A DNA stretch of 64,000 bases from the NCBI GenBank assembly GCA_030686115.1, contig CP131612.1:248001-312000 (forward strand). Direction: 5' to 3'. Numbering within the stretch: the first letter of the stretch is position 1; each line of letters starts with the position of its first letter. A program made the translations under genes and the position numbers. Shown in pieces: positions 1 to 64,000 of this stretch. The notes under the pieces were generated by a model. The model had not been told where the DNA came from and did no database searches. It saw nothing but the letters and a program-made list of their open reading frames with translations. This stretch comes from Psychrobacter cibarius (GTDB taxonomy: Bacteria > Pseudomonadota > Gammaproteobacteria > Pseudomonadales > Moraxellaceae).

Positions 1-186
1 TATCCAGACAATAACATCAGGATGCGCCATTAACTCCTGCCACATTTTTGTCTTATTACATAAGTTGTTTTTATCATGGATATAGGACACTGGTAACAAA
101 TCTAAATAGGCGGCATGCCAACTTTTGAAGTGAATGTTAGCAATGTCTGCATAATCCTCAGGGTTGGCTTTACGAATGAAAAACAT
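1..186 (-). CDS. GNAT family N-acetyltransferase, 3' part outside window
   Basis: The minus strand is open from an ATG at 186 to the window edge, giving 62 residues. The N-terminus begins MFFIRKANPEDYADIANIH and continues through a SWHAAYLDLLPVSYI stretch. That is the usual first strand and helix of GNAT acetyltransferases (IR.A...D...I..IH..SW...Y). Acetyl-CoA is the expected donor; the acceptor cannot be judged. The acetyl-CoA-binding motif lies beyond the window. It is divergent from proC. The family call is fairly safe because the pattern is characteristic, but the product is only partly visible. Confidence 0.72.
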   Translation of the reverse strand, partial: MFFIRKANPEDYADIANIHFKSWHAAYLDLLPVSYIHDKNNLCNKTKMWQELMAHPDVIVWI

Positions 187-404
187 AGTACTCTCCGTCA
201 CTGATTTTATATAATGCCCTTGTTAATTTAACCGTTTGGTTGTGCCATAGTCGATGGCAATTCAGTGGTTCGATGAAGCTTACAACGGAGTTAGATACCG
301 TCAATTTATCAAACGATGCCAGTAGCAGTATGGTAAACTGAGTGTCATTTTACCTATCATTATGTTAGTTTGAATACCTTTGGATTTTTGAATAGGAGAC
401 ATGT

Positions 405-1238
405 ATGTCAGTATTAGATAATAAGAAAATCAGCTTTATCGGCGGCGGTAATATGGCGCAGGCTTTGATTAGCGGGCTTGTCAGCTGCGGTGTCAAACCG
501 AGTTTAATTACCGTTGCTGATCCTAGCAGTGAAGCGCGTGAGCAATTGGCTGCTAAAGGATTGAACACGGTTGATCCAACTGCTGATGCAAAAGCTGCCG
601 TTATCGATGCTGACATTGTGGTACTGGCGGTCAAACCGCAAGTGATGAAAGCAGTGGTCAGTAGCTTTGCGGATGTCTTAGACAAGCAGCTGGTGATTTC
701 AGTGGCAGCAGGTTTGTCGACTGAGCTTTTATCTGACATGTTGGGTGGCTATGACAATATCGTCCGCGCGATGCCAAATACCCCTGCAATGATTCAAATG
801 GGCGCAACGGGTCTGTACGGTACTGATAATATTTCTGCTGAACAAAAGCAGTTAGCAACGGCGGTGATGGAAGCATCAGGATTGGTTATGTGGGTCGATA
901 ATGAAGAACACATGCATGCGGTAACCGCCGTATCAGGGTCAGCACCAGCATATATGTTTTACTTTATTGAATCGATGGTCGATGGGGCAGTGGCTTTAGG
1001 TTTGGATAAAGAGCAGGCTTCAGCGCTCGCTATGCAAACCATGCTAGGCGCGGCAAAAATGGCGATGAATAGTGAAGACGCACCTGCTGAATTGCGTCGC
1101 AAGGTCACCTCGCCAAATGGGACAACCCAAGCCGCCGTTGAGTCAATGCAAGCTAATGATATCGGTGGTCAAATCGTTGAGGCTATGCAGGCCTGCTATG
1201 ACCGTAGCCAAGCCTTGAGTGAAGAGATGAGTAAATAA
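405..1238 (+). CDS. proC: Pyrroline-5-carboxylate reductase
   Basis: This enzyme catalyses the last step of proline biosynthesis, NAD(P)H-dependent reduction of 1-pyrroline-5-carboxylate, in the cytoplasm. The 277 residues match the family length. A Rossmann motif GGGNMAQALI lies at about 13-22. The VRAMPNTPA segment and the C-terminal VTSPNGTTQAAV signature are both present. ATG 405 follows an AGGAG six bases upstream; the nearby ATG at 401 is in another frame and stops at once. yggT lies 145 bp downstream on the same strand, a common proC-yggT pairing. The yggS gene often found just upstream is absent. Confidence 0.96.
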   Translation: MSVLDNKKISFIGGGNMAQALISGLVSCGVKPSLITVADPSSEAREQLAAKGLNTVDPTADAKAAVIDADIVVLAVKPQVMKAVVSSFADVLDKQLVISVAAGLSTELLSDMLGGYDNIVRAMPNTPAMIQMGATGLYGTDNISAEQKQLATAVMEASGLVMWVDNEEHMHAVTAVSGSAPAYMFYFIESMVDGAVALGLDKEQASALAMQTMLGAAKMAMNSEDAPAELRRKVTSPNGTTQAAVESMQANDIGGQIVEAMQACYDRSQALSEEMSK

Positions 1239-1383
1239 TCATCCCTATATCAGGCGCATTATTTGCTACAAGCGAATGACGCGCCTGAGATGTAATACTA
1301 AGCAGCAATATTAAGCACCAATACCAAGCAATGACATTCGTCATCCCAAAACTTGTTAATAATGTCACATTGAGTAGCACTTC

Positions 1384-1953
1384 ATGAACAACATGTTATT
1401 TCAAATCTTTGATTTGGTCACCACCTTCGCCATGATGTTGGTGTTTATTCGCTTTATGCTGCAATTTGCAGGGATGGATGCCAGCAACCCCATGATTGCG
1501 CCTGCCTATAAAGCAACGCACATTGTCGACGTGTTTGGGCGTATTTTTCCAACCGTCGGGCAAGGGCGTATCAGTATTGCGGCTATCGTCTTGATGTTTT
1601 TGATTCGTTTGATCGATATCTCTGGAAAAGCAGCACTGACACATAAAGGTATCGCTCCTGTACCGTTATTTTTTACTGGTACTATCAGCTTGGTATTAGA
1701 CTTTTTACGTATGTGTCGCTATCTCGTCATTGGTTCCATCATTGTAAGCTGGATTGTGGTATTTACCCAATCTCAGCATCCGATTATTGGTATCATTGTC
1801 AATTTAGCGGAGCCAATCTTGGCACCATTTCGTCGAATCACGCCAAACTTGGGCATGATTGATTTATCACCAATGGTCGCCTTCATTGCTTTTATTTTGC
1901 TTGAGATGTTTATTGGTGGCTTTGCCGCGAGCTTCATGCCAATGTTGGGTTGA
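1384..1953 (+). CDS. YggT family integral membrane protein
   Basis: A 189-residue hydrophobic protein made of two similar halves. Each half has membrane segments followed by an amphipathic piece of the type PILAPFRRITPNLGMIDLSPM, the hallmark of the YggT family (YlmG in Gram-positives). Several transmembrane helices are evident, around 5-25, 60-80, 95-125 and 165-187. The molecular function is not firmly established; the family is linked to cell-envelope or division functions and osmotic stress. It follows proC and is probably cotranscribed or closely linked. A strong bidirectional terminator lies just after it. Confidence 0.9.
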   Translation: MNNMLFQIFDLVTTFAMMLVFIRFMLQFAGMDASNPMIAPAYKATHIVDVFGRIFPTVGQGRISIAAIVLMFLIRLIDISGKAALTHKGIAPVPLFFTGTISLVLDFLRMCRYLVIGSIIVSWIVVFTQSQHPIIGIIVNLAEPILAPFRRITPNLGMIDLSPMVAFIAFILLEMFIGGFAASFMPMLG

Positions 1954-2010
1954 GCTGGATTAATTAATAGTCACTTGAAACCTGTTATCTAAAATTATCA
2001 ATAGCTATCT

Positions 2011-2050
2011 AAAAAAGGGCGCTCTACGAGATATAGAGCGCCCTTTTTTT
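2011..2050. terminator. Bidirectional intrinsic terminator between yggT and thiD
   Basis: A perfect GC-rich stem (GGGCGCTCT at 2017-2025 paired with AGAGCGCCC at 2035-2043) is flanked by an A-run on the left and a T-run on the right. It can terminate yggT on the plus strand and thiD on the minus strand. Confidence 0.9.
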
Positions 2051-2059
2051 ATTAATTAT

Positions 2060-3222
<1,163 letters not shown>

Positions 3223-3312
3223 GGTGAAGTGGGTGAGTGGCTGAAACCAGTTCCCTGCTAAGGAACCATACGTTTGCGCGTATCGAGGGTTCGAATCCCT
3301 CCTTCACCTCCA
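3223..3312 (+). tRNA. tRNA-Ser (anticodon GCU)
   Basis: The acceptor arm GGTGAAG pairs with CTTCACC. The gene has a long variable arm typical of serine tRNAs, an anticodon loop containing GCT inside TTCC..GGAA, a T-arm GAGGGTTCGAATCCCTC and an encoded CCA at 3310-3312. It reads AGC/AGU codons. The discriminator base at 3309 reads T, where G is usual for bacterial tRNA-Ser. Confidence 0.95.
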
Positions 3313-3412
3313 TTTATTCGGTTTTTAGTAGAGTAGTGACGCGATATAAAAGCGTTAATAATCTTCTGTTTTATTAAAGCAAAAAATAATTTGATTTTAA
3401 TAAAAAAAGATG

Positions 3413-3440
3413 TTGACACAAGCGAAATTATCTATATAAT
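3413..3440 (+). promoter_or_regulatory. Consensus promoter of tRNA-Arg
   Basis: A perfect TTGACA at 3413-3418 and a perfect TATAAT at 3435-3440 with 16 bp spacing stand about 60 bp upstream of tRNA-Arg. The strength fits a stable RNA gene. Confidence 0.88.
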
Positions 3441-3499
3441 AACCAACCTAATTTGCTGCAATTGTTTCTTAACAACGCAGTAAATGATGTGCAAAGTAC

Positions 3500-3576
3500 G
3501 CGCTTGTAGCTCAGTTGGATAGAGCACTTGGCTACGAACTAAGGGGTCGGGAGTTCGAATCTCTCCAAGCGCACCA
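3500..3576 (+). tRNA. tRNA-Arg (anticodon ACG)
   Basis: A 77-nt cloverleaf with acceptor GCGCTTG/CAAGCGC, anticodon stem CTTGG/CTAAG with loop CTACGAA (anticodon ACG, normally modified to ICG), T-arm GGGAGTTCGAATCTCTC and encoded CCA. It reads the CGN arginine box. Confidence 0.96.
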
Positions 3577-3620
3577 TTTGCATCATCACTTCTTTAACCC
3601 AGTTAAAGAAACCTTAAAAT

Positions 3621-3656
3621 AATCGCCTGTCTTATGACAATTTGGCGATTTTTTTA
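3621..3656 (+). terminator. Terminator after tRNA-Arg
   Basis: AATCGCC (3621-3627) pairs with GGCGATT (3644-3650) and is followed by a T-run. Confidence 0.8.
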
Positions 3657-3817
3657 TGTCTGCAATTTCTGTGTGATAGTCTTATGAGCTGATGAGTCAT
3701 ACGACATGGTTATACCACATTGTTATATGACTTACGGCATCTTAGGATAATGTACGATAAGACAGTGAATTACGGTACAATAGAGCCACTATTTACTGCT
3801 TGCTATGAGCTTGTACC

Positions 3818-4471
3818 ATGTCAAAGAGTTTACCTAAACGACCTACCAAATCTGCTGCTAAAACTAAAGCATCAGCACACCATGTCTCTGAAAGTGAAGA
3901 GCTAACGATTGCTAAACCTGGCACCCGTATGGCAGCCATTCTCTATGATGGCATGTTAATTTTAGCGTTGTTGTTTTTGGTCGGTACCCTGCTAACCGTG
4001 ATTGGTACACTTATCACGATGGAGACGGGTAGCGAGTCGTCACAAGCGCAGTCGCTGCCAACGTGGTATCAAAACGTGATTATGACGCCGTCTTTTATAC
4101 TGACGTTAGTGGGATTCTATGGAATATTTTGGCGTCGCGGTGGGCAGACATTAGGTATGCAGACTTGGCGGTTAAAGACGGTCAATAGTAATGGTCACTT
4201 GCTAACGTGGGGACAGTCATTTAAGCGGATTTTAGCGGCCAGTATCATGCCACTTATATTTGGTATCATTGGTAGTGTCATCGATGGCTCGCGTGCTGTT
4301 CTGTTGACCAGTGTCTTTTTGGGCTTTGTCTTTAACTATGCTTTTTGCCTCTTTAACCCACGTGGTCTCGCAGTGCAAGATATGCTATCGAATACCATTA
4401 CCTTAAAAATGCCAAAAACAGAGAATGAAGGACTATGGCGGGTGATTAGAAATCGCAAGCAAGGAAAATAA
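3818..4471 (+). CDS. RDD family membrane protein
   Basis: A 217-residue protein with a basic N-terminal tail (SKSLPKRPTKSAAKTKA), then an RDD-type first helix (GTRMAAILYDGMLILALLFLVGTLL). Further segments lie near 88-105, 135-160 and 165-185. The TLGMQTWRLKTV motif between helices 2 and 3 is diagnostic of the RDD fold. The usual R-D-D first-helix pattern appears as R..A..YDGML. The function is unresolved for most members; some are proposed Na+/H+ antiporters. It seems monocistronic and converges on the antiporter gene. Confidence 0.85.
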   Translation: MSKSLPKRPTKSAAKTKASAHHVSESEELTIAKPGTRMAAILYDGMLILALLFLVGTLLTVIGTLITMETGSESSQAQSLPTWYQNVIMTPSFILTLVGFYGIFWRRGGQTLGMQTWRLKTVNSNGHLLTWGQSFKRILAASIMPLIFGIIGSVIDGSRAVLLTSVFLGFVFNYAFCLFNPRGLAVQDMLSNTITLKMPKTENEGLWRVIRNRKQGK

Positions 4472-4513
4472 ACCACATTATCTTCGCCATAGTCTGTTAA
4501 TAGACTCTAAGCG

Positions 4514-5494
4514 CTACAGGTTGACGGTTTGTATTAGCCATAAAGTATAGCCGACAAAGAATAAGACCAAAGTCGACCCAGAAGTGCGACCGAATGGACG
4601 CTTACTCATAAAGGCAAACCCGCACAATACCAAGAGTAACAAGGTGACCAATCCCATCGCCACTATATCGCGCGATAAGATAATTGGACTGACTGTGATT
4701 GGCGCTATAAGCGCTGCGAGACCAACAACGCCCAAGGTGTTAAATATATTAGAGCCAATAATATTACCCAGTGCCATGTCGTGTTCGCCTTTACGGGCGG
4801 CTGATAGGCTCGATACCAGCTCAGGTAACGATGTCCCCACAGCAACAATCGTCAATCCAATCACCAGTTCGCTCACGCCCCACAGCGTTGCCAATTCTAC
4901 TGCACCCCAAACTATAGCTCGCGAGCTAATGACCAGTAAAAGCATGCCGATAACTAAGCTGATGAGTCCCCGTGTTAGGGTTTGCTCGATATGTTCAGCA
5001 TCGATGCTTTCTGCTATGGGTTCTCCTTCGTGCTCATGGTTGCCTTCACGTAAGCTTAGTACAATCTGAATGCCTAAAGTCACGACCAGCAGCGCTATCA
5101 ACACAATCGCATCTGCTTGGTCTAATTGCCCATCACGCAGCTGCCATGCGGCGACCATAGTAATCAATACCAATAGAGGTAAATCACGCTTGATGATGCC
5201 CTTACGAATGATAATAGGGCTAATCAATACGGTTGCACCCAGTACCAGCGCAATATTGATGATGTTTGAGCCATAAGCGTTGCCTAATGCCAAATCAGGG
5301 CTGCCTTCTAGTGCCGCCAATACTGACACGACCATCTCAGGGGCGGATGTACCTATACCTAAAATCAACACACCGATTAAGAAACTGGGGACGTTGAATT
5401 TTTTTGCTAAGGCAGTGGCGCCATCAACAAAAAGGTCTGCACTCCAAACAAGAATAGCTAGTCCGATCAATACTGCAATAACTGCCAACCACAT
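4514..5494 (-). CDS. Calcium/sodium antiporter, CaCA family (YrbG-like)
   Basis: A 326-residue inner-membrane protein with the two inverted alpha-repeats of the Ca2+/cation antiporter superfamily. The first contains GIGTSAPEMVVSV and GNAYGSNIINIALVLG; the second contains AVGTSLPELVSSL and GNIIGSNIFNTLGVVG. The acidic residues in these repeats coordinate the cation. A hydrophilic, Glu/His-rich loop (about 150-172) separates the halves. The family exchanges Ca2+ for Na+ or H+. Length and motif order match E. coli YrbG. It is not in an obvious operon. Confidence 0.92.
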   Translation of the reverse strand: MWLAVIAVLIGLAILVWSADLFVDGATALAKKFNVPSFLIGVLILGIGTSAPEMVVSVLAALEGSPDLALGNAYGSNIINIALVLGATVLISPIIIRKGIIKRDLPLLVLITMVAAWQLRDGQLDQADAIVLIALLVVTLGIQIVLSLREGNHEHEGEPIAESIDAEHIEQTLTRGLISLVIGMLLLVISSRAIVWGAVELATLWGVSELVIGLTIVAVGTSLPELVSSLSAARKGEHDMALGNIIGSNIFNTLGVVGLAALIAPITVSPIILSRDIVAMGLVTLLLLVLCGFAFMSKRPFGRTSGSTLVLFFVGYTLWLIQTVNL

Positions 5495-5668
5495 CAGTCT
5501 GTTTCCTTATTAGTGTTAATACCAAATTAGTATTAATACCAAACCTAAAAATATGCTTAGCCGTGTCAAACTCATTTAGCCTAAAAACATAGCGCTGACA
5601 TTTATTTTTCTGACGACTTCATCTTTTAAGAGTGGTATAAAATGTGAATTTGCCATATAAAAATGGCA

Positions 5669-5701
5669 TAAAAAAAGCTGAATCAGAATGGAGATTCAGC
5701 T
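5669..5701 (-). terminator. Terminator of panD
   Basis: Read on the minus strand, AGCTGAATC pairs with GATTCAGCT across an 8-nt loop and is followed by a T-run. It lies about 105 bp past the panD stop. The rest of the 5495-5805 gap shows only a short TTAATACCAAA-type duplication near 5514-5542. Confidence 0.85.
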
Positions 5702-5805
5702 CTCATATTAGCATAGCGGTTTTGGTTGGATAATAAGAATAACTTCAACAGCTTAGTCGATTATTTATCCTTGCTTTATCCAAAAATCTTCGGTGTTCTG
5801 GTGCT

Positions 5806-6186
5806 TTAAGCCACTTGTACCGGAATGATGTTTGCTGTGTCTTTTACGGTGTTGTCTTCGTTGCAATACACCAGTTTTGGCTGGTAGGTTGCCGCTTCTA
5901 CTTCATCAAAATGAGCATAGGCACAGATGATAACGATATCGCCTAAATCTGCCATGTGAGCCGCCGCACCATTTAGCGAGATGATACCAGAACCCGCTTC
6001 AGCGCGGATAGCGTAGGTGCGAAAGCGCTTGCCATTGGTCACATTGTAGATATCGATAGACTCATTTTCGCGCAGACCAGCAAGATCCAATAAATCACCA
6101 TCGATACCGCATGAGCCTTCGTAATGAAGTTCGGCATGGGTGACGCGAGCACGGTGTAATTTGCATTTAAGCATATTAAGTAGCAT
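5806..6186 (-). CDS. panD: Aspartate 1-decarboxylase (pyruvoyl-dependent)
   Basis: PanD makes beta-alanine for pantothenate and CoA synthesis. The 126 residues align closely with the E. coli enzyme. [21 protein letters not shown] carries the Gly24-Ser25 self-cleavage site that generates the pyruvoyl group. The [13 protein letters not shown] and [15 protein letters not shown] blocks follow, and the tail ends IPVQVA. The start ATG has AAGGA upstream. panB and panC are not adjacent. It has its own terminator downstream. Confidence 0.97.
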
Positions 6187-6286
6187 AGGTTGCTTCCTTA
6201 GCGTAACTGAGATTAATGATTCAAATCAAAAGGTTAATGGGGGATAACTTGCTAAAATAAAAGGCTATTATGGTTAAAGCATGATT

Positions 6287-6868
6287 TTATTCTGGCAGTT
6301 TGAAGCCATTAATTTGTGAACGTGCTTTTTCAATATCGCCATTTAGTAATAATGGAAGCGCTTCAAATGCTGCTGTCAGAGCGCTATCAATGGCAATCTG
6401 TTCATCGGGCGCAGCTTTTGAGAGCACATGACCACTAACTTTAGACTTATGACCAGGATGACCAATACCAATACGCAAACGATGGAAGTCGTTGCCGATA
6501 TGAGGGGTGATATCACGCAGACCATTATGACCGCCATGACCACCATTCGTCTTAAGTTTGATACTGCCAGCTGGAATATCGAGCTCATCATGAGCAATCA
6601 GTAATTCATCATTTTCAATGCCATAAAATTTCACCATCGGCACCACTGACTGACCAGACTTATTCATAAAGGTGAGCGGCATCAATAGACGTACGTCATG
6701 CCCATGAATCTGCCCACGTCCTGTGATTCCATGAAACTTTTTATCATGAGAGAGGGTAATGTTGAACTGCTGAGCCAAGTGATGGACAAACCAAAACCCT
6801 GCATTATGACGTGTAAACATATACTGCTGACCAGGATTACCAAGACCGACAATAAGCTTTATGGCCAT
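6287..6868 (-). CDS. pth: Peptidyl-tRNA hydrolase
   Basis: Pth releases tRNA from prematurely dropped peptidyl-tRNA. The 193 residues carry IVGLGNPGQQY, with Asn11 and the catalytic His21 in TRHNAGFWF. The MPLTFMNKSGQSV, AHDELDIPAGSIKLK and GHGGHNGLRDI blocks follow. It sits downstream of rplY on the same strand, the order conserved in many proteobacteria, but a terminator lies in the ~195-bp gap. It therefore probably has its own promoter or depends on read-through. Confidence 0.96.
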   Translation of the reverse strand: MAIKLIVGLGNPGQQYMFTRHNAGFWFVHHLAQQFNITLSHDKKFHGITGRGQIHGHDVRLLMPLTFMNKSGQSVVPMVKFYGIENDELLIAHDELDIPAGSIKLKTNGGHGGHNGLRDITPHIGNDFHRLRIGIGHPGHKSKVSGHVLSKAAPDEQIAIDSALTAAFEALPLLLNGDIEKARSQINGFKLPE

Positions 6869-6963
6869 AAAAACACCCTGCTTAAATTGAATAAATGAGG
6901 CATAAGGTTTGTGATTATGCTATTTATTCATAGCATATCTGTTATTTTTCAAACCTTACTTAC

Positions 6964-7000
6964 AAAAACAGCAGGAGATATTTATCACCTGCTGTTTTTT
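6964..7000 (-). terminator. Terminator after rplY
   Basis: AACAGCAGG (from 6968) pairs with CCTGCTGTT, flanked by A- and T-runs on both sides. On the minus strand it lies about 65 bp after the rplY stop. Confidence 0.85.
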
Positions 7001-7064
7001 GACTAAACAAACCTTGTATTACATAGCAGACGCTAGATTGCGTGCTCTATGTAACCGTGGTTTA

Positions 7065-7739
7065 TTATTCGCCGTCTTTGTCTTCAGTACCTTGCTCAGT
7101 AGCAGGTACGTCAGCAGCATCAACTTCTTCAGCGTCTGCGTCAACTTCTTCAACCGTTGGTGGCTGCATGTTAACGATAGTACGGTCGTGAGCATCTTCC
7201 ATGTCAAGATCAAAGATGATAACGCCTTCAGGTAGTTTGATATCTGATAGACGGAATAGATCACCGATTTCCATGCCTGATACGTCAATTTCTAGGTATT
7301 CAGGTAATTGTGATGGTAGGCAAACGATTTCGATATCAGATACTAGCGTTGATAGAACACCACCAGCTTTAGTACCAGGCGCTTCTTCACGACCAGCAAA
7401 ATGCACAGGAACGTTCATGTTGATTTTCTGACCTTTTACAACGCGCTGGAAATCAGCATGCATTGGGAAGCCTTTAGCTGGATGGCGTTGCAAGTCTTTG
7501 ATAACCGCTTGATGCTCTACGCCATCAACATTGATTGTCAAAATGTGTGAGAAGAACGCTTCGAATTCAAGTGACTTTACTAGCTCGTTGATCTTGATAG
7601 AGATAGACGTTGGCTCTTCGTTACCACCATAGATGATAGCAGGAACTAGATTCTGCTTACGTAGGCGGCGGCTCGCACCTTTACCTTGTTGCTCAGCAGA
7701 ACGATCAACAGCGTTTAGTTCAAAATGATTAATGCTCAT
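7065..7739 (-). CDS. rplY: 50S ribosomal protein L25/general stress protein Ctc
   Basis: A two-domain L25 of 224 residues. The N-terminal 5S-rRNA-binding beta-barrel (about 1-95; GASRRLRKQNLVPAIIYGG, VEHQAVIKDLQRHPAKG) is followed by the TL5-type C-terminal domain (about 96-190) and an acidic tail (about 195-224) rich in E, D and A. ATG 7739 has AGGAT seven bases upstream. The frame stays open to 7802, but that upstream part falls inside the leader hairpin and does not look like L25. Its leader carries a possible attenuator. Confidence 0.95.
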   Translation of the reverse strand: MSINHFELNAVDRSAEQQGKGASRRLRKQNLVPAIIYGGNEEPTSISIKINELVKSLEFEAFFSHILTINVDGVEHQAVIKDLQRHPAKGFPMHADFQRVVKGQKINMNVPVHFAGREEAPGTKAGGVLSTLVSDIEIVCLPSQLPEYLEIDVSGMEIGDLFRLSDIKLPEGVIIFDLDMEDAHDRTIVNMQPPTVEEVDADAEEVDAADVPATEQGTEDKDGE

Positions 7740-7987
7740 GGATATAATCCTATAAAAAGAATGATGAAGTGTCTGGTCATAAAAAAGTGGATTTGCGACC
7801 AATCCACTAATACGTGATGATAGCTAACATTTATGATTGCTAATAAAATTCACAATTGCTAAATGTAGCCATTTGCTCATCATAACGATTTTTTGGATAG
7901 TCATTATCATGACAATCGTTACTTTTGGGCATGATCAGCACTTTTGAGAATGCCAACCTAATTAAATCGAACAAATGGTTGGCACAG
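7740..7987 (-). promoter_or_regulatory. Long structured 5' leader of rplY
   Basis: Between a probable promoter and the rplY ATG lie about 250 nt with no convincing coding frame. Three inverted repeats are visible: TGCCAACC/GGTTGGCA at 7951-7984, TAACGATT/AATCGTTA at 7883-7921, and the terminator-like hairpin at 7780-7808. The layout resembles a regulated ribosomal-protein leader. The regulation itself is an inference. Confidence 0.45.
7780..7808 (-). terminator. Terminator-like hairpin inside the rplY leader (candidate attenuator)
   Basis: On the minus strand AGTGGATT (7808-7801) pairs perfectly with AATCCACT (7793-7786) across a 7-nt loop, followed at once by six T residues. It sits about 40 nt before the rplY start codon and upstream of the Shine-Dalgarno, a position fitting an attenuator rather than an end-of-gene terminator. 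Confidence 0.55.
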
Positions 7988-7993
7988 GCGCGC

Positions 7994-8022
7994 ATTATAC
8001 GTGATTTTGTAGTAATAATAAA
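7994..8022 (-). promoter_or_regulatory. Putative rplY promoter
   Basis: On the minus strand TATAAT occupies 7999-7994. A weak TTTATT -35-like box lies about 17 bp upstream (8022-8017). It falls between the prs terminator and the rplY leader. Confidence 0.5.
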
Positions 8023-8057
8023 GACCTACGCAAAATGACTGTGCAGCACCAATAGCC

Positions 8058-8096
8058 AAAAAAAGCGTCAAGTAAAGATACTTGACGCTTTTTTTT
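8058..8096 (-). terminator. Terminator of prs
   Basis: AAAGCGTCAAGTA pairs with TACTTGACGCTTT, with A- and T-runs on either side. It lies about 65 bp past the prs stop. Confidence 0.88.
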
Positions 8097-8161
8097 AAAC
8101 TTAAGCAGTGTTTTATAACGAGCATTGCCAACAGAAAGTAGAGCAAGTGCTCATTAAAAAT

Positions 8162-9109
8162 CTAAGCGTCAAACATGGCGCTGATAGATTCTTCGTTATT
8201 GATACGGCGTAAGCTTTCAGCAAGCATCGGTGCGATACTCACTTGGCGGATTTTGCTACAGGCTTTTGCCGCTTCAGACAATGGAATCGTATCGGTAACA
8301 ACGACTTCGTCTAGCGCAGATTCACTGATATTTTGTAGTGCGTTGCCTGATAGGACAGGGTGCGTAATATAAGCCAATACGCGACGTGCACCGTTTGCTT
8401 TCAATGCTTCAGCTGCTTTACATAGCGTACCTGCGGTATCAACCATGTCATCGACGATGACGCAATCACGGTCACGAACATCGCCGATGATGTGCATGAC
8501 TTGCGACTCATTGGCACGGGCACGGCGTTTATCGATAATCGCCATGTCAGTATCGCCCAACTGTTTAGCCATAGCACGCGCACGCACCACGCCGCCGACG
8601 TCAGGAGAGACAACCATGATGTTATCGTAATCTTGTTTTTGTAGGTCGTTAAGCAATACAGGCGTGCCGTAGATATTGTCTACAGGAATGTCAAAGAAGC
8701 CTTGAATCTGATCTGAGTGCAAATCAACCGTCATCACGCGATCGATACTCACGATGTTTAGCATGTCAGCGACGACTTTAGCAGAGATAGGCACACGAGC
8801 AGAACGTGGACGACGGTCTTGACGGGCATAACCGAAGTAGGGCATGACTGCTGTAATGCGACCCGCACTAGAGCGACGCAGCGCATCGGCCATCATCATG
8901 ATTTCCATCAAATTGTCATTGGTTGGTGCACAAGTTGGCTGCATGATGAACACGTCTTTACCGCGCACGTGTTCTTTGATTTCTACGGCGATTTCGCCAT
9001 CAGAAAAACGCGTGATATCAGCTTTACCAAGAGGTATATGGAGATGATCGGCTACGGTTTTTGCTAATTCAGGGTGGGCATTACCCGTAAAAATCGCCAA
9101 ATAAGGCAT
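8162..9109 (-). CDS. prs: Ribose-phosphate pyrophosphokinase (PRPP synthetase)
   Basis: Prs makes PRPP from ribose-5-phosphate and ATP for nucleotide, His, Trp and NAD synthesis. The 315 residues contain [22 protein letters not shown], the divalent-cation signature starting [17 protein letters not shown], the flexible loop DKRRARANE and the PRPP-binding loop [20 protein letters not shown] precedes the ATG. The gene follows ispE and two tRNA-Gln genes on the same strand, the conserved gammaproteobacterial order. Confidence 0.97.
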
Positions 9110-9219
9110 GACAGAAGTCCTATTGATTGACTCAAGCAGCGACCGCTAAGCAGTGTCAAACTGCTCAAATTCAGAAAAGAGTGGTGAAAAGTTTTGATGA
9201 CTACTATTACAGTAAAAAA

Positions 9220-9295
9220 TGGCAGGGGTAGCTGGACTCGAACCAACGGATGTCAGGATCAAAACCTGATGCCTTACCAACTTGGCTATACCCCT
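9220..9295 (-). tRNA. tRNA-Gln (anticodon UUG), copy 1
   Basis: The minus strand reads acceptor AGGGGTA/TACCCCT, anticodon loop with TTG between CAGG and CCTG, T-arm containing TTCGA and encoded CCA (9222-9220). It is identical to the second copy about 320 bp away. It lies between ispE and prs, where a tRNA-Gln is also found in Pseudomonas. Confidence 0.95.
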
Positions 9296-9538
9296 GTAAT
9301 GTCTAGGCTGTGTACGTCGATATCTAAAAGCAACTTTTAATAAAAGTCATTGTTAGAATAGCGTCACGACCTGTTCGCTATATTATAAACGGATAAACCA
9401 TTTAAAACATAACTTTCCCTAGCGGTGTCCATTGCGAACTATACCGAAACTGGGATAACGTTGTCAATGTCAATAAGATAAGCGGCTATTTATAAACCAC
9501 CTATGATCACTGCATATCAAACGCTTCGTACTAAAAAA

Positions 9539-9614
9539 TGGCAGGGGTAGCTGGACTCGAACCAACGGATGTCAGGATCAAAACCTGATGCCTTACCAAC
9601 TTGGCTATACCCCT
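9539..9614 (-). tRNA. tRNA-Gln (anticodon UUG), copy 2
   Basis: The same 76-nt sequence as the copy at 9220-9295, including CCA, with a similar A-rich 3' flank (TAAAAAATGG on the plus strand). The spacer between the copies (9296-9538) shows no coding frame and may carry a promoter for the downstream copy. Confidence 0.95.
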
Positions 9615-9779
9615 ATTGAGGCGACCTATTATAATTAAATTTTCAGATTTTGCAAGTCATTTGCGCCTTTTTATGGCTTTTATTAAAAAATAGGTCAAAA
9701 AAAACGAATATCAGGTCAACAAAGCGCTTTACGCTGTATTTATAATCATTTTATCTTCGCACTACAGCTCAAATCTAAC

Positions 9780-10742
9780 TCATAGATTACGAACTAAATA
9801 TGCAGAACAAGGCGCCTCTTCAATCCACTTTGCTAAAAGTGCTTTGTCAGTAGCCACGCTTGCATCCAAAGGCAAGAACACCGCGCTACCAGAGCCTGTC
9901 ATTCGTGCTGTGCCGAGTGCTTGCGCCTCTAACCCTTGTAAGTAACGTAATGCTGCGCTGACGGCAGGGGCGAGGCTCGTCACCACTGGCGTAAAGACAT
10001 TGTGATAGGGCGTGGTCAGAGTTTGTACATAGTCATTGAACTGGTTTTTGATGGTTTCAATTGACAGCTCGGCGATATCTCGTTGTAGCTTGGGATGCGC
10101 AAAAAGCTGGGCAGTATTAACGTGAGCATTGGGGGTCAATACTAAATATTGCTGGTCGGGCAACTTGATTGCGGTCAACTGCTCCCCAATACCCATCGCA
10201 ATCGCATCCTGACCAAAGATGAAGATTGGCACATCTGCGCCAATAGTGGCAGCAATTTTTATAAGCGTATCTTGATCAAAATTAAGCTGCCAAATTTCAT
10301 TAAGTGTCATCAATGTCGTTGCGGCATTGGATGAGCCGCCACCCAAGCCTGCACCCATCGGCAAATGCTTATCTAAAGCGATATGCACCTGTGCTAACTG
10401 CTCAGGTAGAGTATTTGACTGTATGGCAGCCGCTAGCAATACACGCGCTGCTTTAAAGATTAAATTGTCTTCTATATCGGCAGTTATAGTCTCTGCACCA
10501 ACCAATATTATAAGTTGATGACAGCACTTATTCGCATCTAGTTCACTATCTACTGTAAAAATTACGGCTTCATCTATGACTGAGAAATGCAAATAATCGC
10601 CCCAATCGAGCAAGCGAAAAACGGTTTGTAAATTATGATAGCCATCAGCACGCTTACCTGTGATATGCAAAAACAGATTAATCTTTGCCGGTGATAAGCG
10701 GGTGATGGTGGAAGTAGGCGTAGCGGCTAGGTTTTTAATCAT
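9780..10742 (-). CDS. ispE: 4-diphosphocytidyl-2-C-methyl-D-erythritol kinase
   Basis: IspE catalyses the ATP-dependent third step after DXP in the MEP isoprenoid pathway. It is a GHMP kinase: SPAKINLFLHITGKRADGYH at the N-terminus, the ATP-binding loop PMGAGLGGGSSNAATTL in the middle and the TGSGSAVF motif near the C-terminus. At 320 residues it is somewhat longer than the ~285 of E. coli, from insertions in the middle and C-terminal half. It lies between lolB and the tRNA-Gln pair, all on the minus strand. Confidence 0.95.
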   Translation of the reverse strand: MIKNLAATPTSTITRLSPAKINLFLHITGKRADGYHNLQTVFRLLDWGDYLHFSVIDEAVIFTVDSELDANKCCHQLIILVGAETITADIEDNLIFKAARVLLAAAIQSNTLPEQLAQVHIALDKHLPMGAGLGGGSSNAATTLMTLNEIWQLNFDQDTLIKIAATIGADVPIFIFGQDAIAMGIGEQLTAIKLPDQQYLVLTPNAHVNTAQLFAHPKLQRDIAELSIETIKNQFNDYVQTLTTPYHNVFTPVVTSLAPAVSAALRYLQGLEAQALGTARMTGSGSAVFLPLDASVATDKALLAKWIEEAPCSAYLVRNL

Positions 10743-10974
10743 AGTTCTTAATGATTGTTCTTAGTGATAGTTTTTAATCATAACTTTTCGCCATAATCAT
10801 CAGTCATAGACAGCTATTTTAATAAATATTGACGATTTGATAGTTATAGTTAAGTTCATACAAATCCGCTACATCGTCAGCCTCGCTAACCATACCAATG
10901 TATAGCTTGCAATCGGCTTCCTTGTATCGAAATCATTTGAATTTAACTATATTTATTCATAATTCAATGACGTC

Positions 10975-11607
10975 TTAATGATTGATCGTCATTACTACCT
11001 TATTGCCTTGTGGCAGCACAGCACTGATTTTATTTGGTAACTTATCGGACCCTTTATAGGTGAAGCTTGCGGTCCATTCACCATTGACTGAGCTGATTAA
11101 ACGATTCTGATCATCGAGCTGTGGTGCGCTATCGGAAGGCGCTGGGCGACCAGATATCCAATAGGGCATTTGTGAAATAGGCGCTTGCCATCCTGTGGCC
11201 TTTTTGAGCAAAGTCTCAGGATCATCAGCAGTTAAGGTACCTGTTTTTTCGCTGACTAAAGTGGCGGTTTGACCATTATACTCGATGTTGGTTTTACCAA
11301 TACCGAGCGCGCCGATCAGCTCAATGGCAAAGCGATCATTCTGCTGCCCCCATGCATAGAACGCACTACCACCTTGAGTGCCTGTGGTGTCATTGGCGGG
11401 CATCGTTACACCGATTTTGCCAGTGATATTAAAGTTCTCAAGCTTTTGCGGCTGCTCAGCGTTTTGACCTTGTAAGGTCGCGCTGGGTTGGTTAGTAGCG
11501 TTGGCTGTTTTTAGTGATTGACAACCAGACGTGATGACGAGCGCGGTTGTCACGGCAGCGAATAGCGCCAATTTATTAGGCTTATTAGCATGGACCAATA
11601 CTGACAT
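10975..11607 (-). CDS. lolB: Outer-membrane lipoprotein LolB
   Basis: LolB accepts lipoproteins from LolA and inserts them in the outer membrane. The 210 residues start with a lipoprotein signal peptide ending in the lipobox VITSGC. The FNITGKIGVTMP and QQNDRFAIELIGALGIGKT blocks and YWISGRPAPS are typical of LolB. GAGGAA precedes the ATG. The next minus-strand gene is ispE, 230 bp away, with the TPR protein upstream, as in Pseudomonas. Confidence 0.92.
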   Translation of the reverse strand: MSVLVHANKPNKLALFAAVTTALVITSGCQSLKTANATNQPSATLQGQNAEQPQKLENFNITGKIGVTMPANDTTGTQGGSAFYAWGQQNDRFAIELIGALGIGKTNIEYNGQTATLVSEKTGTLTADDPETLLKKATGWQAPISQMPYWISGRPAPSDSAPQLDDQNRLISSVNGEWTASFTYKGSDKLPNKISAVLPQGNKVVMTINH

Positions 11608-11763
11608 GATGTTTCCTCAAAGATAGACAAATTTACGAAATCATTGTTTCGAAAATAGATTAGCTTAATGGTTGTATGTTACTCAGTTATGCGTGGCTGT
11701 TAGTATCTTATGAGTGCCTTGTAAGCATAGCACGCGACGATTTGTCCACTATAAAACGGCGGG

Positions 11764-13740
11764 TCAGTAAAGCTGTATGCGGTCATTGATATTGTGTTGC
11801 CCAAATGAGAAGCGCTGCTGCAAGTCTGCGAGTAATGCCTCGACTTTTTCATTGTTGCCTAAACCTTGATAAGCGCGTAGTAGTAAGCTGCCAGAGCGTA
11901 AGGTAGGAAACACGTCGTAAGGGGTCTGCAGGTAGTCGATGACTTGTTGATAGTTTTCATTGGCCAATGCATTGCCAGCCAGCACATTCAGCGCTTGCAA
12001 GTGCAGCTCATTGTCATAACGTGGGTCATCATAGCGAATTTGAATGATGGCGGTGGCCAATGCCAATCCTTGTTCAGAGCTGCGTTCATTGGCTAGCAAT
12101 AACTGCGCGTAACTGAGCTGGTAGGAGAGGTTGGTTGGGTCAAGTGCTTGCAGATGATTGAGCAAGGTGCGCTTAACGATATAGTCATCTTTGTCGTCAA
12201 GGAGCTGAGCGCGTGCGAACAAGAGCATCTCATTATCAGGATATTTGCGAGCAGCTTTGGTTAGTAGGCGCAGAGCTTCTTCGGACTCATTTTGCTGCCA
12301 TAAAATATCGGCTTGTAGCACAAAGGTATCTGGAGCAAAGACGTTAAAGTCTTTACGCAGCTTTTCTAAAGTAGCAATCGCCGCATCTACATCGCCGTTA
12401 AGCAATTCAAAAGCCACTACTTTTCTACGAGCCTCTAATACCAAGTCTTCTTGCATGACACCGTTGAGATAGTATTTGGCTTGGTCAAAGCGCTGCTGAC
12501 GCTCGGCACTGATACCAAGGTAATAATAAGCTTGATCAAGGTAAGCGGGGTTTTTTGCGAGCATATTGAGTAGCTCATCGGCACTGTTATATTCTTCGAT
12601 GTCTAAGCTCACCAACGCAGCCAACAAAGTAATCTCGGCATCATCAGCGAAGCGACCATGGGCATCCAGCAATAATTGCCACGCTTCTTGGCTTTGCTTT
12701 AAGTCAAGCAAGTAGCGAATCTCATACAGATAGAGACTTTTACTATCGGGATTACGCAGGCGTGCTTGGCTCACATAATTGACGACGGTTTCAGCCGTGA
12801 CGATTTTGCGCAGTATGTCTGCCTTTAGCGTAATAAAAGGTACATAGTCAGGCTGGCGTTCTAGCGCCCGATTGATATGAACAATGGCAATCTCAGGCTC
12901 GTTAAATTGGTAAAGCAACCCTGCTTTCAATACCGACAATGAGGCATTCTGCTCGCTATCTAGTGGTTGCAAAGCGGCAAGTAATTCACGTTTGTCTTCA
13001 TCATTGTTTGGATAGATACCGATAAGGATTTCGCTTAAGTCCGCTCGAGGATCATAAAGCAAAATACGATTTAAGGTTTCGCCAGCTAACAGATAATCGT
13101 GTGCTCGCAGGGCCAAATGCGCCACATAAAACCAAGCAGGCACGTGATCCGGATTTTGGTCTTGCCATGACTTGGCAAATTGTAACGATTTCTCCACCCT
13201 TTCAGTGCGTAAAGAAAGGCTGAGCGCTCTTTCAAATACGGCAGTTGCATCGTCTTTAAACGCTTGCTGCTTATAGATAGTAATCGCTCGTTGTCTATCA
13301 CCGCGATCTGCTGCGAATTCTGCATCAAGCAGCGCATACAGGCTAGGCTCTTTGAGCTCAGGTTGCCATAAGATAGTTGGTGCTAACCCATTAATATTGG
13401 CGACATTTTCTATTGGTTGTGTGTTGGTAGGAGCAATTGCTGGTAGCGTTGAGCGGCTATTATCATTGCCGTCGCTACGGACTGCCTTGTCGTTCTTATC
13501 AGCAATGGATAGTTTGGGTACATGGGCTTCGAGCGAGATATCAGGATGACTGGCATGAACGGAAGACGATCCTAAGCATAGGCAAAAGGCCAACGACAAG
13601 GTTAGCTTATAACGCTGGCACAGACGTTCGATAACCGCATGCAATAGAGCACGCAGATTAGATTGGTCGTCATGCGCAAGTTGTGATCGAAATAATGACC
13701 CAAAAAAAATCATAGATAACCGTATTCGCCCATTGTTCAT
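11764..13740 (-). CDS. Tetratricopeptide repeat protein, probably exported
   Basis: A 658-residue protein. After about 40 charged residues comes a hydrophobic stretch ending SSVHA-SHPD (about residues 45-64) that looks like a signal peptide, so a start downstream of 13740 is possible. The remainder is helical TPR-like repeats, for example LYALLDAEFAADRGDRQRAI, YYYLGISAERQQRFDQAKYY and FARAQLLDDKDDYIVKRTLL. Pseudomonas carries a similar large TPR protein in the same place between lolB and divergent hemA. It is likely a scaffold at the envelope; the precise role is unknown. Confidence 0.85.
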   Translation of the reverse strand: MNNGRIRLSMIFFGSLFRSQLAHDDQSNLRALLHAVIERLCQRYKLTLSLAFCLCLGSSSVHASHPDISLEAHVPKLSIADKNDKAVRSDGNDNSRSTLPAIAPTNTQPIENVANINGLAPTILWQPELKEPSLYALLDAEFAADRGDRQRAITIYKQQAFKDDATAVFERALSLSLRTERVEKSLQFAKSWQDQNPDHVPAWFYVAHLALRAHDYLLAGETLNRILLYDPRADLSEILIGIYPNNDEDKRELLAALQPLDSEQNASLSVLKAGLLYQFNEPEIAIVHINRALERQPDYVPFITLKADILRKIVTAETVVNYVSQARLRNPDSKSLYLYEIRYLLDLKQSQEAWQLLLDAHGRFADDAEITLLAALVSLDIEEYNSADELLNMLAKNPAYLDQAYYYLGISAERQQRFDQAKYYLNGVMQEDLVLEARRKVVAFELLNGDVDAAIATLEKLRKDFNVFAPDTFVLQADILWQQNESEEALRLLTKAARKYPDNEMLLFARAQLLDDKDDYIVKRTLLNHLQALDPTNLSYQLSYAQLLLANERSSEQGLALATAIIQIRYDDPRYDNELHLQALNVLAGNALANENYQQVIDYLQTPYDVFPTLRSGSLLLRAYQGLGNNEKVEALLADLQQRFSFGQHNINDRIQLY

Positions 13741-14264
13741 CTATATCGATAAGACAATTTTATTTTAATCATTTCAAACTAATTATTGGTAACGAGTACC
13801 CATGCCTGACATTATAAAAGCAGACTGATGGGATAAACAATAGTGCCCGTGTTACTCCGTTATTAATAGCAGCCGCTCTACCAAATTTTTGCTAACAAAG
13901 TAGGATTGGCCGATAACCTGTATCAACGGGCTCTTTCATTGGTTGTAAATCTTCGCCTAAATATTGTGAAAATATAACAAGTTAACGTCAAGTAAGCGAA
14001 TGATTTTTATCCATTTCTATAAGCGCTCGCTAAAACATAGATATTGGTTTTAACAATCGTATCGGTAGTTGATTTGTTACTCATGTGCCCAGATACAAGC
14101 AAATAGCTATCATCGATAGCTGAGTGTTAATTAAAGCTGGCAATAATGATATAATAGGCGGCTTTTAGAGTCTTCCTTTCAGCGCTGTCGTCTACAACTG
14201 TCTTTTAAAAATAATGAGATAGCGTGGGCTGGCAGGTGAGCGTCATGTTTATGGTCTATCAATA
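13741..14264. other. Divergent intergenic region, TPR gene / hemA
   Basis: About 520 bp without a credible gene. A TATAAT at 14150-14155 with a weak TTAATT about 17 bp upstream may serve hemA. No repeats stand out. Confidence 0.4.
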
Positions 14265-15620
14265 ATGAGATTAGTGGTCATTGGGGTCAATCACAAAACT
14301 GCACCAGTCGCTCTGAGAGAGCGCTTGGCGCTTGTGGGTGACGATGTGAATATCGCTCTCAAACAATTAGAGGCCTTTACTGATGGCAGTGTGATTGTTT
14401 CTACTTGCAATCGTACGGAAATCTATGCGCTTGTGCCGCAGCTAGCAGAGCCGCAAGATGTGCCCTCTATGTCTGCTAATGGCGCGGTCGGTGCTCAGAC
14501 ATCTTCGGCGGCTATTAGTGCTCATATCTTAAAAATTAAAGCGTGGCTTGCTGACTTTAAGCAGTTGTCACTGTCTGAGATTGATCCCTATCTTTATGTG
14601 CACCGTGACACTCACGCGCTGACCCATTGGCTTAGAGTTGCCGCAGGGCTTGACTCTATGATATTGGGTGAGCCGCAGATACTCGGTCAAATCAAACGCT
14701 CAGTACAGCTCGCGCAAGAACAAAAAGCCCTGAGTAATCAGCTTGGCTGGATTATCGATCAAGTATTTGCTGCCGCCAAACGCGTACGTAATGAGACCCA
14801 AGTGGGTGCTCAAGCGGTATCGCTTAGCTATGCGGCCGCCAAATTAGTGACGCAAATATTTGATGATTTGCCTAGTCGCACTTTGCTGGTGGTCGCGGCA
14901 GGTGAGATGAACCGTTTGGTTGCTACCCACATTGCTGGGCTTGGTGTAGGTCGCGTGATTATTTGCAACCGCAATCCTGAGCGCGCTGAAGCGCTGGCAG
15001 TGGAGCTGCGCCGCGCAGGTCACTTGGTAGAAGTCAGACCTTTGCAAGAGTTACCACAAGTTTTAGCAGAAGCCGATATCGTTAGTAGCTGTAGCGGTAG
15101 TATGGATGTGTTGATCGATAAAACCATGACTTTGCGGGCGCTGAAACATCGTCGTTATCAGCCCATGTTGATGATTGACTTAGCCGTACCGCGCGATATT
15201 GACTCGACCATTAGTCGTATCGATGATGTTTATCTCTACTCTGTCGATGATTTACAACACGTGATCGCTGGAAATATTGAACAGCGGAGGCAAGCAGCAG
15301 TTGATGCAGAATTGCTCGTTAGCCAATTAGTCGTTGAGATGGATCGCAGCTTTCAAGTGCGCCAAGTCGGTAAAGACATTCAGCAGTATCGCGCGCATAC
15401 GCAGGATCAAGTAGATAAACTCCTGCATGAATCCATTGCCAAGCTACAACAGGATAATGCCAGTCCTGAAGATATTATCATTGAGCTGTCACGCCGCCTG
15501 ACGCAGACGCTAACCCACGCACCATCGAAGCTTATGCGCAAGGCTGCCCGTGAAGGGGATAGTGAGTTGCTAGACTTTGTGGTGTCTGGGCTGCAAGAGG
15601 CTCATCGCGGACGTCGATAG
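14265..15620 (+). CDS. hemA: Glutamyl-tRNA reductase
   Basis: HemA reduces Glu-tRNA to glutamate-1-semialdehyde, the committed step of tetrapyrrole synthesis by the C5 pathway. The 451 residues show VIGVNHKTAPVALRERLA at the start, the catalytic Cys48 in STCNRTEIYA, and the HWLRVAAGLDSMILGEPQILGQ active-site block. A Rossmann NADPH domain (around 205-330) and the C-terminal dimerisation helix follow. An insertion of about 25 residues (around 66-90) lies before the LADF segment. No strong Shine-Dalgarno is seen. prfA and prmC, often downstream, are absent here. Confidence 0.96.
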   Translation: MRLVVIGVNHKTAPVALRERLALVGDDVNIALKQLEAFTDGSVIVSTCNRTEIYALVPQLAEPQDVPSMSANGAVGAQTSSAAISAHILKIKAWLADFKQLSLSEIDPYLYVHRDTHALTHWLRVAAGLDSMILGEPQILGQIKRSVQLAQEQKALSNQLGWIIDQVFAAAKRVRNETQVGAQAVSLSYAAAKLVTQIFDDLPSRTLLVVAAGEMNRLVATHIAGLGVGRVIICNRNPERAEALAVELRRAGHLVEVRPLQELPQVLAEADIVSSCSGSMDVLIDKTMTLRALKHRRYQPMLMIDLAVPRDIDSTISRIDDVYLYSVDDLQHVIAGNIEQRRQAAVDAELLVSQLVVEMDRSFQVRQVGKDIQQYRAHTQDQVDKLLHESIAKLQQDNASPEDIIIELSRRLTQTLTHAPSKLMRKAAREGDSELLDFVVSGLQEAHRGRR

Positions 15621-16286
15621 TTATTATTGACTGATCAAAAAAACATAAGCGGCGCAAACGTTATTATTGCGCAAACATATCGTTGTCAACCTGCATTATC
15701 AGTGCTAATATCAAGCTGTTATGAGTATATTAAGCGATGATAATCTTTTGTTATATGCGAGCGGTTATTCTCCAAAAACCTTAGTGTATATGTTCTCGCT
15801 TGATGCCTATTCATCTCATCAGTTGTTAGTGACCATTATTAGCCTACCACCGCGTAGCCCCTATAGTGGCGCACCTGTTCTGTACGACTTTGTCTAAAAT
15901 CAATAAAAACACGGCGTGCAAAACACAATCACCAACGGCAATAGCGCTAGGATAAAGTGCTATATCGTCAACCCTGCGTCATGCTCTCGACTATTACCCA
16001 ATATTAATATTCAGTTAATACTACCCATAGTAGTATCTAGCTGCTATGCAATCTAACAACTATACTATTGGTCAGCAATGCTATTTGACAGCCATATTAT
16101 TTAACAAAAACGTTATTTGACAACCATGTTATCTAATAGAAGCATTATTTGGCTAAGTTGGCGAACAGTAGGTGTGTAGATTGGTTAGCGTTATTAAGGC
16201 AGGTTGGTTTAAGAGAGTATCTGGATTTTGCTATAGCCAATGCTTGAGAAAAATTAAACTATCTAACTATAAACTAGGAGCTTCCT
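15621..16286. other. Gene-free region between hemA and the aminotransferase
   Basis: About 665 bp. It contains a short GCGCAA/TTGCGC hairpin (near 15652-15672, no T-run), a 58-codon frame at 15721-15897 that I do not accept as a gene, and the degenerate 32-bp repeats listed separately. Confidence 0.5.
16050..16160. repeat. Degenerate tandem repeat, about 32-bp period
   Basis: Units beginning TATTTGACAGCC (16082), TATTTGACAACC (16114) and TATTTGGCTAAG (16146) are each 32 bp apart. The preceding stretch from about 16050 (ATCTAACAACTATACTATTGG) resembles the same unit. Copies are imperfect and AT-rich. Confidence 0.55.
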
Positions 16287-17420
16287 ATGACTGCATTACG
16301 TCAAGATATTGATCCAAACGGCTTATTAGAATACTCAGTGGTCTATACTGACCGCGCCTTAAACCACATGTCAAAAGTCTTTCAGCAAGTGATGAATGAC
16401 CTATCTAGCGACCTAAAATCCGTGTATAACGCCGAAGCAGTGGTCATTGTACCGGGTGCTGGCACTTATGGAATGGAAGCCGTTGCGCGCCAATTGGCCA
16501 ATGATGAAGATTGTCTCATTATTCGTAACGGTTGGTTTAGCTATCGCTGGACGCAAATTTTAGAAAAAGGCAAAATCGCCAAGTCGTCTACGGTATTGAC
16601 GGCACATCGTGAAGAGGGTGAGTCACCAAAACCATTTGCCCCCGTTGATATCGATGAAGCCGTTGCTAAAATTAAAGCAGAGAAACCAGCAGTGGTCTTT
16701 GCGCCGCACGTCGAAACCTCATCGGGTATTATTTTATCATCAGACTATATCAAAGCGCTAAGCGCGGCTGTACATAGCGTTGGCGGTTTATTGGTCATTG
16801 ATTGTATCGCTTCAGGTTGTGTGTGGTTGGACATGAAAGACTTGGGTATTGATGTTCTCATCAGCGCCCCGCAAAAAGGGTGGAGCAGCACTCCGTGTGC
16901 AGGCTTAGTCATGCTAAGCGCTGCGGCAATCGAAAAAGTAGACAATACAGAATCAGATAGCTTTAGCTTGGACTTAAAGCAGTGGTTAAATGTCATGCGT
17001 GCCTATGAAAATGGCGGTCACGCTTATCATGCCACCATGCCAACCGATAGCTTACGTCAATTCCGCGATACTATTTTAGAGTCAAAAGAGATTGGCTTTG
17101 ATAAATTGCGTGATGCGCAGTGGCAATTGGGCAACCGTATTCGTGAAGTATTAGCCGCTAAAGGCATTGAAAGCGTTGCGGCAAAAGGTTTTGAAGCGCC
17201 AGGCGTCGTGGTTGCTTACACCGATCGCGATGATATGCATAAAGGCAGTGCGTTTGCCGAAACAGGCATGCAAATCGCTGCTGGTGTACCGCTAAAAGTT
17301 GGTGAGCCAGATAACTTTAAAACGTTCCGCTTAGGTTTATTTGGTCTAGATAAATTGACTGATGTAGACGGAGCAGTACAGCGTTTTGAAACTGCACTTG
17401 ATGAAGTATTGGCGAAATAA
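16287..17420 (+). CDS. Class V PLP-dependent aminotransferase (alanine-glyoxylate/serine-pyruvate type)
   Basis: A 377-residue fold-type I enzyme. FAPHVETSSGIIL (about 138-150), GGLLVIDCIASG with the PLP-binding Asp172, and the Schiff-base lysine Lys197 in SAPQKGWSS match the alanine-glyoxylate/serine-pyruvate branch. PGAGTYGMEA near residue 56 contacts the cofactor phosphate. The substrate cannot be fixed from sequence; glyoxylate or a 2-oxoacid acceptor is likely. AGGAG lies upstream of the ATG. A terminator follows, so it seems monocistronic. Confidence 0.88.
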   Translation: MTALRQDIDPNGLLEYSVVYTDRALNHMSKVFQQVMNDLSSDLKSVYNAEAVVIVPGAGTYGMEAVARQLANDEDCLIIRNGWFSYRWTQILEKGKIAKSSTVLTAHREEGESPKPFAPVDIDEAVAKIKAEKPAVVFAPHVETSSGIILSSDYIKALSAAVHSVGGLLVIDCIASGCVWLDMKDLGIDVLISAPQKGWSSTPCAGLVMLSAAAIEKVDNTESDSFSLDLKQWLNVMRAYENGGHAYHATMPTDSLRQFRDTILESKEIGFDKLRDAQWQLGNRIREVLAAKGIESVAAKGFEAPGVVVAYTDRDDMHKGSAFAETGMQIAAGVPLKVGEPDNFKTFRLGLFGLDKLTDVDGAVQRFETALDEVLAK

Positions 17421-17450
17421 TATCTTTATCTCGTAAGATGTTTTTTAAGT

Positions 17451-17494
17451 AAAAAAGTACTGAGCCCGTGTAACGAGGGTTCAGTATTTTTTTA
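17451..17494 (+). terminator. Terminator after the aminotransferase
   Basis: TACTGA..CCC pairs with GGG..TCAGTA, preceded by an A-run and followed by a T-run. Confidence 0.8.
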
Positions 17495-17580
17495 CCTATT
17501 TATTATATTTTATAATATAATGTATTTATATAAAACGACATTCAAAACTGTCTCAATAAAAATTGGCTTAGGTAAATATT

Positions 17581-18018
17581 ATGAGTATACAAATAGATTG
17601 GCAGGCCTTTACGCCAATTTCCTTGGTAGGCGGTCTGATGCTAGGCGTTGCAACGGTCATCTTGCTATTGGGCATTGGTCGTATTGCGGGTATTAGTGGT
17701 ATTTTCTCAAGTCTTCTTAAGCCCAAGCGCGTCGAGATGTGGCAGGTGTTATTCATACTTGGTCTTGTTATCTCGCCATTACTTTATGGTCTGGTAAAAC
17801 CGTTGCCCGATATAGAGATTAGTCGCTCTTTGCCACTGCTTATTGGGGCAGGATTGTTGGTTGGTTTTGGGACACGTTTGGGTTCAGGTTGCACCAGTGG
17901 ACATGGTATCTGCGGTAATGCGCGACTGTCGCCACGTTCGATGGCGGCGACGGTGACCTTTATGTTGTTTGGTATTGTGACTGTTTATATTGGTCGTCAT
18001 GTCTTGGGTTTGATTTAA
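17581..18018 (+). CDS. YeeE/YedE family sulfur transporter, first half
   Basis: A 145-residue membrane protein with about four helices and the hallmark GFGTRLGSGCTSGHGICG near the C-terminal half. Its conserved cysteine lies in the conducting path of the thiosulfate transporter TsuA (YeeE). Here the transporter is split: this polypeptide supplies the GCTSGH half and the next gene, about 100 bp downstream, the GICPGPGI half. Split pairs of this family are common. Substrate is probably thiosulfate or a related sulfur compound, by family. Confidence 0.88.
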   Translation: MSIQIDWQAFTPISLVGGLMLGVATVILLLGIGRIAGISGIFSSLLKPKRVEMWQVLFILGLVISPLLYGLVKPLPDIEISRSLPLLIGAGLLVGFGTRLGSGCTSGHGICGNARLSPRSMAATVTFMLFGIVTVYIGRHVLGLI

Positions 18019-18116
18019 AAATCACATAGACAGTACGTTGCGAAGATAGCGATGACTATTGTTTATATCGGATGGTTATAACCGCTTGGATTAACACATT
18101 AGGTGCGAGAAAAAAC

Positions 18117-18536
18117 ATGCTAAAAAATATAATTGGATTACTGGCAGGGTTATTATTTGGCTTTGGACTGCTGATATCAGGCATGACCGATCCTGTTAAA
18201 GTACAGGGCTTTTTGGACGTCTTTGGTGCATGGGATATTTCTTTAGCACTGGTAATGGGCGGCGGTCTAATGGTAGCGATAGTCGGTGTACAATTGGCTA
18301 AGCGTCAAAAGACCAGCTGGATTGGGTCATTAATTGAGATGCCAACCAAAACCACTATTAATAAAAAATTGTTAATCGGCGCGATGCTATTTGGTATCGG
18401 TTGGGGCTTAGTCGGTATTTGCCCAGGTCCCGGTATTGTGCTGCTTGGTACAGGACAGTGGCAGGCTTATGTCTTTATCCCAGCGATGATAGTCGGTATG
18501 CTGGTTTACCAATGGCTTGAGCCAAAGCTTAATTAA
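18117..18536 (+). CDS. YeeE/YedE family sulfur transporter, second half (DUF6691-type)
   Basis: A 139-residue membrane protein: LAGLLFGFGLLISGMTDPVKVQGFLD at the start, then GIGWGLVGICPGPGIVLLG containing the conserved cysteine. The frame is open to 18072, but ATG 18117 gives the typical family N-terminus MLKNIIGLLAGLLFG. The Shine-Dalgarno is weak. It is paired with the preceding gene and followed by a terminator, making a two-gene operon. No persulfide dioxygenase or sulfurtransferase is adjacent. Confidence 0.87.
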   Translation: MLKNIIGLLAGLLFGFGLLISGMTDPVKVQGFLDVFGAWDISLALVMGGGLMVAIVGVQLAKRQKTSWIGSLIEMPTKTTINKKLLIGAMLFGIGWGLVGICPGPGIVLLGTGQWQAYVFIPAMIVGMLVYQWLEPKLN

Positions 18537-18568
18537 CATTGGTTTGGTTTTTTTAGCGCAATAAAAGT

Positions 18569-18602
18569 GTCAGTCTAATTCAATTAGGCTGACCCTTTTT
18601 TA
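18569..18602 (+). terminator. Terminator after the YeeE/YedE pair
   Basis: GTCAG.CTAATT pairs with AATTAG.CTGAC (one T/G mismatch), followed by CCTTTTTT. Confidence 0.82.
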
Positions 18603-18663
18603 TCAATGATGCTTCATTAATATTAACGATACTTCCGTATTATTAAGGCTTAATGATAAAGTC

Positions 18664-20328
18664 TTACTTGGCGCTTGCCGTTACTTTTGGCGTTTCGTGT
18701 GCTAATGATTTAGCCGCTTGACGCAGCTCAAATTTCTGCACTTTACCGGTGCTGGTCTTTGGAATTTCAGCAAAGATAATATATTTGGGCACTTTAAAAC
18801 CCGCCAAATGCTGCTTGCAATGTTCCATCACATGGTCGCGCTGCAAGGTGCTGCCTTCATGAATCTCGATAAATGCCACCGGTACTTCGCCCCATTTATC
18901 ATGCGGCGCGGCAACGACAGCACAGCTCTGGATTTCTGGCATTTTATATAAGACGTTTTCGACTTCGATACTAGAGATGTTTTCGCCACCTGAAATGATG
19001 ATGTCTTTGAGCCTGTCCATGATTTTTATATAACCATCAGGATATTTAATGCCCAAATCACCAGTACGGAACCAACCATCAGCAAAGGCTTCTTCGGTGG
19101 CTTTACGGCTTTTTAGATAACCTTTCATCACCATATTGCCGCGCAATGCTAGCTCGCCCATTTCTTCGCCATTCGCGGCAACCGGCTCAGTGGTGCCTTG
19201 TTTAAATAGCTCAAAGCCAGTCATCAAATGTGACGTTACACCCTGACGTGATTTCTTTTGCGCGCGCGCAGCGACATCCAGTTCATCCCATTCTTGCTGC
19301 TCAGCGCAGACGGTGACCGGACCATAGACTTCGGTAAGACCGTAAACGTGAGAGATATGAAAGCCCATGGCTTCCATGGCAGCGAGCATGGTTTCAGACG
19401 GCGGCGCACCAGCGACCCAGCCTTTTACTTCATGATTAATGGCGTCTTTATATTCAGGTTTGCCGCCAGCAATCATATTGTGCACCACGGGTGCTGAGCA
19501 ATAATGCGTGACTTTATGCTTGGCAATCAGCTGCAAAATCAAATCAGCATCAATCTTACGCAAGCAGACATTGACGCCCGCACGTTCGGCAATCGTCCAG
19601 GGAAAGCACCAACCATTACAGTGAAATAATGGTAGCGTCCATAGATACATGGGGTGCTTGGGCATATCCCAATCTAAAATATTGGAGACGGCATTGAGTG
19701 TCGCGCCGCGGTGATGATAGACCACGCCTTTTGGCTTACCCGTCGTGCCAGAGGTATAATTGAGCGCGATAGCATCCCATTCATCGAGTGGTTTTTCCCA
19801 GTTGTCCGAACTGTCTGAGCTGGCGATTAATGCTTCGTAGCTCATTTGCCCAAAACGTTCAATATCGAGCGCCGCATCGGTCGCATGAATCACGATGAGA
19901 TTAGGAAATGCTTCTTCGATAATTTCAGCATGTTCAGCAAACTCGCTGTCTAGAATCAACACTTTGGCTTCTGAGTGTTGCAGACAAAAGGTAAGGGCGT
20001 TGATGTCGAGGCGGGTGTTCAGTGTACAAAGTACGCCACCTGACATCGGTACACCAAAAGCGCACTCGATCATCGCTGGGGTGTTTGGCATCATGACGGC
20101 GACAGTGTCGTTCTTATCAATCCCCAATTTGCGCAGACCATCCGCCAATTGACGACAGCGATCATAAGTCTGTCGCCACGTTTGCGTCAGATTATTATGT
20201 GTTAAATCGTCATAAATAATGGCAGTTTTATCGGGATAGACCTGAGCACTACGGATAATAAAGTCGATAGGGGTAAGCGGTTGATGGTTGGCAGCATTTT
20301 TGCCGAGACCGGTATGGAAGTCTGTCAT
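18664..20328 (-). CDS. Acyl-CoA synthetase (AMP-binding, fatty-acid/DmdB-like)
   Basis: An adenylate-forming ligase of 554 residues that activates a carboxylic acid to its CoA thioester. The P-loop-like motif YTSGTTGKPKG is at about 191-201. PLFHCNGWCFPWT, the GLTEVYGP core, the FRTGDLGIKYPDGYIKI hinge, GGENISSIEVE and the catalytic PKTSTGKVQK lysine near the C-terminus follow. The HCNGWCFPW pattern is typical of the medium-chain or methylmercaptopropionate-CoA ligase branch; chain length cannot be fixed. It diverges from a dienoyl-CoA reductase gene, which supports a fatty-acid degradation role. Confidence 0.9.
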   Translation of the reverse strand: MTDFHTGLGKNAANHQPLTPIDFIIRSAQVYPDKTAIIYDDLTHNNLTQTWRQTYDRCRQLADGLRKLGIDKNDTVAVMMPNTPAMIECAFGVPMSGGVLCTLNTRLDINALTFCLQHSEAKVLILDSEFAEHAEIIEEAFPNLIVIHATDAALDIERFGQMSYEALIASSDSSDNWEKPLDEWDAIALNYTSGTTGKPKGVVYHHRGATLNAVSNILDWDMPKHPMYLWTLPLFHCNGWCFPWTIAERAGVNVCLRKIDADLILQLIAKHKVTHYCSAPVVHNMIAGGKPEYKDAINHEVKGWVAGAPPSETMLAAMEAMGFHISHVYGLTEVYGPVTVCAEQQEWDELDVAARAQKKSRQGVTSHLMTGFELFKQGTTEPVAANGEEMGELALRGNMVMKGYLKSRKATEEAFADGWFRTGDLGIKYPDGYIKIMDRLKDIIISGGENISSIEVENVLYKMPEIQSCAVVAAPHDKWGEVPVAFIEIHEGSTLQRDHVMEHCKQHLAGFKVPKYIIFAEIPKTSTGKVQKFELRQAAKSLAHETPKVTASAK

Positions 20329-22897
<2,569 letters not shown>

Positions 22898-22919
22898 GGT
22901 TTAGTTCAGAAGTAATGAG

Positions 22920-22952
22920 AGCGGCAAGATGGATTATCTTGCCGCTTTTTTT
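22920..22952 (+). terminator. Terminator after fadH
   Basis: AGCGGCAAGAT pairs perfectly with ATCTTGCCGCT across a 5-nt loop, followed by a T-run. Confidence 0.92.
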
Positions 22953-23034
22953 GGTTTGGTAGATTTAGTTTCTTGTAATAGAGCTTCAGTTCAGCATAAT
23001 ATTGCTTCAGGCAATATTAAGACACTCGGCTCAC

Positions 23035-23790
23035 TTACTGATGTTCTAATATAATACTGTCAAAATAGCCGCGCACTCCACAACGCCCTGAGCTAAATTG
23101 ATAATCAACGTCTCTTAATAGTAACTGATTCTTACCTTTATAAGGTGCAGGATATAACCTTAGCCTAACTTCTTTATCTTGGCTATTATCATAAATCACC
23201 CAGTGATTTTGTGACCATGTTGCAATGCTTCCTTCAATCTCACAGGTGTGTAAATTATTAAAAATCAGGATGCTTTCAATTACAGAGATATGAGGTTTAT
23301 TATCAACCTTATTAATCGATAAAGTATTCGTTGCATCTTGAAAAGTATTGTTGCGTTTGCCGTCTACGTTATAGACTGAAATCTGGAAGTTTTTAGAAAA
23401 CTCTCCAAACGCATTTTTATCAGGCAAATCAGAAGAGCCTAAATCATCGTTCCATTCAGAACCTGTCTTTTCTCCGATATGTTCTTCATACTCACGTATA
23501 AGGCAATTGGTATCTTTACAACTATTCCGTTGAAAATTTAACCATAACTTTTGATCTATAATCACATTGTTTTTGTAGATTTCGCTGTCTTCGTCGTTAG
23601 CTGCATTATTGAGATCGCTTCTATATTTTTTTGCCATCGCCTTATCAAGCTTAGATAGCTCAGGACTTTCGCAAACGGTTTTTTCTACCCAAGTAGTCGC
23701 TTTTTTACAATCAAAACTGGCTGAATTTGCATAAGTGGATAATAGGGGAATACTTAAAATACTGATTGTGGCTAAGGGTAGTTTTTTCAT
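23035..23790 (-). CDS. Secreted protein with LprI/DUF1311-type N-terminus
   Basis: A 251-residue protein with a Sec signal peptide (MKKLPLATISILSIPLLSTYANSA). The segment FDCKKATTWVEKTVCESPELSKLDKAMAKKY has the Cys spacing and SPELSKLD pattern of the DUF1311/LprI family, whose best-known member inhibits lysozyme. Cys residues near 107 and 112 (SCKDTNC) would complete disulfides. The C-terminal half (about 130-251) has no domain I can name. It ends the minus-strand PAAR island, so an immunity or accessory role is possible but unproved. Confidence 0.75.
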   Translation of the reverse strand: MKKLPLATISILSIPLLSTYANSASFDCKKATTWVEKTVCESPELSKLDKAMAKKYRSDLNNAANDEDSEIYKNNVIIDQKLWLNFQRNSCKDTNCLIREYEEHIGEKTGSEWNDDLGSSDLPDKNAFGEFSKNFQISVYNVDGKRNNTFQDATNTLSINKVDNKPHISVIESILIFNNLHTCEIEGSIATWSQNHWVIYDNSQDKEVRLRLYPAPYKGKNQLLLRDVDYQFSSGRCGVRGYFDSIILEHQ

Positions 23791-23851
23791 AGAGTTCTCA
23801 TTGCTTTCAGCTAGTAGGTGTTTGATACATGACTTTATACTTAGTCTAATA

Positions 23852-24421
23852 TTAATTATCCAACTCTATAGCAATAGAATTATCATGCTTTTTTATATTC
23901 AAGTCATAACAAGGTAAACTGTAATCATACTTAAGTTCTACCAAAGTAGGAGCTTTAAATAAATCAATAAAATAATCATTTTGCATGTCGGTCATATACA
24001 TAAAAATGGTAGCTTTATCCTTACATAGAATACGGACACGTTTGGCTGTTTTATCAGATCTACTTGAGGTATTAGTTATATAATCGTTTTCGTCAATTTT
24101 ATCAGTCATATCTACCCAGCCTTCTTTGAGAAGAAAGCCATGTAAATGTAACAGTCTATTCTTGTCAAACTCGGGGCTTGCATATCTGGATGTGTACCAC
24201 ACATCCCTATTAGAATAACTATGATCGCTTACTTTGAAGTTCATAAACTTAGCAATTGTATCAAGTTCGGATATAAGCCAGCTTTCTTTCTCAACCAATT
24301 CTCGTTGGTATATTTCAAGCTCTTTATTTGGTTCTAAGTCTATAGTGCATACAAATAAAATAACAACGAATGCAATAAGTGAAATATCAGAAAACTTATA
24401 TTCTCTACCTCTTATTTTCAC
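23852..24421 (-). CDS. Hypothetical single-pass membrane protein
   Basis: A 189-residue product beginning at GTG 24421 with AGGAAA nine bases upstream. One N-terminal membrane helix (SLIAFVVILFVCTI, about 14-27) follows a basic start, so the rest is probably periplasmic. The soluble part is predicted helical then beta-rich, with two cysteines. No family is recognised. It lies in the same-strand series after the PAAR toxin/immunity genes and shares their AT-rich composition. That makes an additional immunity protein a reasonable guess. Confidence 0.6.
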   Translation of the reverse strand: MKIRGREYKFSDISLIAFVVILFVCTIDLEPNKELEIYQRELVEKESWLISELDTIAKFMNFKVSDHSYSNRDVWYTSRYASPEFDKNRLLHLHGFLLKEGWVDMTDKIDENDYITNTSSRSDKTAKRVRILCKDKATIFMYMTDMQNDYFIDLFKAPTLVELKYDYSLPCYDLNIKKHDNSIAIELDN

Positions 24422-24464
24422 TGATTATTTTCCTACATACTCAATAATATTTTTCAAAACTAGG

Positions 24465-24722
24465 TTATTTAATGCGCTTTAAATATTCTAAGTAGTTAAC
24501 TAATTGTTCTCTATATTTCTCATCGGATTTAAATTTTGGAGATTCAATCCACTTATTACGATTATGAATAATTGATTCTAAGGTAAAGTCCTCATAACCA
24601 GACTCCGCTTCACAACAAGGACATATTTCATATAATGGGAATTCACCGTCAAGACCCCATGGCAAGAAATCCTCATCATAGTAACCGCATATTTTACAAC
24701 TGTGTAACTCTCTATTGAGCAT
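24465..24722 (-). CDS. CPCC-motif cysteine-rich protein, candidate toxin immunity
   Basis: Eighty-five residues starting MLNRELHSCKICGYYDED, with two CxxC-type pairs (CKIC and CPCC) around DGEFPLYEICPCCEAESGYED. This is the pattern of the Cys_rich_CPCC family, often found beside polymorphic toxins. The frame is open upstream to 24851, but ATG 24722 gives the family's usual short length. It overlaps the last 11 nt of the upstream toxin gene, implying translational coupling. I infer it is the cognate immunity protein. A zinc-binding fold is likely from the cysteines. Confidence 0.72.
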   Translation of the reverse strand: MLNRELHSCKICGYYDEDFLPWGLDGEFPLYEICPCCEAESGYEDFTLESIIHNRNKWIESPKFKSDEKYREQLVNYLEYLKRIK

Positions 24723-25587
24723 GAAAATATTCCAAATTAGTTGAGTAGGGATGTGTGGAAGCATCAGGCTTAAAAATTGTTCGAGGTGCACCATCTTTCG
24801 TTTTGACGGCAAATGTGTTTGTTTTCGGATTATATAAAACCGTATCACCATTCTTTCTTGTTTTATTTAAAGTTCCACGCGGAGGGTCACTGACAAACTC
24901 TTGAGCATGACGATAGTAGTCATTTTGAGATTTTAGCTCAGGAAATTCTTTGCTATGTTTACTCCAATGCTCTGCTAGGTTTGTATTAGGAGATCTTTTC
25001 TTAGTAGAAGTCCAGTCGAAACCTTTTTCAGAGTCTCTGTAGATATCGTTATTACTTACCGCTCGTTTTCGAATCACGTACTGTCCAGCTTTGACTCCAG
25101 TTTTAACAGATACCGCACCCAAACCCATTGGAAATGTCACAATGTCAAAAACTAATCCCGTCTCATCTCCAATTTTTTGCATACCTTCATAAAACTTCTT
25201 GGGATCACCATTAACATCGATCCATAGTGAATTAGCACGTTCCTGGTAAATCAGCTCTTCACGTGTACCTGCTCCTGCCCAAAGCCCACCATCTTGTAAT
25301 GCCTTTTTAGTGGATACATCAACCCATATTCCCAGTTCTTCATCAGACATTTCAGTTTCAGAATTTTTGTCATCGGAAGCTGCAAAGTTAGAAAGTACAG
25401 TTTCTGGATCAGTTTTAGGAAACCCCAAAGGCTCTGCCTGCGCAATACTGCCTACATCAAAGTCAGACTCCGAAAATGCTTGCTGACTAGCAATCAGTTT
25501 CGCACCGCAGCTGGTCACATCACCGCCACGTGCGATGGGTGCGCCATCAACGATAAAGGATGCATCACCACTAAGAATGGTGGTCAC
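24712..25587 (-). CDS. PAAR-remnant polymorphic toxin, 5'-broken
   Basis: The C-terminal 80 residues (AEHWSKHSKEFPEL ... GDTVLYNPKTNTFAVKTKDGAPRTIFKPD) look like the BECR-type ribonuclease toxin folds seen in colicin D/EndoU-like effectors; this is by pattern only. The N-terminus matches residues from about 47 of the intact PAAR effector at 26565-27512. Upstream of GTG 25587 the same frame continues through the PAAR core to a TAA at 25680-25678 without any ATG. A 7-bp insertion relative to the intact copy (around 25651-25664) throws the original N-terminus out of frame. It is either silent, started at GTG, or a donor cassette. Confidence 0.65.
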   Translation of the reverse strand: MTTILSGDASFIVDGAPIARGGDVTSCGAKLIASQQAFSESDFDVGSIAQAEPLGFPKTDPETVLSNFAASDDKNSETEMSDEELGIWVDVSTKKALQDGGLWAGAGTREELIYQERANSLWIDVNGDPKKFYEGMQKIGDETGLVFDIVTFPMGLGAVSVKTGVKAGQYVIRKRAVSNNDIYRDSEKGFDWTSTKKRSPNTNLAEHWSKHSKEFPELKSQNDYYRHAQEFVSDPPRGTLNKTRKNGDTVLYNPKTNTFAVKTKDGAPRTIFKPDASTHPYSTNLEYFHAQ

Positions 25588-25676
25588 CTTTTTGCATTTT
25601 TTACAGATGACTTTATCGTCTTTACGCGCGACTGGGATACCGTTATGAGTGCTGTGGTGTGTGTGGTGAGCCGGAG
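25422..25676 (-). repeat. PAAR-domain repeat, copy B (broken)
   Basis: This segment is a near-copy of 27216-27456, encoding the PAAR core and linker (GDASFIVDGAPIARGGDV...). Similarity stops abruptly at CCGGAG (25671-25676). Beyond that the sequence is unrelated and the true PAAR start is missing. Confidence 0.8.
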
Positions 25677-25797
25677 CTTACTACCTCCGATAAAAGCTTT
25701 ATATTTAAAGCCAGATTTGGGTAGATGTGTCCCTGATATTTAAGCTATTCTGGGCGCTATGTATCATTGAGTATAAAACTACAGAACCATCTATCGT

Positions 25798-26490
25798 TTA
25801 TTTTCTAATGTAGCGACCATAACGTTTTGGTTTTATCGAATCAAATGTATTAAATGTTAAGTTAGTAATACATCGACTATTATTTTCTTTCTCTAAATCA
25901 CTGATTATTTTTAAAGGTTTTGAGTTGTTGCTTTGATTTGAGGAGGAGCTGTAGCCTCTTATGTGATCTTTTATGCCAACAATAACTAACCTATTGGTCA
26001 GAACAACTTTTCCTATATCGTTCTTTTTATCTAAAACGCGGTAGTATGATTGAAAGTGACTGTTATAAGATTTTTTGTAATCAGATATTAATTTATTATA
26101 TTCAGAACTATTGAAGCAGATAGGGTTTTTTAAATAAATAATAAGCAACTTGCTATTTATATCACTTACCCTTAAGTCTATGTCCTGAATAAAAGGATGC
26201 TCGTTTGTGTCCTGAGAAATTTCAAAAAAATTATTAAGACCATGCGCTACTTCAATTAATTGAAACTGATGGTTATAGAAATTTTCAACTTGATGAATTG
26301 AATAGGGGTAGTTATTTGAAAAATAGTCAATTGTGTTAAAAAGCATTCGTTTTTCTTCATTTAAGCTATCAATATCTATATGGGATGCATTGTTCATAGT
26401 AATAGATGAGTGGGCAGTTGTGCAATAAAACATTATTGTACTTAATAGTAAAATATTTCTAATGATTTTTTTTGTTTTATCGTTATTCAC
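25798..26490 (-). CDS. Hypothetical exported protein, candidate immunity to the PAAR metallopeptidase
   Basis: A 230-residue product with basic start (NNDKTKKIIRN) and hydrophobic stretch ILLLSTIMFYCTTAHSS, a Sec signal peptide. The mature part is hydrophilic and AT-rich, with no known domain; two Cys occur near 148 and 210. The frame is open to a TTG at 26499, but GTG 26490 has AGG nine bases upstream. It follows the intact PAAR-HExxH gene by 74 bp on the same strand. A periplasmic immunity protein would fit an effector acting in the periplasm. This is inference from position. Confidence 0.6.
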   Translation of the reverse strand: MNNDKTKKIIRNILLLSTIMFYCTTAHSSITMNNASHIDIDSLNEEKRMLFNTIDYFSNNYPYSIHQVENFYNHQFQLIEVAHGLNNFFEISQDTNEHPFIQDIDLRVSDINSKLLIIYLKNPICFNSSEYNKLISDYKKSYNSHFQSYYRVLDKKNDIGKVVLTNRLVIVGIKDHIRGYSSSSNQSNNSKPLKIISDLEKENNSRCITNLTFNTFDSIKPKRYGRYIRK

Positions 26491-26564
26491 AAGTATCAAC
26501 CTATATTTTTTTAATAAACTACTATTATTAGTAAAAATTTATTTTACTGTAGTAAATACTATTT

Positions 26565-27512
26565 TTAAAAATTCAATAGCAGCTCATTTAAATTGCCTTC
26601 GTTCTCATATTCATCATAACGGTTACCGTAAAAGTCGTTATATTTTTCACCTGTAGTAGATGTCTTACGATTTCCATATACTTTTCCCGCTTCACTCCAA
26701 GCGCTATGATCATCACCATATTTCTCATATGCTGATACAAGAGTTTTAAGCTCATTTGGATCACTATGCGGTTTCATAATATCTATGGCACCATTATCTA
26801 GTAACTCTTCTCTGATCATGACACTGTAAATCGCAGCGCCTCCTTCTCCTTTTAGCTTACTATCAATATAAGCATCTCTACTTGATATGTCGATCTCTCC
26901 TTGATAGGTAGCATGACCTACCTCATGAGTGAGCGCATGCATAGCCATAGCTGGCTTATCTCTATAATATTCAGAAACTACTATTTCTCTATCTTCATAA
27001 TTAGTATATGTTCCTCCAGAATCAGGACCATACATTATGTTCCAATCTGCTTCTTGCAAATCTTTGATATTTTCCTGCAAAGTAGGTGAGTCAGCTGCAA
27101 TTTTATCAACGTCATCACCTAAATTAGTAATGACATAGTCATCTTCAATAGGCTCCTCATCATCCTCTACAAAGCTATTCCCAAATAAAGCATCAGGCTC
27201 CGACTTCGCAAACTGCAAAGGCGCTGCCTGCTCAATACTACCTACATCAAAACCTGACTCCGCAAAAGACTGCTGACTAGCAATCAGCTTAGCACCGCAG
27301 CTGGTGACATCACCGCCACGTGCAATAGGCGCACCATCAACGATAAAGGAGGCATCACCACTAACAATAGTGGTGACCTTTTTGCATTTTTTACAGATGA
27401 CTTTATCGCCTTTACGCGCGATAGGGATACCGTTATGAGTGGTGTGCGGTGAGCCGGAGATGACCGTCCCACCGTGAGAGGTCTTTGCGCCGACGGTGAT
27501 ATAGGCTGCCAT
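26565..27512 (-). CDS. PAAR-domain effector with HExxH metallopeptidase-like C-terminus
   Basis: A 315-residue protein. Residues 1-85 form a PAAR domain (ITVGAKTSHGGTVISGSPHT, NGIPIARKGDKVICKKC, GAPIARGGDVTSCGAKL), which caps the VgrG spike of type VI secretion. An acidic linker (about 95-130) precedes a C-terminal zincin-like domain with HEVGH at 196-200. A Glu at about 223 in GEGGAA is a plausible third ligand. AAGGTAG precedes the ATG. A candidate immunity gene follows. No VgrG, Hcp or T6SS structural gene lies in this window, so it would be an orphan effector loaded in trans. Confidence 0.88.
   Translation of the reverse strand: MAAYITVGAKTSHGGTVISGSPHTTHNGIPIARKGDKVICKKCKKVTTIVSGDASFIVDGAPIARGGDVTSCGAKLIASQQSFAESGFDVGSIEQAAPLQFAKSEPDALFGNSFVEDDEEPIEDDYVITNLGDDVDKIAADSPTLQENIKDLQEADWNIMYGPDSGGTYTNYEDREIVVSEYYRDKPAMAMHALTHEVGHATYQGEIDISSRDAYIDSKLKGEGGAAIYSVMIREELLDNGAIDIMKPHSDPNELKTLVSAYEKYGDDHSAWSEAGKVYGNRKTSTTGEKYNDFYGNRYDEYENEGNLNELLLNF
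27216..27456 (-). repeat. PAAR-domain repeat, copy A (intact)
   Basis: The stretch of the intact effector that is closely repeated at 25422-25676. The similarity covers the PAAR core and the linker up to the Asp/Ser-rich junction, ending at CCGGAG (about 27453-27458). Confidence 0.8.
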
Positions 27513-27732
27513 AGTGCTACCTTACTTAAACGTTTAAAGTTTGGACTTTTATAGCGATTCTATTATTTGCATCACATTATAGATGGCAAAAGCGCAAAAT
27601 ATCAAACTTAAGTTTATCTAAAGGCATGGTTTATACGGCAAGGTCAATCAGCGTAAAGCATAAAAGCATTTGAGCAATCGGCTACAAGAGGAACTTGAGT
27701 CTCTTTACTAATTATCAATAACAAGCAAAAAT

Positions 27733-28752
27733 CTAACCTTCCATCTCCCCAAGCAACCACACAGACACGTCATCAATCTGCGCTGCCAGTTCAGGATGCT
27801 CCTTACCAAATTCATCAAGCTTGGTTTTAAGCTCATGCTTATCGTATTTAATGTCCGTCAGTGTGTCCTTTAATAGCTCAATCAATTCAACGTTTAGCGC
27901 ATCAGAGAAGATAACCACATCGCGTATCACCGCCTGCTTCACATCAAGATGCAAGTCGATAATGCCCCAATCAAACCGTGTCTCAATATGATGGCTGAAT
28001 TCAGGAGTCTTGCCAAAGCGCCAATCCCAATCTGCCATTTGCTGATAATATTTATTGAGTGTCGGCTGCTTGGCAAGACTGGCTTCATCGAGCTCTTCTA
28101 TGGGCGCGGTGTCGCCATAATCAGTGTCACCGTAATACTCACAAAACGCCTCGATAATCGCCTCGGATAAAGTCTCGTGATTGATGTCTTCATTAAACTC
28201 AACCAAGTTGGCGACACGCGCACGGACAGATTTTATGCCTTTGGCTTTGAGCTTAAGCGGATGCGGATTGAGATAATCGCCCAGCTTTTGCATATTGGCA
28301 TTGACCAATAATGTGCCATGATGAAAGCTGCGATCCGCTGCATGTTTAAACGCGCTGCCTGATATTTTCTTGTCACCAACTTGCATGTCATTACGCCCAG
28401 ATAAATCCGCGTCTATGCCCAGTTTCTTTAACGCATTAATAATGATGGTAAAGTTCGCTTCTTGGTCGTAGTCGGCTTTGGGCGATAAAAAGGTAAAGTT
28501 GGTATTGCCCAAATCATGAAATACCGCGCCGCCGCCACTCTGCCGCCGCGCCAAAAACACATCATCGGCTTCCATCTTATCGATTTTGCATTCCACCCAT
28601 GGGTTTTGCGAGCGCCCGATGACCACGGTCTCGCTATTGCGCCATAAGAATAGCGTGTGCGAGTCGGGATTGAGCGTATTAAATATCCAATCTTCGGTCG
28701 CGAGGTTAAACCAAGGGTTGGTAACGGCAGATTTTAAGATGCGCAGTTTCAT
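27733..28752 (-). CDS. lplA: Lipoate-protein ligase
   Basis: This enzyme activates lipoate with ATP and attaches it to E2 and GcvH subunits. RRQSGGGAVFHDLGNTNFTF (about 70-89) is the lipoyl-AMP-binding signature. DKKISGSAFKHAADRSFHHGTLL carries the catalytic lysine region. The C-terminal accessory domain follows from about 245. The open frame begins at 28836, but ATG 28752 has AAGGAC and gives 339 residues, essentially the E. coli length (338). It has its own transcription unit beside the PAAR island. Confidence 0.94.
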   Translation of the reverse strand: MKLRILKSAVTNPWFNLATEDWIFNTLNPDSHTLFLWRNSETVVIGRSQNPWVECKIDKMEADDVFLARRQSGGGAVFHDLGNTNFTFLSPKADYDQEANFTIIINALKKLGIDADLSGRNDMQVGDKKISGSAFKHAADRSFHHGTLLVNANMQKLGDYLNPHPLKLKAKGIKSVRARVANLVEFNEDINHETLSEAIIEAFCEYYGDTDYGDTAPIEELDEASLAKQPTLNKYYQQMADWDWRFGKTPEFSHHIETRFDWGIIDLHLDVKQAVIRDVVIFSDALNVELIELLKDTLTDIKYDKHELKTKLDEFGKEHPELAAQIDDVSVWLLGEMEG

Positions 28753-28982
28753 TACTTGTCCTTTTGGGCAGAGATTTTTAGTTTGGCTTTTATAAATAAG
28801 TACTGTCATTGTTGCCGATGCGAGATTGGATTTCAATGGGTGTGTGGTATGGGAGCGGTTTAAGTCTGAGGTTTTAAGAAGTTAACTTATTTTTAGTCTT
28901 TCTGTTATGATTATGACTGATATTAAGTAACAAATAGCATTGGTTCAAACCAGCTAACTGATGCATAAGAAGAGGTTTGGTT

Positions 28983-29423
28983 ATGAATGAAAGGATAAAA
29001 AACTTAGACACTCCTAAGAAATGTGAGATTTTTGCTAAAAATGCTTTGAATGCAGGCAGAGAAGATTTGGTAAAACAAGCAAAAGAACGAGCTATTCACT
29101 TAAAAGCTGAAAATTATGGTGCTGAAACGTCGGCAGAGAAAGAAGCTATAAAAGCAGTCTATGCTTATGAAGAGGTGCTAAGTGCCAAAAATGGTAAGAA
29201 AACACGCGCATCTAGAACTTGGCCAATGATTCAAAAATACGGAATAATTAATGCTGTCGAGCGCGCTGTTGATCGTAAATCTGAGACAAAAGGTTATACC
29301 GCATTATTAGAGATGGGCTTGGAAGCCTATGCTTTCGAAGCAGTAATACTTCGCTATCCTGAACTATTCTCTGAGAGTGCAGTAGAAATATCTCGACAAA
29401 GAATGAGTGAGTGGAAAAGTTAA
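28983..29423 (+). CDS. Hypothetical helical protein
   Basis: A 146-residue, charged, largely helical protein (MNERIKNLDTPKKCEIFAKN). The middle contains KTRASRTWPMIQKYGIINAVERAVDR and the end GLEAYAFEAVILRYPELFS. These blocks have the evenly spaced charged pattern of a conserved domain, but I cannot name a family with confidence. ATG 28983 has AGAGG seven bases upstream; an in-frame TTG at 28977 is less likely. It opens an AT-rich group of three plus-strand genes inserted between two minus-strand housekeeping genes. Confidence 0.7.
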   Translation: MNERIKNLDTPKKCEIFAKNALNAGREDLVKQAKERAIHLKAENYGAETSAEKEAIKAVYAYEEVLSAKNGKKTRASRTWPMIQKYGIINAVERAVDRKSETKGYTALLEMGLEAYAFEAVILRYPELFSESAVEISRQRMSEWKS

Positions 29424-29519
29424 TAACGATCTCTTGCAACATAAAAAACCATATATTCTCGCTAGTATTATTCTGTTAGATATTGCGTTAGTGAAGTGTA
29501 AAGGAAATTCGAGGTATAG

Positions 29520-30020
29520 ATGGAAAGCTTATTATCGATATTTGGTTCGGTTGCATCTATAGGAGCTGCTGTATGGGCATTCTTGGAAGCGAAGAAAGCC
29601 GCTGCATCAGCCTCTAAAGCAGAGGAATCTAGAAACGAAATGATTGATCGAAGACGATTAGGTGAAGTGTCAAAGGTTCATGCACAAACAGATAGAATAC
29701 TATCTGTCGTTTCAAGAATAGGACCTTCATGCAATACGAAAAATCTTAAAGGTATCGATTTTCATAGTATTGCAAAGGATGTTGAAGAGTATGCAAGGTT
29801 TATTAATGAGCAAAGCTCAAACTTTTCTAATGATTTCGTGAACAAGGCTAGTTTACTATGCGATGAGTTGAAAAAAGATATTGAGGATCTATCAGAAGCA
29901 TCCAGTCCTGAAGTCATAAAAAATGTAGGAAAGCGCATATATTATAAGATAAATAGCTTTATGCCTTTTGTTAAAGATCTCGCTGATGAGCAGCGAGAGT
30001 ATCCTGTTTCAGCTAAATAA
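29520..30020 (+). CDS. Hypothetical small membrane-anchored coiled-coil protein
   Basis: A 166-residue product whose N-terminus (SLLSIFGSVASIGAAVWAFLEA) is a likely membrane helix. An Ala/Lys-rich helix (KKAAASASKAEESRN) and helical regions with coiled-coil tendency follow. No recognised domain. GAGG five bases before the ATG gives a good ribosome-binding site. It is separated from the YfbU-family gene by only 14 nt, so the two are cotranscribed and probably function together. Confidence 0.7.
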   Translation: MESLLSIFGSVASIGAAVWAFLEAKKAAASASKAEESRNEMIDRRRLGEVSKVHAQTDRILSVVSRIGPSCNTKNLKGIDFHSIAKDVEEYARFINEQSSNFSNDFVNKASLLCDELKKDIEDLSEASSPEVIKNVGKRIYYKINSFMPFVKDLADEQREYPVSAK

Positions 30021-30034
30021 ATTTGGTAAATATC

Positions 30035-30589
30035 ATGAAAATTTCAGATGGTGAAAAGCTTATACTTTTAATGCTTAGTGAGCTATATGATCGATTAGAA
30101 ATTAATGGAGAAATTGAGTCAGAATTTATTCGCTCTGCAATCTTTAGTAACAATATCTGGGCGATACCTTGGAAGTATTCTGGAATACCTTTTGAAGATC
30201 AAGACGATCCAGAGATTGTTAAAGAAGTTCTTGATATTTTAGGTATGTGGAGCTCTATAGAATATAGCTATGAACAACTTTCAGAAAAAGAAAAAGAATA
30301 CTTACAGGAAACTGTTGCTAAGCCATTTGGTGAGAATCCTAAGTTCCCTGGCTTCGATGGTAATAATGAATCATCTTATATGGGGATAGCATCATTCATT
30401 GTAAATGAATTGGATCGATTTGAAGAGTTTAAAGGTCGAAACTTCAACTCACATTTTCCTTCTTTAGATGGTCATGAAAGAATGCTTAATATGTTTAAAG
30501 AAATACAAGAAACTATGAATTTTGGTCCATTATCTGTTGAAGATTTAGCTAAGATTCTAAAAGAACGTATTCATCCTAGTAGAAGATAA
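30035..30589 (+). CDS. YfbU family protein
   Basis: A 184-residue protein opening MKISDGEKLILLMLSELYDRLEINGEI. The FIRSAIFSNNIWAIPWKYSGI and DDPEIVKEVLDILGMWSSIE blocks are the classic YfbU signature. E. coli YfbU is a cytoplasmic 164-residue protein whose overproduction is reported to be toxic; its biochemical role is unclear. ATG 30035 is chosen over the in-frame TTG at 30023. It is the distal gene of a two-gene operon with the membrane-anchored protein upstream, unlike the housekeeping yfbU context. Confidence 0.88.
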   Translation: MKISDGEKLILLMLSELYDRLEINGEIESEFIRSAIFSNNIWAIPWKYSGIPFEDQDDPEIVKEVLDILGMWSSIEYSYEQLSEKEKEYLQETVAKPFGENPKFPGFDGNNESSYMGIASFIVNELDRFEEFKGRNFNSHFPSLDGHERMLNMFKEIQETMNFGPLSVEDLAKILKERIHPSRR

Positions 30590-30796
30590 AGTACTATAAC
30601 AAACAAAAAATACAGGACGATGCTAGAAGGTAACGTGCTTGCTTTTGATGGTATACGTAAACTGGTCATTAATAAAAGTGTGTTGGATAATTTGCTTATA
30701 GCATAAAGCATCATATAATATCGATCATTTACTTCAATAAACAATCTCTCACATGAGCAGATAGAAGTGGGTAGCAAGGTCAAATTCATCAAACCC

Positions 30797-30822
30797 AAAA
30801 AACGCTCCTAAAAAGCGTTTTA
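30797..30822. terminator. Terminator between the YfbU gene and the GMC oxidoreductase
   Basis: AAAACGCT (30799-30806) pairs with AGCGTTTT (30814-30821) across a 7-nt loop, with an A-run on the left that becomes a T-run on the minus strand. It can serve the converging genes on both sides. Confidence 0.75.
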
Positions 30823-30835
30823 ATCCTACTAAACC

Positions 30836-32434
30836 CTACCCAAAATCTTCCTTCAGAATAGTCGCCATATTCCGCTCAGCAAGTCCGGTGATAAAGACAT
30901 ACGGATTGACCCCAGCGCTACCGGGGATTAACGCGCCGTCTTGCACGTAGATATTCTCGTGCCCTTTGACGCGCCCAAATTCATCAGTCGCTTTGCCCAA
31001 GACGCAGCCACCAAGTGGGTGATAGCAGAAGTTATCGCCAAAGCCTTTGGTAAACAGTAAGCTTGATGTAGAGCCACCGTTTACTTTAGCAAGCTTCTCA
31101 ATCAGCTCTTTAGCAGCGTTCACCGAGTACTCGTTTTGCTCGCGTTTCCAGTTGAGCTTGACGGTTTTGCTGGCTTTATCATAGTAATAATTGCCGCGTT
31201 CTGGATTGTCAGTGATGGCGAGATAGAGCGTCGTCCAAGTCTCAAGTCCTAACGGTAATGGCGCGAGTTCGGCAAAGATTTTATACTTTGAGCCGCCTCT
31301 ATCGCCGTCCCACATGTTGATGCCTTTGACAGGGATAGTGGACTGAGTCGTACCAGCAGCGTGGACGAAATTGCGTCCCGTCATGATGTTACCGTTGGGT
31401 CCCCAATGTTTGCCGATGTGTTCGTTTAGGTTGTTTAGCCTCCCTTCGGCTTGGCTTTTTAGCAGTAACTCTGAGGTTCCCGTACTGCCAGCATTCAGAA
31501 ACAACTTATCGCAAGTATAATGCTCAATTTTATCGATGCCGCCCGTCATATTGATAACATGAACTTCTAATCTGAGTTGATCGTTATCGAGCGCTTGAAT
31601 GCTATTGACTTTGCGCAAGGTTTTGACCGTGACATTGCCTGTGGCTTCAGCGTTTTTTAGGTAGGTTAAATCCAGTGAAAATTTGCCCGCATTGTTGCCA
31701 TAGATGACTTCACCGCCGAGCGCGGATTTATACACTTCGCCGCGGGCTTCTTTTTGCATATAGTCAAAATCGTAGCTATTACCGAAAAACTCTGTTTTCA
31801 TTCCCGCTTTTTCGGCTTGGCGTTCAGCTGAACGAGTAAATTCGTAATGCTCGGACTCATTGAAAAATGACTCAGGGATTTGACTGACTTTAAGCGCCTT
31901 CATGGCGCGAGGGAAGTAGGTTTCGTACATCTCATCAGCATCAATCCAAGGAAACGTTTCTTCAAAATGCGCGCGTCTCGGTTGAATAGCAATCGCGCCA
32001 TTGACGATAGAGCCGCCTCCATAAGCACGCCCTGCGAATACTTTCATATTATCATATTCGATTAAATCCAAAACGCCAGGATATTTTCTGATAGGAATGG
32101 GTATCGGAATAGGAGCGTTTGGCATATTGCTAAACCAGCTTGAGCGTTTATCAGCGTTAATCATTTTGCAAAAGGTATCATGCTTGGGGCTTCTATCCCA
32201 GCGCATCCCCATCTCAAGGATTAAAACCTTGTGACCTTTTTCGCTCAATCGCAGCGCCGATACCGCACCACCATAGCCACTACCAACGATGATGTTAGGG
32301 AAGTGACCGGCTTGAGTAATTTTGCTTGGTAGCTTTGGCTGCTTGGCAAGCGTTTGACAGCCGCTCACCGCAGCGGAGGTGCTGATAGCGCCTAAGCTTA
32401 AACCCATGGCTTTAATCAGTTGGCGTCGTTGCAT
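30836..32434 (-). CDS. GMC oxidoreductase, cholesterol-oxidase-like, exported
   Basis: A 532-residue flavoprotein. It begins MQRRQLIKAMGLSLGAISTS with a twin-arginine-like motif and a SGC lipobox-like cysteine near residue 26. The FAD-binding motif IVGSGYGGAVSALRLSEKGHKVLILE follows. AYGGGSIVNGAI is the second GMC signature. The C-terminal FCYHPLGGCVLGKATDEFGRVKG and VNPYVFITGLAERN match the cholesterol oxidase branch. ATG 32434 with AGGATA is chosen over the open frame reaching 32602. The substrate is unknown, presumably an alcohol or sterol-like compound. Confidence 0.87.
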   Translation of the reverse strand: MQRRQLIKAMGLSLGAISTSAAVSGCQTLAKQPKLPSKITQAGHFPNIIVGSGYGGAVSALRLSEKGHKVLILEMGMRWDRSPKHDTFCKMINADKRSSWFSNMPNAPIPIPIPIRKYPGVLDLIEYDNMKVFAGRAYGGGSIVNGAIAIQPRRAHFEETFPWIDADEMYETYFPRAMKALKVSQIPESFFNESEHYEFTRSAERQAEKAGMKTEFFGNSYDFDYMQKEARGEVYKSALGGEVIYGNNAGKFSLDLTYLKNAEATGNVTVKTLRKVNSIQALDNDQLRLEVHVINMTGGIDKIEHYTCDKLFLNAGSTGTSELLLKSQAEGRLNNLNEHIGKHWGPNGNIMTGRNFVHAAGTTQSTIPVKGINMWDGDRGGSKYKIFAELAPLPLGLETWTTLYLAITDNPERGNYYYDKASKTVKLNWKREQNEYSVNAAKELIEKLAKVNGGSTSSLLFTKGFGDNFCYHPLGGCVLGKATDEFGRVKGHENIYVQDGALIPGSAGVNPYVFITGLAERNMATILKEDFG

Positions 32435-32825
32435 GGTGTATCCTAATTTGATATTTAAGCTAAAAAGCCCGTATGAAATAATATTAGCTTTAGACTGCAA
32501 AGGTGCGCTAAGCCAAGCGAGCATCATATTAGCAAACATAGGTTGCGTTATTATTTCAGTCACACGATTGCTGTAATACTTATAGGCAAATCGGGCTTTC
32601 ATTCAACGATTATTCTTGTCAGCTTTTAGTCACTAACTCAGCCAGTTAGTTAGACAATTATTTTTAGAGTGACGTGTAAACTTGACCGAATAGAGAATTT
32701 CGCTTATCATCTTGTTTCAATGTACTAGAACACAAATACATTCAATTATTCTTATCTTTAAAAAGCTAAATAATTCGGCAAAAATGCCAATACTAATACT
32801 CCATTTAAAATAACAAGGCTTAACT
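32435..32825. other. Divergent intergenic region, GMC oxidoreductase / trpB
   Basis: About 390 bp without a gene. No trp leader peptide with Trp codons or terminator pair was seen before trpB. Confidence 0.4.
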
Positions 32826-34052
32826 ATGACAACGCAAAATACAGCAGCTGGCTACGGTTTACATCAATCAATTTTGCCCAATGACGATGGTTTATACGGA
32901 GAGTTCGGTGGCAAAATCGGTCATCCTGAGCTTGCCAAAGCCATGGCAGAAATCGAAGTAGGCTTCCGTGAAATCATTAAAGACGATGACTTTATCGCTG
33001 AGATGAAGCGCTTGCGTGAGACCTATGTTGGTCGTCCAAGTCCTATTTATCATGCGCAGCGTTTGACGGAGCATTGCGGCGGCGCGCAGATTTATTTTAA
33101 ACGTGAAGATTTAAATCATACGGGCGCGCATAAGATTAATCACTGTTTGGGTGAAGTGTTATTAGCCAAGAAATTAGGCAAAACCAAAGTAATTGCCGAA
33201 ACGGGTGCGGGGCAACATGGCGTAGCGTTGGCAACGGCTGCGGCATTGATGGGCTTGAAGTGTGAGATTCACATGGGTGTGGTCGATATTAAAAAGGAGC
33301 ATCCAAACGTCAGTCGTATGAAGATTTTGGGTGCCAATATCGTTCCTGTCTCGCGTGGTGCTGGTACGCTAAAAGAAGCGGTCGATAGCGCCTTTGAGAC
33401 TTATTTGAGTGAGCTTGATACTAGCATGTTTGCCATTGGCTCGGCATTAGGACCGGCGCCTTATCCTGAAATGGTCAGCTATTTTCAATCGGTGGTTGGT
33501 CATGAAGCACGGGCGCAGTTCTTAGCGACGACGGGTAAGCTGCCTAATAAAGTGGTCGCTTGTGTTGGCGGCGGCTCGAATGCTATCGGTATGTTTAGCG
33601 GCTTTTTTGATGATAAAGATGTAGAAAAAATAGGCGTGGAACCCGCAGGCGAAGGTCTGGATACTCCTAATCATGCGGCGACGATGTCGCTCGGCGTCAA
33701 AGGCGAGATTCATGGTTTTAAATGCTATGTGCTGCTCGATGAAAAAGGCGAGCCAGCTCCCGTACATTCGATTGCTTCTGGTCTAGATTATCCAGGGGTT
33801 GGACCACAGCATTCGCATCTGCGAGATTTAAAACTGGCTACTTATGAGTCGGCGACTGATGCTGAATGTCTAGAAGCGTTTATGGCATTGTCGCGCCTTG
33901 AAGGTATTATTCCTGCCTTAGAGTCGGCACATGCCATCGCTTATGCGATGAGGGTTGCCAAAAATATGTCAGCGGATGAGACGATTTTGGTTAATTTGTC
34001 AGGTCGCGGCGATAAGGATATTGACTTTATTTTGGATAAAGTAAATTTGTAG
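32826..34052 (+). CDS. trpB: Tryptophan synthase beta chain
   Basis: TrpB condenses indole with serine in a PLP-dependent reaction. The 408 residues carry [17 protein letters not shown], the PLP lysine Lys103 in [26 protein letters not shown], the phosphate loop [10 protein letters not shown] and [12 protein letters not shown]. This is a standard TrpB1 length. Unusually the next gene is an EamA transporter rather than trpA, and none of trpF, accD or folC is nearby. trpA must lie elsewhere, or this is an extra copy. ATG 32826 is preceded by CAAGGC. Confidence 0.93.
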
Positions 34053-34270
34053 AAGAAATCAGTGATAAATACAGAAAATACAACATCAATCGAGCAATTA
34101 AAAAGTTATCATCGAGGTTTTTTTATCACACGATACTTTTTACGACTAAGCCTTTTATAACTGCGCTTTTATGATGAATTTGTTGATAACAATCATTTCA
34201 TAACGAGAAGTTCATAAATAGCCATTTTATAAGTAAGGAGCAATCGTCTAACGCTTGATAGGATCACCAC

Positions 34271-35173
34271 ATGTCTAACCGCGACCTCATTATTTTTATC
34301 ACCTTATCCTTTATGTGGTCGCTGTCTTTTATTTTTTATCGTATCGGCGTGCCTGAATTTGGCTCGTTAGCTTTTGCGAGCCTTCGTGTGGTCTTGGCTG
34401 GGCTGACCATGCTGGTTTTTGTTTTGATCAGCCCAAAAAATAGAGAGGGCATACGGGATAATTGGAAAGTGTTGACGCTGGTTGGATTATTTTCTGCGGC
34501 TATTCCCTTTATCCTGTTTGCCTTTTCAGCGCGCTCGGTAAACGCAGGGGTGTTGGCGGTGCTTAATGCGTCTGTGCCTATGATGAGCGGTTTCATCGCC
34601 AGTACCTTTTTTAAAGACAGACTGTCAAAAACACAAATTCTCGGTTTAGTTATCGGTGTTATCGGTGTGATTATTTTGATGAGTGAAAACTTATTTAGTG
34701 GTAGCGGGCAGGGCGCTGAGTCAGGTTCAGGGTTACTGCCGATGGGCTACGCACTATTGGCTTGTGTTGGCTATGCCGTCGGTGCCAATATCACCAGAAA
34801 CTACTTATACAATGTCTCACCAGTCGCTATTACCGCAGGCTCGCTCATCATTGCCAGTGTGATCATGTTGCCGATAGCAGTCTACGAATTCCCATATGGT
34901 AAAAGCATTAGCCTTACTGCTTGGGTTTCTGTCATTTGTATTGGCGTGTTTTCAACCGCCATTGCCTTGATTTTTATGAATCAATTGATAAAAAGTATTG
35001 GTCCTATGCGCGCAACCAGTATTACCTTAGTGATTCCGATTTTTGCGATTATATTGGGTTACTTATTGCTTGATGAAGCATTGGACACACCTGCGATCAT
35101 CGGCTCGATGGTGATATTGTTTGGCACTTACTTGTCTTTAGAGTTGTCCATTAAAAAGATGCTCAAATTGTAA
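34271..35173 (+). CDS. EamA/DMT family transporter
   Basis: A 300-residue inner-membrane protein with ten predicted helices in two EamA repeats (about 5-140 and 158-290). The first repeat has FMWSLSFIFYRIGVPEFGSLAFASLRVVL; the second ends with LDTPAIIGSMVILFGTYLSL. Drug/metabolite transporters of this kind export amino acids, nucleosides or drugs; the substrate cannot be told. AGGATC precedes the ATG. It seems monocistronic, 220 bp after trpB. Confidence 0.9.
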   Translation: MSNRDLIIFITLSFMWSLSFIFYRIGVPEFGSLAFASLRVVLAGLTMLVFVLISPKNREGIRDNWKVLTLVGLFSAAIPFILFAFSARSVNAGVLAVLNASVPMMSGFIASTFFKDRLSKTQILGLVIGVIGVIILMSENLFSGSGQGAESGSGLLPMGYALLACVGYAVGANITRNYLYNVSPVAITAGSLIIASVIMLPIAVYEFPYGKSISLTAWVSVICIGVFSTAIALIFMNQLIKSIGPMRATSITLVIPIFAIILGYLLLDEALDTPAIIGSMVILFGTYLSLELSIKKMLKL

Positions 35174-35514
35174 AAATCTCGATTGGGTCATCGTTCAACA
35201 CGCCCTAAGTAGACTTTTGACTGAGAGGTTATGAGTACAGGTTATTGATAAATAATATTATTTTGCTATTTATGTTTTTAAATGATTAAAGCCATTCGCT
35301 TAATAGGCTGATAAGAGGCGTTGAATAATGAGTATTATCAATACCGATATCATGCCATATTGATATTTTTGTTGGTCATTTTTCCTTGGAATTATCATGT
35401 TTGCCCCCTATAAAGACTACGGCTTATAAATAGCGTATTAAAAAACGAGCGCGCTATTTATTCATTAATAACAAACCAATCATTATGGTTTTATAACAAC
35501 AAATAAGGCTTTTT
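35174..35514. other. Intergenic region before the old yellow enzyme gene
   Basis: About 340 bp, AT-rich, no gene. Nothing beyond an AAGG ribosome-binding site near the end was identified. Confidence 0.4.
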
Positions 35515-36618
35515 ATGGCACACGATAATTTATTTGAACCCGTAGAAATGGGTACGCAAACCCTAAAAAACCGCATCATCATGGCACCGTTGACACGTCT
35601 GCGTTCGATCGAACCTGGTGATGTACCGACGGCACTTGCTGGAGAGTATTATTCACAGCGTGCGAGTGCTGGGCTTGTTATTACTGAAGCGACGCAGGTA
35701 TCTTTTCAGGCAAAGGGCTATGCTGGCGCGCCGGGTATCCATACCCAAGATCAAATCACTGCGTGGAAAACCATCGTTGATAATGTCCATGCCAAAGGTG
35801 GCAAAATTGTCGTACAGCTATGGCACACAGGATTGGTCGCGCATGAAAGCGTGCAGCCTGATGGCAAAGCGCCGATCTCAGCGTCTGATGTGCATGTCGG
35901 TGTGCGTACGTCATTGCGTGATAGCAATAACCACGCCATTCGCGTTGAAGCGACCACGCCACGTCCAGCGACACTTGATGAGATTAAGCAAGTCATCGCT
36001 GATTTTGCCCAAGCGACCAAAAATGCTAAAGAAGCAGGCTTTGATGGGGTAGAGATTCATGGTGCACACGGTTATCTATTGCATCAGTTTTGGGTTGAGC
36101 AAACCAATCAGCGTGATGATGAGTATGGCGGTAGCCGTGAGAATCGTGCGCGTCTGACTCTTGATGTCATCGATGCTTGTGTTGATGCGTGGGATGCTGA
36201 TCATGTGGGTATTCGTATCTCGCCACTTGGCACGTTTAACAATGTAGAAGCAGGCTACAACGAAGACGAAAACATCTGGCTAGTTGAACAGATCAACAAG
36301 CGTGGTCTGATGTATTTGCATCTCTCTGAGCCTGATTGGGCAGGTGGTACGCCTTATAGTGATGCATTCCGTCAGCGTGTCCGTGATGCTTTTGATAATA
36401 TGATTATTGCTGCTGGTGGCTATACTGCTGAAAAAGCGGAGAAAAACATCAAAGATGGCTATATCGATGCGGTTGCTTTTGGCCGTGATTATATCGCCAA
36501 TCCTGATTTGGTTGAGCGTATCCGAGAAGGGGCGGCGCTCAATGAGCAGCATCCAGAGAGTTTTTATGGTGGTGGCAATGAAGGCTATACCGATTATCCG
36601 TTCCTGAATCAAGCATAA
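35515..36618 (+). CDS. Alkene reductase, old yellow enzyme family (NemA-like)
   Basis: A 367-residue FMN-binding TIM-barrel. It starts [41 protein letters not shown] contains the His of the substrate-binding pair, and [30 protein letters not shown] is the family signature. [19 protein letters not shown] near the end binds the FMN phosphate. Relatives reduce activated alkenes, N-ethylmaleimide and nitrate esters with NAD(P)H. A terminator follows. A repressor such as NemR is not adjacent. Confidence 0.93.
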
Positions 36619-36703
36619 TGGATGATCAGCTGCCCTTATGATTAGCTAACCTTAAGGTGTGTTAAAAATACCCTCACCGTTAGCCGATACATAAGTACAT
36701 AAT

Positions 36704-36740
36704 AAAAAGCCACCTGACGGTCTGCGTCAGGTGGCTTTTT
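36704..36740. terminator. Bidirectional terminator between the old yellow enzyme and pirin genes
   Basis: AAAAAGCCACCTGACG pairs perfectly with CGTCAGGTGGCTTTTT across a 5-nt loop. It serves both converging genes. Confidence 0.93.
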
Positions 36741-36756
36741 GATGCCTGTATTTTAA

Positions 36757-37725
36757 CTATTTAACAAAGTTGCCCGTTTGGTAATCCCGAAACGTTTGGC
36801 GGAGCTCTTCTTGGGTGTTCATTACAAAGGGTCCATAACCTGCGACTGGTTCGCCGATAGGTTCGCCGCTCAATAGTAAAAGCTTGACTGGTGCTTGCTC
36901 GCCATTTTCGGTAGCAGGATAATGCAGCTCAATGGCATCAGTAGTCAGTCTTTGCTCAGCTTGCCCATCAGTGCGGTGCTGAGTTGGCGCATCAAATTGA
37001 ATCAAATTGCCAGCACTGACTGACGTACCATTGACCAGTAGCTCACCTTCTTGTACCAGCAGTAGCGTATTGTGGGTGTTGGGCACTTTTAGCGTCGTCG
37101 CGCCCGCAGTATGCAGTTCAATATCCCATAAGTTAATCGGAGTAAAAGTATTTGCCGCGCCTGTGATTTCTTGCCACGCACCAGCAATGATAGCCGCCTT
37201 ACCAATCGTCATTTGGTGGTCAGGGTTGCTGCTGTCGATTAACTCAACGATAGGCAGATCTGCCCGTTTGATGCTTTGATAGTTTGGGTCGGTTAGTTTG
37301 TGCGCACTTGGCAAGTTAACCCACAGTTGCACCATACTAAAGACGCCACCGCGTTGACCGAAAGCTTCGGAATGAAACTCTTCGTGCATGATGCCACGAC
37401 CTGCGGTCATCCATTGCACATCGCCTTTTTGAATAATCCCTTGCCCGCCTACTGAATCGGCATGACTGATTTCACCTTCGTAGGCGATAGTGACGGTTTC
37501 AAAGCCTTTGTGTGGATGCTGTCCGACCCCATGCGGCTGTGTTTTATAATTGGGGTTCGGATCAAAGGTCGTTGGTTTGCCATAATCGAATAACAAAAAC
37601 GGGTCGGTATGGCTATAATTAAAATGAGGATTATCGTCAAGATGGTTGATTAAGGTCTTTACATAGAAACCGTCACCTACCCAGTGCGGCGCTTTATCAC
37701 CATGAATATTTTTAATAGGACGCAT
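36757..37725 (-). CDS. Pirin family protein
   Basis: A 322-residue bicupin. The N-terminal cupin holds the metal-binding HPHKGFETVTIAYEGEISHAD segment and VQWMTAGRGIMHEEFHS, which together supply the three His and one Glu ligands of iron-pirin. The C-terminal cupin (about 195-300) is degenerate and closes with FVMNTQEELRQTFRDYQTG. Bacterial pirins act as redox-linked regulators or quercetin 2,3-dioxygenases. GAGG precedes the ATG. It is on its own, converging with the alkene reductase gene. Confidence 0.92.
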   Translation of the reverse strand: MRPIKNIHGDKAPHWVGDGFYVKTLINHLDDNPHFNYSHTDPFLLFDYGKPTTFDPNPNYKTQPHGVGQHPHKGFETVTIAYEGEISHADSVGGQGIIQKGDVQWMTAGRGIMHEEFHSEAFGQRGGVFSMVQLWVNLPSAHKLTDPNYQSIKRADLPIVELIDSSNPDHQMTIGKAAIIAGAWQEITGAANTFTPINLWDIELHTAGATTLKVPNTHNTLLLVQEGELLVNGTSVSAGNLIQFDAPTQHRTDGQAEQRLTTDAIELHYPATENGEQAPVKLLLLSGEPIGEPVAGYGPFVMNTQEELRQTFRDYQTGNFVK

Positions 37726-38007
37726 TTATTACCTCGTCAGACGAAACATGTTTTTTAATAAAAAAGTTCTGTTAAGTTACGCTACATTTATAGCTACCTA
37801 TATTGTGTTTATTTTAATAATTTATCAAGGGCTAATGTCGATAAAAGGCAACTTAAGTAGAATAAAAATAGTGATATCTCATTAGGGGGTGGTGGGCATT
37901 TAGCCATGGCGCTGTTTATAAGTGCTGTTTATAAGCGCTATCTGCAAGCACTGCCGATAAGTACTGTTTATGATTAAACAATGCTACATCGTTATGATTA
38001 AATGAGG

Positions 38008-39324
38008 TTAAACCACTTCACCGCAGACAAAGCCACTGGCCCATGCCCATTGGAAGTTATAACCGCCAAGCCAACCAGTAACGTCCAGCACTTCACCGAT
38101 AAAGTATAAGCCCTCCTGCATGTTGCTTTGCATGGTCTTTGAGGAGACTTCATCAGTTTTTACGCCGCCGCGGGTCACCTCAGCGGTACGATAGCCTTCT
38201 GTACCAGAGGGTTTGAGCTGCCAGCCATTCAAAGTCGCGCCAAGCTCCGTCAGCCGCTCATCTTTAATATTGGCAAGTTCGGTGTCTTTGATATCGTCCC
38301 AAAGGTGCATTTGTAGCGCGGCAAGCAGTTTTTTTGGTAGCTTATTACTGTCATCGCCACTATCGGTATAATCCGCGACGACCGTTCGAATCAGTTGCTT
38401 TGGGTGCGATTTTTTGTGCGCAAGGAGCAGCGCTGTCATGTCGATATTTGGCAGCAGGTTGATACTAATGGTCTCGCCAGTGTGCCAATAGTTTGATAGT
38501 TGTAGCATAGCAGGGCCTGACAGCCCGCGATGGGTAAACAACATGGGCAATTTAAAAGAGATGCGCTCATTGCTAGCGATGACTGGCAAACTAATACCAG
38601 CCAAAGATCGGATAAGCTCACCCGTTTTATCCGTAAAGGTAAAAGGCACTAAGCTGGCATCGGTTGTGATCAGCGTGTGCCCAAATTGCTGCGCCAATTC
38701 ATATCCTAAACCACTGGCTCCCATCGTTGGAATAGACAGTCCGCCCGTGGCGACCACGAGTGACTCGCAGCGGTAACCTGTTTGCGGCAGTTTTGTTTGA
38801 TTGGCAGATTCTTTTCTCTCTTGCTTTTCTTTTTTGCTAAGCTGCTTGCTGGACAGTAATTCAAATTTGGCGTTTTTGTCACTTTCGACAGCCTGTACAC
38901 TGTCAATCTGCGCATTCAGCTTTACTTGTACGCCAGCTGCCGTACATTCCGCGAGGAGCATGGTCAAAATATCTTGCGCTGAATCATCACAAAATAGCTG
39001 ACCGTGTTCGCGCTCATGGTAAGGGATGTTATGTGCTGCCACCATACTGATAAATTCCCAGCTGGGATAACGACTGAGCGCTGATTTACAGAAATGTTGA
39101 TTGGCACCGATAAAGTGCTCAGGCTCGACATAGTAATTGGTAAAGTTGCAGCGTCCGCCACCTGACATTAGGATTTTTTTGCCCGCTTTATTGGCATGGT
39201 CTAATACCAGTACGCGGCGACCACGGCGACCCGCTGTCAGCGCACAGTATAGCCCTGACGCGCCAGCGCCGATGATGATGACATCATAGTGGGTGTATTG
39301 TGATGCATTGCGGTGATTGCTCAT
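38008..39324 (-). CDS. NAD(P)/FAD-dependent oxidoreductase, HI0933/YhiN family
   Basis: A 438-residue flavoprotein: YDVIIIGAGASGLYCALTAGRRGRRVLVLD, then KKILMSGGGRCNFTN, LVVATGGLSIPTMGASGLGYELA and the C-terminal EVTRGGVKTDEV with YFIGEVLDVTGWLGGYNFQWAWASG. These are the markers of the HI0933 family (BaiN/YhiN). Physiological substrates are mostly unknown. A Lys/Glu-rich insertion (around 158-172, SKKEKQERKESA) is longer than in typical members. It stands alone upstream of the acs region. Confidence 0.92.
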   Translation of the reverse strand: MSNHRNASQYTHYDVIIIGAGASGLYCALTAGRRGRRVLVLDHANKAGKKILMSGGGRCNFTNYYVEPEHFIGANQHFCKSALSRYPSWEFISMVAAHNIPYHEREHGQLFCDDSAQDILTMLLAECTAAGVQVKLNAQIDSVQAVESDKNAKFELLSSKQLSKKEKQERKESANQTKLPQTGYRCESLVVATGGLSIPTMGASGLGYELAQQFGHTLITTDASLVPFTFTDKTGELIRSLAGISLPVIASNERISFKLPMLFTHRGLSGPAMLQLSNYWHTGETISINLLPNIDMTALLLAHKKSHPKQLIRTVVADYTDSGDDSNKLPKKLLAALQMHLWDDIKDTELANIKDERLTELGATLNGWQLKPSGTEGYRTAEVTRGGVKTDEVSSKTMQSNMQEGLYFIGEVLDVTGWLGGYNFQWAWASGFVCGEVV

Positions 39325-39850
39325 GGTAGTCTCATAAAATAATAGGTTTAAAAACCAGCCACCAAATTCGTCATCGAATCAACAACAGAGTCGATTGCTT
39401 ATCTTTATAGCAGCAGATCAATAAGAGGGTTTGGTGAAGGGTGTATTTTGGCGTCGTATCTAGCGTGTAGCTATTGTCCATATTTCATACAAGGTTACAA
39501 GGATTAAATGTCATATCATTATCTGATATCTGGACAGTGATGCCTTTGTTTATACCAAAATCAAAATTTGTGCCAAAATCAAAACATGTTTTAAATTAGT
39601 CAATAGCAAGATTAAAAGCGAGTAGATGCAAAACCACACCTCGTCAATAAATTTTATCATGGGTGATCAAGTATACCGCTATATAGGCATATTGTTATGA
39701 ATGGCTGTTGATACCTTGCAACCGTTCTGCTTATTTGTCAAACTAACCGTGAGTGTCACACATTATGGAAGATGACCCTTATCACCTGTACAGGCAGTCG
39801 TTTTCGACCGTTATGCGTGCAGGTCATAATAATTAAAAAGGACAAATACG
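39325..39850. other. Divergent intergenic region upstream of acs
   Basis: About 525 bp without a gene. An 18-bp-spaced duplication of CCAAAATCAAAA occurs at 39555-39566 and 39573-39584. A TGAGTGTCACA stretch near 39750 faintly resembles a CRP half-site pair, but too weakly to call. Confidence 0.4.
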
Positions 39851-41812
39851 ATGACTCAAAAATCATTCCCCATTGCGGCCGAATTTATCGCTGCTGCCAA
39901 TACTACCGCTGAACAATACCGCGAAGACTATGAAAAATCTATCGAATCACCTCAGGCTAATGATGCTTTTTGGGCGAAGCGTGCCGAGCTGATCGATTGG
40001 ATAAAAAAACCGACCAAAATCAGCGACGTTAACTATGATTTGGATGATTTTCGCATAAAATGGTTTGAGGACGGCGAGTTGAATATCTCTGTCAACTGTC
40101 TCGACCGACATGTCAAAAAAAATCCTTACAAGCCTGCCATTATTTGGGAGGGTGATCACCCTTCACTGCACAAAATCATCTCCTTTAAAGAGCTACATCA
40201 AGCGGTCTGTCGCTTGGGTAATTCCATGCGTAAGCTTGGGGTCAAAAAAGGCGATCGCGTGACCTTATATATGCCGATGATACCTGAAGCAATGATAGCG
40301 ATGCTGGCATGTACACGTATTGGCGCTGTACATTCTGTGGTCTTTGGTGGCTTTTCTGCTGAGAGCTTGGGCAATCGCCTGAGAGACAGTCGCTCAAAAA
40401 TCATCATTACGGCTGATGAAGGCTTACGTGGTAATAAGCATACGCCGCTCAAAGCCAATGTCGATCGGGCACTAGATATGGATGGTACTGACAGCGTGAC
40501 CAACGTCATAGTCGTTCATCGTACGGGTAATTCTGTACCGATGAGTGGTCGCCGTGATGTTTGGTATCATAACTTGGTCGATGGCGAGTCAGAACATTGC
40601 GAGCCAGAAGTTATGAATGCCGAAGACCCGCTATTTTTATTGTATACCTCTGGCTCTACTGGCAAACCTAAAGGTGTGCTGCATACCACGGGCGGCTATA
40701 TCACCTATGCTCTCTCTACTTTTCGAGATGTGTTCGATATTAAAGACGATGACGTCTACTGGTGTACTGCGGACGTAGGCTGGATCACAGGTCATACTTA
40801 TGCAACCTACGCACCGCTTGCCAATGGCACGACGACGGTGATGTTTGAGGGTGTACCAGAATATCCCACATGGGCACGCATCGGTCATATTATCGATAAG
40901 CACGATGTGACCATTCTGTACACTGCACCGACGGCGATTCGAGCGATGATGAAGGAGGGCGATGTCTTTGTGCGGGAGTCTGATCGTTCAAGTTTGCGAC
41001 TACTCGGAACAGTCGGCGAGCCGATCAATCCAGAAGCATGGGACTGGTATTATCATGTCGTCGGTGGCGGCAAGTGTCCGATTGTAGATACTTGGTGGCA
41101 AACTGAGACAGGCGGCATTCTCATGGCACCGATACCAGGCACAGTCGCCCTCAAGCCGGGTGCAGCGATGAATCCTTTGTATGGTATCAAGCCAGAGATT
41201 GTTGATAGTGACGGTACTATGCTAGAAGGCTCTGCTGAAGGAAACCTAGCAATTAACAGCAGTTGGCCGGGGCAAATGCGTACCATTTATAATGACCATG
41301 AGCGTTTTTTACAGACGTACTTTAGTGAGTATCCCGGTTATTATTTCACTGGTGATGGGGCGCAGCGTGACGAAGATGGACATTACTGGATCACGGGTCG
41401 CGTCGATGATGTGCTTAACGTCGCAGGGCATCGTCTGGGAACAGCAGAAATTGAGAGCGCCGTGGTCGCGCATCCTGCGACAGCGGAGGCCGCCATTGTC
41501 GGGATGCCGCACGAGATTCGCGGTATGGGCGTTTGTGCCTTTATTATTCTAAAATCGGGTGAAAAAGAGACAGAGGCGCTAAAGGCTGAGCTGAATCGAC
41601 ATGTTCGCGCTGAGATTGGTCCGATTGCCAATTTGGATGCTATTCATATCGTTGAGGCACTACCCAAAACCCGCTCGGGCAAAATCATGCGCCGTATTTT
41701 ACGTAACCTTGCAGCAGGTCAATATGTTGGTTTGGGTGATTTGTCTACTCTTGCGGATAGCTCGGTGATTAATCAGCTGGTTGAGGTAGTCAAAGCTGCG
41801 CGAGGAGAGTAG
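39851..41812 (+). CDS. acs: Acetyl-CoA synthetase
   Basis: Acs activates acetate to acetyl-CoA through acetyl-AMP. The 653 residues match the family. The adenylation loop [19 protein letters not shown] is near 263-281. [48 protein letters not shown] and the C-terminal [13 protein letters not shown] are all present. The lysine of the last motif is the site controlled by reversible acetylation. AAGGAC precedes the ATG. Together with pta (62-64 kb) it covers high- and low-affinity acetate activation. Confidence 0.97.
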
Positions 41813-41861
41813 GCTAAATTATCGATTAAAAGCACGTTCAGTAAATAGACGATTAGCGTTC

Positions 41862-41898
41862 AAAAAAGTCATGTTATGAAAACTAGCATGGCTTTTTT
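41862..41898 (+). terminator. Terminator after acs
   Basis: AAAAAAG.CATG pairs with CATG.CTTTTTT (one T/G mismatch), ending in a T-run. Confidence 0.75.
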
Positions 41899-42024
41899 AC
41901 GCAGACGATATTGATATCAACAAAATTTAAAGGTTCAATACTTTCTATAACCATCTTATCTAACGATAATCATCTTATCTAAAATATTCCTAATATTATC
42001 ACTCCCTTTTTTATCAAACATTAT

Positions 42025-43221
42025 ATGAGGCCTGCTGTCATTATGACCAATCACTCTTTGCCCGCTGTCGCTACCCAATCACCAAAAATCGCTATCATTG
42101 GTGGTGGTTTGACGGGGCTGTTTACCGCTACATTATTAGAGCGCGCCTTTGCCCAGAACATAGCACAAGATAGTGCGCAAACACCCTTACCGCAAATTAC
42201 TGTCTTTGAAAAGTCACGTAGCGTAGGGCGTTTAGCCACTCGATATCGTACTGATAGCCACACTGGCAAAAACTGGCAATGGGCATTTGGGGCACAGTTT
42301 TTTACGGCCAAGACGGCAAGTTTTAAGCAATTCATTACGCCTTGGTTAGAGACGGGATTGCTACAGCCATGGTGCGCGCAGGTGATCGATTTAACGCCAG
42401 CGAATCATGATACTCAATCGCCTGATATTCACATCAAAGAGCAATGGAACACCACGCAAGCCCGCTATATCAGTACGCCAAAAATGACCAGTTGGGGGCG
42501 TACACTGGCTGATGAGTTGCAGTACAGCACCATAAAATTTAAAACCCGCGTTGCGCCATTGGCTCAATATGATAATTCTCTAGCGGCAAAGGTTGATAAA
42601 AAAACTGAGCTATTTGACGAGACTGGTGCGAGTCTAGGGCACTTTGACTGGGTGATATGTACCGCGCCAAATGGTCAGACCATAGAGTTAATGGCAGAGA
42701 GCGGCTTTGCTGAGCAAGCCAAGATTTCTGAGCCAAAAATGCTGGCGTGTTATACGCTGATGCTGGGTTGGGATAATTTTGATATATTACCAAAAATGTT
42801 AAGCGCTCAAGCAGCGCCACGCTGGGATGTGGCTTATCTGAATGACTCTATACTCGATAGAATATTTATCGAGCATCAAAAACCTGCTCGCGATGACCTG
42901 CTACCCAGTGTCACTATTCATGCGCGCAACGACTGGTCAGAGCAGCATGTCGATGACGATATGGAGAGGATCAAAGCGCAGTTATTAACAGCTGCCAAGC
43001 AAGTATTGAATTGGAATGATGACCATGCTCCTAGCCGAATAGATTGCCATCGTTGGCGTTATGCCGCCACTGTCACTGATAGTGATAAAGAAGTATTAGG
43101 CATCTTGATAGACGAGTCTCATCAATGGATTGTCAGTGGTGATTGGTGCGGACAAGGCAATATCGAAAGTTGCTATCAAATGGCACAACAGACGGTTGAG
43201 GCAATCAACAAAGCAAAATAA
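42025..43221 (+). CDS. FAD-dependent amine oxidase-like protein (renalase-like)
   Basis: A 398-residue protein with an N-terminal dinucleotide motif IAIIGGGLTGLFTATLLERAF, an inserted loop, then ITVFEKSRSVGRLATRYR and WQWAFGAQFFTAKTASF. The pattern fits bacterial renalase-like NAD(P)/FAD oxidoreductases, where GR.ATR binds FAD and GAQFFTA lies near the isoalloxazine. The C-terminus WIVSGDWCGQGNIESCYQMAQQTVEAI closes the FAD site. Neither ATG 42025 nor ATG 42043 has a well-placed Shine-Dalgarno, so the start is uncertain. Function is presumably oxidation of dihydronicotinamide isomers or an amine. Confidence 0.82.
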   Translation: MRPAVIMTNHSLPAVATQSPKIAIIGGGLTGLFTATLLERAFAQNIAQDSAQTPLPQITVFEKSRSVGRLATRYRTDSHTGKNWQWAFGAQFFTAKTASFKQFITPWLETGLLQPWCAQVIDLTPANHDTQSPDIHIKEQWNTTQARYISTPKMTSWGRTLADELQYSTIKFKTRVAPLAQYDNSLAAKVDKKTELFDETGASLGHFDWVICTAPNGQTIELMAESGFAEQAKISEPKMLACYTLMLGWDNFDILPKMLSAQAAPRWDVAYLNDSILDRIFIEHQKPARDDLLPSVTIHARNDWSEQHVDDDMERIKAQLLTAAKQVLNWNDDHAPSRIDCHRWRYAATVTDSDKEVLGILIDESHQWIVSGDWCGQGNIESCYQMAQQTVEAINKAK

Positions 43222-43300
43222 TGGCGAAAGTTTACTTAGCGACTGTGCTATCCGAAACTGGACTTTAAGGGCGTTTTCTTAATATGAAAAGGTGATAACG

Positions 43301-43729
43301 ATGTTTGGATTCGATATAGATTTAGAGCTGATGGGCTATCATTTTTTCCAGTTGGGCATCGCCTTTATATTGTCATTACCGATTGCCCTTAATCGTGAGA
43401 TGAAAGACAACGGTGCGGGGTTAAGGACGTTTCCACTGGTAACCATTGCTTCGTGCGCGTTCATGTTGGTTGGTATGGATATTTATGATGCTACTGGTGA
43501 AGCGAGAATCATGTATGCCATCATCACAGGTATGGGATTTATCGGTGGTGGGGCGATTTTTAAAAATGAAAAAGGCTCAAAGGGCACTGCCACGGCAGCG
43601 AGCTTATGGAATACGGGCGCCATCGGTATTTCGGTGGCTTACGGTCGTTATGAGATTGCCATTATATTATCGGTCGTTGGCTTTTTGATTTTGCAATTCT
43701 CAGAGCCCTTTAAAGTTAAAAAATACTAA
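43301..43729 (+). CDS. MgtC/SapB family membrane protein
   Basis: A 142-residue protein with about four helices. LSLPIALNREMKDNGAGLRTFPLVTIASCAFMLVG and GMGFIGGGAIFKNEKGSKGTATAASLWNTGAIGISVA are the MgtC/SapB core. It lacks the C-terminal soluble ACT-like domain of Salmonella MgtC. MgtC proteins support growth at low Mg2+ and inhibit the F-type ATPase in some pathogens. ATG 43301 has AAGG nine bases upstream; GTG 43292 is a weaker option. Confidence 0.9.
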   Translation: MFGFDIDLELMGYHFFQLGIAFILSLPIALNREMKDNGAGLRTFPLVTIASCAFMLVGMDIYDATGEARIMYAIITGMGFIGGGAIFKNEKGSKGTATAASLWNTGAIGISVAYGRYEIAIILSVVGFLILQFSEPFKVKKY

Positions 43730-43862
43730 GCGATGGGTGCGACGAGTTAACCTGCATATACACTTAAATACTAAAGAGACTATAAATAAATACTATATAG
43801 TATCTCTATATCTATATGATATAGCAAGAAATCTATAAATTGTTGAAAATAAAGGATAGTTT

Positions 43863-44114
43863 ATGAGTAGCAGATTGAGAGGAAGTGGGCTGACTTGTGC
43901 CATGCTCGCACGAGGGGATAAGCAGGTTTTATGTGCGGTCAGTAATGAGAGCGACGAGCAAGCGATGGCTAGTATCGATAGCACTGAATATGATTTGCTA
44001 AGGCACATTATTTCTTTTGATAACGATAAATTCTCCTGTAAAGAAGGCGTTGAATGGCAATGCGCCATACCAGTAAAAAAAGTAGAACTTTTTTATGATG
44101 ATATAAATCTATAG
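43863..44114 (+). CDS. Small hypothetical protein, tandem paralogue 1
   Basis: Eighty-three residues: LRGSGLTCAMLARGDKQVLCAVSNESDEQAM in the first half and ISFDNDKFSCKEGVEWQCAIPV in the second. It is clearly related to the protein at 44247-44483: both share LRGS.LT..ML, .CAV...SDE.AM, the I.S..N..F.C..G..W..A.P. block and a terminal D..L. AAAGGA six bases before the ATG is a good ribosome-binding site. No family is recognised. It is a soluble acidic protein with four cysteines. Confidence 0.72.
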   Translation: MSSRLRGSGLTCAMLARGDKQVLCAVSNESDEQAMASIDSTEYDLLRHIISFDNDKFSCKEGVEWQCAIPVKKVELFYDDINL

Positions 44115-44246
44115 CCGCTTATAACTGAAAGTTTGTATATTAATTTGTAATACTTTAATTGAAAATAAAGCTACCCAAATTGCTAAGAAACAGTTATATT
44201 CGTATAACATAATATACAAAATAGTACGAAGTTAGAGGTGAATATA

Positions 44247-44483
44247 GTGCTTAGAGGAAGTGAGCTGACTCGTGTAATGCTTGAGCATGGCTGCCATGAG
44301 ATATGGTGTGCGGTAGATGATAATAGTGATGAAGAAGCTATGTGTGATCAAGATTCGAACGATTTTACTGCCCAAATCGTGTCTTATCATAACAACAGAT
44401 TCTATTGTACTGCTGGTACTGCGTGGCTATTCGCTGTGCCAATTAAGATAACGGCGATGACACTGAGTGATGTAAAGCTCTAA
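44247..44483 (+). CDS. Small hypothetical protein, tandem paralogue 2
   Basis: Seventy-eight residues from a GTG at 44247, with AGAGG eight bases upstream; an in-frame GTG at 44238 would add three residues but sits on that Shine-Dalgarno. It reads LRGSELTRVMLEHGCHEIWCAVDDNSDEEAM and IVSYHNNRFYCTAGTAWLFAVPIKI, a diverged duplicate of the 43863-44114 product. The gap of about 130 bp carries AT-rich sequence. A terminator follows this copy, so the two may form one transcript. Confidence 0.7.
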   Translation: MLRGSELTRVMLEHGCHEIWCAVDDNSDEEAMCDQDSNDFTAQIVSYHNNRFYCTAGTAWLFAVPIKITAMTLSDVKL

Positions 44484-44533
44484 ATACCTTTCTTTGTCTT
44501 ATTAAGCCATTGCCGATTCATTATTTGTATTAT

Positions 44534-44562
44534 AAAAACCCCACCTTATGGTGGGTTTTTTA
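44534..44562 (+). terminator. Terminator after the tandem small genes
   Basis: AAAAACCC(C)ACC pairs with GGTGGGTTTTT across a short TTAT loop, then a T-rich tail. Confidence 0.85.
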
Positions 44563-45274
44563 TAATAAGCAATATGCCATTTTTTGAGATTATTGCTCAA
44601 CCGATACAGATTTTTGCAGATGGTTATACTTGTATATAACAAAAACCTTTAACTAAGCACAAATTACAGGCAAAAAAAGAGCCCACAGAGGAGGAACTGT
44701 GGGCCGAGGAAAACTGATCGTGTAAAGGAACTACAGAGGCAGTGGTTGTGACCTATTGTTATTATGAGTGTTTCTATATTAACTAATATTAGGGTGGTGG
44801 TGATTAATTCAATAACTGCATATATTTACTTACATATTTAAGTGTACAAGTGTTTTTATCAGAATCGCTATCATAGCGCAATTGACAGCGGTTTGGCTAT
44901 TTTGGTTACATGACATTACGTTTAGAGCTTATGAGAGAGAAAATTAACGTCGTATTGTATCTCCAGTAGATGAGTCTTTTAGTCGTGTCATATCTAACAT
45001 TGAAAAATGCGTATCAAAGTTTTGTAGTTATATATGGAAGATTGATTAATTTTAATAGTCATTCCACTATAAAATATTACTGCGTTAACCTCGCTTGAAG
45101 TATTAAAGATACATCTACACTCGGTTGCCTTGTGCTATTTTTAAATTCAACCGACTGTTTTTAAATGCAACTGACTATATCGATAACTGAATAGCTAAAG
45201 AGATGGCATGACGACCTGCGTGAAAAATGCTAAGCTATCTACCATTAATATGTCTATATAAAACTGGGTTTGCC
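44563..45274. other. Gene-free region upstream of pgsA
   Basis: About 710 bp with no protein-coding frame of note. The GGA-rich hairpin region is described separately; the remainder is AT-rich with nothing I can identify. Confidence 0.45.
44614..44760 (+). ncRNA. Possible GGA-rich small RNA
   Basis: A TTGCAG box at 44614-44619 and TATAAC at 44635-44640 (15-bp spacing) could start a transcript near 44647. It would contain a perfect 8-bp hairpin GCCCACAG/CTGTGGGC (44681-44704) whose loop is AGGAGGAA. Further GGA triplets follow in CCGAGGAAAA and TAAAGGAAC. GGA in hairpin loops is the CsrA/RsmA-binding signature. No clear terminator is seen, so the 3' end is arbitrary and the call is tentative. 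Confidence 0.3.
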
Positions 45275-45946
45275 ATGACTGAGAATACGCATTTGCATAC
45301 GCAGGAGCCGCAAAATACCAAGAGTATTTTTAACTTGCCTAATAACCTTACTATCGCGCGGATTTTAATGATTCCGCTATTTGTCGCGATTGCTTATTGG
45401 CCACCTGCTATGGGAATTGGCATGCCTGCCATCTCAGACAATGTGATTGCGCGGGTCGGTATGAGCGAGTTTAGTGATAGCTTGTTACGCCATTTACTTT
45501 TGACTAGCGTTTTTATTATTGCAGCGATTACTGATTGGCTTGATGGATATTTTGCCCGTAAGCTTAATGTTATGTCAGCCTTCGGTCGTTTTTTAGACCC
45601 TGTCGCTGATAAGTTAATGGTGGCGGCGGCGCTTATTATCTTGGTGCAATGGCATCCCAATATTATTATGGCAATCGCCGCGATTGTGATTATCTCGCGT
45701 GAGATTGCGGTATCAGCGCTGCGTGAATGGATGGCAGAGCTGGGCAAAAGTACCAGTGTGGCGGTGTCGTATGTCGGCAAGCTAAAAACGACGTTTCAAA
45801 TGGTGGCTATTACGGTACTTTTATTAAACTGGGAGTCGCTCGAAACAATCGGTTATGTGCTGATGGTTGCTGCTGTTATTTTGACACTATGGTCGATGAT
45901 GATTTATCTGAGAGCGGCTTGGCCTTACCTAAAGCAAAGCGGGTAA
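45275..45946 (+). CDS. pgsA: CDP-diacylglycerol-glycerol-3-phosphate 3-phosphatidyltransferase
   Basis: PgsA makes phosphatidylglycerophosphate from CDP-diacylglycerol, the first committed step to phosphatidylglycerol, in the inner membrane. LPNNLTIARILMIPLFV starts the first helix. The CDP-alcohol phosphatidyltransferase signature reads DWLDGYFARKLNVMSAFGRF followed by LDPVADKLM. Several membrane helices follow. An insertion (about 45-75) makes it longer (223 residues) than the E. coli enzyme (182). The frame is open to ATG 45227; ATG 45275 fits the family better, though neither has a strong Shine-Dalgarno. Confidence 0.93.
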   Translation: MTENTHLHTQEPQNTKSIFNLPNNLTIARILMIPLFVAIAYWPPAMGIGMPAISDNVIARVGMSEFSDSLLRHLLLTSVFIIAAITDWLDGYFARKLNVMSAFGRFLDPVADKLMVAAALIILVQWHPNIIMAIAAIVIISREIAVSALREWMAELGKSTSVAVSYVGKLKTTFQMVAITVLLLNWESLETIGYVLMVAAVILTLWSMMIYLRAAWPYLKQSG

Positions 45947-45978
45947 ATATATAACGCAGATATGATCAACAAACAACA

Positions 45979-46030
45979 CAGACCATAAAAAACGCCAGTG
46001 GCTAATGCGACTGGCGTTTTTTATGGTCTG
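45979..46030 (+). terminator. Long perfect inverted repeat, terminator of pgsA
   Basis: Two 21-bp arms (45979-45999 and 46010-46030) pair perfectly around the 10-nt loop GGCTAATGCG. The inner 30 bp (45990-46019) is the exact reverse complement of the element at 47239-47268. Confidence 0.9.
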
Positions 46031-46102
46031 TTTGAAATACGGCTGATGTTGCCTATTTGCCTTAGACATTGTTTGTATGGTTGATATATACTCGAAATTA
46101 TT

Positions 46103-46369
46103 AGGGTCTGTTGAACATTCAAATATTAGGGCTGCTGATTGCTAAAATTGCACCAAACTAGGCGCAAACCGACGATAATGTCGAGACCTTAGCTAGGCTT
46201 GCAACAACGTTTGGGGTGATTTTAGCATCAGCCTTTCAGGGCAATACTCTTTTTTGCCAATATATGGCGAAATTGTTTAACCTAGAATGACTAGGCATCA
46301 AAAATTTCACTGCATATTGTCTAAAAAATAATGACTGCCAGCACCACATTTGAATGTTCAACAGACCCT
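46103..46369. mobile_element. MITE-like element with 22-bp perfect terminal inverted repeats
   Basis: The termini 46103-46124 (AGGGTCTGTTGAACATTC...) and 46348-46369 are exact reverse complements over 22 bp. Inside, two adjacent imperfect hairpins are visible: 46134-46158 pairs with 46209-46232, and about 46240-46285 pairs with 46291-46339 around CCTAGAATGACTAGG. No transposase frame is present. I do not see an unambiguous target-site duplication. The element is non-autonomous, presumably mobilised by an insertion sequence with GGGTCTGTTGAA ends elsewhere in the genome. Confidence 0.82.
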
Positions 46370-46431
46370 GAACAAAATACAAGAAAATTGATCGAGCTAT
46401 CATGAAACGGCATTCAAATAAGGAAATAAGC

Positions 46432-47205
46432 ATGACATTACATCAGACACAGTCGGGCGTTGCCGTATTATTGTTGGCATTATTAACGGGGTGTTCTTCT
46501 GGCTCAAACATGCAGGAAGAGTCCACCTCAACCATTCAGCGAGAAAAATCTATCCAAACAGACGCTACTGCAGAACGTTCCACTCAGGACGCGGCAGAAT
46601 CGGAGCGTTTGGGCACAAAGTGGGGCGATGACGTCGACTCAAAAGTGACGACTGTTGATCTGCGCCGTACGAGCAGTGAGCCTATCGAGCAGATGCAAGT
46701 CCGTTATGCAGACAAAGCCTATAATGGACGTGCGGTTAATAGCATGTCGCTACTGGCGGGCAAGGTGGATTTTTCGATGGAAACCGACACAGATACGTTA
46801 TCGATCTATCGAGATTCGGGCAATTATTACGTCCAAGGTCAAGCAGGTCAGGCTTACCGTTTGGTATATCATAATAACAGCGCCAATACTTATGAAATCG
46901 TCGCTAGTGTCGATGGAATAAATGTCCTCAATGGCAGCGCTGCCAGTCGCTATGACAGTGGATATGTGCTAAATCCAAATGATAATTTGGTGATTGAAGG
47001 TTTCCGTAAGAGCCAAAGCTCAGTGGCTTCCTTTATATTTAGCAAGCCAGAGAGTGCTTATGCTGCTAATACCAGCTCAGGCTCTATCAATAACACAGGT
47101 GTAATAGGTACAGTCATCTATGGCTTATATGATCCTACTAGACCTAAATCTAAGCAACCGCAAGCGTATCCAGCAGACAATGGTTATGCGAAACCACCGC
47201 AGTAA
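46432..47205 (+). CDS. Hypothetical lipoprotein
   Basis: A 257-residue protein with a lipoprotein signal peptide: hydrophobic GVAVLLLALLTGC, lipobox LLTGC, then a Ser/Thr/Glu-rich low-complexity linker (about 25-65). The central part (about 70-210) looks like beta-rich repeats (NSMSLLAGKVDFSMETDTDTLSI, YVQGQAGQAYRLVYHN). ATG 46432 has AAGGAA five bases upstream; ATG 46402 would add ten residues without a good site. The MITE ends about 60 bp upstream and may supply or disrupt its promoter. No family is recognised. Confidence 0.75.
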   Translation: MTLHQTQSGVAVLLLALLTGCSSGSNMQEESTSTIQREKSIQTDATAERSTQDAAESERLGTKWGDDVDSKVTTVDLRRTSSEPIEQMQVRYADKAYNGRAVNSMSLLAGKVDFSMETDTDTLSIYRDSGNYYVQGQAGQAYRLVYHNNSANTYEIVASVDGINVLNGSAASRYDSGYVLNPNDNLVIEGFRKSQSSVASFIFSKPESAYAANTSSGSINNTGVIGTVIYGLYDPTRPKSKQPQAYPADNGYAKPPQ

Positions 47206-47238
47206 TGCCTATCGATAGAAAATAGATAACGCGTAAAG

Positions 47239-47268
47239 AAACGCCAGTCGCATTAGCCACTGGCGTTT
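47239..47268. terminator. Terminator between the lipoprotein and PPOX genes
   Basis: AAACGCCAGT pairs with ACTGGCGTTT around the loop CGCATTAGCC, followed by T residues. It lies between converging genes and is the exact inverse of the pgsA terminator core. Confidence 0.88.
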
Positions 47269-47302
47269 TTAATTTTGCTATTTCTGGTTTAGTTTAGATA
47301 AC

Positions 47303-47797
47303 TTATAACGTCACTGAGTTGTTTTCACCTAGGTTAGTTGCTTTCTTACCATCCATCACAGCAGCAGTAGTCATCTTAAACATATTGACGACCAAGCTAC
47401 CACTGAGCCAATATTCAGCACCGTGTGGTACGACTTTAATCAGCTGTACATTTGGATCTTCTTTACCTTGCTCATAAAAAGCATTGTAGATCGGCGACCA
47501 TAGCTCGTCTAATTTCTCTTGATCTTCGACCAGTTCCGCTTTACCATTAATTGAGACATAATTTTTGGCATCTTGACTGACATAAGCCAAGTTTACTTGC
47601 GGGTCTTTCTCAATGTCACTCACGGTTTCGGTACTCTTGTCACCGATGAACCAAATCTCTTTTGCACCGATGCTCGTCTCGCTCGTTGTCATTGGGCAGG
47701 CATGCAGATGGCCTTCGTGGGTACGAGTTGTCATCATGGCAAACTTAATGTCTTTTACCAATTCTTGCACTTTATTGATGTGGTCTTGTCTACTCAT
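47303..47797 (-). CDS. Pyridoxamine 5'-phosphate oxidase-fold stress protein (general stress protein 26-like)
   Basis: A 164-residue split-barrel flavin-binding protein: VQELVKDIKFAMMTTRTHEGHLHACPMTT, EIWFIGDKSTETVSDIEKDPQVNLAYVSQDAKNYVSINGKAEL and GAEYWLSGSLVVNMFKMTTAAVMDGK. These blocks match the GSP26-like PPOX family, which binds FMN or FAD and is associated with stress tolerance. It is not the vitamin B6 enzyme PdxH. AAAGGGAAA precedes the ATG. Monocistronic. Confidence 0.88.
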   Translation of the reverse strand: MSRQDHINKVQELVKDIKFAMMTTRTHEGHLHACPMTTSETSIGAKEIWFIGDKSTETVSDIEKDPQVNLAYVSQDAKNYVSINGKAELVEDQEKLDELWSPIYNAFYEQGKEDPNVQLIKVVPHGAEYWLSGSLVVNMFKMTTAAVMDGKKATNLGENNSVTL

Positions 47798-48262
47798 AGT
47801 AAATTTCCCTTTCTTTATTTTGATTAAGTCGTAGTGATTAAATAGTTGATTGGTTATAGTAGTTTTTATTCAGGCTAAGCGTTTTTCAAATTAAGCGTTT
47901 TCCAAGTATCGAAAACCAGATGAATTGAAAAAAACGATCGTCGCCTTAACAACTGAAACTAGAATACCTAGTTGTGACCTTGTGTTTATATAGGTTGCCC
48001 GTAAGGCGATGTGAGGGTTTGTAAGGACTATAAGCTTTAGGTAAAAATTGTGACGAGATCACTGTTAAGTTTCTGTTGTGAAAGTAGCCTGTTGTAAAAG
48101 TAACAAGGGTTTCAACGATGGCGAAGATTTGACTATTATGGAATAGCAACCATCAGCAATTTATCTTGGTTTTGACCTGCTTATTACAGGGCTTCTTGTT
48201 ATAATACCCAGACCATTTACTTTGCATGGCAGAGATGCCTTGATCTTACGGATTATGCCTTT
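47798..48262. other. Divergent intergenic region upstream of purL
   Basis: About 465 bp without a gene. A TATAAT at 48200-48205 may be the purL -10; the nearest TTGACC (48172) is too far for a standard -35. No PurR-like palindrome seen. Confidence 0.4.
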
Positions 48263-51200
48263 ATGATGACCATCGCCGGACAACCGTTTCTTACCGATTT
48301 TCAGACGCAGCAACTCATCAGTCAGTTTCAGCAAAAAACCGAGCTAAATGTCAGCCAAATCCATACCCAGCAAGTGTATGTGTTATCACGAGAACTCGAA
48401 GGTGATGAGCATAAAAAAGCGCTAGACTTACTTGCTGTCGGTAGTAGCACTGTCCTTGAAGCCCCAAAAAGCAATCAATTACAAGTCATCGTAGGTCCAC
48501 GTTTTGGCACGATTTCGCCATGGGCAAGTAAAGCGACCGATATCTTTAATAACTGTGAAATTGCGATCAATCGCATTGAGCGCGTCGTTGTTTATACGCT
48601 TACCATCGATAGCAAGATCAGTGAAAAGCTGTCTACTGCCGCTGAGCAGGTGTTGTTTGACCGTATGACGCAGAGCTTGGTCTATGACTTGAGCGATGTC
48701 AGTAAGTTGTTCGACGATCAAGCGCCAGCATCACTGAATCATATCGATGTCATCGGACAAGGTCAGTCAGCGTTAGAATTAGCCAATACCCAGTTCGGCT
48801 TTGCGCTATCTGTCGAAGATATTGACTATCTGATGAATGCTTATGTTAATGAGCTTAAGCGCAATCCAACCGATGTTGAGCTGATGATGTTTGCACAAGC
48901 AAACTCAGAGCATTGCCGTCATAAGATTTTCAACGCTGAATGGACAGTGGATGGTGAAGTTCAGCCAAAGTCACTGTTTCAAATGATTAAGAATACTTAT
49001 AAAGCCAATCCACAAGGTATCTTGTCTGCCTATAAAGACAACGCTGCGGTGATGGCAGGGTCTGAGGGTATGCGTTTTTATCCTATCCCGACTGACGCGA
49101 TGGATGCCAGTTCAATTCACCCTTATGACTTTCATCAAGAAGCAATCGATATCTTAATGAAAGTTGAGACGCATAATCATCCAACCGCGATTGCCCCTTA
49201 TTCTGGTGCAGCGACAGGTGCGGGCGGTGAGATTCGTGATGAAGGCGCGACTGGTCGTGGCGGTAAGCCAAAAGCAGGTCTGACAGGCTTCCATGTATCA
49301 CACTTGCATATCCCAGAGCTTGCTGAAAAATGGGAGCAATCAGGTCAGTTGAGTACTCAGGATTACGGTACGCCAGATCGTATGGCAACCAGTCTTGAGA
49401 TCATGACCGAAGCACCACTCGGTTCAGCCAACTTCTCAAACGAGTTTGGTCGTCCAAACCTATGCGGTTATTTCCGTAGTTTTCAGCTTGATACCTCAGC
49501 GGCAAAAGACGGCAGCGAAATGCGCGGCTATCATAAGCCAATTATGCTGGCAGGTGGTTACGGCAATATTAAACGCAACCTCATTGAAAAAAACACCATT
49601 CAGCAAGGTGATTTATTAATCGTCCTTGGTGGCCCTGCGATGCAGATTGGTCTAGGCGGTGGTGCAGCATCTTCAGTTGATAGCGGTTCACTTGATGAAG
49701 GCTTGGACTTTGCTTCTGTTCAGCGTGATAACGCTGAGATGGAGCGTCGCTGTCAAGAAGTGATGGATCGCTGCTGGGCGCTGGCTGGTAATGACGTAGA
49801 TGCCAGTAATAACGGTAAAGATGGTAACCCTATTGTCTCATTGCATGATGTTGGCGCAGGTGGTTTATCTAATGCAATGCCAGAACTGGTCAATGACCAT
49901 GAAATGGGCGCGATACTAAATCTGCGTAAAATTCCATCGTTAGAAGCGGGCATGTCACCAATGGCCATCTGGTCAAACGAAGCGCAAGAGCGTTATGTCC
50001 TTGCGATTCGTCCAGAAAGCGAAGCCCAATTCGATGCCATCTGTGCGCGTGAGCGTTGCCCGTATGCCATCTTGGGAACAGCCACGGATGTGCGTCAGCT
50101 AGTCGTTGACGATACCTTGCTCGCTGAGCAGCCTGTCGATATGCCGATGCAAGTATTACTCGGTGGTACGCCGAAGATGAAGCGTAGCTTTGAGCGTCAT
50201 GACAACAGCTTACCTGCATTAGAGTTAGGCGACGTCAATTTAGCTGAGTCTATCAAAGACGTGTTGCGTCACCCAACGGTCGCCAGCAAATCATTTTTGA
50301 TCAGTATTGGTGACCGTTCTATCACTGGTATGGTAGTCCGTGATCAGTATGTGGGTCGCTATCAAGTGCCTGTATCAGATTGTGCTGTGACGGCGTCAGG
50401 CTTGATCGCGCTCAATGGTCAGGTGATGAGCGGTGAAGCGATGAGTATCGGTGAGCGTACACCAGTTGCCCTAATCAGCCCACAAGCCTCAGCACGACTG
50501 GCAATTGGCGAAGCGATTACCAACATCGCTGGCGCACGTATTGCTCAGTTGTCTGATATCACGATGTCAGCGAACTGGATGGCAGCCTGTGGTGATGATG
50601 CCGAAGATGCAGCACTATTTGATGCGGTATATACAGTCGGCGAAGAGCTGTGCCCAGCACTGGGTATCGCGATTCCAGTCGGTAAAGACTCGCTATCGAT
50701 GCGTGCCAACTGGACTGACAGTAGTGAAGCAGGCGAGACGGATAAATCAGTCGTGTCACCTATGAGCCTCGTGATTACGGCATTTGCTCCTGTGGTTGAC
50801 GTGGCAAAAACGCTAACGCCTGAGCTAATCAATGGCGACAGCGCGTTTTACCGTATTGATTTGTCTAAAGGTAAGCTACGTCTAGGCGGTTCAATTCTTG
50901 CGCAAACGCTGAGCCAATTGGGTAACGATTGCCCAGATTTAGCACAGCCAAGCGACTTAGTCGACTTCTTTAACTTTGTTCAAGCGGGTAACGCGCAAGG
51001 CGTTATCAGCGCTTATCACGATATCGGTGATGGTGGTCTACTAGCGACTATCGCTGAGATGCAGTTCACCAGCCGTCAAGGTATCAAGCTGTCACTGACG
51101 GATGACAATCTGCTCGGTCAACTGTTCAGTGAAGAGCTGGGCGCGGTCATCCAAGTATTGCCAGAAAACGTCGCGGCTCTAATGCAGTTGGCAGAAGAGT

Positions 51201-52261
51201 TTCACGTTGCTGATATGCTCAGCCTCGTGGGTCAAAGCTCGGAAGAAGACAGTCTGCTTATTCAAACGCCAACGCTCATGGGCGATGATACTCTCAGCTT
51301 TAGCCGTACTGAATTGCAGCAAGCGTGGACTCAGGTCAGTTATCAAATCGCGCGTCGCCGTGACAATCCTGCGTGCGTACAGCAAGAGTATGAATTAATC
51401 GCTGATGCGAGCCATCAAGGCCTCATCGCTGCGCCGAACTTTGATCTTAATCAAAAAGTTGAAGAACCATATTTAGCCAGTCGCGAGAATAAGCCAAGAG
51501 TTGCTATCTTGCGTGAGCAAGGCGTCAACGGTCAGACAGAAATGGCAGCAGGCTTTACGCAAGCTGGATTTGAAGCAGTCGATGTACACATGAGCGATCT
51601 ATTGAATGGTCGTATCAATCTACGTGACTTCGATGGTTTAGTTGCTTGTGGTGGTTTTAGTTATGGTGACGTACTGGGCGCAGGCTCTGGTTGGGCAAAC
51701 TCTATCTTGTTCCATGACGAGCTACGCATGCAGTTTGTCCGTTTCTTTGCCCGTCCTGAGACCTTCTCGCTAGGTGTCTGTAACGGTTGTCAAATGATGG
51801 CTCAGTTAAAAGACCTCATCCCAGGTGCGGACAACTTCCCACGCTTCATCGCTAACGAGTCAGCTCGTTTTGAAGCGCGTACGGTCAATGTGAAAATCGA
51901 GCGTACCAAGTCTATCCTGTTCAAAGGCATGCAAGACAGCATCTTGCCAATCGCTGTGGCGCATGGTGAAGGCTATGCCACACTAGACAACACAGAGATT
52001 GACGGTATGGCCAAACACGGTCAGCTCGCGATGCGTTATGTCGATAGCCAAGGTCATCCAACTGAGACGTATCCGCTCAATCCAAACGGTTCGGTCGGCG
52101 GTGTCACGGGTCTGTGTAGCACTGATGGTCGTGTGACGATTATGATGCCACATCCTGAGCGTAACCTAAAAGCCTATAACCACAGCTGGAAACCAGAAGA
52201 GTGGGATGAAGACGGCGCGTGGATGCGTATGTTCCGTAACGCTCGTGCTTGGTTGCGCTAG
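48263..52261 (+). CDS. purL: Phosphoribosylformylglycinamidine synthase
   Basis: The large single-chain FGAM synthase of de novo purine synthesis (FGAR + Gln + ATP to FGAM). The 1332 residues carry an N-terminal PurS-like region, the synthetase signature MFAQANSEHCRHKIFNA, MKVETHNHPTAIAPYSGAATGAGGEIRDEG and LGGGAASSVDSG. The C-terminal class I glutaminase domain has the nucleophile Cys in LGVCNGCQMMAQL and the His/Glu in MMPHPERN. Length matches E. coli PurL (about 1295). The start may be either of two consecutive ATGs. A terminator follows. Confidence 0.97.
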   Translation: MMTIAGQPFLTDFQTQQLISQFQQKTELNVSQIHTQQVYVLSRELEGDEHKKALDLLAVGSSTVLEAPKSNQLQVIVGPRFGTISPWASKATDIFNNCEIAINRIERVVVYTLTIDSKISEKLSTAAEQVLFDRMTQSLVYDLSDVSKLFDDQAPASLNHIDVIGQGQSALELANTQFGFALSVEDIDYLMNAYVNELKRNPTDVELMMFAQANSEHCRHKIFNAEWTVDGEVQPKSLFQMIKNTYKANPQGILSAYKDNAAVMAGSEGMRFYPIPTDAMDASSIHPYDFHQEAIDILMKVETHNHPTAIAPYSGAATGAGGEIRDEGATGRGGKPKAGLTGFHVSHLHIPELAEKWEQSGQLSTQDYGTPDRMATSLEIMTEAPLGSANFSNEFGRPNLCGYFRSFQLDTSAAKDGSEMRGYHKPIMLAGGYGNIKRNLIEKNTIQQGDLLIVLGGPAMQIGLGGGAASSVDSGSLDEGLDFASVQRDNAEMERRCQEVMDRCWALAGNDVDASNNGKDGNPIVSLHDVGAGGLSNAMPELVNDHEMGAILNLRKIPSLEAGMSPMAIWSNEAQERYVLAIRPESEAQFDAICARERCPYAILGTATDVRQLVVDDTLLAEQPVDMPMQVLLGGTPKMKRSFERHDNSLPALELGDVNLAESIKDVLRHPTVASKSFLISIGDRSITGMVVRDQYVGRYQVPVSDCAVTASGLIALNGQVMSGEAMSIGERTPVALISPQASARLAIGEAITNIAGARIAQLSDITMSANWMAACGDDAEDAALFDAVYTVGEELCPALGIAIPVGKDSLSMRANWTDSSEAGETDKSVVSPMSLVITAFAPVVDVAKTLTPELINGDSAFYRIDLSKGKLRLGGSILAQTLSQLGNDCPDLAQPSDLVDFFNFVQAGNAQGVISAYHDIGDGGLLATIAEMQFTSRQGIKLSLTDDNLLGQLFSEELGAVIQVLPENVAALMQLAEEFHVADMLSLVGQSSEEDSLLIQTPTLMGDDTLSFSRTELQQAWTQVSYQIARRRDNPACVQQEYELIADASHQGLIAAPNFDLNQKVEEPYLASRENKPRVAILREQGVNGQTEMAAGFTQAGFEAVDVHMSDLLNGRINLRDFDGLVACGGFSYGDVLGAGSGWANSILFHDELRMQFVRFFARPETFSLGVCNGCQMMAQLKDLIPGADNFPRFIANESARFEARTVNVKIERTKSILFKGMQDSILPIAVAHGEGYATLDNTEIDGMAKHGQLAMRYVDSQGHPTETYPLNPNGSVGGVTGLCSTDGRVTIMMPHPERNLKAYNHSWKPEEWDEDGAWMRMFRNARAWLR

Positions 52262-52392
52262 CCGCAAACCTAGATGCTTGATTAACTTCGTCAAACTTGC
52301 TGAGCCTACGACATGTAGTGCTTGCGCATGTTTTCCTCGCTACTCAAACCTCTAGCAATTGCTTATAATTTTAGATAGCGGTTTTTTAAATG

Positions 52393-52420
52393 AAAAGGTG
52401 GGCTTAGGCTCACCTTTTTT
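52393..52420 (+). terminator. Terminator of purL
   Basis: AAAAGGTG.GC pairs with GC.CACCTTTT around a TTAG loop, then T residues. Confidence 0.85.
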
Positions 52421-52486
52421 GTGTTTGGAGTTTGAGTATTTAAATGTTTAAAGTAACGCCTTAATTTTGTTATTAAGTAATGTAGA

Positions 52487-52520
52487 GTAGGTTGGTGTGG
52501 AGCTTGCGACACCCAACGGT
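52487..52520. repeat. Dispersed-repeat-like palindrome
   Basis: GTAGGTTGGTGTGGAGCTTGCGACACCCAACG forms a TTGGTGT.../...ACACCCAA hairpin. Similar sequences (GTAGGTTGGG...ACCCAAC) occur widely between genes in gammaproteobacteria. Only one copy is in this window. Confidence 0.55.
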
Positions 52521-52732
52521 TTAGGGGAGCTAATCCCGCCTTCCGCTTGTATCTGCCAGTTTGGGCGCGGCACTGGCTACGGTTTGGGTCGTCGCTTGCT
52601 TCGCGTCGCCACCCCAAAACCTAGCCATCGCAACTTGCCTAAACCAACAGGATACCGCTACAGTCGGGGCTAAAACGCGCTTATGAATGACTATTTTATG
52701 ATAAATTAGTCTGAACTTTAATTTTAGTCTTA

Positions 52733-52756
52733 TTGGTGCGCTGGGCGCACCCTACG
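52733..52756. repeat. Dispersed-repeat-like palindrome
   Basis: GGTGCGC TGG GCGCACC (52735-52751) is a perfect 7-bp hairpin within TTGGTGCG...GCACCCTACG. It is the kind of short palindrome scattered in many gammaproteobacterial genomes. It ends about 27 bp before the start of the downstream operon. Confidence 0.55.
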
Positions 52757-52783
52757 AACTAATTGCTTTCTTTGGAGATTAGA

Positions 52784-53767
52784 ATGAACAATCAATCTGA
52801 ACTGAATAAAGGCGAAAACAAGCCACACGAAAAATCAGACGATAATTTACCGAGAAAATGTGGCATTGTAATGCCTATTGCAAGTATGGAGGGCTATCCT
52901 GAATCTCATTGGAAAGATGTTAAAAGAATAATAGAATCGGTTATTAAAGAAGCTAATTTTGAAGCTAGATTAGTCAGTGATGCGGATGATATAGGTGTTA
53001 TTCACAAACGTATTGTTCAAAACTTATATGATAATCCGATGATAGTTTGCGATATAAGCGGTAGAAATCCAAATGTCATGTTTGAGCTAGGATTACGTCT
53101 AGCTTTCGATAAACCAACAATTATTATAAAAGATGAAGTAACACCTTATTCTTTCGATACATCTGTTATTGAACATTTAAGTTATCCAAAAGACTTAAGA
53201 TATCATGATATTGAAATCTTCAAAGAAAATTTAAAAGATAGAATAAAAAAGACTTATAAGGCATATGAAAATGACCCTGAAAATTACTCCACCTTCTTAA
53301 AAAACTATGGTGCTTTTAAAGCTCCATTAATTACCGAAGAAACAGTTTCTGTTGATAGATATGTATTAGATACTCTTAAAGATCTTCAAGTATCTGTCAG
53401 TCGCCTCTCTCATTCTATGAGCTCTAAACCCATAAACTACAACAACAAAACTCAGTTTATAAGAAATGCGTCAGCACACCAACTAGATTTTTATGGTCAT
53501 GAAGAACCCAATATTTTAGAGTTTTATCTTGACGGAATTAGAGATAAAGACGAGTTATCTATAAACCTACAAGATGTCTTAGCGGAATTTAGTTTTCTTA
53601 TAGAAAAAGTAAGTTTTAACTCAGGGAAGCTCTTTATTAAAGTTAAGAGTAGTAGTCACGAGGATCTTGATATTGTTGGAGAAGTAATCTCTCAAATAGA
53701 AGGGTTAGGTTATGAGATAGATGAGTTAGATCATAATATATATAGACTATCTGAAGGTAGGGGATAG
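52784..53767 (+). CDS. Nucleoside 2-deoxyribosyltransferase/TIR-like domain protein
   Basis: A 327-residue, AT-rich gene. After a polar start, residues about 24-140 look like a flavodoxin-like NDT/TIR-like fold: CGIVMPIAS, then DIGVIHKRIVQNLYDNPMIVCDISG and NPNVMFELGLRLAFDKPTIIIKDE. Glu101 in MFELG sits where NDT enzymes have the nucleophile. Such domains cleave N-glycosidic bonds of nucleotides or NAD+ in several immune systems. The C-terminal domain (about 200-327) is unrecognised. GGAG six bases before ATG 52784 sets the start. The next gene is 4 nt downstream, so they form an operon. Confidence 0.78.
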   Translation: MNNQSELNKGENKPHEKSDDNLPRKCGIVMPIASMEGYPESHWKDVKRIIESVIKEANFEARLVSDADDIGVIHKRIVQNLYDNPMIVCDISGRNPNVMFELGLRLAFDKPTIIIKDEVTPYSFDTSVIEHLSYPKDLRYHDIEIFKENLKDRIKKTYKAYENDPENYSTFLKNYGAFKAPLITEETVSVDRYVLDTLKDLQVSVSRLSHSMSSKPINYNNKTQFIRNASAHQLDFYGHEEPNILEFYLDGIRDKDELSINLQDVLAEFSFLIEKVSFNSGKLFIKVKSSSHEDLDIVGEVISQIEGLGYEIDELDHNIYRLSEGRG

Positions 53768-53771
53768 ATTA

Positions 53772-54737
53772 ATGACTCCAAAAGAGTTCGAACAGATAGT
53801 TGGTCGCATAATCTCAATTATGGTTAAATCAGGTGACGAAGTAGTTTGGAATGATAAAATTCCTGATCCTGATAACTCAAAGCAGATCAGACAAATCGAT
53901 ATTGCGATTAATCATGACGGTTTAAAAAGTCATATTGAGTGCAGGCATCATAGCGCACCCCAAGACGTAAAATGGATTGAAGAGTTAATAGGTAGAAAGT
54001 TGAGTCTCGATGCTTCTGCGATGATAGCGGTATCTAGCTCAGGTTTTACCGAAGGTGCAACTAAAAAAGCTGAAAAACGTGGTATTTTTCTTCATACTCT
54101 AACTGAACATTCACCTGACATAGCCCATACATGGGGTCGTCGATCTAAGTTTGAGATTGGATATTATGGTTTTCATCCCTTAGATATACAGCTAGTATTT
54201 GATGAGTTACCAAAAGCCAGTCTTCAAGAAGTTGCAAGCGCCTTCAAAGTTAAGAATGATTTCATCGAGACCACTTTTAATGAGCTAAAATACGCAATAA
54301 ATGGAAATGAAGATATAAAGGCTTTCCCATATGATTTACAAGTAGAAATTGATGCTGGATGTATTGATTTATTCGATAAAAGTATTAAAAAAGTTAAGGT
54401 GAAAGCGACAACTTATTCTATGAAAGAGGTTGTAGAGCTTCCATCGCTAACGACATTTTCGCAAAGCTCTCATGACTATCAAGATTTAGCTAGAGTTGAA
54501 AGATCAGATGCTCATAATTCGGAAATGATTTTTGCAGGATCAAGAGTGAAGATACAAATTGACATAACCAAAATATTGAATATAGAAAGTAACAAAATTT
54601 TTTCAGGTCGTATCGATTTGGGTTTACGTCGAAAAACTCAAATTCCTGAAGTAGAATGTATAGGTAGTGCTGACCATGAAATATCACTTTATGATGTCGG
54701 TTTTAGTGTGAGCGATTTATCTGGTAATGCGTTGTAA
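53772..54737 (+). CDS. Mrr-like PD-(D/E)xK restriction endonuclease-type protein
   Basis: A 321-residue protein whose N-terminal ~110 residues fit an Mrr/REase-like fold: FEQIVGRIISIM, QIRQIDIAI with Asp43, HIECRHH with Glu56 and an Arg where Lys is usual (ECR for ExK), then VKWIEELIGRKLSLDASAMIAVSSSGFTEGATKKAEKRGI. The C-terminal half (about 125-321) is beta-rich and unrecognised; it may sense or bind a target. AGGGGA precedes the ATG. It is cotranscribed with the NDT/TIR-like gene. A DNA-targeting effector of a defence system is the best guess. The Lys-to-Arg change could alter catalysis. Confidence 0.8.
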   Translation: MTPKEFEQIVGRIISIMVKSGDEVVWNDKIPDPDNSKQIRQIDIAINHDGLKSHIECRHHSAPQDVKWIEELIGRKLSLDASAMIAVSSSGFTEGATKKAEKRGIFLHTLTEHSPDIAHTWGRRSKFEIGYYGFHPLDIQLVFDELPKASLQEVASAFKVKNDFIETTFNELKYAINGNEDIKAFPYDLQVEIDAGCIDLFDKSIKKVKVKATTYSMKEVVELPSLTTFSQSSHDYQDLARVERSDAHNSEMIFAGSRVKIQIDITKILNIESNKIFSGRIDLGLRRKTQIPEVECIGSADHEISLYDVGFSVSDLSGNAL

Positions 54738-54747
54738 TTTGATTTAC

Positions 54748-54939
54748 TCACTCACGTTCCAAGTTACTATTTACAGTCTCTCTCTGAGCCCCAGCAATCA
54801 ACTCACGCACCCGAGCACTTTCCCTCAGCACACAAGCATCATAAGCAGAGAGCGGTTCGGACTCTTGCTCTTTTTCCTTATCTTGCTTGGCTTTTTCTGC
54901 TAAATACTTTTCAAGTTTATCGGCTTCAGAATCGCTCAT
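54748..54939 (-). CDS. Small acidic coiled-coil-like hypothetical protein
   Basis: Sixty-three residues (MSDSEADKLEKYLAEKAKQ...), highly charged, rich in Glu, Lys and Ala, so probably a helix or coiled coil with no cysteines but one in DACVLRES. GGGGA six bases before the ATG is a good ribosome-binding site. It converges on the candidate defence operon, with only 10 bp between stops, and has no recognised family. Confidence 0.6.
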   Translation of the reverse strand: MSDSEADKLEKYLAEKAKQDKEKEQESEPLSAYDACVLRESARVRELIAGAQRETVNSNLERE

Positions 54940-54969
54940 AGTTTATCCCCCATATAATTTTTACCCTAT

Positions 54970-54999
54970 AAAAAACGGCACTGAAATCAGTGCCGTTTT
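54970..54999 (-). terminator. Terminator of tdh
   Basis: AAAACGGCACTGA pairs with TCAGTGCCGTTTT across a 2-nt AA centre (effectively a small loop), followed on the minus strand by T residues. It lies about 60 bp past the tdh stop. Confidence 0.85.
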
Positions 55000-55058
55000 A
55001 TCAGTCGTGACAATGTAAATCCTAATCACGACTCCTCAAATACTGACGCAGCACATTA

Positions 55059-56084
55059 TCAATCCCAGCTTAAAATCACTTTACCACATTGCCCACTTTC
55101 CATGATATCAAAGCCTTCTTGAAAGTCATCAATGTGCATGCGATGGGTAATGATGGGCGATAGATCAATACCGCTAATCAGCATTTGCTCCATCTGATAC
55201 CACGTCTCCCACATCTCACGGCCATAAATACCTTTTAGGGTTAATGCCTTAAAAATAATCTTGCTCCAATCCACCGTGGTGGTGTTAGGTAAAATACCCA
55301 AGAGAGAGATTTTAGAGCCGTTATACATATTACTAATCATCGAATCAAAGGCCTGAGGCGAGCCTGACATCTCAAGCCCAATATCAAAGCCGTGCATTTT
55401 TAACTCAGCAATGGCACCTTCGATGGTTTCCCCTTTGGCTGGGTTGATGGTCATCGTCGCGCCCATTTTTTTGGCAAGCGCTAGGCGATAATCACTGATA
55501 TCACTGACCACAATATTACGCGCCCCTGCGAAGCGGCAAATCGCTGTCGCCATTGAACCAATCAGTCCCGCACCCGTAATCAGGACATCCTCACCAAGGA
55601 CAGGAAATGAAAGGGCAGTATGCGTGGCATTGCCAAAGGGGTCCATAATGGCTGCCATCTCATCGCTAATACGCTCATCGAGCTTGATGACATTATCGGC
55701 AGGTATCACCAAATATTCGGCAAACGCGCCATCGCGGTCGACGCCCACGCCGATGGTGTTTTCACACACATGCAGCTTGCCACGGCGACAGTTACGGCAA
55801 TGCCCGCAAGCGATATGTCCTTCGCCAGTGACTCGGTCGCCCAGTTCAAAGTGCTTGACGCCATCGCCTATTTCACTAATGATACCGACGTATTCGTGTC
55901 CGATGATCATCGGCGTCTTGATGGTTCGTTCTGACCATTCATCCCATTTGTAAATGTGCAAATCTGTACCACAAATGGCGGTTTTCTTAATTTTAATTTT
56001 AACGTCATTGATGCCAACAGTGGGTTCTGGCATGTCTTGCATCCAGATGCCTTTTTTGGCATGGGCTTTAACCAGTGCTTTCAT
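55059..56084 (-). CDS. tdh: L-threonine 3-dehydrogenase
   Basis: Tdh oxidises threonine to 2-amino-3-ketobutyrate with NAD+. A zinc medium-chain dehydrogenase of 341 residues, the E. coli length. Catalytic-zinc Cys38 lies in [24 protein letters not shown] follows, the structural zinc site is [15 protein letters not shown], and the Rossmann motif is GAGLIGSMA near 170. It lies downstream of kbl on the same strand with 78 bp between, forming the kbl-tdh threonine-to-glycine operon. Its terminator is just beyond. Confidence 0.97.
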
Positions 56085-56161
56085 ACTTTTCTCTTATTTA
56101 ACGGTGTTGTACTTAATGGTTGAATCTAGCGAGTGAATATCGAACAAATACCGAACGATGC

Positions 56162-57352
56162 TTAATCAATCACTTTCATTTGCTTGGCGACTTTAATAAA
56201 GGCGGTGATACACTTGTCTAGCTGCTCGCGAGTATGGGCAGCAGAGAGTTGGACACGGATGCGAGCTTGGTCTTTGGGTACGACAGGGTAGAAGAAGCCA
56301 ATCACATAAATGCCTTCTTCAAGCAGCGCATCTGCCATTTGCTGCGAGACATTGGCGTCATAAAGCATAACCGCACAAATTGCCGATGCGGTGGGCTTGA
56401 TATCGAAGCCTGCATCTTGCATTTTTTTCACAAAATAGGCGGTATTCTCATGCAATTTATCTTGTAGGGTATTGTCTTGCGACAGCATCTCAAACGCTTT
56501 TACCCCAGCCGCCGCCACCATAGGAGGAATGGAGTTTGAAAACAGATACGGGCGTGAGCGTTGACGCAACATCTCAACGATTTCTTTTTTACCCGTGGTA
56601 AAGCCGCCAATAGCACCGCCAAATGCCTTGCCTAAAGTGCCAGTGATCAGCTCAATATCACCACGTAGATTGAACAATTCAGTCACGCCGCCACCAGTGT
56701 GACCGACCACGCCTGCTGAATGCGACTCGTCAATCATTACCATGGCATCATATTTTTGTGCCAACGCATAAATCTCATCCATTGGCGCCACATTACCATC
56801 CATCGAAAACACACCATCGGTCACAATCAAACGAAAACGCTGTGCTTGCGCCGCTTGTAATTGCGTCTCCAAATCTTGCATATCTGCATTGGCATAGCGA
56901 TAACGAGCCGCTTTACACAGGCGTACACCGTCGATGATTGAGGCATGATTTAACGAATCAGAAATAATGGCATCTTCACTGGTCAGTAGTGGCTCAAAGG
57001 CACCGCCATTGGCATCGAAACAGGCTGCATAAAGAATCGTATCTTCGGTATTAAAAAACTTAGAAATCGCCGCCTCTAATTGCTTATGCAAATCTTGCGT
57101 ACCACAAATGAACCGCACCGATGACATGCCATAACCTGAGTTTTCGATGGCCTCGATAGCCGCCTTTTTAATCTCAGGGTGGTCAGACAAGCCAAGGTAA
57201 TTATTGGCACAGAAGTTAAGCACCTCACGGCCATCGGCGATCTTGATGAGCGCATCTTGCGGAGAGGTGATAACGCGCTCGTTTTTATACAGTCCTGCCG
57301 CGCGTATATCGCTGATTTCTTGTTGTAGATGCTTCTGAAAGTCTTGATACAT
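56162..57352 (-). CDS. kbl: 2-amino-3-ketobutyrate CoA ligase (glycine C-acetyltransferase)
   Basis: Kbl splits 2-amino-3-ketobutyrate with CoA into glycine and acetyl-CoA. It is a PLP alpha-oxoamine synthase of 396 residues. LNFCANNYLGLSDHPEI, SVRFICGTQDLHK, IDESHSAGVVGHTGGG and the PLP lysine in ITGTLGKAFGGAIGGF are all present. AAGGAAT precedes the ATG. The kbl-tdh order is the usual one. pdxJ, for PLP synthesis, lies 234 bp upstream on the same strand. Confidence 0.97.
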   Translation of the reverse strand: MYQDFQKHLQQEISDIRAAGLYKNERVITSPQDALIKIADGREVLNFCANNYLGLSDHPEIKKAAIEAIENSGYGMSSVRFICGTQDLHKQLEAAISKFFNTEDTILYAACFDANGGAFEPLLTSEDAIISDSLNHASIIDGVRLCKAARYRYANADMQDLETQLQAAQAQRFRLIVTDGVFSMDGNVAPMDEIYALAQKYDAMVMIDESHSAGVVGHTGGGVTELFNLRGDIELITGTLGKAFGGAIGGFTTGKKEIVEMLRQRSRPYLFSNSIPPMVAAAGVKAFEMLSQDNTLQDKLHENTAYFVKKMQDAGFDIKPTASAICAVMLYDANVSQQMADALLEEGIYVIGFFYPVVPKDQARIRVQLSAAHTREQLDKCITAFIKVAKQMKVID

Positions 57353-57586
57353 AAAGATTCCTTTTTTAATATTATTAGCATTTTCATTGATGATGCAGAT
57401 ATTAGGACTGCTGATAGAACCAAACTGTAGTCATTCTAAAATAAAATTGATACGCCAATATTGCCGTGCTACTGGTATAAATTTTACTTGCTTGCTGTGT
57501 CTACGCTGACAGAGGCTGCATAAAATATATCCCAGCACCACCGCATCCAGTGTAAAGTGAATGGACTATTTGCTCATTAATATGAA

Positions 57587-58333
57587 CTACCCACAAATCT
57601 CTAAATACTGACGCACGACATTATCCATGCCTTGCTCCAACGATTCAATCGTAAATGCATGACCAATCGACACTTCAGCGATATCACTAAGTGCGAGCAG
57701 ATCGGCCAAATTATCCAAATTCAAATCATGACCCGCATTGACGCGGATACCGTTTTGATTGGCTAGGGTGATACAGTCGCTAAAGCGTTGCTTAACCTCA
57801 TCGAACTCAATATTGTCATCGCTCTTAACATTACTGTAAGCGCGCGCCCATTCTTCGGTATACATCTCGATCGTCTGTACATCACTCTCGATGACTGCTT
57901 TGATTTGCTCGATATCAGGGTCGATGAATACCGCACAGCGCGTACCGAACGCTTCCAGCTCTTTGCTTAACGTTGATAAAAACTCATGATGAGTGATGAT
58001 ATCAAAGCCGTGATCGGAGGTCAGTTGATCGTCACTGTCTGGCACGAGCGTGCATTGATGCGGTTTTACTTCACGGATAATCTTTAAGAACTGCTCGTTT
58101 GGATTGCCTTCGATATTGAACTCAATCTCTGGGTAGTCCTTTAAGAATGCACTGATATCATAGACATCTTGGTATCTGATATGACGCTCATCGGGTCTCG
58201 GGTGTACAGTAAAGCCTTTAACCCCTAGGTCAATCAGCTTCTTCACAAAGTACAACAGGTTAGGGTAGTCAGTACCGCGCGAGTTACGGATTAAAGCCAA
58301 TTTATTCAAATTTACGCTAAACAATGTGCTCAT
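57587..58333 (-). CDS. pdxJ: Pyridoxine 5'-phosphate synthase
   Basis: PdxJ condenses 1-amino-acetone-3-phosphate with DXP to form pyridoxine 5'-phosphate, the last ring-closing step of vitamin B6 synthesis. The 248 residues form a TIM barrel: VNLNKLALIRNSRG at the start, TVHPRPDERHI with catalytic His44, EFNIEGNP with Glu75, CTLVPDSDDQLTSDHGFD, and VNAGHDLNLDNL with the second His. AAAGGAA precedes the ATG. The DERHIRYQDV region and PD.. triplet are standard. Its usual neighbours (recO, acpS) are absent. Confidence 0.94.
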   Translation of the reverse strand: MSTLFSVNLNKLALIRNSRGTDYPNLLYFVKKLIDLGVKGFTVHPRPDERHIRYQDVYDISAFLKDYPEIEFNIEGNPNEQFLKIIREVKPHQCTLVPDSDDQLTSDHGFDIITHHEFLSTLSKELEAFGTRCAVFIDPDIEQIKAVIESDVQTIEMYTEEWARAYSNVKSDDNIEFDEVKQRFSDCITLANQNGIRVNAGHDLNLDNLADLLALSDIAEVSIGHAFTIESLEQGMDNVVRQYLEICG

Positions 58334-58383
58334 AGTATTTCCTTTTTCATTGTTGTTATGGATAGATTTTTGGTGGTTAATGG

Positions 58384-59259
58384 CTAATAAAAATCGTCGC
58401 TATCAGCATACTTCTTATTCAATGCCTTTAAAATAGCATAAGTCTCTAAGTCTACCGTTCCTGTTGGGTTACGGGGTCTAAAGTGCAGCTGAAACGCATA
58501 GATGACATCGCGACTGGCTTTGTCCCACTCGTCGCTACTGTTAATCTGATAGCCATAGTCACGAAACTGCTGCTTCAGCTCAGGTATCGTGGCTGCCGCA
58601 AACGCTTCTATGTCCGTAAACGCAAATTTATCAGCGTTATCATACCAAGCACCGATGCCATATTGCTTATACAGTTGCTCCCAAGGGAACTTGGCACCGG
58701 GGTCTATTTTGCGCGAGGGTGCCATATCAGAATGACCGATGATATTCTTTGGTGAAATGTCATATCTCGCCGTGATATCTTGCACCAACTCCGCGACCTT
58801 TTTAATCTGCAACTCATTAAATGGCACATAATGCTCATAAGGATAATACGCCAACTGACCGTCTTTTAGGGCATTTTGATATTCAGGCGCAATCCCTGCA
58901 TTGACAATTTCGATGCCGATAGAGGTATCGTTCAATATCGTCCGTCCTGCAAAGCCGCCATCACCCGCATGCCAAGCGCGCTCGTTTTCTGGTACGAGGT
59001 TATAAATTTTATCATCGTCATTATCTAACACTAAATAGTGCGCGCTGACCTTGCCTGTGGTCAGTGTTTTGATGGATCGGTCATTATCTGACACCGTGTA
59101 GTGCAGCAGGATGGTTTTAATGCGCTCGCTTTTGCCAGTGGCTTGGTAGGTTTTACTGTCCACGATGTAGCTTTTGGTGGTCGCGACTGGAGAGGTCGTG
59201 GTCACGCAGCCAATTAAAGGCAGTGTTAGGCCAAACGCTAAGAATATGTTTTTTACCAT
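58384..59259 (-). CDS. N-acetylmuramoyl-L-alanine amidase, AmiD-like lipoprotein
   Basis: A 291-residue zinc amidase_2 enzyme. It starts with a lipoprotein signal MVKNIFLAFGLTLPLIGC. The catalytic domain shows ILLHYTVSDNDRSIKTL (zinc His), WHAGDGGFAGRTILNDTSIGIEIVN and IIGHSDMAPSRKIDPGAKFPWEQLY. A C-terminal peptidoglycan-binding-like helical domain (about 215-291, ending ILKALNKKYADSDDF) follows. E. coli AmiD is an outer-membrane lipoprotein that cleaves anhydro- and intact muropeptides. The frame is open to 59322; ATG 59259 gives the signal peptide. Confidence 0.91.
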   Translation of the reverse strand: MVKNIFLAFGLTLPLIGCVTTTSPVATTKSYIVDSKTYQATGKSERIKTILLHYTVSDNDRSIKTLTTGKVSAHYLVLDNDDDKIYNLVPENERAWHAGDGGFAGRTILNDTSIGIEIVNAGIAPEYQNALKDGQLAYYPYEHYVPFNELQIKKVAELVQDITARYDISPKNIIGHSDMAPSRKIDPGAKFPWEQLYKQYGIGAWYDNADKFAFTDIEAFAAATIPELKQQFRDYGYQINSSDEWDKASRDVIYAFQLHFRPRNPTGTVDLETYAILKALNKKYADSDDFY

Positions 59260-59461
59260 GAAATGCTCTGTGTAAATAAAGGTGAGCTTTGATATAGTCG
59301 TTTCAATATGATTTGGATACAAGGAAGGCGAGCGAAAGTACTACAAATAGTAGACTAAGCGAGCCTGACACCGTATCTGATTTATATAGGATTGACTATA
59401 CTTGCCTTTATTTTTTTATTGATAGTAGATAGATGAGGTCGAGATATCTTTGAAAGCTTTT

Positions 59462-60256
59462 TTAATTCTTGCGAATCTTCTTAGCCAACACCTTTTTCCA
59501 ACTATCTTCTAAACACTCAATCGCGAGCCATGGCTCAATCACCTCGGCATTAAACTTCTCTTTTGAATTAGACAATTGCCACAGCTTCTCTAGCGTGGCG
59601 AATGGATAAGGGCGTTCTCTCAAGTAAACTGGCAAATCCGCATTAATTATGCCATCACGTACCACTTGGAAATACCAACCAGCGATGCCTTGCTTGCTGA
59701 CCCATGCTGCGATATTGGGTACTTTGGTAAACTGTCCGATCTGATCATTGATCTTATAGCAGGGGCGGCGTGGTTGGACGATGCATAATTGCACGCTGGC
59801 ACTGTCATGACTATCTACTCGTTCATTTTCAAAATTCCCACCATACTGAAAAACGTCACCAATACAAACGGTAGATTCGGTCATTTCAGGTAGACCATTC
59901 ACGGCTTCAGTCGTCAGGTTTTCGCCTAGCGTACCGACGCGTACCTTTAGACTGAACTCTGTATTGATTCTCTCATAAGTCGCAGGCGCCAGTTGATGCA
60001 CGGCTTTTAGAGGGCCGCCATGATGCTTGCGATCGGCTTGTTCGTCAGTGGTTAATCCCATAAAATTGACCGCAACAGGTGCGTTAATTGGCGCTTTATC
60101 AATAGCGCTCATTTCTTCACGGGTGAATGGCATGGCTTTGCCAGCGCGGACGCAAATTAGATTGGCGATATGTAGCGGCAGGGTTTGGTTAAAGTCAGTA
60201 GTATTTTTTTGGGTAGAAGATATTAGCGTTGCTACATTTACAGGTTCTAAGCTCAT
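59462..60256 (-). CDS. MOSC domain-containing protein (YiiM-like)
   Basis: A 264-residue protein with the MOSC fold: VNFMGLTTDEQADRKHHGGPLKAVHQ near the start, TLGENLTTEAVNGLPEMTESTVCIGD and QLCIVQPRRPCYKINDQIG, with the conserved Cys that ligates molybdenum in this family. The C-terminal part (about 175-264) matches the YiiM helical tail. YiiM proteins reduce N-hydroxylated compounds such as 6-hydroxylaminopurine. An N-terminal extension of about 30 residues precedes the domain. AGGAAAA precedes the ATG. Confidence 0.88.
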   Translation of the reverse strand: MSLEPVNVATLISSTQKNTTDFNQTLPLHIANLICVRAGKAMPFTREEMSAIDKAPINAPVAVNFMGLTTDEQADRKHHGGPLKAVHQLAPATYERINTEFSLKVRVGTLGENLTTEAVNGLPEMTESTVCIGDVFQYGGNFENERVDSHDSASVQLCIVQPRRPCYKINDQIGQFTKVPNIAAWVSKQGIAGWYFQVVRDGIINADLPVYLRERPYPFATLEKLWQLSNSKEKFNAEVIEPWLAIECLEDSWKKVLAKKIRKN

Positions 60257-60417
60257 AGGTTTTCCTAATCTATAGGGATTTATTAGGGGAGAGGCTACTT
60301 TAATACCGGTATTAATAATGCGTATTATCTTAGCTTAATCATTCATCTAATGCTAAGCATTCAGCCGCTTAAAATTTAGCAGTAGGTGAAAGGGTATTAG
60401 AACGGTAAATTTTAGAC

Positions 60418-60451
60418 AAAAAAAGACCAGAATAAATATCTGGTCTTTTTG
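60418..60451 (-). terminator. Terminator of the nadD-rsfS unit
   Basis: AAAAAGACCAG pairs with CTGGTCTTTTT across a 9-nt loop, lying just past the rsfS stop on the minus strand. Confidence 0.85.
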
Positions 60452-60481
60452 GTTTTCACAGCGTTATAAAAATAAATAAAA

Positions 60482-60895
60482 TTATTTATTTTTATTGCGG
60501 CGACCAGCGGTTTTCTTTTCACGCGGTACAGCGACCAGCTCAGCCAATTGCTCAGGTGATGACCATAGACCTTCTAAGTCATAGAACTCACGGGCTTGCG
60601 GCGTCATCACATGCACGACGACAGCACCCAGATCAATCAATGTCCAGTCAGAGTCGATACCGCCTTCGCGACCAAGTGGCATAAAGCCCGCTTGCTTCGC
60701 TTCAGCGCCGACATTGTCAGCCATCGCGCGTACATGGCGCTTAGAAGTACCGTCAGCGATAACGATGCGTTCGGTTACGTCAGTCAAATCTTCTACATTC
60801 ATTACGGTGATGTTCTTCGCTTTCATATCGTTTAGAGCGGTCTCAACAACGGCTAAGCATTCTTTTAAGCGTTCTTCAGTCATGGTGTTGGTCAT
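60482..60895 (-). CDS. rsfS: Ribosomal silencing factor RsfS (Iojap)
   Basis: RsfS binds L14 and blocks subunit joining when nutrients are scarce. The 137 residues hold the signature region VTERIVIADGTSKRHVRAMADNVGAEAKQAG, then GREGGIDSDWTLIDLGAVVVHVMTPQAREFYDLEGLW. A basic tail (KKTAGRRNKNK) ends the protein. It follows nadD on the same strand (140 bp apart), the usual nadD-rsfS arrangement. No strong Shine-Dalgarno is visible at the ATG. A second in-frame ATG (Met5) is possible. Confidence 0.95.
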   Translation of the reverse strand: MTNTMTEERLKECLAVVETALNDMKAKNITVMNVEDLTDVTERIVIADGTSKRHVRAMADNVGAEAKQAGFMPLGREGGIDSDWTLIDLGAVVVHVMTPQAREFYDLEGLWSSPEQLAELVAVPREKKTAGRRNKNK

Positions 60896-61036
60896 AAATT
60901 TTGATCTCTTGAATCGTCAATATTAAAAATAAAAAGGTAAATCGTCAATTTGCATGCGTTGGCATTGTCGAATGGACTAGATGTCGCCAGTCAGCTGTAG
61001 AGACTGGATGGGCAAAATGACAAAGATAAGGCGATT

Positions 61037-61945
61037 TTAACGGAATTGAGCAGCAGAATATAGCTGATGGGCGATAATATATTGATAAACAGCAGGATTT
61101 AGCCATTTAGCTAATGGATTGGGTGCAGTATTGTCTATGATATCATTTATTGGTGCGATAGATGTCATTTGCCTTGCCGCTGCGGATATTATATTCGATC
61201 GATTTTCCGTCGGCTGTAACTGTTGGCGTATCTGTGTACTGGATATCGTGGCGATAGGACGCGAGTCTATATAAATGTGGCCTTGATGGGTGTTTTTCAA
61301 GAGACGGCTATTGGTCAGTGCTTGAGAGGTGGGCTGTAATAAGTCAATAGGCGCATCGATGCGTAAAGATTGCAGCTGCGCAGGTAATTGGGCGTGCAAG
61401 TTCATCGTATCCTGCGCGACTAACATTTTATTCGCGGAATGAGTCGTGGTTGCCAACAGGCGATTATTATTAATATCAGACAGGTCATCACGATTAAACA
61501 CCCAAAGATTGACATAATCCGTAAGCTCTAAACCGTTTTTCCATTTGCTCAAACTCAGCGCGCTATCCATACCGATGATGAATATTAGACTGTCATGCGG
61601 ATAACGCTGGCGCAACGTGCGTACACTATCGATGGTATAAACAGGCGGTGTTTGCCACAGCTCAAGCTCATTAATTTGTAGCGGTGTATGGAGTGTCGCA
61701 AGCTTTAACATCGCCAGACGATGTTTAGGATCTGTACTTTTTTCTTTAAAGGGTGAGCGCGCATTGGGTAATAGTGACACGTGCAGAGCGCGCTGTTGCT
61801 GCTTGGCTATCGGTAGCAAACGCTGATAAACAGTCATCGCCATTTGCAGATGACCCTCATGTACGGGATCAAATGAGCCGCCAAGATAAGCACGAATGGC
61901 TGGCGCAGGTGTATTTTTTTGAGGATTTTTGCTGGTATTTGGCAT
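61037..61945 (-). CDS. nadD: Nicotinate-nucleotide adenylyltransferase
   Basis: NadD adenylates nicotinate mononucleotide to deamido-NAD. The nucleotidyltransferase motif YLGGSFDPVHEGHLQMAM is near residue 20. NARSPFKEKSTDPKHRLAMLKLA, FIIGMDSALSLSKWK and the C-terminal ISSTQIRQQL complete the family pattern. At 302 residues it is much longer than the usual 210-220. The extra sequence is mainly a polar N-terminus and an insertion (about 170-230, after LWVFNRDDLSDINN), plus a C-terminal extension near IISAAARQMTSIAP. No Shine-Dalgarno is seen. Confidence 0.9.
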   Translation of the reverse strand: MPNTSKNPQKNTPAPAIRAYLGGSFDPVHEGHLQMAMTVYQRLLPIAKQQQRALHVSLLPNARSPFKEKSTDPKHRLAMLKLATLHTPLQINELELWQTPPVYTIDSVRTLRQRYPHDSLIFIIGMDSALSLSKWKNGLELTDYVNLWVFNRDDLSDINNNRLLATTTHSANKMLVAQDTMNLHAQLPAQLQSLRIDAPIDLLQPTSQALTNSRLLKNTHQGHIYIDSRPIATISSTQIRQQLQPTENRSNIISAAARQMTSIAPINDIIDNTAPNPLAKWLNPAVYQYIIAHQLYSAAQFR

Positions 61946-62159
61946 AAATAAATGCGTAAAAATAGATAAGAGGCACGTTGTCGTTGATGCATTTTACCCT
62001 TTTATCAGCTGACCTTTTTAGGTTAAATGCTTCGATGGTAGCGCTATTGTAGAGGGCAAGCGGGCATCTGTCATTAAAAGCGCTGAAATACTAGGTAAAA
62101 TGAGCGCTTAGCTATCCGTGATGAAAATTTTTTAAAAAGTCAGTCATAAACATAGCCAA

Positions 62160-62192
62160 TAAAAAACCGACCATCATTTTGATAGTCGGTTA
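62160..62192 (-). terminator. Terminator of pta
   Basis: AACCGAC.ATCA pairs with TGAT.GTCGGTT (one C/A mismatch) and is followed on the minus strand by T residues. It lies just past the pta stop. Confidence 0.8.
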
Positions 62193-62226
62193 CCTATAGC
62201 GCAATTAGTCATACATTTTAATGCAA

Positions 62227-64000
62227 TTAAATCGCGTCGCTATGAGCTTGAATAGCAGTAAGGGCGATGGTGTAGATAATATCATCGACCAAGGCTCCGC
62301 GAGACAAGTCGTTTACTGGCTTATTCAAACCTTGCAGCATTGGGCCAACACTCACTACATTGGCGCTACGTTGTACGGCTTTATAAGTGGTATTGCCCGT
62401 ATTGAGGTCTGGGAAAATAAAGACGTTGGCTTGCCCAGCAACCGGTGAATCAGGCGCTTTTTGCTTGCCGACGCTCATGACAGAAGCTGCATCATACTGT
62501 AGCGGTCCATCGACTTTTAGATGTGGCGCACGCTCGCGGACGATTTGGGTCGCACGGGTGACTTTTTCGACATCTGCGCCAGTTCCTGATGAGCCTGTAG
62601 AATAGCTAATCATCGCAACTTTTGGATCAATACCGAAGGCGGCAGCAGACTGTGCTGATTGAATGGCAATCTCAGCCAGTTCTTCGGCATTTGGATCAGG
62701 ATTAATGGCACAGTCACCGTAGACAACCACTTGCTCAGGCAGCAGCATAAAAAATACTGATGATACAAGCGAGTATTGCGGTGCGGTCTTAATCAACTGA
62801 AACGCTGGACGAACGGTATTAGCGGTGGTATGAATTGCGCCAGAAACGAGGCCGTCGACTTCGTCCATCTGTAGCATGGTCGTGCCTAGATATACGGTGT
62901 CTTTTAAGTATTCAGCCGCGACTTCTGCGCTGGTTTTACCTTTACGGCGTTCGACCACTGCAGCGATATACTTATCCATATCAAGCGTATCTGGATCAAT
63001 TATTTCAAGACCTTCAGGTAAAACTAAGTCGAGATTTTTAGCCACTTGCTCGACATCGCTACGCTTAGCGAGTAGTACACAGTTGGCGATGCCGCGGCTT
63101 TGACAGATACAAGCGGCTTCAACCGTACGCGGCTCAGAACCCTCTGGTAGCACGATGCGTTTTTTGGCGTCTTGTGCTTTTTTAACCACTTGATGACGGA
63201 ATGCAGATGGTGAGAGGCGCGGCTCATGATTTTGACTAAAATAGTCTTTAATCCAGCTAAGATCTAAATGGGCGGCGACATAACGAGCCACTTCTTCAGC
63301 ACGTTCGGTATCATCACTTGGAATCTCTGCGCTCATGTGCATGAGGCTTTGTACGGTCTCATAGCTGTCGCTTTCGACACTCATGACAGGGATGCCTGTT
63401 TTGAGGGCAGATTGCCATAGCTCAGCGACGGTTGCACTCGGCTCGACGCCGCCGGTTAATACTAATCCTGCCAGCGGGATACCATTGATACAAGCCAAAC
63501 CTGCTGCTAATAGTAAATCATCTCGATCGCCCGGTACGACGATAAGGGTGCCACGTTTAAACACCTCATCGACGCGTGCGACCGAGCGTGCGGTTAGGCT
63601 AATGCGGTTAATACGGCGTGACTTAGCTTCACCGACATTGAGCCATTTGGCATCAAGCTCAGTGGCGATATCCCACGTACGAGGCACGGACAGTGAATCA
63701 CTGAATGGCACTACCCCGATTAAACGGAACGCATCAGTATTAAAATGCGGTGATAGGCGCTGGACTTCTTGCATAAAGCCTTCATCTAAACTCACAACTG
63801 CTTCGCCAGGGGCAACGATTTGATTTTCTACGGTACTTTGCGCATTTGGCAAGTCATGTACACGCATCAAAATCGCGCCGAGCGTGCGCTCATGGGCGAT
63901 GCCGCCAAACTCACGAGCGTGAACGTCAAGTTTATCAGCCAGGTAGGCCGGTTTACTGGTATCAGCAGTGCTAACAAAGATGATTCTAGCATCTAACGCA
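62227..64000 (-). CDS. pta: Phosphate acetyltransferase, 5' end outside window
   Basis: Pta interconverts acetyl-CoA and acetyl phosphate. The minus frame is open from the stop at 62227 to the window edge; the visible part is about 590 residues of an expected ~700. The edge reads ARIIFVSTADTSKPAYLADKLD, the N-terminal P-loop-like region. A DRTGG domain (about 120-200 of this fragment: VPGDRDDLLLAAGL, LVLTGGVEPS) follows. The catalytic PTA_PTB domain has VLPEGSEPRTVEAA, DGLVSGAIHTTANTVRPAFQLI, MISYSTGSSGTGADVEKV and VFIFPDLNTGNTTYKAVQR. ackA is expected just outside the window. Confidence 0.95.
   Translation of the reverse strand, partial: ALDARIIFVSTADTSKPAYLADKLDVHAREFGGIAHERTLGAILMRVHDLPNAQSTVENQIVAPGEAVVSLDEGFMQEVQRLSPHFNTDAFRLIGVVPFSDSLSVPRTWDIATELDAKWLNVGEAKSRRINRISLTARSVARVDEVFKRGTLIVVPGDRDDLLLAAGLACINGIPLAGLVLTGGVEPSATVAELWQSALKTGIPVMSVESDSYETVQSLMHMSAEIPSDDTERAEEVARYVAAHLDLSWIKDYFSQNHEPRLSPSAFRHQVVKKAQDAKKRIVLPEGSEPRTVEAACICQSRGIANCVLLAKRSDVEQVAKNLDLVLPEGLEIIDPDTLDMDKYIAAVVERRKGKTSAEVAAEYLKDTVYLGTTMLQMDEVDGLVSGAIHTTANTVRPAFQLIKTAPQYSLVSSVFFMLLPEQVVVYGDCAINPDPNAEELAEIAIQSAQSAAAFGIDPKVAMISYSTGSSGTGADVEKVTRATQIVRERAPHLKVDGPLQYDAASVMSVGKQKAPDSPVAGQANVFIFPDLNTGNTTYKAVQRSANVVSVGPMLQGLNKPVNDLSRGALVDDIIYTIALTAIQAHSDAI

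Follow-up and report, generated by a model that had tools for sequence, protein, structure and literature searches.

An NDT/TIR-fold protein with phage relatives and an Mrr-type protein, paired in a gene hotspot downstream of purL in Psychrobacter

The purL-tdh locus and its two proteins

The window, a stretch of 64,000 nucleotides from Psychrobacter cibarius, carries two genes between purL and tdh, here called P1 and P2. The features of the locus are the following:

48263..52261, plus strand: purL, left border of the cargo hotspot
52262..52783, no strand: leader between purL and P1, with a terminator-like stem at 52392-52419
52784..53767, plus strand: P1, putative enzyme of NDT/TIR fold, 327 aa from the ATG at 52784
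53051..53092, plus strand: active-site-like motif of P1, DISGRNPNVMFELG, residues 90-103, including Glu101
53417..53764, plus strand: variable tail of P1, residues 212-327; its tail cluster holds G000, G004 and G480 only, of 90 sequences
53772..54737, plus strand: P2, Mrr-type PD-(D/E)xK protein, 321 aa, from Pfam PF04471, the structure model and PDB fold matches
53898..53945, plus strand: P2 motif, D43 to E56-C57-R58, conservation taken from 31 sequences
54748..54939, minus strand: 63-aa ORF before tdh, used among the markers that delimit the hotspot on the right
55059..56084, minus strand: tdh, right border of the hotspot at this locus

An earlier note on this DNA had described two AT-rich genes 4 nt apart, and this was confirmed, both genes lying on the plus strand. 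GC content is 0.321 in P1 and 0.358 in P2 versus 0.433 in the whole window, and GC3 is 0.229 and 0.252 versus 0.466-0.515 in purL, kbl and tdh. The neighbours had also been named correctly, with the 63-aa ORF intervening before tdh. The only other reading frames between purL and tdh are mechanical ORFs of 63-84 aa. Both are real genes under purifying selection, since dN/dS between genomes G000 and G004 is 0.07 for P1 (0.02 over residues 1-200 and 0.26 over the remainder) and 0.22 for P2. A promoter scan found 8 candidates versus 9.7 in shuffled sequences. Sequence searches against the PDB led nowhere: most returned nothing credible, and a further one gave a designed Rossmann protein (E 0.0018) and AF1548 (0.095). 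The dispersed repeats said to adjoin the genes were not confirmed: at E ≤ 0.001 the only match to segment 52440-52775 within the genome is the segment itself, and a blastn comparison of the two flanks with the window showed no duplicate other than a 28-bp palindrome at 54972-54999, shorter repeats being possible.

P1 is built from a head (approximately residues 22-185), a helical linker (about 190-213) and the variable tail (about 214-327). An NDT/TIR-like core containing Glu101 had been read from the sequence, and this was confirmed: the motif DISGRNPNVMFELG is in place, and in an alignment of 90 sequences (3 from Psychrobacter, 2 from other bacteria and 85 viral) D90, S92, N95, N97, V98, E101, G103 and R105 do not vary. 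Structure comparison agrees with this domain assignment. MilB and DNPH1 are the best structural matches, and the flavodoxin-like head with its conserved glutamate places P1 in the NDT/TIR fold superfamily. Among PHROGs, which have no curated cut-off, P1 matches phrog_3634 (E 4.1e-21; P1 residues 24-246, profile positions 4-220 of 237) and phrog_10872 (E 1.3e-15; P1 residues 8-243), both of unassigned function there. The P1 of the window gave no match to PF05014, either at E ≤ 0.01 or at E ≤ 10; this model is matched by 44 of the 90 family members at E ≤ 0.01, with a best value of 3.1e-05. Structural kinship of NDT-type with TIR-type families does not fix the substrate of P1.

P2 reaches 32.6 bits against PF04471 (Mrr_cat), whose cut-off is 21, and is thus an Mrr-type REase by domain; the Mrr-like PD-(D/E)xK reading of the earlier note, with D43 and E56-C57-R58, was correct down to the residues. 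Its predicted structure (whole-chain model, mean pLDDT 90.7) has a beta-rich C-terminal half, and PDB fold matches relate its nuclease domain to Can2 and Card1, two nucleases whose structures were determined with cyclic oligoadenylate. Its subfamily has a QDVKWIE-type block. Searches with P2 of PADLOC, NCBIfam and PHROGs gave nothing useful, and no PADLOC model was matched. The ECR triplet had been taken as an oddity, and here the alignments disagree: in sets of 27 and 31 sequences, C57 never varies and conservation reaches at least 90% at E56 and at R58, so that ECR is the usual motif of the family and a degenerate or odd site is ruled out. E7 and D43 are likewise invariant in the 31 sequences. 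Phage and plasmid rows were omitted from the structure alignments. Nuclease activity of P2 is not assured, because the lysine is replaced by arginine in nearly the whole family.

According to their sequence records, members of the P2 family (L181-L214) come from Bacteroidota, Planctomycetota, Acidobacteriota, methanogenic archaea and Proteobacteria. Some P2 relatives (L014, L027, L189) are found in arrays resembling cassettes or next to integrase-like ORFs (named by eye), settings that suggest movement as single cassettes.

The P1 family: phage distribution, conserved head and hypervariable tail

Relatives of P1 are found mainly in phages. A tblastn search returned 42 phage records, including phages of Staphylococcus, Streptococcus, Klebsiella, Escherichia, Dorea and Latilactobacillus, together with one plasmid record, itself bearing phage genes, and one IMG/VR contig (L015, at 67%). 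A wider IMG/VR scan confirmed 411 stretches, of which the best 80 were retained. Bacterial matches are scarcer and mostly weak, occurring in 8 of 96 relatives and in 23 of 369 genomes of the class, with the own genome counted in both.

The surroundings of these genes are varied. In Pantoea pESL4.2 the P1-like gene stands between cI and integrase; in Klebsiella phage 1 LV-2017 the integrase is followed by the P1-like gene; and in phages Javan37 and TMW 1.46 P1 the gene is oriented as the repressor side. It lies in the early/replication region of E. coli 606R2, Klebsiella phi12.5 and Staphylococcus SA13, in 606R2 near DNA polymerase and helicase genes, which makes a role in phage nucleotide metabolism possible. 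In the Dorea phage it has only hypothetical neighbours. Across 98 viral loci, which include near-duplicates and whose flanks were covered for as much as about 4 kb in either direction, no cluster of neighbouring genes is shared by more than 9. Small VRR-nuclease-like ORFs upstream and helicase-like ORFs downstream, both named by eye, occur in 7 loci each, and a same-strand ORF lies within 40 nt on either side in 37 loci, being absent from 61. Of 5426 E. coli genomes, 23 contain a gene closely related to that of 689R2, and all 20 matches listed are annotated "hypothetical protein". One of these listed matches also contains an IS1 transposase.

Head and tail of the family vary to very different degrees. 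Viral relatives had been thinned to 87 by a cut at 85% identity and a permitted length of 220-420 aa, L286 and L303 being omitted afterwards from the alignment. By blastp clustering (E ≤ 1e-4, at least 40 aligned residues), the 90 heads (residues 23-205) form one cluster and the 90 tails form 73, two tails being shorter than 40 aa and thus too short to cluster. In pairwise comparisons, where the pairs are non-independent, the median tail score stays at the level of shuffled sequences until head identity passes about 70%. With heads 80-90% identical, the tail score exceeds the 99th percentile of shuffles in 12 of 19 pairs and fails to do so in 7; with heads more than 90% identical it does so in all 8.

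The same picture was obtained from DNA. Among 209 pairs of viral loci sharing a head block, similarity runs through the gene end in 3, breaks in the tail and comes back after the gene in 23 (24 loci), and breaks without a resumed flank in 183. When a stricter measure was applied, similarity was present in the head as well as downstream in 17 pairs; less than 20% of the tail is covered in 14 of them and over half in 3. In some phage pairs, similarity ends near codon 190 and restarts just past the stop codon. L277 and L281 are 89% identical up to nt 579, have no blastn similarity over the remaining gene and are again 89% identical from 86 nt past the L277 stop. Their tails keep a faint protein similarity (score 67); since this is true of some tails, the variation is partly extreme divergence of one tail type and not always a new domain. 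There was no clear case of the same tail on distant heads, the nearest being three weak pairs (heads 0.48-0.52, scores 60-67). When the tail group to which the window's P1 belongs was compared profile to profile with the 85 other tails, 0 exceeded 50% probability, and reversed tails did equally well. Apart from the NDT model, Pfam matches in the family amount to four families with a single member each (best E 0.0025-0.0098), and the tails are thus essentially unnamed. Taken at the level of sequence, a conserved head, a hypervariable tail and DNA breaks near codon 190 suggest one toxic enzyme provided with exchangeable specificity tails.

The hotspot and the history of the pair

The two genes had been proposed to form a two-gene defence operon, with co-occurrence of their homologues as the test of that proposal. 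The homologues fail to co-occur. None of the 98 viral P1 loci has a P2-type ORF in the flanks covered, which extend up to about 4 kb, and among 35 genome-contig P2 loci, several of which end at contig ends, P1 is adjacent in a single case, Psychrobacter immobilis, where it is interrupted. At L189, a distant P1 relative lies 3.7 kb from a P2 relative, with five ORFs of 87-322 aa between them. Adjacency in unrelated genomes, the mark of a conserved two-gene defence system, was therefore not found.

Within Psychrobacter, 7 of 105 genomes have P1 matches (that of G049 being a distant relative only, 29%) and 3 have P2 matches. Both genes are intact at the purL site in two of the 105, G000 and G004. 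In G045, P1 is interrupted near codon 121 and P2 is intact; the ends of the insert share terminal sequence and are accompanied by a 3-bp target repeat (read by eye), and we take the insert to be IS3-like. G480 has an intact P1 followed by a decayed 5' stub of P2, and G037 and G366 have a P1 with an internal deletion followed by the same stub. Since a P2 stub follows P1 in three genomes and the genes are adjacent in three others, the pair is ancestral at this site. These patterns indicate that it was probably formed once in the clade, and that each of the two genes has persisted in the absence of its partner. We reject an obligate two-gene system in view of the viral loci, the single adjacency in 35 and the retention of single genes. 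The P1-P2 pair is a local association, and adjacency alone is a poor ground for naming two-gene systems.

The site itself is a hotspot. The purL end was located in 102 of 105 Psychrobacter genomes; 4 of these, in which less than 700 bp separate purL from the end of its contig, were left out, and 98 regions were analysed. In 21 of the 98, none of the right-hand markers (tdh, kbl, pdxJ, 63-aa ORF) was within reach, and these regions were excluded from interval counts. The remaining 77 intervals range in size between 143 and 6536 bp. They contain 153 ORFs of at least 100 aa, which fall into 70 clusters, and the biggest cluster has 14 members. When 30 cargo proteins were scanned singly, 15 matched PADLOC at E ≤ 1e-8 and 15 did not, a share biased upward because these representatives of the 70 clusters were picked by eye for size and likely defence content. 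Matches include RmrA, RmrT, HamA, HamB, LmuB, ThsB, PtuA/AriA-type ATPases, PDC-S33 and PDC-S49, some over part of the model. Pooling all 70 representatives gave matches to 215 PADLOC families at E ≤ 1e-5, a good many of which are models that overlap within a single family. Pfam domains in the cargo include Cap15, SLATT and ABC-3C, as well as transposase, efflux and LysR domains. A defence-rich hotspot beside purL in Psychrobacter is in this way mapped.

Several further observations were made here. The purL-tdh cargo includes Hachiman, Lamassu-like, RMR and Thoeris-like genes and candidate defence genes. A protein of about 1045 aa (L130:538-3675) has an HD-CE match, a borderline HATPase_c_3 match and no PADLOC match at E ≤ 1e-8; its cluster has 14 members in the intervals. 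In 7 of 105 genomes (G017, G026, G030, G034, G042, G449 and G467) the 3' end of purL is present a second time as a truncated copy of 35-69 codons, some 0.8-6 kb away, which looks like the trace of elements integrating at the end of this gene.

Possible roles of P1 and P2

With a probability of about 0.58, we favour the explanation that P1 and P2 are separately mobile anti-phage genes, closely paired in the hotspot downstream of purL, P1 being a phage-derived abortive-infection effector and P2 a stand-alone nuclease. It starts from the two genes, their folds and conserved sites, the phage distribution, the hypervariability of the tail, the hotspot and the independent loss. We hypothesize that the hotspot acquired P1 from a temperate phage and that the gene ended up before the Mrr-type nuclease gene. 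The tail would keep P1 silent and would sense an infection signal. Upon infection by a matching phage the head would be released and the cell stopped, presumably by cleavage of the N-glycosidic bond of a nucleotide or of NAD+ via Glu101. P2 alone would cut incoming DNA via the site formed by D43, E56 and R58, its C-terminal half perhaps selecting the substrate. Given the defence-type genes in the hotspot, a defence role for P1 and P2 is likely, and such a role also fits the phage origin of P1.

It is tempting to go further, at somewhat less than even odds, and to see P1 as one member of a large, hitherto undescribed class of immunity proteins of temperate phages. A conserved NDT/TIR killing enzyme would carry a recognition tail exchanged or diversified by inter-phage recombination, conferring on each prophage a private specificity against rivals, and one such protein would have been captured by the Psychrobacter defence hotspot. 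If so, phrog_3634, of "unknown function", would be an effector that prophages carry widely and whose sensor can be switched, and natural pairs of phages that differ in little but the tail would be a ready test of how the sensor chooses its trigger.

Other explanations have to be weighed. In a true two-gene system, P1 would make a nucleotide signal or deplete NAD+ upon phage infection, and P2 would be a linked nuclease that is activated or completes the defence, following a Thoeris- or CBASS-like logic. The close spacing and co-orientation, the adjacency in three genomes with both genes intact in two, the P2 stubs in three further genomes and the likeness of the P2 nuclease domain to Can2 and Card1 all point that way; the 4-nt gap could mean joint function in genomes with both genes, and single-gene loss in some genomes may be the mere decay of a dead system. 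However, we consider it unlikely in view of the lack of co-occurrence beyond the genus, in viral loci and in genome-contig loci alike (some of the latter being cut by contig ends), and of G480 and G045, each of which keeps a different one of the two genes. P1 could also be a phage enzyme of nucleotide metabolism, an N-glycosidase acting on nucleosides or nucleotides and comparable to DNPH1 or MilB, carried by chance and with no defence role. Its top structural matches agree with this, as do the polymerase and helicase genes near the 606R2 homologue and the VRR-nuclease-like and helicase-like neighbours at viral loci, but a hypervariable, replaced tail is not expected of a metabolic enzyme, nor is a location in a hotspot rich in defence genes or next to cI and integrase, and we regard this as quite improbable. 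Least credible to us is a catalytically dead P2 that binds DNA and regulates or inhibits P1. The change from K to R in the motif and a weak match to NA-iREase1, an 'inactive REase' model (E 0.045, 14.2 bits, cut-off 27), would suit it; against it, the invariance of E7, D43 and C57 and the near invariance of E56 are as expected of a working metal site, and P2 relatives elsewhere do not lie beside P1 relatives.

The separately mobile genes that we favour differ from the known systems they recall. P1 shares a profile match with phrog_3634 and phrog_10872, but it sits in a bacterial hotspot and not in a recognised prophage. It departs from the nucleoside 2-deoxyribosyltransferases and N-glycosidases (PF05014, MilB, DNPH1) in its missing PF05014 match, its extra variable tail and its phage accessory context. 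Unlike the TIR effectors of CBASS and TIR-STING, it has no cyclase-sized neighbour and no STING domain was matched, and the purL-tdh interval lacks a CD-NTase. P1 and P2 gave no ThsA or ThsB match in PADLOC at E ≤ 10, which sets the locus apart from Thoeris. P2 shares its domain with Mrr-type REases (PF04471), and differs by ECR in place of ExK and by a beta-rich C-terminal half of its own.

Two published accounts come close to P1. PMC9122126 describes a single-gene TIR-NLR system on a P4-like phage satellite, which resembles P1 in being a stand-alone TIR protein with a sensor region on a phage-related element and thus offers a working precedent for a stand-alone TIR effector; its sensor is a STAND NTPase with TPRs, whereas P1 has a tail of about 90 residues. 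PMC3710099 describes Abi proteins in which NDT or Mrr domains are joined to variable N-terminal domains, and proposes that NDT domains are the toxins and the joined domains bind viral targets. This fits the view that the P1 tail senses and the head cleaves, although the added domain is an N-terminal AbiJ-NTD in those proteins and a C-terminal tail in P1. Titles and abstract openings, a partial coverage of the literature, gave no description of the P1 family or of the P1-P2 pairing. The folds of the P1 head and the P2 nuclease are already known; the new element is the design of a conserved enzyme with a hypervariable tail in a large unnamed phage family.

Two further observations concern other loci. 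In G049 (L007:258-1884), a 136-aa TIR-like ORF overlaps a 407-aa NDT/TIR-like ORF by a few bases, near a MobA-like ORF, forming a different TIR and NDT-type pair within Psychrobacter (TIR and MobA named by eye). In an AT-rich stretch of the window, two PAAR-like ORFs (by eye) at 24712-25587 and 26565-27512, both on the minus strand, have differing C-terminal parts and are perhaps secretion-linked effectors.
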